DNA from: Psococerastis gibbosa
Taxonomy: Eukaryota > Arthropoda > Insecta > Psocodea > Psocidae
Length of the DNA stretch: 64,000 nucleotides
Assembly (NCBI GenBank): GCA_963971405.1
Contig: OZ020491.1
Span: forward strand, 33,841,019-33,905,018
Direction: 5' to 3'
Shown here: piece by piece, positions 1 to 64,000 of the stretch
How positions within the stretch are numbered: position 1 is the stretch's first letter
Layout of the letters: each line of letters begins with the position of its first letter
Program-made: the position numbers and the translations under genes
Notes under the pieces: model-generated
The model's database searches: none
What the model saw: only the letters and a program-made list of their open reading frames with translations
What the model was told of the DNA's origin: nothing

Positions 1-2
1 CA

Positions 3-194
3 GATCAATTATGTGAAGCATTAAAATTCTGCAATAAAAATGCTAATGAGCGGCGATTAAATGAAATACGAGAACTATACAAATGGTTTGAGAATAGTTC
101 CTACGAAGTACGTTCTCGATATTTCAGCTATGATCTCCGGCTTGGATACTACACTGATTTGAATGATAACTATTATAGTTTCAAGAAAAATTAA
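3..194 (+). CDS. C-terminal part of an unrecognised protein, cut by the window edge
   Basis: An open frame enters from the left edge and runs 63 codons to a TAA at 192-194. It starts DQLCEALKFC and ends YYSFKKN. The composition is protein-like: charged, with many Tyr, Trp and Phe residues and motifs such as ELYKWFE and RYFSYDLRLGYY. It is not low complexity. No intron boundary is visible within it, so it looks like the last coding exon of a gene or transposon that begins to the left. I do not recognise the family. No AATAAA follows closely; the first one is near 302-310. It could be a chance open frame, but its amino-acid usage argues against that. Confidence 0.5.
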   Translation, partial: DQLCEALKFCNKNANERRLNEIRELYKWFENSSYEVRSRYFSYDLRLGYYTDLNDNYYSFKKN

Positions 195-412
195 TTATAT
201 AACTAAATATGGTCTTTTATTGAATACATTGTAACTTAGACGCAATCACATTACAAAACGACAAGCTTACAATACCCAATTTACGCGGAAACTAGTTTAA
301 AAAAATAAATACCCATACAAGTGTCGGGAATAGTATGTAGTTAATTGAATTTCGCGGGTTTTTTGTTGGTGTCCCTGGAATATTGGTGGAATCAGGGGAG
401 GGGTTATCAGGT

Positions 413-802
413 TTAGGTGCCCATTCCATTGACCGGCTAGGGCTATTTCCAACAACGGTGACGTGGTAGCAGACATTCAAGACATGGGTGGCGTTTCCAC
501 CGACCTCGCATTGCAAAATTGACGGAAATGTTTATTTTCCTCTATGCCATAGTTAAAATTGATCAATGATCATACAGTAAAATCACAAACAAATAAACTA
601 ATATTAAAAAATGGCTTCATGGGATATGTTAAATACAAACATTTTAATAGATTTCTATAAAAAGAAAAATTCTAATTTCCGCCAATGTCATTTGCATTCT
701 GCAATGCGAGGTCGTTGGAAACGCTACCTAAGTCTTGAATGTCTGCTACCACGTCACCGTTGTTGGAAATAGCCCTAGCCGGTCAATGGAGAGGGCGCCT
801 TA
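413..802. mobile_element. TIR MITE, copy 1 (TTA target duplication)
   Basis: Long terminal inverted repeats of about 110 bp start GGTGCCCATTCCATTGACCG and end with the matching GGGCGCC. TTA stands at both ends (413-415 and 800-802). The interior is AT-rich and non-coding. A second copy in the opposite orientation lies at 37897-38263. A 3-bp TTA duplication fits PIF/Harbinger-type mobilisation; this is inferred from the duplication only. Confidence 0.8.
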
Positions 803-3124
803 AGCATAGACCAGGGGATGACAACTCCGCCATTTTCATGAAAATGGCGCGAATTCAGTCCGCCATTGCATTGGTGGCCTAAATTCAAATTTATTATGTG
901 AGGTCCTATACTTTTTTGGCGATATTATATTGAAAATAATTAGTTTGACGCTTATTTGGTACAAGCTATCAAAAATATTACTAATTTTGTTTGTCGTGCA
1001 TAAAATATAAATCTTCTAAGACTAGTATTTTGCTTGAAATGGCAATAGGAAAAATTCTTTAATATTGATACTACCCCTAGATAAACGCTGAGTTTTCATT
1101 TATAATTGCTTCTTCTTGGCTTAGTTTGGGTTCCATAATAGAACTGGCCTTCAGGCGTAAGCAGAAATAAAAGCACGGACACATCGCAGGCAGGAAAGTC
1201 GGTAAAAAATGTTGCAAAGGACTTGTTCACACCTTACAACACCGAAGAGTACCTACTCTACCTTAACATCAAATTAATTTTGTTCTATTGCCGTCCGTCC
1301 GTTACTCGATCGACACCATACGTGGGGTGTTTGTAATTGTAGCTACCTAAATGGTAGTTGCTGCTCGCCTATTCGACATGATATGATATATGACGATAAA
1401 TATTCGATATGACGACAATAATAATGATTATGCTATTTTGTCATAAGATAATAAGGTACCTACCTACTTTACTATGACTGAAGATAACTGTGAATTTAAG
1501 ATGCTTATCAGACAGGTAACCTAATAATCACTAGCAATATTGCAAGTTATTTGCTGAAGTTTGTCTTGCCCACCTCGTAGTTAGGCCTAATTATCCAGTT
1601 CTGCACCTACGTACACCTAAGTACCATTTGTAACCTACCGTGCGGTACCTAATGTCCCTAACGCTAAATACGAAAATAAGGGGCATAATTTACAACAAAT
1701 TAACTTATGAAATTGAATTTTTTTATAATATATATTTTTCCATGTATCAATAATAAACCAGCAATGAATGCAGTAGGGGTGTTCATAATTCCACGCTGAG
1801 CGTGTTAGTTAGCGTCCAGTTTCAGCATATGAATTTCGAGTCAACTTAAACAAATATAGGATACCTGTCTGCTGGGTGTGGAAATAATGTATGCTCGCCT
1901 GCGACAAGGTCACAACCTAAAACTAGTAATGCTGCTATATTTACGTGAACACCATCACATGAGCGGACTTTAATCCCAATATGATGAAGCTGTCATCAAT
2001 ATTCTACTGAGAATAGAGGTGTCTAATTTTTCAATAAGAAAATACGCTTACGGGTATTTGAAAGACATTGACAGAGAGGCAACTGCAAAACAAGGGCCCC
2101 TTTTGCGGGTTTACCAATTTCTGAAGCAGCGAAATTTCCCAAATCAACATAGCCTCCCATTTTCTTTCTGCCCTTGTCATACAATATTTGGGAACGAATG
2201 CTCATAGAATCGATCTCAATAGGCTACCATGATCTTGTAAATAGGGACGAGAATGTTATTATCAGACAAATAAGTAAAAAAGGCAACATAATCCCTGGTT
2301 CAGCATACGCCTCCAACTTGACCTGCAGCAGTTGAACTTCCGCTTTCTTTTAAAGACAACGTCTCTTTCAACACGCTCGCCTGGGTCGAGGCACCTTTGC
2401 ATGGTTTGGCGTCGTTTCTCGCGTCATCCATTAACTGAAAGAATATACCAAAACACTATAGGAAAGATGAATTAACATTATAGAAGGTAAACTACAGAAC
2501 CAGGCCCATCAGGAAATATAACTGCAAAGCCCGGATTCTACTGGTTCCCCATCAGGAAATATAAAAGAGGAAGAAATGGGGTGTGAACGGAAACCGAACC
2601 CGCTTTTCCATGCGGCTGACACTACAATCTTTCCAATTTCATAACCCTTAGGGGCTAACCAAGTTGAAACCACGAGGGCAGAGCGTGTTTCAAACTGCGG
2701 CAAACTTGGTAGTGTCCACAACGACGGCAGGGGAACATGGTGGGACATGATAACGCGCTTAGACTGTACCCTGCAGTCTAATTGCGCGTGTCCTAGTCAC
2801 CTCAGTTTTCATCGTGTGACTTTACTTTACTATAATATTTTCTCCAAATGGCTTGGAATCCACTATAATCAGGAGGTCTATCTTGTCAGTCGACTCCCCT
2901 TCTCCCCGAGGTGAAGGAGTCTCCCCTTAGGGTGCATCGAGAAAATAAACCGACTCATTCCCCTCACCAGGCTAACAGGGTTGCTTAAAGCTGAAATGCT
3001 GAAAGCAGGTGTCAGAAAATAAAATTGTTTCTTACTTAATATGAAATATCACGAAGTCAAGAGTAACGATAGACTAATTTTGGACAATGATATCAAAGCA
3101 TTTGAAAATAATAATGCTACATAC
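803..3124. other. Unassigned AT-rich region
   Basis: No convincing gene is seen. Overlapping open frames on both strands at 2019-2207 look like chance. At 2530-2556 there is a short sequence that recurs at the ends of the Penelope-like modules further right (CCGGATTCTACTGGTTC at 7640, 9722 and, varied, 13203). The 22-bp inverted repeat at 860-881 is listed separately. Confidence 0.4.
860..881 (+). repeat. Left arm of a perfect 22-bp inverted repeat
   Basis: It begins CCGCCATTGCAT and ends GGTGGCCTA. Its exact reverse complement lies at 3980-4001. The arms frame a THAP-like fragment, so they may be termini of a decayed THAP transposon of about 3.1 kb. No target-site duplication is visible. 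Confidence 0.5.
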
Positions 3125-3416
3125 CTTTGGAGTTGGATGATCAGGTTCAAGTTCTTGTAAATATATCCCCTGTCGAACAATTTCGCGAAGATTAGACTCT
3201 TTCCGCTGCAGCCACTTGGGGAAGTCAAATAATAAAGGCACCGCGTCCGACATAATAGCTTTCTGATACTATTTGGTCGCACCAAATAGGAATATCCTTC
3301 AAAATGCTGGCCACAGATTCGAGACCATTTAGTGGGCATGTACAAATCTCTTCGCATGACAATAAGCATTTCTTTAACAGTTCATTGTTTAAAGGAAATC
3401 TGAAAAAAAAATGCAT
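3125..3416 (-). pseudogene. THAP-domain exon fragment, frameshifted
   Basis: Read on the minus strand, one frame gives FRFPLNNELLKK, the start of the THAP helix region. The adjacent frame continues with MRRDLYMPTKWSRICGQHFE, which holds the late THAP pattern of Cys, two residues, His-Phe (CGQHF). The two parts join across a one-base frame change near 3360, so the domain is broken. The exon side toward lower coordinates ends at a good donor (AAG then GTATGT at 3125/3124). THAP domains bind DNA in animal transposases (P, ISL2EU-type) and in host factors derived from them. The fragment lies just inside the right arm of the 22-bp inverted repeat and is transcribed inward, the same layout as the intact THAP-DDE gene at 13.8-15.9 kb. 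It is probably a decayed relative of that gene. Confidence 0.6.
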
Positions 3417-3979
3417 AAAATAATAGGATGCAAAGCAGGAAGCATTATGATAAAATTAAAGAAATTGCCACCAAATTCTTCAACTTCTTTTTCTTACATA
3501 AACAACATTATTCTGTAATTAACTTAAAGTTGGACTGAGGCCTATCATCATGTAAAGGCAAGTACACTTTCGAAGTGATACTGAAATAGCAACCCACACT
3601 CAACAACATTGTGTCATTATTGGCGCACAATGAGGAAATATTTCAAGACCAAGATAACAAATATTTATTGCAGTACATACCATTCAGTCGCATCTTACTA
3701 AGAAATGCGCAACAGGTAATCGTAACCTACATAAATTAGTTTAAAATGAAAATAAGGCCATGTAAAATAAAAACATGCATTGTTTGAGGCTTCCACCAAA
3801 ACATCTTAAATTTTAGGTTTCCGAGACAAACGCTGACTTACCTGTGTAAAGGTATATTCGAAATAGATGAAGGACGGGTTTCGCATAAAATTCCTGCACA
3901 ATAAACCATTTTTTTCTTTATAAAATATTATTTAAAATTTGCTAAATTCTAATAGGCAACCATGCTTTTTAAGATGGCG

Positions 3980-4001
3980 TAGGCCACCAATGCAATGGCG
4001 G
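3980..4001 (-). repeat. Right arm of the perfect 22-bp inverted repeat
   Basis: Exact reverse complement of 860-881, starting TAGGCCACCAAT. It lies 564 bp outside the THAP fragment. It is the possible right terminus of the same decayed element. Confidence 0.5.
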
Positions 4002-4814
4002 CGACCAGCAGAATGATTTTGATCTTGAAACTGATTCCGCTTATTTTTAGCATACGATATTAATAAAAAGTTTCCTATCCAGTATTTTATATAAATCCGT
4101 GTTCCGGTTCGAATCGGGACCAGGGTTACCAACTTAGGGGTTTTCCCCCTAAATTTAGGGATTAAAAAAGTCGAATGGGATTTTTTTAGGGGTGTTATAT
4201 TTTTAGGGGTATTTTGAGGGATTTTTTTTTCATCTTCGAATATTCACTTTTTTTAGTTAAAAAGAGTGCAAGTTGAAAAAAACACAAATTTCACTATGGC
4301 GTTTACCGGTGTTTACCACAAACATTAACATATCTATGAGGGTTAGTGGTTATTGTTTACCAAAATTTCTGATTGTCATTCATTATTTGTTTATTAAAAT
4401 GCCTAAAACTACAGATAAGAAAAAAATATCGACAAAAATACTCTAAGGCTTGGGAAACAGATTCAGACTTGAAAGGTAAAGTTATTCTATTATATTTTTA
4501 TAATTTATAGAAAGGACTAGGATGTTCGCAGTTAGTTGTATTCAATGTAAACATGTATGACTTTAAAAATACAGAAACTGATAATCCCCCCGATTACACA
4601 CTCGAATAATGGTCCAATATTCGATGCAATAAATATTGGCTGAAGAAAAATTGGAACGTGTAATAGCAAAAATTCAGATTCAATCGAATATTCGATCGAA
4701 TTTAAGACACACGCCTTAAATTGGATCCAATAATTTTGTAAACAAACCAACCATGGCAACCAACGCCAACAAACGTTTTCAAAATGGCGCATAACCTCTA
4801 ATGTGAAGTGGATA

Positions 4815-4935
4815 ATGGAAATGACCAAATTATTATTTGAATTAATCCAGGAAGAGGAGCATTTATACGATAAACTAAACCCAGTTTACACAAATAAATC
4901 GCAAGAGAAAATTAATAGGAATATTAATGATGCAT
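4815..4935 (+). pseudogene. MADF (Myb/SANT-like) domain remnant
   Basis: The frame reads MEMTKLLFELIQEEEHLYDK and then LNPVYTNKSQEKINRNINDA. The pattern of a hydrophobic helix, acidic stretch, LYD, P.Y.N and K matches the N-terminal half of MADF domains. The tryptophan-containing second half is missing; the frame runs on into non-coding sequence. MADF proteins accompany the transposase in Harbinger elements and help bind termini. Confidence 0.5.
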
Positions 4936-5295
4936 TTATTTCCCCGCGATTTGTCTTCCCGTTGTCGTCTCCTGTCTTAGGGGCCTTTCCCATATTAGTT
5001 ATTTGTCTATGGGCCTAGCCATCAATCGACAGCGCCTAAACTTACAATCGCTAACAGTGTGACGAAGTTACAATAGGATATTTATTTCATTTCCGTAAGG
5101 TACAATTCAATGTAGGACGTAGATTCTAGATGTTGTCAATAATAAATAGCCTAAAAAAAATTAGTTGTTTTAAATAGTCTAAATTATAAATTCCTGCACG
5201 GAGTAGGGGCAACTCTCCGCATTAAATGCATTCATTCATATTTTCATCCATGGTTAAAAAAGTTTAGATAGTTAAAAAAGATTTTTCGTTCTTTA

Positions 5296-5437
5296 GGGGG
5301 GTATTCCACATACGTACAACGTCAATAAAAATTATGAAATTGATGGTGGCAGCAGAATTTTTAGTATGTAAAAATGTCTGCTGCCACCATCAATTTCATA
5401 ATTTTCATTGACGTTGTACGTATGTGGAATACCCCCC
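5296..5437. mobile_element. Palindromic (fold-back) MITE, 142 bp
   Basis: Two arms of about 62 bp, almost perfectly complementary, start GGGGGGTATTCCACATACG and end with the reverse complement. They are separated by about 18 bp. TTA lies at both ends (5293-5295 and 5438-5440). It is nested in the Harbinger-like element. Confidence 0.85.
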
Positions 5438-6081
5438 TTAGACGCCATCCTTATTCTGTGCATCAAAAGTTGATTTTGAATTTTTTTTGCTAATATTTCT
5501 TTCTCTTGCCACTTAATAGACGTGGCACAAGCCAAGAAATATTTGAGTGTGTAATACCTTCATTTTTCAAAAAAAATTGGGCCCAATATTTCTTCGGTCG
5601 AATATTTATTGGATCGAATAAATATTCGAGTGTGTAATCGGGGGGAATGAAATAATTGAATTATTAGATAATTTATGAATAAAAATTATTAAAAAATATT
5701 TCTGAATGATATTTATTATTTTTAATTTAATTATTTTTAATTTAATTATTTATAAATGATTATATAATTAATTTAATAATATTTAATTATTCATTTAATT
5801 AATAACATTTATTTATAATAATGTTTTTTTAGGGGAATTTCGCCGTAATTGTAGGGATTTTAGGGGTTTTTGGTTGGAGCTTTAGGGAGAAAACATTTTG
5901 AGAGTTGGGAACACTGATCGGGACAGTCAGTGAGGTTCATTTGGCAGATGGCAGCACCTGCAACAATGATATCTAAAACATTGTCTTCTGCTTCAAAGCA
6001 TTGATTTTTCCATATGTCTTAATAATATTTTTCAAATCTTTTATTTATATATTATTTTGAAGTGATATTTTGATATAAATC

Positions 6082-8764
6082 ATGGAGAAATATAGAGAGT
6101 TAACTGTTGCGGATTTGAGAAACGAGTTAAAGAAGGTTAATGCCAAATTAACAGGTAGAAAAGAAGAGTTGATAGAAAGGTTGTTCTACTACCATTCGAA
6201 CAAGAACTTCGGGCATTGCTCTGATGACCGTCATCCAGCAATGGAATTGCAAGGGCTTCCACCCAAAATAAATTATAGTGATGTACATTCTGGCACGGTG
6301 TTACCTTCAGTGACAGTGATGAAAGTGTTGGGCTACCTTAGAGTCAACGGGAAGAATGTCATCGACTCCAAGGCGCAAGACTTGTACCGCAACGGCCACT
6401 TAAACTTCTTGCAACACTGTGGAAACTATGTAAAAAGCAATGTATCGGCGCAAATGAAGAAATATGTTTCTTACGAGGTGAGCTAAGCTACCAGACCCAT
6501 AATCAAGGCCAAGTCAGGAGTGTATACTTCTTTAATTGCGACTAAGAATTGAAAGAAATTTGACACTGTTCACAAATTCATTCCTGGTCGGGCAGTATAT
6601 TTAGTTATTACGAAACACTTTCCTATTATTAATAAACTAGGTGTAGCCGTTTTGTCATTTGTGGTATCCTCAGGTTACTTCATTGAATGCACCGTACAAT
6701 ATGATCTGTAAATCAAAAACTGAAACATATTTATCAGAAGCAGAGACCTTTTTTACATGGTTGGTATTTTATGTTACATCCAAAGATAGGGTCCTTACAA
6801 AATGTACATGAAAACGAAAGTTTGCGCATTGTAGGTACTGTAGGAAGAATTGTAAATGAAATCCTATGCGCTGTTGCCAGCAGTCCGCATTCCAATCAAA
6901 GACATATTCAATATTATAATAGCCATGTGTATAAGATATGTGTTAGAATTACATATAAGGAATCTACAAATTTATTTTAATTCTAGGTTAATATAGTCTT
7001 GCAAGACTGCGGGGAAGTCGCAATCTGCCAATGCGAATGCCCAGTAGGAAGTGCTCCAGCAGCCCACTGCAAACACGTAACAGCGACTCTAGTGGGTTTG
7101 TGTGATGCTGTTAATGGTTTACCTGTCATCACAAAGCAGACATGTACAAGCCAGATCCAATCATTTCACCGCCCAAGAAAAGCCCATTCTTCTTCGCCAG
7201 TGAAAGCTGAAAACCTTGGGATCCGAAATCCAAACGATGTTGGCAACGATGTCACTGAGCCCGGCTTCTCGTCTAGATTTTACAGCAGGTTGAACAATTA
7301 TGCGGCGCTCTCCCCGAGAAATGGCAAAATGGGACTAAGCGCGATGGTGGAACCTGCCAACATGCGTGCAGTTGATGAGGACCACGACTATTTCGCCCTA
7401 AAATGGTCCGAGAAATTTCTTGATGAACTGCACCTTTTTAAGGTAAAGTGATATTTCGTATGTATAGTAATTAATACAATATAATAATTCGCACACTGCT
7501 TAACAGTGGTTTGGTGAAATAAAATGTATCGCTATGGAGCCACCGAGGTACAGCCTTCGAAGTCTACGCAGCGCCACTGAAGATGTCGACCGCAGATGTT
7601 GACGAAACGCTTGGAAGTTCGCTTTCATTTCATCAGCCCGGATTCTACTGGTTCTTCATGTCACCAATTGAATATGCCTTTGGCTCATCATGAAGAAGGC
7701 ATTAACCAAAAAGAGCCCGAAGACATAGAAAGAACTGATGAAGGCCCTCCCAGATGTGTGGAGTGGTATTGCACCAGCGATGTACTGTAATCTTGTTTCT
7801 TCAATGCCCAAAAAAATTGCCGCTGTTATAAAAAACAATGGAAGGGTACTGATATACAATTCACTTTGACTGTGCGAACTATTACGCCTCGCCAGTAAAG
7901 TTGATGGAACAAATATTAATTCTGAATTGTTAATGTGCATTATGTTTGAAGGTTATGTTGCTAGATGTACTTTATCATGTCCTCTATCGATCGATAGCAA
8001 GTATTGTTTATAATATTATCTATTAAGATGATTATTAAAAATATCCCGTACAATGCACAAGTTAGCGAGCTATGGGGCGGATCAAACTGTAAATAATAAT
8101 GTCTTGTTTCTTTTAGATTACTAAGGAGCAAATCAGTGATTTTGAGAAGAAAACCAGGCAACAAAGTGAGTCAAATCTGTGGCGGTGCCTAAGAGAGGTC
8201 CGTATTACAGCCTCAAAAGCAGGACCGGTGTTCAAGTCAACTGATAAAAATACATGGATTGCTAAGTCCATTGTATCACCCTCCTACTTTACATCAAAGT
8301 ACACCGTCCATGGCCAAATATATGAGAAAGAGGCAATCCGTTGCTATGAGGTGGCAACTGGTACTACAGTAACGAAGTGTGGATTCTTCATCCATCCAAC
8401 TATGCCATTTGTGGGCGCATCGCCTGATGGCTTAATTGGGGGCTCTGGAATCCTTGAGGTGAAATGCCCGTTTACATCAAAAGGAAAGAGAATTACCCCG
8501 GTCACCGTGCCTTATTTAATGTATGATGCTGATGGCTCTCTGACTCTAGATAGCAGTCACGACTACTACTTCCAAATTATGTGTCAGATGGATGTGACTG
8601 GCCGAGATTTTTGCCATTTCTTTGTTTATACGTTAGTGGACCATGTTCTGATATCAGTGCCAAAGTGTGATGTTGTTGTGAAAAGAATGCGGGACAGATT
8701 CCTCACATTTTTCCAAAATAAATTGCGGCCTGAAATATTACAGCAAAAATTTTACAGACAATGA
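6082..8764 (+). CDS. SAP-SWIM-YqaJ nuclease, three exons, transposon-associated
   Basis: Exons are 6082-6477, 6987-7442 and 8117-8764. Donors are GTGAGC and GTAAAG, and acceptors are TTCTAG and TTTTAG. All junctions are phase 0, giving 499 residues with no stop. Residues 1-40 are a SAP DNA-binding domain (LTVADLRNELKK, then TGRKEELIERL). A SWIM zinc finger starts exon 2 (CQCECPVG, about ten residues, then CKH). Exon 3 is a YqaJ-type exonuclease domain: WRCLREVRITASKAG, HGQIYEKEAIRCYE, then FVGASPDGLIG and ILEVKCPF, which supply the catalytic D and ExK. Such nucleases occur as second proteins of ISL2EU-type DNA transposons. A THAP-DDE transposase lies convergently at 13.8-15.9 kb. Exon 1 continues in frame past a TAA at 6484 with protein-like sequence, so its 3' end is the least certain boundary. 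Intron 2 holds a Penelope-like module. Confidence 0.85.
7537..7658 (+). mobile_element. Solo Penelope-like terminal module in intron 2 of the nuclease gene
   Basis: It contains GAAGTCTACGCAGCGCCACT, the CTGAAGATGTCGAC...GTTGACGAAACG hairpin core, and ends CCCGGATTCTACTGGTTC. The same module bounds the Penelope-like element at 9.5-11 kb. A fossil; no coding part is present here. Confidence 0.65.
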
Positions 8765-8803
8765 TTCAAAAACATATTGTAATCATCAGCTGCATTGTCT
8801 TGG

Positions 8804-8809
8804 AATAAA
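8804..8809 (+). terminator. Poly(A) signal of the nuclease gene
   Basis: AATAAA stands 40 bp after the stop codon of the SAP-SWIM-YqaJ gene. Confidence 0.6.
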
Positions 8810-8814
8810 TTAAT

Positions 8815-9479
8815 ATAATTGCGTTATATAGAAACATGGGCAGGACCACCAATGCATGTCAGTTCAGTAGGTAACGCCATCTCTACTTGCCTAGCTATAC
8901 GTAAGCAGAAAACGACCGTCAGATGTGCCAATGGCGTCTTCAAAGTAGCTGAGCTTCTGAGGAATGCCTTATGGTCTCAGAGGCGAAGACGCGAAAATCC
9001 CTATTCTGTACCTCCTCGTGGTGAAGATGGAAGCGCGTAATGGCGACTAAACAGATAGGGGACCGAGTTTGAGCCGGGATAAGCGAAAAACACAGTCTTT
9101 TCTGTGCTGGACTCTCTTTGTCCGGGGGTTGGGAAACTGGCCCCGAATGCTGTGGAATTCAATGACTGTCAACGGCATGAGGATGAAGAAAGTAGCGGAA
9201 ATCCACTGCAGTATAATTCCCTAGTATAACCATCATGGCTACAACTGCATTGATGATCGCCAATCTTCTATAGAAGAGGCATAAGAAGAATAGGTGTTGA
9301 CAGTGTTAGTATAAATATGTGGTGCTTACATGAATGTACCCTCATTCCTTGTTGAAAGCTCCTCTTAATCATTACCATGTGTAGAAGTCCCATTCGTCCA
9401 TGATCCTAGTCTACTTGGAAGATTTCTCTCTGAGTTGACGCTAAATAAGCCATAATATGAGCAATGTTCCAATAATGAA
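8815..9479. other. Unclassified repeat-like sequence
   Basis: No intact frame. Parts such as AAATCCACTGCAGTATAATTCC near 9200 and GACGCGAAAATCCCTATTCTG near 8990 read like the untranslated part of a dispersed LINE, but I cannot place the family. Confidence 0.25.
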
Positions 9480-9738
9480 GAACCAGTAGAATACGGGCTG
9501 ATGGGCCGTGGTCGAAATGAAACGAACTTCCAAACGTTTCGTCAACACCTGCGGTCGACATCTTCAGTGGAACTGCGTAGACTTCTAAGATTGTATCTCG
9601 GAGGCTCAGCAGCGACTGTGAGGGCAGGGGGATGTGCTCTGAAAGTTATACTAAGCTGCGGGGTGGTGGGGGGTGATCCTCGCTCCTGATTGGCTCCCTA
9701 CTTCGACCACGGCCCATCAGCCCGGATTCTACTGGTTC
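9480..9738 (-). repeat. Inverted Penelope-like terminal module with 35-bp inverted ends
   Basis: The left arm 9480-9514 (GAACCAGTAGAATACGGGCT...) and right arm 9704-9738 are reverse complements with one mismatch. Between them, on the minus strand, lies the CTGAAGATGTCGACCGCAGG...GAAACG core and the GTCTACGCAGTTCC motif. Confidence 0.7.
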
Positions 9739-10879
9739 TTCTATGAACAATTGGATGGAGTCGCGATGGGTAGTCCAATCAGTCCAGTATTCGCTAGCTT
9801 CTACAAGGGGGTTCTTTGAAAATACGGCTTTAAACTCAGCCCCTCTACAACCGAAATGTTGGTTCCGGTATGTTGATGACACCTTCGTGGTATGGAGTCA
9901 TGGCCAAAAGAACCTGGAGAATTTCCTGAATCATATAAACTCGGTTCATGCGAACATCCAATTCACGATGGAACAGGAGAACAATGGCCGGTTGGCTTTT
10001 CTTGATGTGTTGGTAACGAGGAAAGAAGACTGAACTCAGGGCCACGTAGTGTATCGAAAACCGACCCACACGGATAGATACTTGAACAAGAACTCTAACC
10101 ATCATCCGAGCCAAAAACGAGCCATGATAAAGACACTCATCCACCGTGCCAATAGGATCTGCGAACCAACATTCCTGCAACAAGAACTGAAGCACTTAGG
10201 CACGACACTGCAATTGAATGGATAAAGCGCACGAGAAATAGCCCGCGCCATCCGACCCCGCATGAATAAGTCCGCTCGGCAAGACGCACCCCCAAGTACT
10301 ACTGGCCTACTCTGCCTTCCGTTCATCAAAGGAGTCTCAGATCGTATAGGTAAACTCTTCTTACCGCACAATGTGAAGACTATTTACAAGCCTACGCGAA
10401 AATTAAATAGTTTGTACAGATCAGCCAAGGATAGGTGGGACCCGAGGTGCTTACAGGATTCCGTGTTCGTGTGGAGAAGTTTATATAGGTACTACAAAAC
10501 GAAGCTTAAAAACCAGGATTGATGAACATAAACGAAACTGCCATCTTCTACAGTCGGAGAAGTCTGCAATCGCTGAGCCTGTTCCAACACAAACCGGTCA
10601 CATAATACAGTTCCAAGATGCTACAGTACTTTCTACAACTTCTTCATACCACCCCCGGTTACACAGAGAGGCTATAGAGATCTAAAAGCAACCGCATAAC
10701 TTCAATAGAAAGGAAGAAGGACTAAAGGTCAATAGAATTTGGTATCCAGCCTTAAAGAAGACTATAGCAAAGAAACTGGTGTCATCATCCGGAAATCAGG
10801 TTGAGGTAGTAAGGGGTAGTATTAGAGTAGTAAGGAGCCAAACAGGGGTGAGTATGACTCCCCCACCACCCCGTAGCTT

Positions 10880-10886
10880 AGTATAA
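10880..10886 (+). promoter_or_regulatory. Possible TATA box in the Penelope-like terminal module
   Basis: GTATAAAAA stands upstream of the conserved CAGAGCACATCCCCCTGCCC stretch that is shared with the inverted left module. Confidence 0.25.
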
Positions 10887-11159
10887 AAATCAGAGCACAT
10901 CCCCCTGCCCTCACAGTCGCTGCTGAGCCTCCGAGATACAATCTTAGAAGTCTACGCAGTTCCACTGAAGATGTCGACCGCAGATGTTGGCGAAACGTTT
11001 GGAAGTTCGTTTCATTTCGATTTCGTGAAAGCCTTTGCTGTTACAATGTTCCAACAAGTGTACGTCCATGTCATGTGTTTAATTCTTGTAAACTCTTTGA
11101 AAAAGCTTATTATTGTTATTCTTATCATCATTGTCACACCAACACCACTTCACCAACTC

Positions 11160-11340
11160 TGTGGCTCGCCAGACGTCATACAAAAGAAGGCTCGAGTGGA
11201 TGGGGCACGTCGTCCGTATGCCAGCAGAAAAAACAGGACATGCAGTATGGGTGGCATGTCCCAACCTTTGGGCCGAGACGACGGTATGGCGACCAGCTAA
11301 AGGAAGATGTGCAGGAATTTGCGTGGTGTTGTAAATGCGG
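11160..11340 (+). pseudogene. LINE 3' end fragment
   Basis: One frame gives YKRRLEWMGHVVRMPAEKT. The neighbouring frame gives GPRRRYGDQLKEDVQEFAW. Together these match the C-terminal tail common to LINE reverse-transcriptase proteins (RRL.W.GHV.RMP, then GRP..RW..QV..DL..F). The two parts are in different frames, so the fragment is decayed. Confidence 0.6.
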
Positions 11341-11439
11341 CCAAAAGTCCCCCCCCCCCCCTGACAGCGCCAACTTAAGCAAGTTATTAATTACTGATAT
11401 ACTATGCATCAATAAAATAATATGCAAATCCTAAGGATT

Positions 11440-12360
11440 ATCTTTCAACCTTATCAATAGAATCACCTATATACAGCTACAATTCTAATGAATATATATT
11501 GTATGTTTCCGTGCTCGGTGCCTGTAAGTGCGAAGGCTCTTGTATAGACTCTAATCTGGACTCTGAGATAGGGGTATTTCCAAGCCATATACTATAGTTT
11601 ATTATTAATGCATTTATGGGCTTGCATGTATATGTATAATACCACACATTCATTAATGCACCTTAGTAGACAGTAGTAGCAGTATTCGTCGGGTTAATAG
11701 TGAGTTAGGCCTAAAATTTGGACCCATAGAGCGACTTGACTGTCCTATGCCAGCCCACAGGGCTGTGGACCTCCTGCTTATAGTGGGTTCCGAACCACTT
11801 GGGAAACACAGTGAAGTCACACGATTAGTTCGGAGGTGACTAGGACAAGTCATGTTTTCCTACCGGCACTGTGCACGCGACCAAGTTATCTGCAGCTTTG
11901 AACCTGCTCTTGTCTGCTGGATTCAACTGGTGGCCGGCTATTAATTCACCTTACCACCTAGCACAGATTGGAGCACCAGCCTGGGTGATCTCGTCCTCAC
12001 GACCTGCTTGCTAACGCGTACAACCCCGAGGGAGTTTATAGTAGCATCCAGCATCAACTGGATGGTGGGATTTCCATCCGGCTTCAGCCCCGCTACAAGT
12101 AACTGGCGCTGTATTGGAACCGTATGGGGGTCTCTAACAGTGGGAAGTTGGATGCTAACACTCCCCCCTCCCGAGGTAGCAGGCGCCTTCTGGAGCTGGG
12201 TGAAACATCCCTATTTGGATTGGTTTGGACCATCAAACTCGTCACTACCTCTACGTCGTCAGCATGTGTGAAGAGGGTGCTGAGGGTAAGGACGAGGTGG
12301 GCATGGCTATTCCAGCATAGGTTTACATTGCCAACCTCTGAAAAAGTAACCAAGTAGCCT
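11440..12360. other. Unassigned region
   Basis: No gene is recognised. GC content rises at 11700-12300, and short open frames on both strands overlap there without family features. Confidence 0.3.
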
Positions 12361-12394
12361 ACGTGAGGACTACCACGGATAGGCACTTAGTAAG

Positions 12395-12700
12395 AACAGG
12401 TACCTACCGACTACCTGGGAACCCTAGTAAGGGCAGATAACCTAGTACAGGAGGTGCCAACTACCTAGTAGAGGTACCTAGGATGAGCAGCTTACCTAGT
12501 TGAGTAAGTACTGACTACCTATAAGAGCTTACCAAGCAAACTAGGTGGGAACTACCTAATAGGCTAGATTTTACACATCCTAACTCGGTGATGGCCACTA
12601 TTTAACTATTTTTTTAAATAAGGTTAATTGCATACAAATTCAATGAATGTATCCGATTAACCTCTTCAGTCGCCTCACTAAGTTACCTAATAGGTACTTG
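12395..12700. repeat. Degenerate ACCTA(G) motif cluster
   Basis: TACCTA, ACCTAG or the inverse CTAGGT recur roughly every 10-30 bp (near 12402, 12411, 12430, 12464, 12474, 12492, 12515, 12540, 12551 and 12684). The sequence between is unrelated. Origin unknown: decayed short tandem repeat or motif array. Confidence 0.4.
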
Positions 12701-12790
12701 TGTCGAGTTACGACACGTCTCCGACCGCATGGCATGTACAGACAGTACAAGTACAAGCACGCTACCACCTGGCAATCGAAGTCGTTTTAA
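12664..12790 (-). mobile_element. tRNA-derived SINE, degraded
   Basis: On the minus strand it reads GGTGGTAGCGTGCTTGTACT, an A-box-like head, then TGCGGTCGGAGACGTG. It is homologous over about 110 bp to the minus-strand copy at 30963-31075. Confidence 0.5.
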
Positions 12791-12827
12791 AGGTAATTAG
12801 GTGCGTATAACTAAAGAAGAAAAATAA

Positions 12828-13435
12828 AAGTGTACTTGGTTGTAGGTATATAGTTTAATTGGTGAATATGTGATAACATTGGTTGATGTAACTAGGTTTG
12901 AAATTGGTTGTTATTTGTTGTGTTATTGTATTGTTAAACCAAAAGCTTCGTGTCCCATTTACATAGATTAACATCACCTTTTGTACTTGGTGACCCTTCA
13001 CTTGGTCATTTTTGAGCCATTTCAACCAATGTGATGAATCAGTAGAATCTGGGATGATAGGCCGTGGTCCTTCTGAAAGTGTACTTTCAAACGTTTCGTC
13101 AACATCTTCAGTAGAACTGCGTAGACTTCTAAGATTGTATCTCGGAGGCTCAGCAGCAAGTACGCTGGAAGTACACTTTCAGAACGACCACGGCCTATCA
13201 TCCCGGATTCTACTGATTCATCACGCCTTTGTAATTATGTTGTATTTACATTTCAACCAAGTTCAAACTTGGTCAAGCACAATAGTTACTGTCACTAAGT
13301 CACTCATCAAGCTCTGCATGCTTCACCAAGTAGGCCTAGACGCAAATGTTGCAGTTACCTAATTTTACTTGGTTGCTAAAAAATGACCAATTTTTTTAGG
13401 TTATCAGGACCATTACCTATATCTATCATTATCAC
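12828..13435. repeat. ACTTGGT-rich region containing a Penelope-like module
   Basis: ACTTGGT/ACCAAGT-type words recur (12834, 12986, 12999, 13257, 13266, 13326, 13368 and variants). The interval is split by the Penelope-like module at 13032-13223. No gene seen. Confidence 0.35.
13032..13223 (-). mobile_element. Palindromic Penelope-like terminal module
   Basis: Inverted arms of about 55 bp (TGATGAATCAGTAGAATC... and its complement) enclose, on the minus strand, the GTCTACGCAGTTCTACTGAA motif with a shortened hairpin core ending GAAACG. It is the same design as 9480-9738. Fossil fragment. Confidence 0.65.
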
Positions 13436-13439
13436 TGAC

Positions 13440-13665
13440 CATAACTCATAATCCAATGGGTGTTAAGGTCTGAGCTACTAGAGGGCCATTCTTTTGATAA
13501 ACTTCTTGATAAACTGAGGCACATTGAGCTGCAGCCACTTGTGGGTGTTTTTGGCTTTGTGACAAAGGGCAGAGCTGGAATACCCACTTCTGGCCATTGA
13601 ACATGGTCTGGGTGAAAGGCTTCCCATAAGGCTTAAGAATCTGTCTCATGGTGCACATTACCACC
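13440..13665 (-). pseudogene. mariner-type transposase C-terminal remnant
   Basis: Minus-strand pieces KPYGKPFTQTMFNGQKWVFQ and then GPLVAQTLTPIGL (a decayed DLNPLD tail) match the end of a mariner transposase. Compare the better preserved remnant at 50.5-50.9 kb (FHRQQWVFQQD, DLNPLDY). Confidence 0.6.
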
Positions 13666-13839
13666 CTTCTTATGGTTAAAGGTTAATGGTGTAATACTAT
13701 TATTAATAAAATACAATAGATAGACAATGTAAGAATGAGTAGCATAAGAGAAAGATTTACCTTTCAAATACAGAGGAGTAAACTTTTGTAACAGAACATA
13801 TAGCCAGAATAAGTAAGCACCTGTTAACACCTCTTATCA

Positions 13840-15171
13840 TCAAGCAAATGAGCTGACAATGTTACTTCTGAAGTTGCAAAGCATACAAGAAATGTAAATA
13901 ATTTCATGACCAATTTCTGTCTCAAATCTATTTAGTGGACCTCTCAGAATTTTATATGTTTTTACGAGGCCAATTACTCTTTCAATATGCACCCTCTTGG
14001 ATGCAATTTTTCGGTCGCGTTTCACTGTCAGCCCACTCAATTGGTTTTTTCCTGTCATAAAAGTTGGTATGTTTACGGTAACGCCATAAGGGGCAAAGAC
14101 GTCTTGTACATCAAAGCCCTTATCAGCCATCACGGAGTCACCCGGCTCGCATTTCGACATTAAGTCGCTCCTTTCTATAATTTGGCGATCACTGGCGCTT
14201 CCGCCATATGTGTTGGAAATATATGTTATCATGCCAGAAGGGCTACAACCTAAAATAGTTTTCAAAGTGTTCCTATTCTTATAAGTTGAAAATGAAGCAC
14301 TTTGCTTATTGCAATTGGAGGCCCTTTGAATTGGAATTTCCATTCCATCTAAAATCACTCGCGTATCAGGAAACTTTCTTTTAAAGTCTTTGGGGATATG
14401 GTACTTTATTAGACTCTTACTTGGCCACAAGTTTACCTGTGACCAAACCCTATACATAAAATTTATCCAAACCCTCAGTAACTTACTAACCAAGGACTCA
14501 GATATATTAAAATAAAATGCTAGTATAGTATTGGTCTGGTACAACCGAAATTTTATCAGCACCATGAGGAATTGGTCGTGTATACTTAACTTACAATTCT
14601 TAAAGGAGTCTACTTCAGGGCAGAAGTCTATTTCCAACGAATTGTACACTAAAAAAATTTTTTCAGCTGTTTCCAAACCGGTGAAGACATGCAGATATTT
14701 CTGATTGTGCAACAGGTGGTCAATAGTTATTCGAAAATGCGCAATAGGCCCTTTGTGCATGGTTTGACAACCACTGTCACGAGTACCCCCAAAATCAATA
14801 TTCTGGGAAGCATCGACAGCTGGAGGTGATAGGGCAATCTCCACTTCCATACGTTCCACACTTTTTATGGCCTCATCTCTTTCTTCGTCCCTTTTCCTTA
14901 GTATTTCTTCTTCTGCTACTTTTCGTTTTGATGCAAGATATTGCCGGTTCTTAGTAGCTTGCGTTTTGTGCTCTTTGTCGACATTTAACTAAAACAAAAC
15001 ACCAATAAAAAATCCTTTCAAATAGAAATAAATTGTCATCTGTACTCGATTATAGGTTTCTGATGTTCTTGACCCGTGTCACTTTGTGGAGAAATCCATC
15101 GAGATTACGCGTAGTCAAGATATTACTACATAATAATATTTTTATAATGCGGGTTACTTACCTTATACTAT

Positions 15172-15204
<33 letters not shown>

Positions 15205-15898
15205 CTTGTATTTCTCAACATTATTGACACAACATAATAATGTAGACCCCCTTAACATATAATGGTGTGCGGGGTACCTAGGTGTCACCATGATGTGGAT
15301 TAGAAAGAATCAAATATCAAAAAATAAAAAATACAGGTTACACTTTAAAAATTAATTGCTAGTCTTGTCAGAAGTGTGAATGCCAACTGCCAAGCACAAA
15401 CCTAACAATGTGTAGGGGCTAATATAAGTTGAGCTGCATTACAGCTACAATACACTATGCTATGTATCGTCTTGTAGGTGCAAGCTTTCACCATGAGTCT
15501 TCAGCTAATATTAATTCTAAAATTAGGATTAGACTTATTGGAAGGATTATAATTAAAGCCTGATAGTAAAATTTTATACAGCAGGAGACTGACCAAATCA
15601 AATTGCTAATGCAGTGCATTAAATGTAAACATTCGTGCTAAAAGTATGGTATTACCTTAAATACAGATGGCACAGACCCAGGCTTCAACCTGTGTATTAA
15701 CAGAGGAATTCCGTATGCGTTCTCTTTAATAAAATCGCTTGGCATAAAATGGTCTTTGCATACCATGGAATACATGGACGGCGTAAAGTTTTTCCTGCGT
15801 ATTGCCGTTATCCACTTCTTCTTTATCTTTTCGTTTTTTGGAAATCGAAATCCACCCCTATTGCTACAATTATATGCAACGCAATAAGCTCCAGGCAT
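13840..15898 (-). CDS. THAP-DDE_Tnp_4 transposase, two exons, apparently intact
   Basis: Exon 1 is 15898-15656 (81 codons). Exon 2 is 14988-13840 (stop included). They join in phase 0 with donor AAG/GTAATA and acceptor TTTTAG, giving 463 residues. Exon 1 is a THAP zinc finger: YCVAYNCSN, FRFPKNE, KKWITAIRR, then VCKDHF and the closing PSVF. Exon 2 begins with a charged coiled-coil-like stretch (SKRKVAEEEILRKRDEERDE), then a helix-turn-helix-like region. The DDE_Tnp_4 core follows: VILDGMEIPI (first Asp), ASDRQIIERS, SVMADKGFDVQD (second Asp), and RVHIERVIGLVKTYK (Glu). THAP plus DDE_Tnp_4 is the arrangement of ISL2EU-type transposases that cut and paste DNA. The convergent SAP-SWIM-YqaJ gene is the likely partner. 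All catalytic positions are present, so the enzyme may still be functional. Confidence 0.88.
15170..15203. repeat. (TAA)n microsatellite in the transposase intron
   Basis: About eleven ATA/TAA units. Confidence 0.9.
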
Positions 15899-15954
15899 AG
15901 TAAAAGTATTATAAAAAATATTAAAAGAATTAAACAGATCCTAAGAGCTTAGTT

Positions 15955-16160
15955 TTACATACAAACGGCGGCCATTTTGAATAATATGGATATCGGTTTG
16001 TCGTCAGCGAACCTAGTGACCAAAACTGTCCCTAAAGAACCTCGTTCTCTCAGTTGGCACCATAGATAACTAGACTCGTCACCGGGATAGGGATTCAGTT
16101 CGCGATAGCAGCGCCACGCCGCGCAGCGGAAATTTTTTCTCCGTCCACTTTCCTTGAACA
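15955..16160. other. Upstream/terminal region of the THAP-DDE element
   Basis: Read toward the gene (minus strand), it contains GGTTC, then GGGACAGT, then TCACTAGGTTC. The plus-strand sequence ahead of the nuclease gene (around 4107-4120 joined to 5925-5940) has GGTTC, GGGACAGT, TCAGTGAGGTTC. This may be part of inverted element ends. The exact terminus is not resolved. Confidence 0.35.
16109..16153. repeat. Short direct repeat, copy at 16.1 kb (partner 17251-17295)
   Basis: Both copies share AGCGCC, a GC-rich CGCG stretch, GCGGAA, an A/T run and TCTCCGTCCACTT. They may mark ends of related elements. Confidence 0.4.
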
Positions 16161-16443
16161 ACAGAGCTCAAGTTAAATTCTTTTGTAAATATTTAAATAT
16201 CAAATTAAATATTCATGGGAATAAAATGTATTTTAAAAATTGTAATGATTTTTTTACAAATTCTAAAACTATCACTAAAATCTCAATTTGAAACATATTT
16301 TCAAAAAGATAGTCCAAAATCAAGGACTGAAGGACGCACGCCATCCAGCCTACCAGCCAAAAGCCATTACTGTCACTGACATTGTTTTGTTTACATTTTC
16401 AACTGGGCACTATTATATTTTAGATTTTAGTTTTAGTAGAAAA

Positions 16444-16530
16444 ATGCCGAAAGCTAGCAAAAGAAGAGTCCGATATTGCTCGGTTGTGGGCTGTTTCAAT
16501 TCAATTAATATGCCAGTCAAAAGGGTGATA
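16444..16530 (+). pseudogene. N-terminal THAP fragment
   Basis: An ATG opens MPKASKRRVRYCSVVGCFNS, the first half of a THAP finger (C, four residues, C, then N). The His/second-Cys half is absent. The frame stops at 16549, and the sequence passes into a LINE-like tail, so it is truncated. Confidence 0.55.
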
Positions 16531-16551
16531 AGTCCTAGGGAGAAGGAATAG

Positions 16552-16680
16552 GTAGTAGTGGGACGACCACGGATGCAATGGCTACAAGGCATCGGGGTAG
16601 CTGTGGCTTGCCTAGTAGACCAAGGTCGTTCATGGGTTTCAGTTTTGACTTGGTAATGTCATTCATACGACTATGCTATG
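16552..16680 (+). pseudogene. Possible LINE tail fragment
   Basis: The frame VVGRPRMQWLQ, then VDQGRSW, resembles the C-terminal tail of LINE-encoded proteins (GRP..RW, A.DR..W). Short and weak. Confidence 0.35.
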
Positions 16681-17619
16681 TTTATGCACATTTTGTCCAT
16701 GTTGAGCATGGCTCATTCTCTCATCGTGTCCATTATCCCTCGTATAGTAGATAGCATAAGTTGACATCGAAGACGTTTAACGGATTGCTAATGGAAAAAA
16801 CAATCAATTTTGGTCGTTGGTATTAGGCATTCGACATAGGACGAATGGGTTACTAATAATAATCTAGAGTAATAAACAATGTGCTACGTACGGGCTATGA
16901 AAAAGTTTTTTAGGACATTACGGGCTCTAGACTGTAGCGCCAAAGAGTAAAAATAAACTACCGTATTAATGGGAATGTTCAGTACAGTATAAAAGTATAT
17001 GAATAAAATTGAAATGTGGAAATTTAACGTTTGAACTGCAATTGACTAACGCTGCTTACTGTATTACCGATACTTATCTACTTATCATGCGTAAGCTTAT
17101 TAGACTTTACACTGCCAATGGCACATTACATAATATAAGCGTTGTAATACAGTCAACTGTCATTATAATGGAATATAAAAAAAATAATATTAATCTCCAT
17201 TGGAATATGGCAACTAAAATGTTACAGACCAAAATTTGAATTTAAGCGGGAACGCTGCAAGCGCCGCGGTGCGGAAAAAATAATCTCCGTCCACTTAGCA
17301 GAAGACGGTTCTTAGTGGAAGAAAGGCAAAATTCCATTTTATACAGCGTTGACAGCCCCCTGGTTGGCACTGTTGGCAGTCCTCGAGAAGGTCGGCGTTA
17401 CACACTCACCGCACCATTTCACTATGCCCGCCCGCGCCGCTATAGTTTGCTTGAATTGCAACCATTTGAGCTCCAGCTTGTAAGTATCCTATTTTATTAT
17501 TTAATAAACAAAATAAACCCTATAAGTAGGCCATAGCAAGAGGTAACTGCAGTAAAAGTCTATCATTGTTACTGCAGGGGTTTTAAATGTAAATAGTGCA
17601 TGTAAACAGGAAGTGCAGG
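16681..17619. other. Unassigned region
   Basis: Nothing firm. It contains the 17251-17295 partner repeat and a GC-rich patch at 17370-17450 without an identifiable product. Confidence 0.3.
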
Positions 17620-17770
17620 CATGGCCGCAGCCAGGAGGTTTGCATCCCCCCCCCCCCCGAAATATTTTAAACATATTAGCCTACCTATTAAAGGTTACCT
17701 CACCTTCGGTGGCGTCAGATGGACTGGACCCCCCCCCCCCCCCCGCAATAAATTTCTGGCTACGGCCTTG
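17620..17770. mobile_element. Short hAT MITE with poly-C tracts
   Basis: The TIRs CATGGCCGCAGCCAG and CTGGCTACGGCCTTG match at 13 of 15 positions. The flanking octamers AGTGCAGG and TGTCCAGG agree at 6 of 8, a worn 8-bp duplication. The interior holds two poly-C runs of about 14-16. Confidence 0.65.
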
Positions 17771-20219
17771 TGTCCAGGTGCAGAACTTGGTGGCAATTGC
17801 TAAATAATTTTGAAGTAATAATTAAATCAGATAGTTCAAAGGAAATATTGAAGAGTTTTTTGTAATATAGGCTAATTTAAATTTTTAATAACGATTTTTA
17901 AACCACAGCACATGGCATAGACATAAAGTAAATTGACTAGGGCTAAATAAAAACATTTGTGGGCCTTGGCAAGGCCGCCTTGCGTCTCATGCCCTTTCTC
18001 TTTCTAATCGAGGAAGAGTTTACGGCTTTACGCTAGGGCTCTATATTAGACAGTTATTGTCATCCGCCATGTTGTATCCATTATAAGTCTTGTGTATAAG
18101 CCAAGCATTGGGTGCTATTAATTTTTTGAAATTTATCGTTGTTTATTTATTTTTATTTTTATTTAAAAAACGTGCTACCAAGTAGGGAAGTGTATAATAA
18201 AAAATTACTAAAACGTGTATTCGTTTTTTTTTCAATGTTTTTCAATTTTTTACTTTTCTTACAATACTTACCATATAGGAAATATGGGATACAACATGGC
18301 GGATGACAATACCCGGGTATATAGTGCCTTAGTTTACGCCAATTTCCCAATCAGCAAAATATTTATTTTTTAAATTGACCTCCCAATAAATCAACTTCAC
18401 TATGATCGATGGATTATTGGCAATCATTAGCATTACATGTTACTATCAACAACAACAACAACAATAAAGAATTTTGATTCAACTCCCAAGGCTAGGCTAC
18501 CTATGTTTCGTAAAATTTAATACTTTTTATTTTTTATTTAATTAACGCAGCAAGTTATTCAAAATTCGGCTCATTTGAGTTGTTGAAGACCACTTCGTGC
18601 GTCATGTAGTCGGGTATTATCACTTTTCAGTTGTGTAGTTTTTCCAAAAATTCAAGATTACGCGAAATTTTAGTCCCCACTGGTTTTATGAAAGAATTAC
18701 TAAGGGAACTAAGGTACCATAAATTTAATATTTCCTATTATATGATGCATCTACAACAAACATGAGCCAAATCTTTAATAACTTGATTTGTTAATTAAAT
18801 AAAAAATAAATAAAAATACCTAACAAATTTGGGTGTCACCTCTGCCAGCTCTGAGGTTAAGGCAGAGGGTATAGACTTATCATACGTATTAGCCCTTGGC
18901 CATAATCGTTTAACTTGGTAGCCTAGTCGTTTTAAATTGAAAAGCACTGGCTTATCGCATCAGTACCAATAAATCATATAGGCTATGTATAGGCTACGCT
19001 ATACTAGTCCTAGGCTTAAAAAAAATTACGGGACACTTAATAATATTACACTCTATTTACTTTTACTATTGCATGTAAAATAGTAGGCATTTATGTAGCC
19101 ATATATAGTGAAATTGAAAGATATCTTCGTTTCCATGTACCTACTTACTTCACTTCTGATTGTTCTGAAGCTCGGGGACATACTGTATTTTGCAGGCTTT
19201 GCTTCAGAGGAATTTCGAATAGGTAGCCGATTTAATTCATGCTTTAAATATTTGTTATTTCAGAACGACGCTGGAGAAGAGGCTGAGCGCATATGAAAGT
19301 AGCCTATATAGGAACGTGGTTCCGCGGCTAACTTAATCAGATCAAGCCTGCACCTACCATCCATAGCAACGCCGGCATTGTGGATTTCTGTACGAACAAG
19401 GCTCATTCAGGATGCTGTTGGAACAACCTGGGGCGAACAAGGTAGGTTAAATATTTCTTTCAGTGGGCCGACTTTGGCGATTGTTTTTAATCATAACCTG
19501 GGATTAAAAAGGTAAACAAGATAATTTTACAGTGGAATCAAAGTGCTATTCAAAATAGTTTTGTTTACATTTCTAACTTCAGGAATAAGTTAATACTAAA
19601 CGGCATAGTAGGCCCACAGGTAAATTTATTGAGAAAAAAGTTTATGTACAGTATTATAAGCTACAGATGCAGCTAAAAAATCAGTATTAGTTGCAATATT
19701 GTGGCAGATTTTTGACAGTCTCCATCAGTGCTAAGACTGTTCACTTGAACAAGTTGCGGCGAGTCGGAGATTCCAACAAGAGACACTAGGTATATATCCA
19801 CAAACTATGCCGAAGTCGGCAGTATGTGCGACGCAATGTTTTTATTATTATTTTCTGTGATCACGTAACAACCTCGTTGAGCAGCATACTGTAGATTCTC
19901 ATCAAGAGTCACCAAGGCATGCCGTCCATAAATGTTGAAACAATGCCGTCGACAAAATGGATTACTGGTTTTGATGTATACGAGTAAATCTGGTCGCGGG
20001 AGGCGAAAGTGGTTGCAGCGGCTTATGGTGTATTTATAATATATAACAAACCTGTTATTGAGGGCAGTTTTTGATTCAGGGAAACATGGGATGAACAATT
20101 GTGTAGCCTATTTGGACACATCTTTTTGGAATTTCAACTGCTGCCGGCATCTAACCTAAAATGATGAGGCCTAACGATAGGTATAACTTTAATCCATTAT
20201 CAATATTTTGGTTGTTTCA
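17771..20219. other. Unassigned region
   Basis: AT-rich with a (CAA)n patch near 18450. A stretch at 19350-19440 (IKPAPTIHSNAGIVDFC, ending at AAG/GTAGGT) looks exon-like but has no start or partner I can identify. A minus-strand open frame at 19805-20098 shows no family features. Confidence 0.3.
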
Positions 20220-20373
20220 GCTAACACACAACATTGCGGCTTCACCCCTAGGACCCCCTTCAATGTATCCGACGTGACTGGCGGCGTCACCAGACTGGAC
20301 CGATGAAGAAGTCGTCCAAATCAACTCCGAGGCACCCAAAGGCGCAAACCCAACTGGAGGCCAGGTAGTGAAA
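20220..20373 (+). other. Exon-like segment, product unknown
   Basis: It is preceded by a pyrimidine tract with TTTCAG and followed by GGTAAGT. One frame reads WTDEEVVQINSEAPKGAN and then PTGGQVVKW, which is protein-like, but no frame is open across the whole segment. It may be a decayed exon. Confidence 0.3.
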
Positions 20374-20458
20374 TGGTAAGTCCCGCAAAGTAGACTTTGT
20401 TCACGGGTGTGCTTGAAGCAGAGAATATACATGCTCGTAAGATCCTATAGGTTAGAGT

Positions 20459-20707
20459 CAGGCGCGGATCTAGGCCTAGAACGAAACCAAGGAGGGGGCT
20501 AAGATTAAATACGATTTTTTTTTGAAAAATTATTATTGTGGTGTACGCATTTTCAGAGCAATAACGGTTCTATATTATAGGTAGTCAATACAATTGAGCA
20601 CAAGGGGGGCCCGGTCTCCCCCGGGAGAAAGATTGTGAAAAATAGGACTGAAATAGTGGGGTTTTACGTATTTTGAGGAACCTGTACCCCCCGTAGATCC
20701 ACGCCTA
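20459..20707. mobile_element. hAT MITE with perfect 8-bp TSD
   Basis: The TIRs are CAGGCGCGGATCTAG and GTAGATCCACGCCTA. GTTAGAGT is duplicated exactly at 20451-20458 and 20708-20715. The interior contains, on the minus strand, the CCCCGGGAGAC-type module that also occurs near 29.7 and 63.8 kb. Confidence 0.85.
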
Positions 20708-20944
20708 GTTAGAGTATAAAGCCGGTTAACCTGTGGATCCCAACTACTAAATTGTTTCCAATGAGCTGAAACATAAAGCCGAGCTAAAATTGGTAACTTT
20801 CTAAAAATAAAAATGTTAACACGCAATAGCCTATACTTTGCTTATACCTCAGCAGACAGAGACTTCAAATTGGATTCAAAATGGCGGATGAAAATACCTT
20901 TGTTATAAGTAGCCTTATACAATGAGCGAAGTGAGAGTAGTAAA

Positions 20945-22020
20945 CAATGGCTACCCAGCAAATGGTGAACCCATTGAACAACATTAATTTGTTTTATTTA
21001 TTTAATATAGAGCTAGACATAGTCATTACCAGCACTGCTGCTTAATGTTGCTGCTACTGCACTTAGTAATGTTCTAATATGTAATTGCATTTAAAAACCA
21101 AAGTGCACTTATGGCTGAGGATCATGATTCCATGAAAGCAGAATTGCCCAATCAGTACAATGCGGAGAGCATCAGAGAACTACTTAGCTGTAGGCCTATT
21201 CATTTTTATAAAGTGGTACAAAATAGAGAGAGTTGTAATTCAAAAGTAGGCTGCAACACGTCTCAATATCGGAAGCAGTCAAAGAAGTCAAGACATGTAG
21301 CGTAGTGGTACGTACTCTGGCTTTCACCCGAAAGGTTGCTGGTTCGAGTCCACTGGCTACATTTTCTGGCCATGCTTCGGAGGACAAGTAAAGCAGGCGG
21401 TCCAGGGCCTTCCTAGTTTAGTGTAAGAGAGGGCTTTATAGCCCTAACTCCGCTAGGTTGGCTTAGTAATAGAAACCATAAAAGTCCTTATTTATTTATT
21501 AATTAAGACATCTGCCTTCACTAGATGATTGGACGGATTTTCTAAATTTGCAATTTTTGATGTTTCAGCATTCTGTACGCCATCACCAAAGAGGACGAGA
21601 GGCATTAAAGGAGGTCGTCCTCGGCGAATAAGCCTACTTCGTGAACAGCTTGCGCAACGGTCCAGACATGCTGCGACAGCGTTTGCAGAGGCGCTGCCGT
21701 CGGGACCAGTGGAAGATTCCTGACGAAAAAGCCTGGTTGCTGCCATGACTCAGTCAATTATGCAGTCTTGCAGCTGCCAAATAAGTTAACACTAGAATGT
21801 AAGTTAAATAAGTCAAGGTTAAATTTAAGAAATTACCTTGAGGCTTTTGTGAGAAATATCTGCGGAAACGTTGCCACCATAATTGGATACCCCCAATTGA
21901 GGTTATCTTTGCCTAAAGTCGAATTTTTCATGAAATATCGAACGAGAATGTGAGTAGTTAGCTGCCTCCGGCACCGTTTGCCCGCAGTTTTTATATAATA
22001 ATAATAAGAAGTAATAATAG
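20945..22020. repeat. Tandem duplication, unit 1
   Basis: It starts CAATGGCTACCCAGCAAATG and is repeated from 22025. It holds a small frame with GIKGGRPRRISLLREQLAQ preceded by TTTCAG, of unknown identity, and a SINE (21297-21504) that unit 2 lacks. Confidence 0.85.
21297..21504 (+). mobile_element. tRNA-derived SINE with 7-bp TSD
   Basis: The A box GTAGCGTAGTGGT and B box GGTTCGAGTCC are well spaced. The body ends in a TTTA-rich tail. AAGACAT is duplicated at 21290-21296 and 21505-21511. The corresponding site in tandem unit 2 is empty. Confidence 0.85.
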
Positions 22021-22024
22021 CAAC

Positions 22025-22970
22025 CAATGGCTACCCAGCAAATGTTGAACCCATTGAACGACAGTTAACTACTATTGTAACATTTGTAACACTGTACTGT
22101 ATGTGGTTAAAATGGCCAATTATAATTTCATTTCAACATAGAAGTAGAGTAGCTAGACCGAGTCATTACCACTGCTGCTTAATGCTGCTGCTAACTGCAC
22201 TTAGTAATGTTCTAATATGTATGTTGCATTTAAAAACCAAAGCGCATTCTTGCCTGAGATCTGGTTCCCATGATTCCATGAACGCAGAATTGTCCAATGA
22301 GTACAATGCGGAGAGCATCAAACTACTTAGCTGTATTCATTTTTATAACGTGGTACAAAATAGCTCATTGGCTTTCACAGAGTTGTAATTCAAAAGTACC
22401 GCTGCAACACGTCTCAATATCGGAAGCAGTCTTAAGAAAGTTGCCTTCACTAGATGATTGGACGGATTTCCTATATTACAATTTTTGTTGTTTCAGCATT
22501 CTATACGCCATCATCAAAGAGGATGGGAGGCATTAGAGGAGGTCGTCCTCGGCGAATAAGCCTAGCTTCTTCGTTAACAGCTTGCGCAATGGTCCAGACA
22601 GGCTGCGACAGCTTTAAATTTTAGCGGTGGCGCAGCCGCCGGGACCAGTGGAAGATTCCTGCCTGGTGGCTTTCATAGCCAATGTATGCAGTCTTGCAGC
22701 TGTCAAATAAGTTAACTCTAAAATGTAAGTTAAATAAGTGAAGTTTAAATTTAAGAAATTATCTTGAGGCTTTTGTACGAAATAACCGCGGAAACGTTGC
22801 CACCATAATTGGATAACCTCTCAGAGGTTTTCTTTGCACAAAGTCGAAATTTTCATGAAATATCGAACGAGAATGAGAGTAAAATAAATGGTCCTCTACA
22901 TTTTGCCTCCGGCACCGTTTGCCCACAGTTTTTTTTGTAATAATAAATAAATAATAATAAAATATATACT
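22025..22970. repeat. Tandem duplication, unit 2
   Basis: Aligns with 20945-22020 apart from the SINE and small indels. It shares the GGAGGTCGTCCTCGGCGAAT stretch and the GCCTCCGGCACCGTTTGCCC end. Confidence 0.85.
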
Positions 22971-23429
22971 ATGTACAGTATATTTAATATGATAATATGT
23001 AAAAATGTCTACACCCTAAGAAAAAATCGAAACTAAACTTTCATACAAAAAAAAAAAATATAAATTTATTTATAAAAATATGGAATTATTTATAGGAAAG
23101 AAAAATCGATGGATATTCCCAGATTTCTGGAAATTTCCGAGTCCCTCATCACTGTATAAGATTGTAGAGCAATATTTCTTCTAGTTTTTGGACTCTCATG
23201 CTCAATATTTCCTGTGAAAATTGACTTTGCAATGAAATCTTGTTAAATGAAACCACAGACATTGTCCAGTTTAAAAGTCTCATTTTAAGAGATGAGAAAT
23301 TCGTTGCTCCCGTATCGGAGTTTCGGATGTACAATCTTTACTTGCAATAAATTTGACTGATCAATATCAGTCGTGAAGCCATAGAGAACATTGGTAAAAG
23401 AGGTTCTAGTACATCCATGTCTGCTGACG

Positions 23430-23600
23430 ATTTCAACAGCTCAGAATGAATGAATATATTTTAGTACGATACAATGGGACAATATACAATTTAACAACAA
23501 TTTATAAAAATCACGCCACTGGGCAAATGCCCGAGTGTGGCCTACATCAGTTAACACAACGAAATAATCAGTAATAGTTACAAGGTACAGGCTACAATAA
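23430..23600 (-). mobile_element. LINE 3' tail
   Basis: On the minus strand the sequence runs through GATGTAGGCCACACTCGGGC and ends in ATTCATTCATTCTGAG, a short-repeat tail like that of the LINE at 45.5 kb. Non-coding. Confidence 0.45.
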
Positions 23601-23954
23601 AATAGGTATACTCATGTTTAATTTTGTTTTTCGCACGTATAGTAGCATTGTATACAACTGTATATTGTTATAAATCGACTTTACAAAGTATCAAATGTCA
23701 AAAACATCACGCTCTTTAACGACTTTAACATAATCAGATATTTCCTTTTTTATGATATATGGACTTCCAGAACTTTGGCATATCAATGGAAAGGCATTAA
23801 AATGTTTTACACCAATGAATAACAGTAGTTGTTTATTTTCAGAGCCAAATTGGCTTTTTCCGTGCCAGGAGAAGTGTTGAATATTCAAATTAGTTCAATA
23901 TAACAATATTAAGAATAATAACAGTCGCTTACAGAGGCATTAAGGGAAAAATAA

Positions 23955-24060
23955 TATAAGAGAAGCCTTTTCAGTGCCATTATAGATGAAGTGAATGGCC
24001 GCCTACAGAGATATTCACGGTTAAGTAGTAGAGGAGAGAAGCCTTTTCAGTGCCAAGACC
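23955..24060 (+). pseudogene. C2H2 zinc-finger remnant
   Basis: AGAAGCCTTTTCAGTGCCA occurs twice, at 23961 and 24037, encoding EKPFQC, the linker and first Cys of a C2H2 finger. The spacing is 76 bp rather than 84, and stops intervene, so the array is decayed. Confidence 0.45.
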
Positions 24061-24275
24061 AGTTGATAGTCCAGTAGTAAATAATAAATAATTAAACGTT
24101 TCGTCTTAGTTTTGACTTGTCACGGCTTATTGATGACTCTACGATCAATATTTCCTGAGGGGGAGGGGTCCAATATTCTCTGTTGAGAGCGTCTTCTCTG
24201 TTTATTGCGAGAGTCCTCAGGTAGAAAAAAGGGGATTCTAATGATTTTTCTTTTTTAGTTTCTGTGTAGCTAGAG

Positions 24276-24464
24276 ATGGACCATCAGTTTTCACCTCCAG
24301 CGTCGCGCCTCGTCGGCGTGCGGTGGAAAAACGTCATCGCCTCCCGGAACTCTTCACCAGCACCAGCAGACGATGGACCCTCGCCACCGCTCCTTCCAAA
24401 ACCTGTGTTAACCTCACCTCGCAGACGGCGGCGCACGTACATGAACTGCTGTTATATACCTTGA
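24276..24464 (+). other. Pro/Arg-rich open frame, uncertain
   Basis: A 62-codon frame (MDHQFSPPASRLVGVRWKNV..., ending in an RRRRR patch) lies in a local GC- and CpG-rich patch. No domain is recognised. It may be a first exon or a chance frame. Confidence 0.2.
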
Positions 24465-24479
24465 TCTAGTCTATGGCCC

Positions 24480-26672
24480 GTACGATTCGCCACACTGGAG
24501 TTACCAATTATTTTTGTAATTGTAGCAAATGGGTGGAAACCACTGAGTTAACTTCAGAAGATTTCTGAGTCAGGCGTGTAGCCGACCGCATATCTGTGCA
24601 CAGTTGTTCCTCTAATTGCTTCGGTGGTTATCCAGCTACCCACTTGCTACAATGACAAAACATTGTCCGTGACTTGTTCGTGCCGAATCGTCCGCGAGTT
24701 CTTAGAGCATGGTGGCAGGACATTACACAGCCATCTTTCTGCACGGCTTTGTCAAAGGTATTTAATTATTATTTGTTTTCTTTTCTATAACTCAGTGTTT
24801 CCGACATGCATCATTTCTACTATTGTAATCGCACTCTTATTCAAGCCTTGTGAGCCCAATTGAATTTTATGAATAACGCAAGGACTCTTTCTAAACTTGA
24901 AAAAGCCCAATCTCTGCATTAAAAAAAATAACAGCCTCCAACTAAATATAATATATTAAAATATAAATAAATAATAAAAATATATTCTATTTATAATGGC
25001 CTAATATATCATTTCATTTTAACAACATCCAAGCTGATCTGATAAACTGTTCAGGGATGGCTTGTCACCGGTGAGAGCACTTAATTATTTTACCAGAGCT
25101 ATTGTGCCGCAAGGGGGTCTGCAAAATATTCTTAATGGGAAGCACAGAACTAGATAACAATCAGATCATTCAAATCATGGGGTTTTGCCGTAATTTCCCT
25201 AGGGATTCCTATTTATTCGAAACAGCTCCTGTACCTGATTACTATTTTTAAGTTTTTAATTGTTTTTTTCACGCAAGCCAGAAATAATGAGGTAACCCAA
25301 CTGCACCAGTCAATTACATAATAACTTAGCCTTGAGAGAAATTTTCACCCCACATTTGATTCCCTCATTTGCAAATAATACAATACTAGGTAGGATATAA
25401 TTTGGTGGAAAATTTGCGTAATTGTAAGAAATGCGATTGAATGTAGCCAGAATTTTTTGATGTCCATGTTCCAGCGGGGCCGGCGCGTGAGTCCGTGGCG
25501 TAGCGTACGTAGTTGAAAAATAGTGTCTCCCTAGTCGGGTTGGCTTAAACTACTTACAATCATGGGAAGGAACAAAAATACGTAGACCAAAAAAATAGTG
25601 ACATAAAACATAGGCTATATACATATGTCAACACAAAATTCATTTTTAAGTGTAGGGACTCCCTACACTCGCTACGCTACTGGTAGCTCAAATAAGGAAT
25701 TTAAAAATTATTAATGTTTCGAGGAGTGTCTGAAAAGTTACTAATAGGCCTAATCACATATTACTAATGCTGTGCCGAGTCAAATTGTCTGAATTACTAA
25801 TATAAACCAGTCACTTTGACATGACAAAACCTGAAGTTCAGAATTTCTCAGATCAGTGGGAGCATGCTTTTTTTTAAGCATTTTGGAGACGTTACTTGGC
25901 AATTTTTGTTTTTTTGTTCTGTAGGTCTATGTTTTTTGTCCATTTAAAGAAGAAAAACGGCATAAGCTTAAAAGTAAGTACTACTCCCAGCCATATACTC
26001 GATTATTAGAACTGTTCGGACTCTCTCGTATATGAAAATAAATAATGTACCTATGCATAGGCCTATACCGGTACTCTATATAGAAAATTGATAGGCCTAA
26101 ATGTCTAAAGCTACAAAATTTAATTTTACCGTATTCTCAAGTAACAACTGACCAGAAATGAATGAAAACATCAATGCAAAAATAAGAAATAAAGTCAAGC
26201 AATAAAATAATTAATAAAGAATAAGAAAGTTCGATAAAAACTACAAATCCCGACGTCTTGATTGCTAGTTGAATGAGTAATATTCATCATAAGTCTTATA
26301 GTTAACATAAATTTACTTACAAAAATCTTAAATTATTGCTAGCCTACACAAGATTTTTTTTATTCATTTTAAATAATAAAACTAATCAATGTTATTATAC
26401 CTACTTATTAGACATTGAATTGTCGGATAGGAGTGGCCCAAATGTACCACCTCATTGATTATCAAATGCTGCTTCCTAGAGTGGAGTTGTATTAACTGCT
26501 TCTTACTTTGCCAAATAAATTTCTAATTAAAAAATATCCTACTAGTGAAGGGGAACAGATTCAACTACGCATTTCATTTTATGAATGCCTTTAAACATTT
26601 ACTCTCATTACCAAGTGTTACACTAACGGTCAAAGTTCCATTATCCGAAATACAAATAGGCTATAAGTTCAT
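24480..26672. other. Unassigned AT-rich region
   Basis: No gene or repeat structure found beyond simple A/T-rich stretches. Confidence 0.35.
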
Positions 26673-29000
26673 GCTTGTTCAGTAAAATGTAAACCACCGA
26701 GCGTGGGAGCTAAGGCCAACCAGTTGACATTATAGATGGAAGCACGAAGGCCTCATACGGCACGCGTAACTGAACAGGGGTGAATCCAGCACCTCGCTGA
26801 ACCTCAAGTGACCAGTTAATTAAGGGTTAATTTAACCGCATGCGAGGAATTACGGGGAGGGCACAAAATTGTATTTTGAACACGAGTTAACAATATTCAC
26901 GCGCCGGCTAGCTGTGTCAAGTCTGGAACACTATATCGAATTGTTGGTAGAAGGGCCTTAGACACCTAGTTTAGTAGGAAGCTTGAAATGGGAAAGTTGG
27001 CAGGTCCTATGCCGCTTGCCTTACGCAGTCTGTGTTGTTTTGTATCAATGCATATTCTACGTCTCTTCAGCATTCCTTAGGCTACAGCAGTTTTGAAGGC
27101 TGCGGTCCCATTCTCGATTTGCTGGATCTTTTGCCTCCACTCCCAGAGCTATACTGCCTATTTTTGGTAAGGTTCGATAGCTTTAGTACCGAGTTGGTTC
27201 ATCGGTTGCTGTTGCGTTCAGTTTGCGATATATGCCAGATAAGGTCGTTTTAAGGGGCTGGGGCTTCTTCTAACTTGTTTTCCATAAGATTGCTTCGCAA
27301 AATGAGTAACGGCTAGCCTCTAAGTTCTTCAAAGGCTAGTTTAACTTTAGTTTGGAATGCGACGAGGTGTTAGGAGTGGATTTTTGCGATAAGACAGTTA
27401 AGTGTAAGAGTTGTATGGCGGACCAACTATTGCAGCTGAGTACAGGAAATGTACTCGTATATATAGCCCGACAGAAGAACGACGATGATGGTCGGCTGTC
27501 CTACCATGACCTACCATGTTTATTTAGTACTTTGGTTAAATTTTCTTCTTGTTCGTAACTTTTGATCAATTCCTCTCAATACATTACCGTACATCTGCCT
27601 TTCCAGCCTAGCACCGTACAGTATGTGCAATCCATCTTGCTATCACTACTCATAAGATTCTTCCTCTACCCGCTATAGCACTTCATCTCGAGCCCCTCTA
27701 TTTGCCTGTTCATGCTGAGTCTTATAGTCTAAGATTCACATCCAATATTAGGTCTATAGCATCACACTGAGTAGAAAGAGGTATACCGTATTTCTAGATT
27801 GCAGTACCTTTATCTTCTTATTACATGCTAAGTGACCCAGGATTATTCTATTTTTGTCTCCTTCTTACTATTCTCGTCCTGCGTTATCAATCCCATACAC
27901 TGTATCTAGTTATTTATATGTTCTTGTGTTAAATTGTTCAACAACCGTGCTAAATTAGCATTGTAAGCCACGCTAGAACTACTGGATGGGAGCCCGAAGT
28001 GGTCGCATTTTATAAGTTCTGCAACTTCGACAGTATAAGATCAATGCCTTCGGGCAGCTTGGTGTCTTGAAGGTCTGGTGAAGTGTCTGTGAAGTGGGAA
28101 GAAAGAAGAGGAAATGAAGAAAATGCATTATGAAGTGCTTAGGCTTCAATTAGGTAGGCTATTTGGTGAAGTGAAGTGAATGTGGTTTGTAGGGTTGAGA
28201 CACCTAGCTGCCTGACGTCGGTCCGTATACTGTCATTGTATCATAAGCCTTTCCAAACAGCGATGACCACAGAAAGTTCTTAATCCAGGGCTCTTCTTCG
28301 CTCTTCAGTCGGATTCTGAACACTGGAGTCTATACTTCTCTTGGTTGGACTCAGTTACTATCGGTGGCCCGCCATGCAACTGAACACTTGATTGTCAGTT
28401 CTTAAATTCACCGGTGTGCTGCCCAATGACCATGGCACTGGTTAGTCCACTGACGTGTTTAGGGAAATTCCAATATGGAACTTCAGTCACTAACTCCATT
28501 CCAGACTGAACTTGAACAGTAATATTTGCTTGGGATCTCAGACGAATATTGTCTGATAACCATGTGAATGCATGCATATGATTGTCTTCTATTCGTCGCT
28601 GATGACAAGAGCTTATTTGAGGAGCTTTTACGTTGTCACACAGCTCAGGTTGTGAAGATTCCTCTTTTGAGAATGACATTATAAGAAGCTACTCTGCACC
28701 TTAGGAAATTGATCTGCGACTGGTGTACATCTGGTGCTGTATCGCACGAATGCCGCCGATGCATTAAGTCGTTACTGAGCTGAATGTTATCATTAATAGT
28801 ACTGTAGCTCGTAAGGGGCATTAGATTGAGCACTTTGAGAATTATGAGCGTAATTTTTAAAACTGTTGCACCCTGAGAGCGCTGTTTAGACGTAAAATAT
28901 GCCTATGACACAGACAACTTGGATCATGTGAGGCATGGTGCGGGATCGGTTGGAATTTCCCTGTTAAGTTTCCTACCAATCAGTGTTTTAAGGCCCCGAT
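26673..29000 (+). repeat. 2.3-kb direct duplication, copy 1
   Basis: Collinear with 33338-35658 (offset 6665 without indels until about 28770). It consists of 280 bp of flank followed by a long-TIR element. The first 870 bp carry about 25-30 differences from copy 2. The next 1.1 kb carry very few. Confidence 0.9.
26952..28997 (+). mobile_element. Long-TIR DNA element, copy 1
   Basis: The left end, AGGGCCTTAGACACC...TATTCTACGTC, is an inverted match of about 110 bp to the right end, GACGTAAAATATG...TAAGGCCCC. Short frames inside, such as minus 28395-28679 (MSFSKEESSQPELCDN), are shared by copies 1 and 2 but diverge in frame in copy 3, so coding is not supported. Superfamily unknown; no target duplication seen. 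Confidence 0.6.
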
Positions 29001-29030
29001 CGCTTATAGCCAATGGCGACAACTCTTGTT

Positions 29031-30427
29031 TAGGGTGACCAGAAATTCACAAAAAACATTCAGTATTAGGATGGGTGGGGGGGGGGGGGGGGCTCTACCC
29101 AGGGGATTTATTTTGAAAATTGTGTAAAAGACAGAGGGGTAATAATCAAATACCTATCACAACTTAAGGAATATCAATCGTAGAGCTGTCAAAATATTAG
29201 GACGGGCATACAATTTTTTTCTGAACATATTTAATATAAGACATATTGGCCACCTAAATTGGTATTCCTATGAGAATATGCCTGCAAAAAGGATTAAAGA
29301 GCTTGTTGCAACCATTATATAACAAAAATTTTTATTTTCTCTACATTTTCCATTGTAATGTGGTAGGCTACGCAGGTCAGTTCTCATCAGTTCGGGACAA
29401 TTTTTTTTGGTAAATACACGGATTTACTATGGTATTTCAATTCACAAAAAGTTTTCTTTTAAGTGAAGCATAGGGAGTCCTAGACACCCATAGCCCCCAG
29501 GATTTCCGGTGAGAAAGACGTTATGGAGGCTAAAGGCACAATAGCAAAGGGAAATTCTTGGTATGCTTTTTTTACATGAAAAAAAAATCTACGCATTGAC
29601 CAAGTACTTTCACTAAGAAAATATTACTCAATATGCTTAAAACCCCAATATTTCAGACCTATTTTTTCAAACTTTTTCTCCGGGGGACACCCCCTACCCC
29701 CCTCATTGGTGGGTTTCTTTGTCGGTAAAATCTCAACTGTACTGCTTGCAAAATGCGTAAAACCTCACTAATTTGGCCCTATTTATCTTTATTTTCTCCG
29801 GGGGAGACCCTCTGGCCTCCTTCCTCCAGGGTATGACATGCGTAAACCTTGAAAGCTGGCGCTAAGATATTTTTTTATTTTTTTGTTTTACTGAATTTGA
29901 ATCCCTAGTTTAGTGTAGGCCTATAATGTATTGTATTTGATACACATTAAAAAAAGAAAATTTCAATTATTAAAAAGTCACATAATTTTCTAGGCTGACT
30001 TCAGAAGTGAGTGAGTTATAAATCAAAGTTTTGGGGTCCTAACCCCCCCCCCCCCAAACTTTTGGGAATTTGCGCCAGTGAACTGAAAGTGCTAGTACCT
30101 ATTTCCTGAGCGAGTAATGGTACTTTAGGGGGTAGGGGGGGGATCATGTCATGAGTATCTTTCCTCTCAAGAATTTTGCTACTTCTACTGCATGTGCCAA
30201 AAGATTATTTAAAAAAAAAAACATATAGCCTAATTCTTTCTTGCTACGTAGGCTTTTATCGCTCGGCAGCAGTCATGCAAAAAGCAAAACATGAAACGCC
30301 CCTCTTCCCTGAGCATTTGGGGGTACTCTAGGCTGCCACTATTATTTTTTTTAATCTGTTAAAAATGAATCAAGATTTTTAATTAGCCTAATTCCAGCCA
30401 TGTCATTTTGGTGGTTTGGTCACCCTA
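29031..30427. mobile_element. hAT-type element, 1.4 kb, non-coding
   Basis: The TIRs TAGGGTGACCA and TGGTCACCCTA are perfect over 11 bp. The flanks CTCTTGTT (29023-29030) and CTCGTGTG (30428-30435) agree at 6 of 8. It contains a G-tract near 29077, C- and G-tracts near 30042 and 30130, and two copies of the CTCCGGGGGA module (29684, 29800). It inserted 33 bp outside the long-TIR element. Confidence 0.7.
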
Positions 30428-30435
30428 CTCGTGTG

Positions 30436-30962
30436 TGTCGTCTTGGCGAAGTGAAGCCATAAATAATCATTGGGTGTATTCACTATGTGATTCAGCATGC
30501 TATATTGTTTAAAATTTAAAATTGTAAACATATTATTATATTATTACATTACTTTATTACATTATTATACAATATATAAAATTCTTCTAAAATGTAAAAT
30601 AAACTAATTATTTCTTATAAAACGTTGATCAATAATCAAATATATGAATTAGAATTAAATAATTAAAAATTAACCACTCTCACTCTAAATATCTGCTGAT
30701 AAACAATTGAAAAATATAATAAAATTAAAACGGCCGCGGCCGCTAGACTGTCCACACAAATGTATATACTAAATGTTAAAATTTAGACCTACATGTTAGC
30801 GAGTTCGCTTAATTTCTGTGCCGTGCTAATTTACTATATTGACAAATTTAGCATGGTTAGCATGCTAAATACCGGATAGTGAATACCCCGATTATTGTGA
30901 TGTTTTTCCTTTTTAATGATTAATCGCATAGGCTACAATTTAATATATACATTCGGTATACT
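30436..30962. other. Unassigned AT-rich stretch
   Basis: Very AT-rich. A lone CGGCCGCGGCCGC patch near 30731 stands out from its surroundings. Confidence 0.3.
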
Positions 30963-31075
30963 ACTTCAGGCGCCTAATTTACGTCAAGTTACGGCACGTA
31001 TCCGATCGCATAGTGTGTAGTGAGACTTTCACAAGTACAAACGCGCTACCGCTACGCCACCGAAGCCGGTTAATT
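30963..31075 (-). mobile_element. tRNA-derived SINE head
   Basis: On the minus strand it reads CGGTGGCGTAGCGGTAGCGC (A box), then CTATGCGATCGGATACGTGC. It is homologous to 12664-12790. Confidence 0.55.
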
Positions 31076-32536
31076 ACCGTAATTATTAATGGACTAGAAT
31101 GTCTCTTATTTCAATTTGCATTGTATTTACCGTGCAGCCCTGTCAACACTCGATCGTGCGTGTTCGCATTTGAACGCCTGAAAATTTCTCCACTACTTTG
31201 TGCGAGGTGCATAATGTGTTGGTGGGCAAGGCTAGTTGAAAATAATTACCAAATTCGGTCGCGATCGATTTGCACAATAGGCTACTTATGGTCAATTCTA
31301 CTCTACAATTTGTCCTATAAAGTATCCTTTAGATCTTTCTGTATGTGTCACAAATCCAGTCAAAGTAGGCCAGAGAATAATTGAAAATTCCATTTTGGAG
31401 CACGCAGGGAGTTTTCACGAGACAGTTTGTAGTATATTAAGAATCCGCATGCGCACGATCGAGCAGGAAGACACTATGAGCCCATCACGAAACTGACAAA
31501 AGCCAGTGCTGTAAGGGGAAAAATAAATTAATAATTTTAATCAGGTGCAGGTTTTTTTAAAATAGTATCATCGCTGTATCGTCTCCCAATAAAAATTTTC
31601 GAGTACCGTAGTCAATCCAATTTAATGACTTTGGTATACAATATATTAAATATATATTAAACTAATAAACTGTAATGTCCGATACTTCAAGGATAGATCG
31701 ATGAGAATGTAATTACGTAAAACTTATAACGAAATTTCCTCTAATAATAATAATTGTGTAAGAAGCTACTGATGGTTTTGTCCCCTTTTTATGACGACTA
31801 GCTGGGCAAATGTACAGATTTTTTCTTCTTAAAAGCCACGCAAAACAAAAATATTGGCTGCCATGCCATAAAGACTAGATCCTCAAGACCTTACCTGATT
31901 GCAGAGATTGGGCAGGAATGGAGTTAGAGAAGTTCAAATGTTATTGTAAAAAGTTTTTTGGGAGGCATTATAATGAAGCGTACTCAGTATGGATAGTTGG
32001 GGGTTTTAACTTGGGACTTTGATATGACCATTTAACATTAGCTGATAGCATATGGTACCAGTTGCGGTATTGGTGAATATGATGTTTATAATGGTTCAAA
32101 AGTAATATGATGCGAATCGGAAACATTGTTTCATTTTATTCAATTGTAACTTGTATACCACCTTATTTGTATTATCTTTTGCCGTCCTGCCACCATTCCT
32201 CCATGTTCTTTCGTTTTCATCAACTATGAAAGCGGTCCCGCTGGTCGTCTATGGAGTTTAGTGCCCCCCTTTGAACCCTTGAAATGGGTTGAGGACACTG
32301 AAATTTTGTCTGCCTATAACCATCTGTGAAGATCTACTGTATTTAATGTGTAAGAGTTTTCTTTTTGATTTATTTTTGTCTGCTGTTCAAATGGTATGGT
32401 GCAAATTGTTTAAAGTGTGCTGATATCGTAACATTGTTGGGAGACCAAGTGTGTATACTTTAATTGACTGGAGATATATCGTACATTGTTGTTCATTGTT
32501 TATAAAAAAACTGAATGTGATAATTATTGCTCACCC
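31076..32536. other. Unassigned region
   Basis: No supported gene. The open frame at 31013-31384 overlaps the SINE and has no family features. Confidence 0.3.
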
Positions 32537-32848
32537 CAGGAGCACCAAATTGGGGGGGGGGGGGGGGAGATGTACGTTTTTGCCCATCCGGTAAATATGC
32601 CCTTTTTGCTATCAACCGCTGTTTAATCCTCACTTCTTACCAACATTTACAATATTTTGTAAATGAGCAATCTTAATTGTTTTGAATATTTAATAAAACC
32701 AAAAAATTTAATTCTGAGGAAAACTATCAAAACCTTTTACGCCAATTAGGTTATCTCTGGTCAGTGTGTCGCTTTGCCTGGTCAATTGAAAACTTAAAAT
32801 TTTGGCTATAGCTTTGCCTCACCCAAATTTTAAAACCCGGCGCTCCTG
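32537..32848. mobile_element. hAT-like MITE with internal G-tract
   Basis: The TIRs CAGGAGCACC and GGCGCTCCTG are followed inward by CAAATTGGGG and CCCAAATTT. A run of about 17 G lies at 32553. The flanking octamers do not match convincingly. Confidence 0.55.
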
Positions 32849-33153
32849 ATTCTCCTTACTGTATGGGATTGTGAGATTATCCTAGGCTATAGGCCTACAT
32901 TTTCGCCTGCCTTGATAATTGTAATAATTATTACTCAATGCAATAATTTAATACACGAGTAGATAAAGGTATTACAAACATTATCGTAGTTTTGAGTTTT
33001 TGCTGCTTTAGGCTGCCCTTCTCAATGCATTTACGGCACTGTATGCTATCTTTTTTGAGTAAAACACCAGTGTTTCATATTTCTGATCACAGTAGGCTGC
33101 CATGACACAGAAAACACCTTCATTTCTTCATTTTATGAAATAAATAATCAACT

Positions 33154-33333
33154 TTAAATTAATTTCCTTCGTCCACTCGTGTATTGCATTATTAAAGCTT
33201 TATAATTATATAATTACAGTCAATCCCAAGGTGAAGTCATTGTTCATTAGTAATGAAATGTACCTGCCTTAAATAGCCCAAGTAATCGAAATTTTGTTTG
33301 CATATTGTATATTCTTTTACTGTTTATTGATGT
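33154..33333 (+). repeat. 180-bp direct repeat, left of duplicated segment
   Basis: It starts TTAAATTAATTTCCTTCGTC and ends GTTTATTGATGT. It is repeated at 35659-35839 with about 2 percent difference. The two copies sandwich copy 2 of the 2.3-kb segment exactly. Confidence 0.9.
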
Positions 33334-33337
33334 TCTT

Positions 33338-35658
33338 GCTTGTTCAGTAAAATGTAAACCACCCAGCGTGGGAGCTAAGGCCAACCAGTTGACATTATAG
33401 ATGGAAGCACAAAGGCCTCATACGGCACGCGTAACTGAGCAGTGGTGAATCAAGCACCTCGCTGGACCTCAAGTGACCAGTTAATTAAGGGTTAATTTAA
33501 CCGCAAGCGAGGAATTACGGGGAGGGCACAAAATTGTATTTTGAACACGAGTTAACAATATTCACGCGCCGGCTAGCTGTGTCAAGTCTGGAACACTATA
33601 TCGAATTTTTGGTAGAAGGCACTTAGACACCTAGTTTAGTAGGAAGCTTGGAATGGGAAAGTGGGCAGATCCTATGCCGCATGCCTTACGCAGTCTGTGT
33701 TGTTTTGTATCAATGCATATTCTACGTCTCTTCAGCATTCCTTAGGCTACAGCAGTTTTGAAGGCTGCGGTCCCGTTCTCGATTTGCTGGATCTTTTGCC
33801 TCCACTCCCGGAGCTATACTGTCTATTTTTGCTAAGGTTCGATAGCTTCAGTACCGAGTTGGTTCATCGGTTGCTGTTGCGTACAGTGTGCGATATATGC
33901 CAGGTGAGGTCGTTTTAAGGGGCTGGGGCTTCTTCTAACTTGTTTTCCATAAGATTGCTTCGCAAAATGAGTAACGGCTAGCTTCTAAGTTCTTCAAAGG
34001 CTAGTTTAACTTTAGTTTGGAATGCGACGAGGTGTTTGGAGTCGATTGTTGCGATAAGACCGTTAAGTGTAAGAGTTGTATGGCGGACCAACTATTGCAG
34101 CTGAGTACAGGAAATGTACTCGTATATATAGCCCGACAGAAGAACGACGATGATGGTCGGCTGTCCTACCATGACCTACCATGTTCATTTAGTACTTTGG
34201 TTAAATTTTCTTCTTGTTCGTAACTTTTGATCAATTCCTCTCAATACATTACCGTACATCTGCCTTTCCAGCCTAGCACCGTACAGTATGTGCAATCCAT
34301 CTTGCTATCACTACTCATAAGATTCTTCCTCTACCCGCTATAGCACTTCATCTCGAGCCCCTCTATTTGCCTGTTCATGCTGAGTCTTATAGTCTAAGAT
34401 TCACATCCAATATTAGGTCTATAGCATCACACTGAGTAGAAAGAGGTATACCGTATTTCTAGATTGCAGTACCTTTATCTTCTTATTACATGCTAAGTGA
34501 CCCAGGATTATTCTATTTTTGTCTCCTTCTTACTATTCTCGTCCTGCGTTATCAATCCCATACACTGTATCTAGTTATTTATATGTTCTTGTGTTAAATT
34601 GTTCAACAACCGTGCTAAATTAGCATTGTAAGCCACGCTAGAACTACTGGATGGGAGCCCGAAGTGGTCGCATTTTATAAGTTCTGCAACTTCGACAGTA
34701 TAAGATCAATGCCTTCGGGCAGCTTGGTGTCTTGAAGGTCTGGTGAAGTGTCTGTGAAGTGGGAAGAAAGAAGAGGAAATGAAGAAAATGCATTATGAAG
34801 TGCTTAGGCTTCAATTAGGTAGGCTATTTGGTGAAGTGAAGTGAATGTGGTTTGTAGGGTTGAGACACCTAGCTGCCTGACGTCGGTCCGTATACTGTCA
34901 TTGTATCATAAGCCTTTCCAAACAGCGATGACCACAGAAAGTTCTTAATCCAGGGCTCTTCTTCGCTCTTCAGTCGGATTCTGAACACTGGAGTCTATAC
35001 TTCTCTTGGTTGGACTCAGTTACTATCGGTGGCCCGCCATGCAACTGAACACTTGATTGTCAGTTCTTAAATTCACCGGTGTGCTGCCCAATGACCATGG
35101 CACTGGTTAGTCCACTGACGTGTTTAGGGAAATTCCAATATGGAACTTCAGTCACTAACTCCATTCCAGACTGAACTTGAACAGTAATATTTCCTTGGGA
35201 TCTCAGACGAATATTGTCTGATAACCATGTGAATGCATGCATATGATTGTCTTCTATTCGTCGCTGATGACAAGAGCTTATTTGAGGAGCTTTTACGTTG
35301 TCACACAGCTCAGGTTGTGAAGATTCCTCTTTTGAGAATGACATTATAAGAAGCTACTCTGCGCCTTAGGAAATTGATCTGCGACTGGTGTACATCTGGT
35401 GCTGTATCGCACGAATGCCGCCGATGCATTAATTATGCTGAATTATTATCATTAATAGTACAGTAGCTCGTAAGGGGCATTAGATTGTGCACTTTGAGAA
35501 TTATGAGCGTAATTTTTAAAACTGTTGCACCCTGAGAGCGCTGTTTAGACGTAAAATATGCTTATGACACAGACAACTTGGATCGTGTGAGGCATGGTGC
35601 GGGATCGGTTGGAATTTCCCTATTAAGTTTCCTACCAATCAGTGTTTAAAGGCCCCGA
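33338..35658 (+). repeat. 2.3-kb direct duplication, copy 2 (with long-TIR element from about 33617)
   Basis: Second copy of 26673-29000. Its right end coincides with the TIR end (TAAGGCCCCGA). Its left end lies 280 bp outside the other TIR. Both ends abut the 180-bp direct repeats. Confidence 0.9.
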
Positions 35659-35839
35659 TTAAATTAATTTCCTTCGTCCACTCGTGTATTGCATTATTAA
35701 AGCTTTATAATTATATGATTACCGTCATATCCCAATGTGAAGTCATTGTTCATTAGTAATGAAATGTACCTGCCTTAAATAGCCCAAGTAATCGAAATTT
35801 TGTTTGCATATTGTATATTCTTTTACTGTTTATTGATGT
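35659..35839 (+). repeat. 180-bp direct repeat, right of duplicated segment
   Basis: Partner of 33154-33333. Confidence 0.9.
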
Positions 35840-37893
35840 ATTTCGCATATTTGGAGTTTTAACTAAATTTGCCATGGGATATATACGAGTATATTATCAT
35901 TGGTTTATTTTAAAGTTTTTACTGATACCGGTTACCATCTTAATGTTAACTTCTTTGACACTGGATGTAGCTCCCGATTTATTTTTCAACTGATCATATT
36001 CCACCATGTTCCTTAACATATTAATTTCTGTATGCAAAATACTTCAAATAAGCAATGATCTCGTGGGATGTGAGGGAACAGAATAATGAAAATTTGTACA
36101 ACTTAAATCACCTTCATGCACTTGTGCCTTCAATTGTTGTTCCTGTGTGAGACTACTCCCATATCCCATGGCAATTGAGAAACTAATTTACTCTGTATAA
36201 TGTTACGAGTATATGACATATTACTGTATAATGTTTGTACATTGGAAAAAATGTAAAGAAAATAAAGTTTATGGCAAATTTCTGTTTTATCGGAGTTAGC
36301 CACTTTAGAGCTACATACATGGGATATGTGAATAGTACCCGTATATGAAAGCATTTCAGTTGCCTTAAATTTCCATTGCATGTTTTTGAAATATTGCTTG
36401 ACGAGCTATGGTTTATGCTTGATGCAAAATGCATATGTGTGTAATAACCGATGAGCACCATATCAGCTGCCTACGAGGCCATGGTCCGTGCAGCCCCTTA
36501 TGTCCCTCCGCCAAACGTATATGAATGTACTTATTTGCAACCACTAGGCACATAGCCGTTTTTAGAGGCCTATTACCTCTGTTGTATCATGCCAGATTGG
36601 CTGGTGGACATAAGCTAAGAAAATGTCTCATTATATTAACCCTCTGCTATCAGGAGAGCTATCCTCCACCATGGTTCTTCCAAACTCAATGTAAACTTAG
36701 AATTATTAATTTTGGCACTGATGCTGCAATTGGTATTCAGGTCAATGCACCGGCCCAAACCTTATGTGACCAAAGGGTTTAAAGTCTGAGGCATTTCCTT
36801 AGGTTGACCCCGAGAGTATAAGTTTTGATTTTTTTAATTCATAACCTATCCTGTTGTAGGCCGTACCGTATGCGTCAAATACCTTTTGGGCATTTTATAT
36901 AGGAGTTGCTGCATTCTAGTTCTGGGAGGGGGGTCATTTAGCCTTGATTAGCTTGCTTAGTGGTTATGGACCGATTTAGAAAGTACAGAATTACATGTCT
37001 ATTTCTCAAAATAAGTTGTAGGTAGCTATACCCCAATCATGGTAACCGCTTTCTATAGCCTGTTTTCAATCCAGTTCTGGGGGGTGGGTAATAGTATCCT
37101 AGCCTGGTCAGTGGTTATAAGGGTCAATTTCGGGAGAACTTGGCCCATATCCCATGAAGTTACAAGTGGCAGGCAGTTATTATTGTTTTTTTTTTTTTCA
37201 ATTTTAAACTTAAAATGGAACGCTTTGTTAATAGGTACCTACCTAACGTAATCTGTACCAATACTGCCCCAAAACACTGTAGAAGTGCATACTAGGCTGA
37301 CTTGTTATTTTTAAATAGCCTAACTTGATAAATTGAGTTGAATTAGGGCCTGTGCGACTTTAGGTAAACGATATTTCTGAACTTTGGTCTTGAACGACTG
37401 CAGTACGGTACATAGGTAGCCTACCTACTATATTAGATTGCTATGTATCGACAGTATAGAAATAGGCTGGCAGTTTTGTCCTGGGGTTACATACGGTATG
37501 GCTAGGGTTTGAAGTGTCTACTATGACCTTTGGAAGAACGTCAAGAAATGGATAACGTAAGCCTAGTGTGTGCGCATTTTACAAAAAAATATTGCGTTGC
37601 GTACGAGGTAAGGTAATGTGATGTAGCCTATTATTGTAATAATATGCCTGGAGCGGTCCTTATGGCAGGCTTATGGCACCCACAATACGACCACTATTGA
37701 GGAGCCATTTAAAATTTCTGTTTAGGAAGAACGATGGAGATACGTAATAGTGCCTCTTATCCAAATTTTAAATTTGCCGCTCTTTTTAATATAAATTGTT
37801 AAAAATATACAGAAAAAGGCATTACTTTTCGATATTAATTCTACTGCCACGACAAATATTGACAATCAAAAGTTCAGAAACAGCTCATTATTT
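35840..37893. other. Unassigned region
   Basis: No gene recognised. Open frames at 36130-36461 (minus) and 36525-36782 (plus) lack domain features. Confidence 0.3.
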
Positions 37894-38266
37894 TTAGGCG
37901 CCCATTCCACCGACCGGCTAGGGCTATTTACAAAAATGGTGACGTGGTAGCAGACATTCAAGGCTTAGGTGTCGTTTCCACCGACCTCTCATTGCAGAAT
38001 GCAAATGACATTGGCGGAAATTAGAATTTTTCTTATAGAATTCTATTAAAATGTTTGTACTTAACATATCCCATGACGCCATTTTTTAGTTTGTGATTTT
38101 ACTGTATGATCATTGATCAATTTTAACTATGGTATAGAGGAAAATAAACATTTCCGTCAATTCTGCAATGCGAGGTCGGTGGAAACCCCGCCTAAGTCTT
38201 GTATGTCTGCTACCACGTCACCGTTTTTGTAAATAGCCCTAGACGGTCGATGGAATGGGCACCTAA
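37894..38266. mobile_element. TIR MITE, copy 2 (inverted relative to copy 1)
   Basis: GGCGCCCATTCCACCGACCG at the left and the matching GGTCGATGGAATGGGCACC at the right. TTA lies to the left and TAA to the right. The interior is the reverse complement of 416-799. Confidence 0.8.
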
Positions 38267-38380
38267 ATTTGGAGAGAAAAAAAAACACAATTTTGGATTA
38301 AATTGGCAAATTGCCACACAGTACCTGTGCATCTGCACCGCGGCGCTGATGGCAAAACGGTCACGTGACCGTCTCTAGAT

Positions 38381-38763
38381 TAGAGGTGTGCCGTTCCTGT
38401 TTTTTTCTGGAGCTTGCGTTACCAGTTCCGGTGATTCAAGAATAACGGTTTCGAATACGCGTTCTTATAGGAACTAGCTCCTGGCTTAGGCTTAATCCCA
38501 ATACTGGTGACTAGTAATCGTACTTGGTTCATAATCTGTAGGAACCAGTTTGCCAATGGTTAGCTTATGTAAAAAATATTATCATTACCACTAATATTCC
38601 ATGGAGTAAGAACTTGTTAAATAACTGACCGGCAATCTGGATATCCCCATTTTGCATTGCGTTCCTCAAGAACCTAATATTTTGTATCCGGGAGCCGTTG
38701 CAACCAGTTCCTAGCTCAAGAACCGTTCTTAGGAACGGCTCCAGTAAGAACGACCCACCTCTA
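38381..38763. mobile_element. hAT MITE, 383 bp
   Basis: The TIRs TAGAGGTGTGCCGTTC and GAACGACCCACCTCTA match at 13 of 16 positions. The flanks CTCTAGAT (38373-38380) and CTCTGGAT (38764-38771) agree at 7 of 8. The interior is rich in GAACC/GGTTC-type words. Confidence 0.8.
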
Positions 38764-39272
38764 CTCTGGATGGCCACATAGCTGACCTGTTGCATGGAGC
38801 AGTGTTACCAGATTGGGCGGAATTCCGCCAATTGGGCGGGTTGAGACGGTCATGTGGCGGGCAAAATTTTAAAACGGCGGGCACCCGCCAATTGGGCGGG
38901 TTCGCGCCCTTCAACTGGCGGGTATCGGCGGATTTTTTCCGATTCTAAAAATCTGTAAAAAAATTCAAAACCTGCTCAACTAAAAAAAAAAATTAAATTT
39001 TCCGCCAAGTTTTCAAAGGTACCACCATTGGAGACGTTGAAGGACAAAAGTGGTGTCATGTTGGACAATCGATATTCGATAATCGATACGACATTCGCAA
39101 ATCGCCCGCATCACATGATATTTTGTTTGTTGTTCTTGTTTGTCACTTTGTTGATTTTGATTTTTCTGTAAATCTGTACATGGACCTCGTGGCTTGTGCT
39201 TTTTTTTATTAATTTCTCTTTTATTTTTACTTAATTTTGCATTTGCAAATTGCAATTTTATAAAGATTAAAG

Positions 39273-42200
39273 ATGCCTAAATCAAAGGGTTCCTGGGCGA
39301 AGTATGCGAAACATTATAACACCAACTGGGAAAATGAAGCTCAATTTAAAGGTAAGACCGATTTGATATTTGACAAAACTTTCCTTATTCATTTGCTGTA
39401 TGTAGTATGTACCTTTTACATAATACCTACATACCTACTTTACCTAGGGCTAGTAAATCAATATATTATCCAGTTAACAATTAGCAATGTGTCGGATTCG
39501 TCAATAGTACATGTTAGTGCATAAAAACAAAAGTTATACAATACATAATGATAATAATTAATGAGCATTATATTATAAAATTCTGAGCAAAGCTCTTCGT
39601 ACAACAGGAAATTAAAGTAATTAATGTAATAGACCTAAATATAAATTATATAGCATTAGATAGGCTAGGTGTGATGGTCATTCTTATATTAAATTGGTTG
39701 CATAAAATTCATCAAGTGAGTAGAAAGCATTATCTATTAAGTATTTTCGCAATATCGCAATATTTCTTCATATGATGACTTTCTTACATGACTCGGTAAA
39801 ACATTAAAAATGCTTTAGTATCTCGTAGTCTCATGTGTACGCGAATGGTGGTGTAAATGAAAAATATGACGTTAAGTAATAGAAAAGGAAACATTGAAAA
39901 TTAAGGATGACACGGGTGAACTTAACTTTAGTTGTGGAAGGAATAGTATTAAACCGTAGTAGATAGTAAAACGTACCAACAACGACCCCAACCGCGTATA
40001 TATGTAAATGGCCAATTCTCCGTGAAATCGGTGAATTATGCTGAAAAAAGGCAAAAGGGTATGGTTCAATTAAATTTGGTAAAAATTGCCAGTCAAAATC
40101 ATCAAATGGTCTTTGACCCACCATGGTGGGATAGACTGTGTCAATAATTAATAAATACCCCAAACACCTATTAAGTAAAATCGAGGAATTATGCAGAGAA
40201 AATTAGGTTTGGCGGATTCTAAGAAACATTTCTTAAATACTGAAATCAAATCGATTTATAATGTAGACAAAGGTAATGTTTACCCATATTGATCTGATAA
40301 CCTGTCATTAATGTTTATTGGTCGTGTTTTTTTAGGTTGGCTCTCACGGGCACCTGATGATTTAATTGCAGCGGGACGCGGAGAAGCCTTCTGCACATTG
40401 TGCAAATCAACGATTCGTGCACAAAAAAATGATATTAAAACCCATGCGGATTCAAAAGGACACAAGTTAAAGTTAGAATCATTAAATAAGACGAAACAAA
40501 GCACGTTGTCTTCATTCGGTAAGTTATTCGTAATATTTAACGAATTAACTTTAAGCTGGTGATAAGCCTATTTAGCTGCTCTAAATAATTCTTAATTTTG
40601 ATTTAAATTCCTTTCAAAATTTGAGAAAACACATTTATGAGGAAAGGCAATAGTACAATAATTTGTTTGAGAATCAATCTCCTGTGAAGAAATACTTACA
40701 CCTAGGTATAGACAATTAACTAATATTATTTTAAACATTTGCCAAATATGATGAATTGAAGCTCAGGAATTTATTCATCACAAAATTGGTCAAATTTCAT
40801 CATTTTATCTCTTTTGTAGGCTATACATGTATAAGATCACAAAATTCCATACTATACGCCTGATAATAAATTGATAATAATAATAATTGATTACTGCATA
40901 ATGATTGAATGAAATTTAAAATATTATACCAAGTACTATTTTCACTAAATTGATTAAACGCTCAAATTTAGGAATGTCGCTGCAAGTCCAAAATAATCAC
41001 AGTTTCGTTTTACAAAGCAAACAGTACAATATTATCTAGACTCATAGTTTCACAGTACACGGTTTTATTTTTATAAAATGCTATATGTAATAATTTAAGT
41101 TTGCTTTGTAACAACAATTGTTTTAATTGTTTTTATTTAAAACAATGCTATTACTAAACTAATAAAAGTGATCCAGGGCAAAATTTATACTCTTCTGAGT
41201 GCCGAGTGTATTTTTTATATACATATATGCCATACTCTAAAATAATCATTTTTTATTTTTAATAATGTTCTAAAATTAATCAATTTGGATAAGTGTAAAA
41301 GAAACAGTTTTAGTGGGCCTAATTATATTATTATTTTTTTTAGTGACTTCAACGAAGGCAGAGAAAACCAATGATCTTCGATTGGCTGTTTTTATAGCCA
41401 ACCATTCATCTACAAGGGCCATTGACCACCTTGGGGAGATGATAAAAGACATGGGATCGGGCAGCAGCTTATCAAATTTGCGCCTGCACCGGACTAAATG
41501 CGCCAAGCTTATAGAGAACGTCATTGCACCGGCACTGTTAGAAGAAGTCCTGCACGACCTCGGCAACAGGCCGTTTTCGATAGTTATCGACGAATCAACG
41601 GATATTGGCTGCGAAAAATATATGGCGTACGTAGTTGTTTATTTCAGTGTGGCTGAAAACAGAATTATCAGCCACTTCTTGGGGTTCCAAGAAGTGGAGC
41701 GGGCCACAGCTGAGGACTTGTTCACAAATTTTGTTAATTTTTTTACCGCAATGAAAATTGACCTGGCCAACCTTATTGCCATTGGCACAGATGGGGCCAG
41801 CAATCTGTGCGGGGTAAACAACTCTTTATACACCCGACTAAGGGAGAAATTGCCTGATTTACAACTTATAAGGTGCGTTTGCCACTCATTAAACCGCTGC
41901 TCTCAGAGGGCTTGCGAGGAGCTGCCAACAGCCCTTGAGTTTTTATTACGAGAATCAAGGAGCTGGTTCTCGCACAGCTCGCTGAGATGCAAGGCATATA
42001 AAGATGTATATGCCTTGATAAATGACAGCAAAACACCGCCTAAACTTACGGCTTTATCGGCCACAAGATGGCTGGCCCACCATTCTGCGGTTAAAAGAAC
42101 TAGCGAGCAATGGCTGGAGTTAAAAACATTTTTTCAAATGGTGGCCAATACAGAAAAATGTTACACGGCCAAAACGCTTTCACAAATGTATGCCAATGAG

Positions 42201-43181
42201 GCACATTACTTGTATTTACTTTTTTTAAGGCAGGCTTTGAAAGATATCACCGATTGTAATATTGTTTTTCAAGCCAGCAACTCTGACCCTAGCAACGTAT
42301 ACCGGGATTTAAGGGGGTTGCTACTTTCATTTGCGCGACGCATTTTTAAGCCCGCGTATTTACAACATAGACTTGACGCCAGCAAGGCAAAGGGAATGTT
42401 GGAAGAGGCCGACATCAACGCAGTGGGCTTCGCAGTTGAGAAAGCAGGAAACTGTTTTGACAACAGTTTATTGGAGCTCACTGACGTTGATTTCGGCACA
42501 ACATTTAGTGAGCACGCGAAATCATCCAAAATTGGACGCGCTGAGTTGAATACTGTAATGGAAAGATGTTGCAGGTTCATGCTTGTGTTGTGCAGAGAAT
42601 TAGTACAACGCATGCCTGGAAATGTTGCAATTATCCAGGGGTTACGGCATTTAACACCATCCGCGGCCTTATCTCTCAGCAGGGCACCATTTGTAGACTT
42701 ACCCTTAAGTTTGGCTGGCAAAAATCGCGACATGGACGCCATAGAGAACCAGTGGCGATTGCTTGGAACGATGACTTTGGCAGACATCGTTCCTGGTGTG
42801 CCTGCTCCGGGAGTCACTATGGGAAAATTTTGGGCTAGTGTCGCGCAAATGAAAAATGCTGGAGGGCAGCTCATTTTTAAAGATTTATCTGACTTCGCTT
42901 TGAGGGCACTTTCATTGCCGACTAGCAATGCAGTGGTGGAGAGAGTATTTTCTGTAATGGGCGTAGTTAAATGCAAATTGCGGAACAGAATGCAACTGTC
43001 CATGTTGATTGCAATTCTACGTATTCGGCTATACCAGCAGGTGCGGGGAGACTGTTGCAAAGAGTTTTCCCCCACCCAAAAAATGTTTGAATTATTTACT
43101 TCAAAAATGTACAGCGATACAATAAATGAACAAGATGTTTCTGGAGAATCGATGGATGAAATTATAAGTTGGTTAGAATAG
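39273..43181 (+). CDS. hAT transposase with BED zinc finger, three exons, intact
   Basis: Exons are 39273-39351, 40336-40518 and 41344-43181. Both introns are phase 1 with GTAAGA and GTAAGT donors and T-rich acceptors, giving 699 residues. Exon 2 carries a BED-like finger (FCTLCKSTIR, then DIKTHADSKGH). In exon 3, FSIVIDESTD and AIGTDGASNLCG supply the two catalytic Asp residues. CVCHSLNRCSQ is the C..H motif, LSATRWLAHH the RW motif, and LPTSNAVVERVFSVMG the C-terminal dimerisation block with the catalytic Glu. The enzyme binds the element ends and excises and inserts it with 8-bp duplications. The frame is uninterrupted, and the gene lies inside matching TIRs and an exact TSD, so activity is plausible. 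Other hAT-like MITEs here have different TIR sequences, so this enzyme need not mobilise them. Confidence 0.92.
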
Positions 43182-43182
43182 T

Positions 43183-43840
43183 AAGTAGGATAAATATTTC
43201 AATACCCTTTTTAACCTTTAATTTTCTTGTGTACATAAGTTATGTTTCTGTAATATGTAATGGTCAATTTATTGTTTTATGGCGCAACCTGGCCGAATGC
43301 CTCCGTCTTTTTCCGGGTATGTGTAAGTGTAATAGTAAATTGGATAAATATTTCAATATCCTTTTTTAACTCATAATTTTCTTGTGTACATAAGTTATGT
43401 TTCTGTAATATGTAATGGTCAATTCATTGTTTTATGGCGCAACCTGGTCGAATGCCTCTGTCTTTTTCTTGTGTAGCCTACATAAGTTATGCTTCTTTAA
43501 AATGTAATTGCAATTCATTGTTTAATGGCACAATCGAGCCGAATGCCTCTGTCATTTTCCAAGTATGTGTAAGTGTAATAGTAAATTTGATAAATATTTC
43601 AATGTCCTTTTTTAACTCTTAATTTCCTTGTGTACATATGTTATGTTTCTGTAATACGTAATGGTCAATTCATTGCTTTATGGCGCAACCTGGCCGAATG
43701 CCTCTGTCTTTTTCCGGGTATGTGTAAGTGTAATAGTAAATTTGATAAATATTTCAATGTCCTTTTTTAACTCTTAATTATCGTGTGTACATAAGTTATG
43801 TTTCTTTTATATGCCAACTCAGCCAATTCATTCAATTCTG
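43183..43840 (+). repeat. Tandem repeats of about 155 bp in the hAT 3' region
   Basis: GATAAATATTTCAAT...TTTTTAACTC, ACATAAGTTATGTTTCT and TGGCGCAACCTGGCCGAATG recur in order about four times just after the transposase stop. Confidence 0.85.
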
Positions 43841-44837
43841 CACAACGAACTAGAATAATTATTGCTTACAGTTACTAGAGCAATTCTTATGGTGCATTAA
43901 CACAGCAATCAAAACTCTGACTCAGAAAAATGTTCTTAGGAGTCCATGAACAAGGTGTTTTTAACTTCATGTAGGCCCTGTAATATGTCGAATAAGTAAT
44001 GAATTTGTGGTGTTGATAAATTTCACTGTATTTTTTTTAAGTTAGTGTAAATGTATATTGTGTGTATGCTAATTTTAAAATATGAGTCCATTGACGGGGT
44101 ATTGAATAAAAATTGTCAGGACCTAATTCAATGATTTTTTGTTACTTATTTGTGTACCTATTCTGATATGTCCTAAGTGGGGGATTGGGCATAGTTGGCC
44201 CCATACATAGTCTAATTATTTTCTATGATATATAAAATAGTAAATGTGACATTTGGCAAGTTCTAAGGGTGACTTCAACTATATATGTAATTAGTGGGGT
44301 CGGTAAATTTTTGTCAAGGTCATACAAAAAATGTGGGAATAATAGCAAAGTATATAAATTATATAGACCTATTCATATGACGTCACAAAGCATGTTTGAG
44401 GGGTAATATATGCGTGACGCTACTGTATTTTTATCTACATATCAAGATTGACAACTCCTAATGTATTTTATAACTTAAAAAATGCGACCATTATGGGTTT
44501 TAGACTAGATAGAATAGATTTTAAATTTGGGCGGAATTGGGCGGGTTGGCACGCTCCTACTGGCGGTTTCAAGAAATATATTACTGGCAACACTGGCATG
44601 GAGGTTTGAGAGCAGCCGCAGTCCGCAGGGCTCAGGCAGTCAGGCTCGACGCCTAGACCTATAATGGTCTATGTTGGTAGCATCCGGTACGGAGTTTTGT
44701 GCATTTTGCCTTGGTGATGCAATTGTGTGCCTTTTTTTGATAGGATGGTAGAATTGAAGTCTACCAGCATTAAAAAATGCTACCAACTAGTGCAGTTTTT
44801 GTCACAGTATACGGTTTAGCTGTGGTTTGGAAGAGAA

Positions 44838-44946
44838 ATGGTTGAAGCGTTGCAAATTAACTGCAATAACGGCCATTGCCCAATCGATCGAGTGGCTAAT
44901 GAAGTTGATAAAATGTTAAATGTTGTAATTTCTGGAAGTCCTAAAG
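44838..44946 (+). CDS. Possible first coding exon of a host gene
   Basis: An ATG opens MVEALQINCNNGHCPIDRVA, continuing to VVISGSPK, and then a good donor (AAAG/GTATGC, phase 1). Upstream (44600-44700) is CpG-richer, as at a gene start. The hAT inserted just 5' of it. No second exon was found, and I do not recognise the protein. It could be a chance frame. Confidence 0.35.
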
Positions 44947-45545
44947 GTATGCTTATTAAACCTTGTAGATCCTTAACTTAGCTACCAACTTACTACCACT
45001 GTTTTATTGACTGCATTATACTAAACAGTGAGCATAGCACAGCATCTTTGACTTGGTTCACGGGAAAGGACAAGATGAGATAACTGAATAGTCAATAGGG
45101 TAGGCTACTGATGAAGTGGGAAAAACCTAACCAAGCAATAGGATGACGAAAAATGCATAGGGCTAATGCAAATATAGGCTACGCCTGTGTATATACGATC
45201 ATAATTAGGCCTATGTTAAATTTTTTCATTAGAAAATCAATCTTCCAAAACTTAATTAATTTTTTTTTACCGCCGGTGTCAAACTTTTCAATAGCTACCT
45301 AGCATCTTTTATCGAATCGATCTAATTCGGTGCCTAAAACCACACCATTATTTTGATATTTCCAGCTTTTTTTGTTCTATATATTGCTGTATACGAACTA
45401 TCCTGGCTGGAACCATTTTTCAGCATTACCTACTTAAAAAAAAGTCGTACCTTTTTCTGCTCACTGCTGCTATAGCTAGGACCTACTAACTTAACTGTAC
45501 AGAAAGGAAGGAAATTGTCTTCATTTTCCATATGGGCGATTTTTT
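44947..45545. other. Unassigned region
   Basis: Nothing identified; would be intron if the preceding exon is real. Confidence 0.3.
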
Positions 45546-46690
45546 TGACAGCTGTGTCCCTATGAATGAATGAATGAATTTAATATAATAAATTTACATT
45601 TACATCTACCCACACTATAAGTGCAACCCAAAGGGCCGACTTGTTACGTGGGTGAACAATTGTCTTTATACACAGGATGTGTCGTCACATTTACATATAC
45701 AATTATTTAATATTTATTAGAAAGTTAAAATACTAAACAATCTAGGCCTAACTCTGTAGGAAAAATTTGAATATTGAGCAGTTTACAACTCAGGATTGGT
45801 TTTTTGCCCATGTTTTGGCGATTGATTTGAATTGAGGCAAGTGACACTGGTCTCTATAATGTCCGTTGGTAATGTAATAAACAAGGCTATTGCTTTAAAT
45901 ATATGTGAATGTTCAAAAATATGTCTGTATGCGCGTACCATATATAAATTATTCACAGATCTTGCTCTTGTACCAACGGAATGAATGTCGCTAATATTAG
46001 GAATGCTGTTGACTATGGTAGGTGCATACATAATCAAATGAAACTTAGAGCTCTTCAAGTGTAGGTACACCAAACTCCGCATATATCCTCTGAGTGGGAT
46101 ACCTTCTGCAGCGGTTTAACGCTATTTTGACAACACTATTAATAGTACGCTTTAAACGATCCTGGGAAGAAGAGTAAGCTCCACCCCACGCAATAAGGGC
46201 ATAAGTAACTGTAGACTGTACAATGCCAAAATAGGTTTGTCGTAGTAAGTTTATTGGCAAAATTTGTTTTAATTAATGGAATTTGTAAAAGGTTTTGCGA
46301 ACTCGTGTTGTGTTATGGTTAAGGTATTTCCTCCTACATCTTGCGGCTTATTAAGACAAGATGATCCTAGTCAACTAATTCACAGCGCAGCAAGCCGGCT
46401 CTAACTGAAGGATTTTCCGCACAATGCTCCCACGTAGAAATCCAAACTGGGCTTCACACTCTCGTTATTCCAGCAGCCAACAGTCTAAGAAAATATGTAC
46501 ATACGCTGCCGTAGGTAGATCCGCTTCGCGGTCCTATATGCACGGGTTTGTAGTACCTATACCTACCTGTATTACTAAGGAAAGCATGAAAATCGCCATG
46601 TCCTTTATGAAACTGTTAAGTAAAGAAACCAAGCTGTCCATCCTTAGTAGTTTCTGTTTATCTTAATTATTAGGTTCCAAGTCCAACATC
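45546..46690 (-). mobile_element. LINE 3' half (reverse-transcriptase tail and 3' UTR), decayed
   Basis: On the minus strand, QFGFLRGS (near 46440) resembles the QFGF..G block of LINE reverse transcriptase. LRQTYFGIVQSTVTYALIAWG (46240-46150) and then RARSVNNLYMVRAYRHIF...FITLPTDI (45980-45860) match the usual C-terminal blocks ending in LP..I. The frame shifts near 46045. The 3' UTR ends in a (TTCA)n tail at 45546-45580. Clade not determined (Jockey/CR1-like tail). Confidence 0.7.
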
Positions 46691-46859
46691 CAGCATTTAG
46701 GCTGCCGTTCCATGAGCTCTTGTACTAGTAATTCGATAGGCGGGAGTTTTGCCAGAACGGAAGCTGCGTCAGTCGAAACCGTTCGGTAGCTTCTGTACCG
46801 ATTCAACTTTGTAGTCAGACGTCATAGCTCTGCGTGTCCTCCGGAGATTATACTATTCA

Positions 46860-47060
46860 GTCCTACCACTTACAAGGCCTACAATTACGGGGAGGGACAT
46901 CCCTTAACTGAGAGCGGTGAGAAATGCTAATGCTTCCCTAAATAAATTGCTTAAACTATCTCTTAGAGAAAGCTTTCTACACTGCCACTGACGCGCTAGC
47001 TGAATGAAGAACTACCTGATTCAGACGATATTTTGACGATTTTACTTTATACTTTCATGT
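46860..47060 (+). pseudogene. Copy of a coding-like repeat of unknown family (decayed)
   Basis: The plus strand, with interruptions, reads LRAVRNAN, NKLLKL, then AGAAAGCTTTCTACACTGCC and GATATTTTGACGATTTTAC. It aligns with minus-strand copies at 59.3-59.6 and 61.4-61.6 kb. Confidence 0.5.
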
Positions 47061-47214
47061 TGATTAGGCCTACCGTTTTGTATAATTAAACAGATTTTGG
47101 GCTAACTCAATGTAAGGGGGTTTCACTCCAAAAAAAGTTTTTGTTATATACGACTAGTATATATAGCAATATAATTCTGCATAATGCGTGCATACATTAT
47201 AACAACATTTGACA

Positions 47215-48050
47215 ATACAGTAATATAATTCGAACCCCTGTAGGTCCTGTAGTCCGAACCTCAACTAATCCGAGCGTGAAGTAAATAAAAATAAATATTG
47301 TGCTGTACATACTCGTAATTTAGTGTACTGTCGAGCAAGAGTGTCCGAAAGAAACATTCTTCCTATACGGTTTTTGTAACACATGATAAACCATTTTATT
47401 GTTACATAAAAACAACTTTTAGTGGGTAATACACGTATGTGTACATTACATGTGAAAGCACAATGTTTTCTATAATCCGAACACCCCCGGTCACAGTTAA
47501 TTCGAGATTAATAAGAGGTTCTACTGTACTACGATTTTTCTTCAGCAGGTACCGTACAAAATTTACATAAATAACTATGCCTCTAGATACGGCTTCACAA
47601 TAATCAACTGAAATTCAACAATTGGCTCCAATCTGTGTTGGAAAAGGGCGTAAATATGTACGTATATCACAATTACAATGTAACGAATTCGCGTGAAACA
47701 CTATTAAATTTATGGTTACATAAAACCAACTTTTAGTGGGTAATACACGTGTGTATGTGTACTTTACATGTGAAAGCACAATGTTTTCTATAATCCGAAC
47801 GATTTGATAATCCGCGGACACCCCCGGTCACAGTTAATTCGGATTAAAGAAGTTCTACTGTAATACGATTTTTTTTTCAGTCGGTACCGTACAAAATTTA
47901 CATAAATAGCTACTTTATGTCTCTAGATACGGCTTCAAATAATCAACTCAAATTCAACAGTTGCCTCCAATCTGTGTTGGAAAAAGTGGTACCTAAATAG
48001 GTACATATCACAATTACAATATAACAAATTCGCATGAAACACTATTAAAT
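47215..48050. mobile_element. pogo/Tigger-like fragments, internally duplicated
   Basis: TAATCCGAAC words and TTCTACTGTA (the complement of the TACAGTAGAA ends of pogo elements) recur. A unit of about 315 bp beginning near 47400 is repeated from about 47715 (shared GTGAAAGCACAATGTTTTCT, CACCCCCGGTCACAGTTAAT, CTCTAGATACGGCTTC). No transposase. Confidence 0.55.
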
Positions 48051-48054
48051 TTAC

Positions 48055-48250
48055 AAAATGCTAAACAGTAAAAGGGGGGCCCCGGCCGCAGGACGCACAT
48101 GGTTGACGAGGAGGACTGGTAATGGGGGCAGGATGTGGCAAACGCTGCAGCCAGAAGACGTACGGACAGACGGACTTTTTAATTTACATGGGGAAAAGCA
48201 AATAATGAAAAAAATAATAATAATAATAAAGAAAAAAAAAATAACAACAG
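48055..48250 (+). pseudogene. LINE 3' end fragment with AAT-rich tail
   Basis: The frame AAGRTWLTRRTGNGGRMWQT, then GLFNLHGEKQI, resembles the tail of a LINE protein (R.WR..V, then a short end), followed by an (ATA)n/poly-A tail. Confidence 0.4.
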
Positions 48251-48620
48251 AAAAAAGTATCCAGTAAGTTGAAAAGGGGGAAAAACAGCGTATCTGAATG
48301 GATCATTACTGCCACTGTACCTAGGCTCCATTTTAAGTAAAAAACACGGTTATATAGTAGTAGGTTTTAAGAATTTGAAGATTGCTTAACGCTTAATTAC
48401 TTTAATTTAATTGTTAAATATTTTTATGTTGTAAATCGCTATATTGGAAAATGTAAAAGCCTTCGTTGTTGGATCCGTTTATTCTGTTGGCATATATCAT
48501 TATTTATTTATTTAATATTATTATTAGTTAATGCATAGTTATTGCAATTTTAATCTGTGAGTTGGTATAACGCATGTATATAATATTTTTTTATAATTTT
48601 GTACAACATTATGTTTATTT
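48251..48620. other. Unassigned AT-rich stretch
   Basis: Nothing identified. Confidence 0.35.
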
Positions 48621-49625
48621 GGAATGAAGAGCCCCAGCCAACGCTCTTCATGGTGGCACCCATCCTATAATTATACGGTAGATCTCCAATTGGTGCCTCC
48701 CATATATATTCGCAATGTTTTTGTTTGGTTTTGTTTTGAATGTTACAAATTAATTATAAAACTGGAGCTTAAATGCCTGGTGATGAGTGTGTTTGACGTG
48801 GGTTTTAGGGAGTCTAGATACCCGATACGTTATGACTAGTTTAATAGGTGCACGCAGGATCTTATTTTCTCAATCAAACCGCCCAGCGGTCTTAAAGCAT
48901 AGCCCGTTGTTTGTGCAACTTTGTGTACATCACATCCTACAGCACAGACACTGTAGTTTTTTTGGAATGAAGAGCCCCAGTCAACGCTCTTCATGGTGGC
49001 ACCCATCCAATTATTGTACGGTAGCTCTCCAATTGGTGCCTCCCATATATATTCGCAATGTTTTTGTTTGGTTTTGTTTTGAATGTTACAAATTAATTAT
49101 AAAGCTGAGGTGATGAGTGTGTTTGACGTGGGTTTTAGGGAGTCTAGATACCGGATACGTTATGACTAGTTTAATTGGTGCACGCAGGATCTTATTTTCT
49201 CAATCAAACCGCCCAGCGGTCTTAAAGCATAGCCCGTTTTTTATGCAACTTTGTGTATCACATCCTACAGCACAGACACTGTAGTTTTTTGGAATGAAGA
49301 GCCCCAGCCAACGCTCTTCATGGTGGCACCCATCCTATTATTGTACGGTAGCTCTCCAATTAGTGCCTCCCATATATTCGCAATGTGATTGTTTGGTTTT
49401 GTTTTGAATGTTACAAATTAATTATAAAGCTGGAGCTTAAATGCCTGGCCATGAGTGTGTTTGACGTGGGTTCTAGGGAGTCCAGATACCCGATACGTGG
49501 TGAGTAGTTTAATTGGTGCACGCAGGATCTTATATTCTCAATCAAACCGCCCAGCGGTCTTAAAGCATAGCCCGTTGTTTGTGCAACTTTGTGTATCACA
49601 TCCTACAGCACAGACACTGTAGTTT
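48621..49625 (+). repeat. Three tandem units of about 335 bp
   Basis: Units start at 48621, 48964 and 49291 with GGAATGAAGAGCCCCAG and end CACAGACACTGTAGTTT. They contain AACCGCCCAGCGGTCTTAAA and GTTTGACGTGGGTT. The units differ by small indels and substitutions. Open frames across them are not conserved in length, so non-coding is likely. Confidence 0.92.
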
Positions 49626-50519
49626 CAGGCCATCGCAGTCGATTAACGTTTTTCGTTTTAAACAATGGTCACATATTATGCTGCAAATTTGTTCCATTCG
49701 CAGCAGCATAAATAGGCTTACGGTAGTGTATGTTTTAATATGCCGGTATTATCTAGTTCAAATTTTAACTTTGCTGCTTCTAATACGACTACTTGAGACC
49801 TCCCAATGCTTTTCTATGTTGTTTTTGTTTAAAATGAGTTATCATGTGTGTGACCTTGAGATTTGTTTCAAAATGGCCATTGCCAAAGTTGCTCGTTATT
49901 ATTTGTCAGCCATTTGCTTTCATGCAGACATAATGAGGTGCACTTACAACATCAACAGCCATTCAGCCGGCAATGAACCTTTGTTGCTGCTGAAAATTGT
50001 GCAAATAAGAGAATGGCTTCTTTGCTTTTAGAGGTCTCAATCTGAACCGGTTCTATTAAAAATAGCTGTTTCTGCTGCGTGATCGATGAGAGAACATTTT
50101 TACTTTCACTTATATTTGAAGTATAGTGAAAGTATTGCTTTAGCCAAGGCCATCCCATTAGTATCCAAGTTACTATACCTAGTCTAGCCATACCGTATGA
50201 TCTGTTACAAATGTTAGTAAACTCCACTGCATTCCAAAAAGTGTTAATTTGATTTTTTTTGACGATACTGATGTTTAACATTGCCTTTGTTATTATTCTC
50301 TGAAAATCCAAATAAATGCGGGAACTGCAGAGGACAGGGCAGCGGTAATAGCCCCCTATAGGGTGTGGCCCCACCAAAACTGCGATCTTCTAGCTTATGC
50401 TGCCCGTAGTTGGTTCGCGTAAATAATGTATATATAATGGATGAGAATTGAGGACAAACCAAAATGTGCCGACCTCGCTCATCTCGCCCCCCCCCTCACA
50501 ATTATAAAAGCTATGGAAA
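49626..50519. other. Unassigned region
   Basis: Overlapping frames on both strands, none with family features. Confidence 0.3.
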
Positions 50520-50945
50520 AACGTATTTGACGAAAGCCAATGAGGAAATGTTCACTGTTGAAGCATCTTTGAATAAACAAATTGACATGTTCTACGCAAA
50601 ATCATATCGTGTAGCAAACCCAAAAAAAAAAAATGTCCGAAGGTTCTGCGTGGCCACCATCCTTCTTCAGTGATGGTCTGGTGGCAAGGGATGTCTGAGC
50701 TCCATTTCAACGAAAAAGGGGTGAAGACGGGTTCTTGAGCGTCATGTGAAAGCTCTGACCCAGACCATGTTTCATCGTCAACAGTGGGTTTTCCAGCAAG
50801 ATTGCCCCTGGCCACAAAGCCAAAACACCACACAAGAGGGCTACAGCTCAATGTCCTTCAGTTATCAATTATCAAGGCAGACGAATAGCCCTCTAGTAGC
50901 CCCCCCCCCTCCCCGCGCAGACCTTAACCCATTGGATTATTAAAT
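50520..50945 (+). pseudogene. mariner-type transposase remnant
   Basis: In order over shifting frames: FTVEASLNKQIDMFYAKSYR, then MVWWQGMSELHFNEKGVKTG, then ALTQTMFHRQQWVFQQDCP (catalytic Asp), and finally DLNPLDY. These are the central and C-terminal blocks of a mariner/Tc1 transposase. An A-run and a C-run interrupt it, and at least two frame changes are needed to follow it. No TIRs were identified. Confidence 0.75.
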
Positions 50946-52049
50946 ATGCTCCGTTTTAGAGGCCATGGCCTGCTCTCAGCGACACAGTAATTTATTTCGA
51001 TGCTCTCAAGAAGTGCCCTCAAGAAACAGCGGGGGGGGGGGGCATTTCGAATAGACTTTATTTAATTTTATTGCTGAAGAGTTAAACAGTGAATTATATC
51101 ATTCTGATAATTGCCATTGGCATATTTTTCCTTCAACAAAAAAAATACATAATTTTATAGTGTATAATAAAACATAGGCCTACAGCTAGACTAGGTAGGT
51201 ATTGGAGTGAACTTTTTTAGTTTAAAACAAAATTTTAAAACAAATATCCGAATTCATAAGTATAATTCAAGTAGAACAGGCTACATCTACATTATTTCAA
51301 TTCATAAAAATATTGAGCTAGTAGAGCATTGAGCATTGGTTTTAGGGGGGAAAAAATGCATAATTTCAATCATTTCCTTGCGCCACTAGCTCTTGCTCAT
51401 TGTCCGGAAGCAAATCGAATTTGTTGCGAGTATGAACGAAAGTATGTGCAAGAACACATGGGTTAGTATGAAGGTGGTCTGAAAAATTTTCGGCAGCAGC
51501 ATAAAGATGGCAGCTGTCGACTGTCGACTGAGGGAGTAGAATTGCTACTGGCGCTCCCCAAAATTTCATCAATTTCGGAAGCGACAAGTTCTTATTTTAC
51601 AAGCGTTTGAGTAAGTCGATATATGCGTGTTATTTTATTAGCATGTGATAAATCTCAATCTCTCAACAGCTGAAAAAATTAATGGCACCAACTGAGGAAC
51701 AAAGCTGGCAATCGAGATCATGATGTGATCAGCAAGTTCTCCAATAGCGATTTAACAAGCATTTTCCGACACAATTTTCATCATTATTTTCTCATCTGTT
51801 TCACATTGGAATTTCGACTTTGGCATCTTTAACTCGTTCTTCTCGGTCGCCGCAGAGGACCACCCAATTTCTCGATAAATGTAAAAACCTTTTAAAACTG
51901 TAAAACCGGTAAAAGTGGCATAAACATTAAAATGAGAAGAGGCTACTAAAATAATTTTGGACACTAAAGGGTTTTCATATAAAGAGCAGCTTGATTGTAG
52001 CCTATTCAGTTCTCCTGCCTTTATGAAGGCCGCTTTATTTTTGAATGTC
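50946..52049. other. Unassigned region
   Basis: A G-tract of about 13 at 51029. Otherwise nothing identified. Confidence 0.3.
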
Positions 52050-54371
52050 GGGGCCTTAAAGCAGTAAGGTTGGTGGGAAACTTAACTGGGAAATCCTTAC
52101 TGACCCCATATCATGCCTTGCACAGTTCATGTTATGTCTGTCGTTGCACATACTCTATGTCTAACCAGCAGTGCATGCTGCCTGAGGATGCGCCAGCTAT
52201 AAAAACTACGCTCTTCATTCTCAATGTGCTGAATCTTAGGTCCCTTACAAGCTACTGTACTATTAATGATAGGATTCAGCTCAGTAACGACTTAATTCAA
52301 CGGCGGCCTTCGTGCGATACAGCCCCCGATCTACACCAGTTGCAGATCAACTTCCTATGGTGCCGAGTAGAATTCATAAAACGCGCTTTTAGAAGAGGAA
52401 TCTTCGCACCCTGAACTCCGGCAGCTTAAAAACTCTTCAAACGTTAAGTCGATCCTTGAGATCTGTGATGAATATATGAGACAACTACATGAAGGCATTC
52501 ACATGGTTATCGGACAATTCATCTTCGATCTCAAGCAACGACTTAATCGCTTGTGTTCAAATTCAGTACGTAATGCGGTGAGCTACTGTAGTTTCATATT
52601 AGAATTCGCCTAAACACCAGTGACCTGGCCAGTGCCTATACATAGCCATTGGGCAGCACAGCGGCGATAGGAACTGACAATTAGGTGTAAGAGTTGTATA
52701 GCGGACCAATAACGGTAGCGGAGTCCAAGGAAAGCAAGCTTTGGTGTTCAGAACACATCCAGAGGGCACCCCACACGGAGGAGCTAAGTAGGCGCTCTGG
52801 ATTAAAAAGGTCCTGTGGGCGCTGTTGTTGGGAAAAACCCATGCTTCAATAGCAGTACAGTATGACCTGAGGCAGCTGGGAAACGTCTCTACTTCTCACT
52901 TCACTCCACTTCACTTCACTTCACTAAGGGCCCAACCACATCACAATGTCGAAAAATCTTGTCCTCTTCTTTCTTCCTGTCTTCATAAAATCATAATTTC
53001 ACTTCACCAAAGACCTATTGTAAGCCTAAGCACTTCACGATGTTTTCAATTTCACAGTCACTTAACCTAGCCCTAGACTCTCCGACACCCAGCTGCCTCA
53101 GAACGTTTAAGTGAAGTGAAGTGCGCCCACTTTGACTTCCACATCCAGTAGTCCTAGCATGACTATACAACATTAATTTAGCACCTTTGTCACAAGAGCT
53201 ATCAAAAGATGCATATAAAACAGGTGGTTACGTATTTGGGAGGATTGCTGTTAACGCAGAACAGGAGAAGTAACAAGGAGGTAAAAAGCAGGATGGATGA
53301 CTTAGCATTTAATAGAAGATAAAGATCCTAGGCTCAAGACGTTGTGACGGACCGGGTGGAGAATAAGAAATGGGTCCGGGGTGACCCCCTCACAAAGGGA
53401 AGAGGAAGAAAAATAAATAAATAAAGATGCTAAAATCAGGAAACATAACTCTTGCAACTCGGATGGTACATTGCTTGGTGGTAGAGAGAACCGTTGGCGA
53501 TGCGGTGCTAAGGTAAAATGATGAATATCACGGGAGCTGGGCTCACCAATGATGAAGTGATTTAGCGTAAAGGACGTAGGCTAGAGAGAAGGAAAGAGGG
53601 AAAAAAGCTCAAAAAATGCCTGGATTGCCATGGGAAGATAGATGGGACATACGCCCTCTCACACTATACAGTGATGTTTATAACGCTATGGAGGGATTGA
53701 CGAAAAGGAGGGACGAAAAGAATGGCAGAAGGCTGAACACGTTGTTGCATACCTGAAGAAGAATTATCCAAGTTACTAAATGAATATGGTAGGTCATGCC
53801 AGGGCTGCAGACCTTAATAGCTCCTCTGTCTGGCGTTCTCTAGGTGAACCGTCCATCCAAAATGCATGCATTCATTGTGCTCAGCCACGATCGTTAGTTC
53901 GCTATACAACTCTACACTAGACTGGCTTATTCTAATAATCCACTCCAAATACCCAGTCGTATGCCAAACTGAAGTTAAACTAGCCTTTGAAGGACTTATA
54001 GGCTAGCTGTCGTTCATTTTGCAAAGCAATCTTCTGAAAAACACATTAGATGATCTCCCCAGCCCCTTAAGAAGATGACCTTACCTAGCATACAACGCAG
54101 AGTGTACGCAGCAGCAACCGAGAAACCAAGTAGCTACTGACGCTATCGAGCCTTATAACCAATAGACTGTAGCTCTGGGCGCCTAAGATATAGCAAACTG
54201 AGAATGGCAGCGTTGCTTTTAAAGCTGCTACATCCTTAACGGCGGCATGTAATGCAGGTTAGACACATAATATGTGCATGCAACACACATAGCATGCTCT
54301 GTGCAAGGCGTGTTGTAGGATCAGCAGGTATTCCCATGCCAAGATTCCTACCAATCTGGATGCTTCGGCCC
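52050..54371 (-). mobile_element. Long-TIR DNA element, copy 3 (older, inverted)
   Basis: The left end GGGGCCTTAAAGC...GCCTTGCACAG is an inverted match to 54250-54370 (CTGTGCAAGGC...CGGCC). Across the interior it aligns, on the minus strand, with copies 1 and 2, with many substitutions and indels. Its right end runs into a poly-C tract at 54369. Confidence 0.65.
53340..53430 (+). other. Possible short insertion in copy 3
   Basis: GACGGACCGGGTGGAG...CCCCCTCACAAAGGGAAGAG, ending in an AATAAATAAATAAAG tail, has no counterpart seen in copies 1 and 2. It may be a SINE 3' part. Confidence 0.25.
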
Positions 54372-54918
54372 CCCCCCCCCCCCAAAGCGCCACCTTCATA
54401 AAAGCTTCAGGAGAAAAGAGACAATCAAGCTGCGAAAAAGGACAGGGCTAAAATCAAATTCATCCTCCGATCAAGCAGCAGTGACTATCATCATATTTTA
54501 AATGTTGGGTAGGCTGAAAATATTAAAAACTGTTAAAATAGACATATTTTCAAAAGTTAAAACTGTTGTTTCTGGCTAACTACAGTAGCTGTGCTGCGCA
54601 AAGAATAAATATTAAAAACATAAATTAAAATTTTTTAATAGGTAAAAAAACAGTTGGGTTTGCTGAAAAAAGGCAATTTTTAAAAATTAAAACTGTTGCA
54701 CAGGCCCCAATTTCTTTCGGTAGGCCTTTAGGGCATAAGATTAAAAACGTTATATTATATGCGTTATACCAACTCATTGCCAACTACTAGTTTGAATGCG
54801 ATTTGTTTTAATTGAATTACAGTGGGTACTCCGTATACCCATCAATGATGGAAGGGTGACAGTGGCAATATTGATCTATTCAGAGGCATTAGAAAAATAA
54901 AGATAAAAAATTACATAC
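54372..54918. other. Unassigned region downstream of the poly-Q gene's last modelled exon
   Basis: No further exon was recognised. The final donor at 54918 is phase 1, so at least one more exon should lie left of here. Confidence 0.3.
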
Positions 54919-55128
54919 CCAGCCGTTGAGGTGGGCGCCTACTTCGGACTGGGGGGAGAACCGAAACTGGCAGGCCTTGCACGACGACGTACACGTCCTG
55001 CCACCATTCCCAACCGTCGTGGTCAACCAGCAACTCCAGCTCAGTGCGGCGGATCCGGGGGAAGGGCACGGGGGACGACGCGGGGGATGAATGTGGGGAA
55101 GGGCTCCTGTTGACCAGGGCTGGATCTG

Positions 55129-55174
<46 letters not shown>

Positions 55175-58100
55175 TTGTTGCTGTTGTTGTTGTTGCTGTT
55201 GTTGTTGTTGTTGTTGTTGCTCCTCCTCCTCCTCCTCCACCTCCTCAATCTGCTGCTGCTCATCCTCCTCCTCCTCCTCCTCCTCCATCTGCACACTAAA
55301 ACAGGGAAAATAGCAGAATTATTACAGGCGCACAATATAATTATAAAGGCTTTCACTGCCGTAGTCAGATGATTAAGTAACAGAAGCCGGGTGTGAACAT
55401 ACAAACCGCGGTCGAAATATTCAGAGACACCACGTAGACTTCTCGATATTATTGTATCTTGGAGGCTTCGTAGCAACGTTGAGAAGTTAAACAATAAAAA
55501 ATATCAACTGGATCCGGTCGTCGGTCTCGTGAACAAAGCTAATCACGGCTAGTCATCGCAACAAAAGAATTATTGTCATAAAAATTTAAATTTTCACCTT
55601 GATGATTTTCCTTTATTACAAATTTATGTTTCTTCGCTCGAATGAATATTTGGATGTGTAAGTTCAATGTAGGGGAGTTGGGACATTCGCTCACGCCAAA
55701 AATGTGGGGCAACCGGTATCGTCGTCAACAAATTGCTGTTCATAGCAGACGTGCAGGGGAAATTAAAAAAAAAAAAAAAAAAAATAGTCCTGCATAGAAC
55801 TCTAGGTGAACTGTAAGTTACATAGAATATTTTTCAGTACTTACACAGGCCTCAACGCCTGTATTCCAGACCCTGAGGGCACACCTGCGGGTAAGGCAGG
55901 GGGCAGCCGTCGGGCATACGCTGTCCCAGGGGACATGGGTCGCGGTGGGGCCTCTGGTGGGGTCACTAGGGCCTCTGGTGCCTCCTCGGGCTCTTCCCTG
56001 ATGGGAGACAATCTCGGCCTGAAATAAAGAAAACGAATAAGTGACAACAATGTCAGATTCAGTACATCATGCCGAATTTCTTCAAATCAAATTAGTCACT
56101 TAACAAGCAGAGGTTTCGAAGAGAAGACATTTTGTGTAGTAATGGCAAAAGGCTACGATACTTCCAAACGTTTGGTCTACGCATCTTCGGTGGCATGGCT
56201 CTGCGTTGACTTGGAAGGTTGCAGGTGTCTCAGAGACTCATTTTTAAGTTGCTGTCAGAAAGTAAAATGTTCTTCAGGCAAAACAAATAAAGATTTATTC
56301 CTTTTAATATAACAACCACCTCCCTTCAGCAACCACCCTGCACTCAATCCTATTCCTCTGATAACAAACACTGAAGCCAGTGCAGGAAAGACGAGGGCGA
56401 AGCTAATAAAAAGGCCAATTCTACGCAGTCTACCCAGGTCCATCAGTGTTGCGTCGTTCAGGACCACGGCCATGACTAATTCGCTGTACACACCTTAACC
56501 GCATTGGAGTCCTGCGACCTATGTGGACACCGTCAAATGGACGCATAACATCTCACGTCGTGCCCGGCGATCGACCACACACCAACAAATGAAGGCGAGT
56601 TGTAAAAAATCGCACGTCGCTACTGGTCAGCGCGTCACCAAATTTGATCGGTTGGCTGCTAACATTTTCCTATGCGAAAGAGGTCAATTAAAAAAGTCTG
56701 TGACACTTACAATGCCGCTATGGCCGGCCATTTCCGGGCGGTTTCCACCCCATGAAGGGGCCGCATCGTTGGCCCCATCATCTCCATGAGCCACAGAAGG
56801 AAGATTGGATGGGAATCATCAGATCTAGAAAAAAATTGAACAAGTGAATTAAAACTACTGTATATTCCCCTTTTGTCTAGCACCTAAATCTAAAAAAATG
56901 TGCTTTGACAGTTGAATTGTGTGAGGGAGTCGTAAATTAGTAACTTTCTGCATATGCACAATATATGTACATATTTATTTTGAACAAGTGGATCAGACGA
57001 ATCAGACCGTGTTCGCTCGTCCTCTCGTCTAGCACACGGTGAGCTTTAATGAAATGTATATCCTCCATGATTATCCTTATAGGTATCTACAATATAAAGG
57101 GTTCAATTGCCACTTACACAATTTTTAGAACCGTAAAATCTATTTAGAGCCCTACTTGTGACCATATGACTGAAGTGAATGGATTTTATTTTATTTTTCT
57201 GTTCATTAACGTAAATAAATTACTTCATTGCTTCTGTGAAATGTTAAGTTAAGTAAACTTACGGTGAGGCCGGGGGCGTGCTGACGGATGCCAGGGGCAA
57301 ACTGAACGAATAAAAATGTAAAATTCATTAAAATTACTTGATTTTCTTGTCTTTCATACATACATTATAATTATGTGTATTTAAAAAAAAACACTCAATG
57401 AATTGTAAGTTCACTAGACCCATGCACCGTCAGGGTCGAAGCTTCCATTTTGCTTTTGTTGGGTTCTAAGCACTGGCATAATAACTTAACAATCTCTAAT
57501 GCTCATCTAACCCTTCAAATAGTTTCAAAAGTCAGTTTAAAAAGCAATAATGACACTTGTTTGTTTCCATGTTCTTTCAAATTATCAAAGTGGCGGCTTT
57601 GTTGACGCTTATTGTTCCAAGTATTTAAATCCCGCCAAAACTCAAAACCACTTTTTTGGTTCCTGTGACCTCAAAACGTGTGAAGCCACTGAAATCTCGA
57701 AATTGAAAATTTTACTCCATCACAAAACATTCCTTGTGCTACGTATAAATAGGAAAGCAAAAATCATTTTTCTGATGAATATTCTTATCTGCGTGCTTTC
57801 TAACTTCAAATACTAAATTTACCTGGGACATTGATGTTTGACCACCATGCATTTGACAGTGTTAATGTTTGCTTTCCTATTTATAGGTAAGTAGGCCTAT
57901 AAAGAAAGCTTTTTCGAAATGTTCTATTCCGAGATTTCAACGGATTTGAAGGTTTAGGGGTCCCATCCAGGAACCCCAAAAAGTGGTTTTTACAAAACGT
58001 CAGTCGGTCTGTTTGTTCGTCGATTTTTGGGCAAATTACACGGTGGATTTGAATAAAATTTGACCTGTAGGTTCACAAAATTAGTACCTCGCGAATATAT

Positions 58101-61100
58101 TTTTTTATTTTTTAAAACTCAATTTTACATAGATACATTTTAGTTATTAGTATAATTTAATACTGAATTTTGAGACTTTTTACCTTCAACAACCTAAAAA
58201 ATATGACTAAAAAAATTATTTCTCAACACCGGCTCAAAACTTTCTTTCCAACTTCACGTATGTTATAAGGGTTAAATAGAGTAAAAAAACGCAACAAGTT
58301 TCTTTCCTAATCAAAGTTTTGGTGTTATAGCCTATTTTGCTGTACTTACCGTTCACCATCAGGGCTATCGCCCTCATCATGTGGTGAGCTGGGCGCCGGT
58401 GGCGAGGTGGGCGCCGGTGGCGAGGTGGGCGCCGGTGGCGAGGTGGGCGCCGGTGGCGAGGTGGGCGCCGGTGCCGAGGTGGGCGCCGGTGCCGAGGTGG
58501 GCGCCGGTGGTGAGCTGGGCGCCGGTGGCGATGTGGTCGCTGGTGGGCTCGCGGGCTGCGGGGGTGCCGTGCCCGGGCAAAAACTTAAAAAAAATCCATA
58601 TCTTAGTTATTATTAGTTTTAGAGGGATAGAAAAACATATGACTGAAAGCCTTCAATTTTATCTACGATAGTGGTAATCAACACTTTGGGCGACAAATCG
58701 AAGATTTCAAGATGGCAACCAGTCAAAGTGATAATGATGTGACACATGCACATATAAGCTCATTCGTCTACAAAGGGCTGTAAAGGGAGGAACCAGACTG
58801 CGCTGAATTAATTCAACAGTTAGAAGCGGGATCGGTGCTTTTAAGAAATCTCCCTCGGCCTTTACACCTGCTCGGCCAGAGCCAAAATGTATTTAAAAAA
58901 AAGATTGACAGTTCATACCCTGCCAGTATAACAGTGTTGTAGGCTATTATAGTCATCTTCCCGTTGTAGACCTTGCAATCGTTCTATCGATCAATTCTCT
59001 GCATTGGGGTAGGGAATGTCGAGGCAACCAAACATGAGGCTAAGACAATTATTTACCATGGGACTACTCATATTATCCATCTTGGTACCTATACTTTTTG
59101 ATAAATAGGCCTAGGAAAGAATGTACTCATATCGTACCGGTTGTTTTTTCATTTTATTTCAGAATGTTGTAATTTAATTTGAAAAACATTATATACAGTA
59201 TATGGGTAGATAGAGGCATTAAAAAAAAATAGATATTTCTGTTAAATTATACAATACAGGTAATCAACTAGTAATTGACAAGAAAGTACTTAAAATAAAA
59301 TCGTCAAAATATCGTTAAAATCAGGTAGTTGTGTCATTGTGATTGTGCTAGTGCCTCTGTGATAGTGTAGAAAGCTTTCTCCACTTGATGGTTTCTAAGC
59401 AATTTAGGGAAGTTAGAAGCATTTCTCGCCGCTCTCAGTTCAATCGGGATTTTTCTAAGGTAGGCGAAATCTTGTAGTATAGCATCCAGTCGCTCACACT
59501 TGGCTGTGCGTGGTGCTGGTCTTGCAAGGTCTCCCCGTTGCCTCGTGCTGTAGGTGTGGTACTAAACTATTTAAAATGGCGATTGAAGAGAATACCGGGA
59601 GAAAAATGAACATTTAGTTGTGCTACCCTTTTTAAGAGTTACAAAATATGGGTATACCTGTACACTGCCCCCAAGACATACTAAAAAATCAGAGTTAGGC
59701 TACACCAGGTTTTGCAAATTTAATGTCGACTTTGACTGGCCCATACCGTACATTAATAAAGTACATTTTTATTTACTTGCATAGCAACTTGAATATTATA
59801 AAATTTGGTAGAATTTGCCGTCTTCTCTTGCAACTACGAGGCTCCCTGGCTTTCTTTCAAAAGTAGAAACAGTCACATATCAAAATATCTCTGCGAACTG
59901 TAAGCATTATAGCCTACTTCACTGCACCTACCTTTTGGCAGCAGGGCCATCGCCACTATCCGTCGTCATAGGCCGCTTCTTTGCCGTGGCCTTCGCTGTG
60001 GCGGGCGCCATGCCTGAGGGCTTACTCGAAGCCGTCGTGGGCCTTTGTCCCTTTGGCCTTTGCCGCCTCACAGGTGGAGGAGGGGCTACTCCCCTGGAGT
60101 AGGGGGTTGGACGCCTAAAACACAATGTACCTACATTTCAGCAATTTTTTTTTTAAATGAACATGAAAAGTTAACCATAACAGGGAACTAGATCATTCAC
60201 TCGTATCATATTTAAACGTCTGTAACAACGGGGTTCCATTAAAATCAACATTTAAATTTCATAATTTTTACATTCCAATTCCAGTTTTGCGCAAAGTTCA
60301 ATTTCTCTTAAATTATCGATCGTTGCGCGATAAATAAAATGTCATCAACTACAAGATAATGCAATATATTCCTTAGCGCTTTCATATGGTACATTATGCT
60401 GTCGTCACTAACTCCGAGTTATGGGGGTTAAAATGCTGAAATATTTTTATCGCGCAATGTATATATGTATGTAGAAGCTAAAAGCTAATCCACTGGAAGT
60501 TATGTTTCCGTCGTAAAATTGCCTTTGTTTAAGAACTCGCAGTACGCAGTAGCAGAAAGAGAGAAATAAAACCTAGCCTATAGCTACTATTCATGGCCAA
60601 AAAAGGTAATATAAACAGAAGGACATATGACACAAATGAGGAATAGCTGAATGAAAGCTGTCATTTTGTGTGGCTACTGTAGAAATAAATGTATTTCTGT
60701 TCAATTATACAAACAAGGAAGTATAAATTTCTGTTAGCTTAAAGTTAGTACCTACGGGCAACGAACGCTAAAAAACGGTGTAGAGGGAATTGTTTGCAAC
60801 ACAATTTTTGACTTCGTAACTTTGTTTAGTTAGGAGGTGAACATATCAACAGTCCTCACCCGGAGCCCTTGAGCCGGGGGCCGCCTTTTTGCCAAATGCA
60901 CGAACATGGTCATAGCAACAGATGTACGTTTGTATTATGATGACCATCCAGTACTCACTATCGGTTTGTATGTATAACGGCGTATATGTTGTCCAATACG
61001 TATTAAACCTCTTAACAATAGGATTGGCTTAACTTTAGATCAAACAGTAAAGTAATATAAATAAATTATTGAAGGGAATTTAATGCTCTACTGAATATAA

Positions 61101-63236
61101 CTTCTTGCTCATTTATAATCTGTGTTCCGATGGTATAGGGCGGAAATATCGTCAGGGCTCGTATAGTTTAGATTAGTTTAGATGTAAGCGAAAAACAAAA
61201 AAAAAATCATTCAAAGCCCGCTCCCCCCCCCCCCCCTCTCCCTTCGACTCAAGGGTTACGGGTGAGGACTTTTGATATGTTCACCCCCTAACTAATCTAA
61301 ATAAAGTAACGAAGTCAATAATTGTGTTCCAAACAATTTCTTCTATACCTTTTTATTGCCTGTAATAAGTATATAATCGTCAAAATATCTTCAAAATTAG
61401 GGTGTTCTGTGATTGCCATTGTGCTAGCGCCACAGTGACAGCGTAGAAAGCTTTCTTTTGGAGATGGTAATTTAGGGAAGTTATAGTTCTCAGTTACCTT
61501 GAGAGTTTTCTAAGGCAGGTGAACCCTTGTATTACATGTTCCAGTCGCTCACACACTTGGCTGTGCGTGGTGCTGGCCTTACAAGCCCCCCCCCCCTTTG
61601 TCTCCTATTGTAGGTGTGGGTGTCCCCATTTTGTTTAAATTTCCCCCATACCTCAGGGCTTAAGATATGTGAAATGAAATTATTTAACATGTATGTACTT
61701 GGGGCTGTCATGTTACACATATATATAGGCTATATATATATCTTTACATTACTTCCTTAATTGAGTCATGCTCTATCAGCTAACGCCCGAATTTTAGGAG
61801 TAAAAAATGGGAGGACCTTACGGCAACCAGTTGCAGAAGAACAATAAAATTATTTCTTTAAACTCCAGTCCAGGCTTTCGATAAGCAACCAATATACCAA
61901 CAGTCATTCAGTAGGCTACGTATGATATATCATATTATTATGTATGCCACATTCAAAAACAGGCGCGAAAAACACAGCGTATGGGAACACAGTTCATCCT
62001 GCTGCTGAGGCTTACAAGTTTGATGGCCTCAATAGCTGTGTACTACAGAATACCATAACATATGCCGTGTACATTATCCAAAAAACTTGTCAAAATGTGC
62101 TAACCGGTCTGATGAGAGTTGGAAAGTTTGTAAAATGGTTGTTGGGTGGCTACACTACGGGGACCAATGATACCCGAATTATTTTAGCAATAGAAAAAAC
62201 TGAGTCCAGTTATTATGTGTTGACGTTATAAATGGCAGTTGGGTCTGTGGTTATAGGCAAACTGCTATCGGGGGCAACGGGTTACCCACAGACCGTCGAA
62301 CGTATAGTTTGCCATTGCTTCTATTTAAACGGTAATAAGCTGCTATACATACAGATGCAGGCCTATACATACGATATTTTAACTGCAAGAAACTCGCTAA
62401 TACTGAGAAATGGAGGGGTATGCTGAAAAAGCAGTAGCTTTGGACTTTGGAGGTAGCTTTTTGGAAATCGGTATTGGTAGGGAAGGTTTGGTAGATGGAG
62501 TAATCAGGGCATTCTTTAATTAAGTGAGGAATTGTAATGGTACCTGATTATTGTGAAGAGTTGCAAATAATATCACAAGGGGTTATCGGATGAGGAAAAT
62601 ATTACTAGTGTAAAAATCTAATTTCACTGTAAATATTATTCATTTTCTTCGCCGGTGCGGCGGTCCTAGGACGTTTTAACGACGTATTCCATCCAACTAA
62701 TCTTATAAAACGTAGGCTACTATGTCTTCTCCATTGACTATTGCGTCTCGTTGTTTTATATATGCCACTCTCTGTTTTCATACAGGAGTCAATTTTTTTT
62801 GTTGAATTTTAATTCATGACCCCTACTATCCAGCCAATCAAAAATCAAAAAATCAAAAATGCAAGTTGTTGTCGCTGATAAGCGATGAAGGCTACCTAAT
62901 TTACACTCTATTCCATGTGATGGTAATCAGAACAGGGTTAAAAGCGTTTGTATAATTATTTGTCCACAGTAGAAGCATCAACTGGCAGTTTCTCCCTGTG
63001 TTTACATACTGAAAAGTGTTCTATTATGACAATAAAAGTGACTATAAAAAGTCTAAGTTTACTTTACTTACATTGAACTTCTTTTGGTCGGGGCTGCATT
63101 CATTATACAAGTACGGGTTAACAACTTTCTCATTATAATTTTTTTAAACCTACCTTGTCCTGCCCAGATTGGCGTTTCCACTTAACAATGAAGAAGCCGC
63201 CTCCTGTAGGCGTTGGGCTTCGGTCTTGCGAGCCAT
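54919..63236 (-). CDS. Multi-exon gene for a Pro-rich, poly-E/poly-Q protein; incomplete model
   Basis: Exons in order: 63236-63154 (start ATG, MARKTEAQRLQEAASS), 60114-59932, 58583-58350, 57301-57263, 56824-56711, one starting at 56483 (end unresolved), 56018-55845 and 55295-54919. The first five junctions join in phase 2 with good donors (mostly GTAAGT or GTAGGT), and the last two modelled exons also fit phase 2. The last exon leaves in phase 1 (G/GTATGT), so the gene continues. Exon 2 has a basic nuclear-signal-like KATAKKRPMT. Exon 3 has about eight 18-bp repeats encoding SPPAPT. Exon 7 is Pro/Glu-rich (IREEPEEAPEALVTPPEAPP). Exon 8 has E-rich runs, 30 glutamines at 55130-55219, then LVDHDGWEWWQDVYVVVQGL. 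Most of the protein should be disordered. I do not recognise the family; host gene versus transposon protein is undecided. Confidence 0.6.
55130..55219 (-). repeat. CAG/CAA repeat, 30 codons of glutamine
   Basis: An uninterrupted poly-Q tract of mixed CAG and CAA codons, with GAG-rich Glu runs toward its N-terminal side. The mixture of codons implies selection for the peptide or age rather than a fresh pure-CAG expansion. Confidence 0.9.
56155..56245 (-). mobile_element. Worn Penelope-like terminal module
   Basis: On the minus strand, CTGAGACACCTGCAACCTTC, then AACGCAGAGCCATGCCACCG, then AAACGTTTGGAAG follow the order of the modules at 7.5-13.2 kb. A similar trace is at 55425-55490. Fossil. 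Confidence 0.45.
57641..57991. repeat. Fold-back repeat in the poly-Q gene intron
   Basis: Arms 57641-57762 and 57868-57991 are imperfect reverse complements (AAAACCACTTTTTTGGTTCC, GAAATCTCG, TATAAATAGGAAAGCAAA). This is a MITE-like structure. Confidence 0.6.
58381..58540 (-). repeat. 18-bp coding minisatellite (SPPAPT repeats)
   Basis: GCCACCGGCGCCCACCTC-type units, about eight, some with GCA for CCA. They lie in the third exon of the poly-Q gene. All six frames stay open because of the 18-bp period; the phase-2 splice frame gives SPPAPT. Confidence 0.9.
59330..59600 (-). CDS. Coding-like unit of unknown family (best copy)
   Basis: The minus strand is open for 74 codons: HTYSTRQRGDLARPAPRTAK, then ERLDAILQDFAYLRKIPIEL, then ending KAFYTITEALAQSQ and a stop near 59336. 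No start codon is present, so it would be a last exon; a TTTAG acceptor precedes it. Two decayed copies exist (46860-47060 plus, 61400-61630 minus), and similarity continues beyond the stop. It is therefore the 3' end of a repeated element or duplicated gene. Family not recognised. It lies in the poly-Q gene's intron between the second and third exons. Confidence 0.45.
60771..61355. mobile_element. TIR element (MITE), about 585 bp
   Basis: Ends of about 115 bp are inverted: AATTGTTTGCAACACAATTT, GACTTCGTAACTTTGTTTAG, GGTGAACATATCAACAGTCC on the left and their complements at 61235-61350. A poly-C run lies inside at 61227. No clear target duplication. Confidence 0.75.
61400..61630 (-). pseudogene. 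Decayed copy of the 59.3-59.6 kb unit
   Basis: The minus strand shares HTYNRRQRG, VRPAPRTAKC and the AGAAAGCTTTCTACGCTGTC region, but is interrupted by a C-run and stops. Confidence 0.55.
61640..63153. other. Unassigned intron sequence of the poly-Q gene
   Basis: Two adjacent plus-strand frames at 61944-62426 show no family features. Confidence 0.3.
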
Positions 63237-63568
63237 CACGACTGTAAAAAAAAGAGAAAAACTACTATTTTAATTCTCACCTCCAGGTCATACTTTTCTG
63301 GGGGTGGCACTTCGGTGCTATACCACCCCTTAACAATTCATTAGTAAACCCACCCGATAATCCACCTGCATTACTTACAAGACAGCCGTCTGAAGCATTA
63401 TCCTTGGACTGTTACAAATACATGATTTTTATTTATTTCCAGACGGCTCACTTGCTAATCAGGGTCCTCGAGTCGTTGGACTAGCTGGCCCAGTAATGCA
63501 CCGCCAATGCTGATGCTCAGGTAGATGCCACCTGCCCACACTTCATTTGTACCATATTATAAGCCTGC

Positions 63569-64000
63569 CATACCTCCCGGTTTACCCGGGAGGCTCCTGG
63601 TTTTCAGCCCAATCTCCCGGCTTCTGGGTGAATGTTTTCGGGAGGCCGTAATCTCTCGGTTTAGGAAAATCTCCCAGTTTTTCTAAGACATGAAATTGAG
63701 TGGTGTAATTTTACGATTAAGTATACATTTTAATCGAATTATGTGCAATTGTATTCATCGCCTGTAAATGCTAATCTCCGCAAAACCCCTCTATTTCAGG
63801 CCTATTGTTCACAATTTTTCAAACGGGGGAGACCCCCTGGCCCCCTTGTTTCCAACTACCTACTTAATTAGTTAATTCATTACATGTAAAACCAGAACGT
63901 TACTGCTATCAAAATGAGCAAAACCCCACTACATCAAGCCAATTTTTCAAAAACAATTTAACCGGGGGAGACCCTCGGGCAATTTTCGCCTTTATAATCT
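63569..64000 (+). mobile_element. Left part of a hAT-like element cut by the window edge
   Basis: ATACCTCCCGGTTTACCCGG is followed by repeated CTCCCGG/CGGGAGG words, like the subterminal motif arrays of the hATs at 4.1 and 38.8 kb. Two copies of the CGGGGGAGACCC module follow at about 63825 and 63965. The right end is outside the window. Confidence 0.45.

Follow-up and report, generated by a model that had tools for sequence, protein, structure and literature searches.

A recently active two-gene ISL2EU transposon of Psococerastis gibbosa and the possible role of its YqaJ nuclease

In a stretch of 64,000 nucleotides of the Psococerastis gibbosa genome (assembly GCA_963971405.1, contig OZ020491.1, positions 33,841,019 to 33,905,018; hereinafter the window, with position 1 as its first letter), a transposase gene and a nuclease gene converge, which raises two questions: whether both genes belong to a single mobile element and, if so, what the nuclease could contribute to transposition. 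Given the domains of the two proteins, the ends, the target duplications, the empty sites, the genome-wide linkage and the gene pair itself, it appears almost certain that positions 5932-16043 (Table 1) are a two-gene, recently active cut-and-paste transposon of the ISL2EU group within the PHIS superfamily.

Table 1. Coordinates of the element and its parts in the window
Feature	Position	Strand	Evidence
Target-site duplication GT, 5' copy	5930..5931	.	Single GT at the join in paralogous L051, L052
Whole ISL2EU element, 10,112 bp	5932..16043	+	Ends common to 14 other copies
5' terminal inverted repeat, GAGGTTCATTTGG	5932..5944	+	11/13 pair with 3' end; first 7 perfect
Nuclease exon 1, with SAP domain (aa 4-34)	6082..6477	+	Gene model, Pfam
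Nuclease exon 2, with SWIM-like CxC..CxH motif	6987..7442	+	Gene model, motif, L053 alignment
Nuclease exon 3, YqaJ / lambda-exonuclease domain, stop included	8117..8764	+	Gene model, Pfam, structure matches
Passenger DNA between genes, ~4.4 kb	8800..13240 (limits approximate)	.	Repeats; in other copies, shortened in L018
Transposase exon 2, HTH_Tnp_4 + DDE_Tnp_4, stop included	13840..14988	-	Gene model, Pfam
Transposase exon 1, THAP domain	15656..15898	-	Gene model, Pfam
3' terminal inverted repeat, GAGGTTCTTTAGG on - strand	16031..16043	-	Pairs with 5' end
Target-site duplication GT, 3' copy	16044..16045	.	

Both genes are located where a first-pass annotation, made from the sequence alone, had placed them, and its exon model proved right. 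The nuclease gene, on the plus strand, encodes 499 aa in three exons with no stop inside and with GT-AG introns of phase 0 (GTGAGC..TTCTAG and GTAAAG..TTTTAG); the transposase gene, on the minus strand, encodes 463 aa in two exons, likewise uninterrupted, around a phase 0 intron (GTAATA..TTTTAG). A different middle exon of the nuclease, within 6674-6986 (open frame 6705-6980), was considered and rejected: it has no Pfam match, and the relative L053, which consists of one open frame, aligns straight across the join of exons 1 and 2. All the domains that had been proposed for the two proteins and were searched in Pfam as SAP, YqaJ, THAP and DDE_Tnp_4 were matched, with E-values of 4e-15 for THAP, 3.8e-13 for HTH_Tnp_4 and 2.3e-39 for DDE_Tnp_4 in the transposase, and of 5.9e-9 for SAP, 4.7e-17 for YqaJ (the match on which the first reading depended) and 7.8e-12 for Viral_alk_exo in the nuclease. 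The proposed fusion of SAP with SWIM held for the SAP part only: Pfam SWIM had no match in the window nuclease at E 10, but a CxC..CxH motif (CQCECPVGSAPAAHCKH) is present and the corresponding region of L053 gives a weak Pfam SWIM match (E 0.2, below the cut-off), so that 'SWIM-like' is the safe wording.

The search of solved structures with the nuclease retrieved the exonuclease 3syy, which we take to be LHK-exo, as the best match (E 1.6e-12), together with lambda exonuclease entries including 1avq (6.2e-6), and the phage relatives of the protein are the exonuclease and RecE-like families. Both the domain match and the D..ExK site that characterize the YqaJ / lambda-exonuclease family are found in the window nuclease; it shares with 1avq and 3syy the homologous domain with SPD..ExK, and these two proteins have, to our knowledge, no SAP or SWIM part. 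For the transposase, no match among solved structures was detected at E 0.1, and in NCBIfam it is similar to IS5 models with scores below their cut-offs. We compared six ISL2EU sequences of the same genome, namely window, B, D, E, E2 and G, which represent five deep lineages, with E and E2 being close. In agreement with the earlier view that the catalytic motifs are complete, the three DDE residues of the transposase and the SPD, ExKC, G....E pair and downstream Q of the nuclease are invariant in all six, and the compared pairs keep the nuclease active site at 21-38% identity, the nucleases themselves being 21-33% identical (58% for the close pair E/E2). Divergence of the transposases is correlated with that of the nucleases (0.81 over 15 pairs from the six sequences, a value reached in 31 of 720 permutations; as it is driven by the close pair E/E2, we give it no weight).

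The element extends beyond both genes (6082-15898), and its bounds were set with 14 other genomic copies. The terminal inverted repeats are 13 bp long with 2 mismatches, within the ISL2EU range of 6-259 bp, and the GAGGTTC ends are present in the window copy and in all 14 others. In 12 of these 14 the match to the window starts exactly at 5931; in L013 it starts at 5927, via a few flank bases in common with the window, and in L022 at 6532, the 5' end of this copy being located further off, at L037. In L015, L018 and L022 one end is several kb more distant than in the window, and the far end was paired by nearness and orientation. The target duplications of the 15 copies are AT/AT in 13, AT/TA in one (L017/L031) and GT/GT in the window copy, and the AT duplications are mostly preceded by A and mostly followed by T, as in A|AT|T. 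Furthermore, two paralogous places contain the window flanks joined by a single GT: in L051 both flanks are covered, but insertions set it apart immediately after the join and again farther along, and in L052 the first 15 bases after the join agree at 14 positions, with divergence beyond. The ends common to the copies and these single-GT empty sites jointly delimit the element to 5932-16043. The terminal ~170 bases of the element (15868-16040) recur at 93-95% identity in at least 20 other places among the best 40 of 1122 candidates; these are likely short non-autonomous relatives. Outside the element, at 5295-5438, the window contains two 68-bp arms in inverted orientation (96% identity), separated by 8 bases, and this inverted repeat also flanks the 5' end of the copy L020. 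On a 25-kb contig, two element copies are arranged head to tail with their 3' and 5' ends only AAT apart (L049, C26:22550-22800), which may be a true tandem or an assembly effect.

The linkage of the two genes was assessed throughout the genome (409 Mb, 68 contigs), with the best 150 of 219 YqaJ candidates being scored. Among these, 15 matches of the window nuclease exon, window included, have the same 215-aa open frame, and all 15 are convergent to a transposase within 15 kb. Altogether 73 of the 150 scored YqaJ matches have a convergent transposase within this distance, compared to 0.3 expected at random placement; in the other groups of open-frame length the convergent pairs number 13 of 16, 8 of 8, 26 of 31, 10 of 17 and 1 of 1, with none in the remaining 62. 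The shortfall in three of these groups (16-13, 31-26 and 17-10) amounts to 15 YqaJ matches of ISL2EU-type lengths for which no convergent transposase match was found within 15 kb. On the transposase side, 73 of 104 matches are paired with a nuclease, and the 31 unpaired ones comprise 2 on the small contig C26, one at C14:44956209 and 28 divergent matches. Given that only the best candidates are scored in both the YqaJ and the transposase searches, the linkage counts are lower bounds. Independent insertion boundaries for the two genes, which were specifically looked for, were not found in the window or in the 14 other copies: both genes lie within one pair of ends and have been multiplied together. 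Two independent elements that came to lie side by side by chance are ruled out for practical purposes by the ends shared in 15 copies and the linkage in 15 of 15, and the initial suggestion of an ISL2EU-type element with a YqaJ second protein is borne out by this linkage along with the strong YqaJ match.

The copies differ little from each other. The introns of the 14 other copies show 58 differences from the window in 16,502 aligned sites (0.35%), which implies a recent spread, and in sampled passenger stretches there are 55 in 41,574, mismatches only. In 6 of the 15 copies, the window included, the compared exons of both genes contain no stop or frameshift (a count that refers to these exons, with the start and splice sites of the non-window copies outside it). 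The transposase carries a stop or a length change in L013, L014, L017, L020, L021 and L022, nuclease exon 1 is gapped in L016, and in L015 and L018 an exon is cut or falls outside the fetched piece. Summed over the 14 copies, with exon 1 of L016 and L022 omitted, the nuclease differs from the window by 17 nonsynonymous and 5 synonymous changes, near the site ratio of 1175 to 322; with so few changes, selection on the nuclease is not seen at this within-family depth, and the differences between copies look neutral.

The extra length of the element results mostly from older repeats that were inserted between the genes and travel with it. Passenger repeats are found at 9475-9741, 10829-11020 and 13031-13224, along with a retroelement-like fragment, another genomic repeat at 11664-11928, and a related fragment within nuclease intron 2 (7529-7660). 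Across 14 element copies, that of the window among them, the stretch 9760-10700 shows 100% identity (rounded); outside the element copies, at least 26 full-length and 2 partial matches of 93% identity occur among the 42 places listed (best 40 of 487 candidates). One frame in this stretch gives a GIY-YIG match below the Pfam cut-off (19.5 vs 22.6 bits), and no Pfam match was obtained for its reverse-transcriptase-like frame; judging by its motifs, the retroelement-like fragment is putatively Penelope-like. One copy, L018 (C13:1626500-1636400), is devoid of the passenger stretch at ~9613-13032; its break falls within related repeats, which points to recombination between these repeats as the cause of the loss.

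The element is of a known kind because ISL2EU is defined by this very pair of a transposase and a YqaJ gene (Han et al., 2015; PMC4482050), a pair also given in PMC9179366, so that calling it an under-described system, as the first-pass annotation did, was an overstatement. According to PMC4482050, ISL2EU elements have a mean length of ~4.84 kb, an AT duplication in A|AT|T and inverted repeats that usually start with GG, and the function of the second ORF is stated to be unknown. The window element agrees with this description in the THAP-HTH-DDE transposase, in the separate YqaJ protein encoded within the same element, in the short inverted ends and, at the level of the family, in the AT duplications; it differs in its length of 10.1 kb, and the GT duplication of the window copy and the ends that begin with GAGG rather than GG count against the assignment. 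The PIF/Harbinger group, which is similar in having two genes and a related DDE transposase, is distinguished by a Myb/SANT second protein and a TWA duplication (PMC4482050), and the window element has neither.

The words SAP and SWIM are absent from the main text of PMC4482050, at variance with the SAP domain and the SWIM-like motif of the window nuclease. Our literature search found no report of a SAP domain with YqaJ, nor, in the portions of the sources available, of YqaJ with SWIM in a transposon. The CxC..CxH motif is present in four of the six compared nucleases (window, B, E and G); in D, as judged by eye, an intron interrupts it and the fit is looser, and in E2 it was searched for and not found. 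The genome search for SAP yielded 33 matches, of which 20 belong to the window family or are close fragments, 3 are diverged relatives of its 5' end and 10 are others; as read from the coordinates, one of these 10, L053, is located upstream of a YqaJ match. Given that L053 is the only other YqaJ match of the searched genome with a SAP domain nearby, SAP looks like a variable part of these nucleases. L053 (C20:21349850-21352700) is a second gene with SAP, SWIM-like and YqaJ parts, and no transposase match of the window type was found within 15 kb of it.

YqaJ nucleases of this genome are also associated with a different transposase. Among 63 other YqaJ matches that were tested, 59 follow a same-strand Mutator-like transposase match at a distance of up to 3 kb, and in 33 of these 59 cases the open frame reaches 700 aa or more (for example, L007, C1:2281891-2285334, with Mutator at 2.3e-65 and YqaJ at 3e-20). 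Of the four exceptions, one is the L053 gene, one is an ISL2EU-linked match, and two are decayed relatives of the window family, namely L048, which was read, and another that was judged from its 5' match. Like L007, the locus L043 (C1:24781500-24788500) encodes a Mutator-like transposase with a C-terminal YqaJ nuclease domain. Such a system resembles ISL2EU in combining, in the same genome, a transposase gene with the same nuclease domain but differs in that the transposase belongs to another Pfam family (PF20700) and that a single fused ORF takes the place of two genes. The two Mutator-linked YqaJ domains that were compared share 38% identity, against 24-31% with the ISL2EU domains; in the YqaJ tree they cluster together (0.97), and their position among the ISL2EU domains has support of at most 0.76. 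Taken with the ISL2EU pairs, this linkage indicates that two types of transposons share one kind of nuclease. No report linking lambda exonuclease with a eukaryotic DDE transposase was found in our literature search, nor, in the available portions of the sources, any on a YqaJ nuclease with a Mutator-like transposase. It is conceivable, if doubtful, that nucleases of the lambda-exonuclease type associate generally with eukaryotic DDE transposons and were joined at least twice to transposases of different families, as the second gene in ISL2EU and as a fused C-terminal domain in Mutator-like elements, because resection of the donor break turns cut-and-paste into a net gain of copies.

For the window element, knowledge of the family suggests that the THAP and HTH regions would bring the IS5-type DDE transposase to the element ends, which it would cut, inserting the element at A|AT|T-like targets. 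The nuclease, putatively a 5'-3' exonuclease of the lambda type that its SAP and SWIM-like parts would guide to the site, would then resect the double-strand break left by excision, and repair of the resected donor break from the sister copy would restore the element at the donor site and raise the copy number. That the nuclease acts in this way, favouring homologous repair and copy gain, is our tentative preference, based on sequence comparison. Spy, which is reported to be sister to ISL2EU, is active in human cells with a solitary ORF, so a nuclease is not needed for such chemistry in general.

Somewhat unlikely is a nuclease protein that serves mainly as a DNA-binding or assembly partner, with catalysis secondary, in the manner of the PIF/Harbinger Myb-like protein. 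The latter, the second protein in a group related to ISL2EU, attaches to the transposon ends and accompanies the transposase into the nucleus (PMC9179366), and the SAP and SWIM-like modules of the window nuclease would suit such a part, but THAP and HTH domains are already present in the transposase, and a role limited to binding is hard to reconcile with an exonuclease active site that is kept in the six nucleases despite their low identity.

Cutting with a 2-bp stagger produces short overhangs and gaps, and DNA ends are where exonucleases of the lambda type work, so the protein could instead process transposition intermediates, removing flaps or overhangs from the old or the new joint, with no resection for recombination. 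This appears quite improbable, given that Spy does without a second ORF and that four other PHIS groups use a Myb/SANT or unidentified second protein (PMC4482050).

What is already known here is the ISL2EU gene pair; less usual are the 10-kb length, the SAP domain and the linkage of YqaJ to Mutator-like transposases. The Mutator-like parallel hints that the role of the YqaJ partner may be in break repair and not in the recognition of particular ends. Since 6 of its 15 copies have no interruption of either gene in the exons compared, the young family is a test bed for the job of the YqaJ partner, the question left by PMC4482050.
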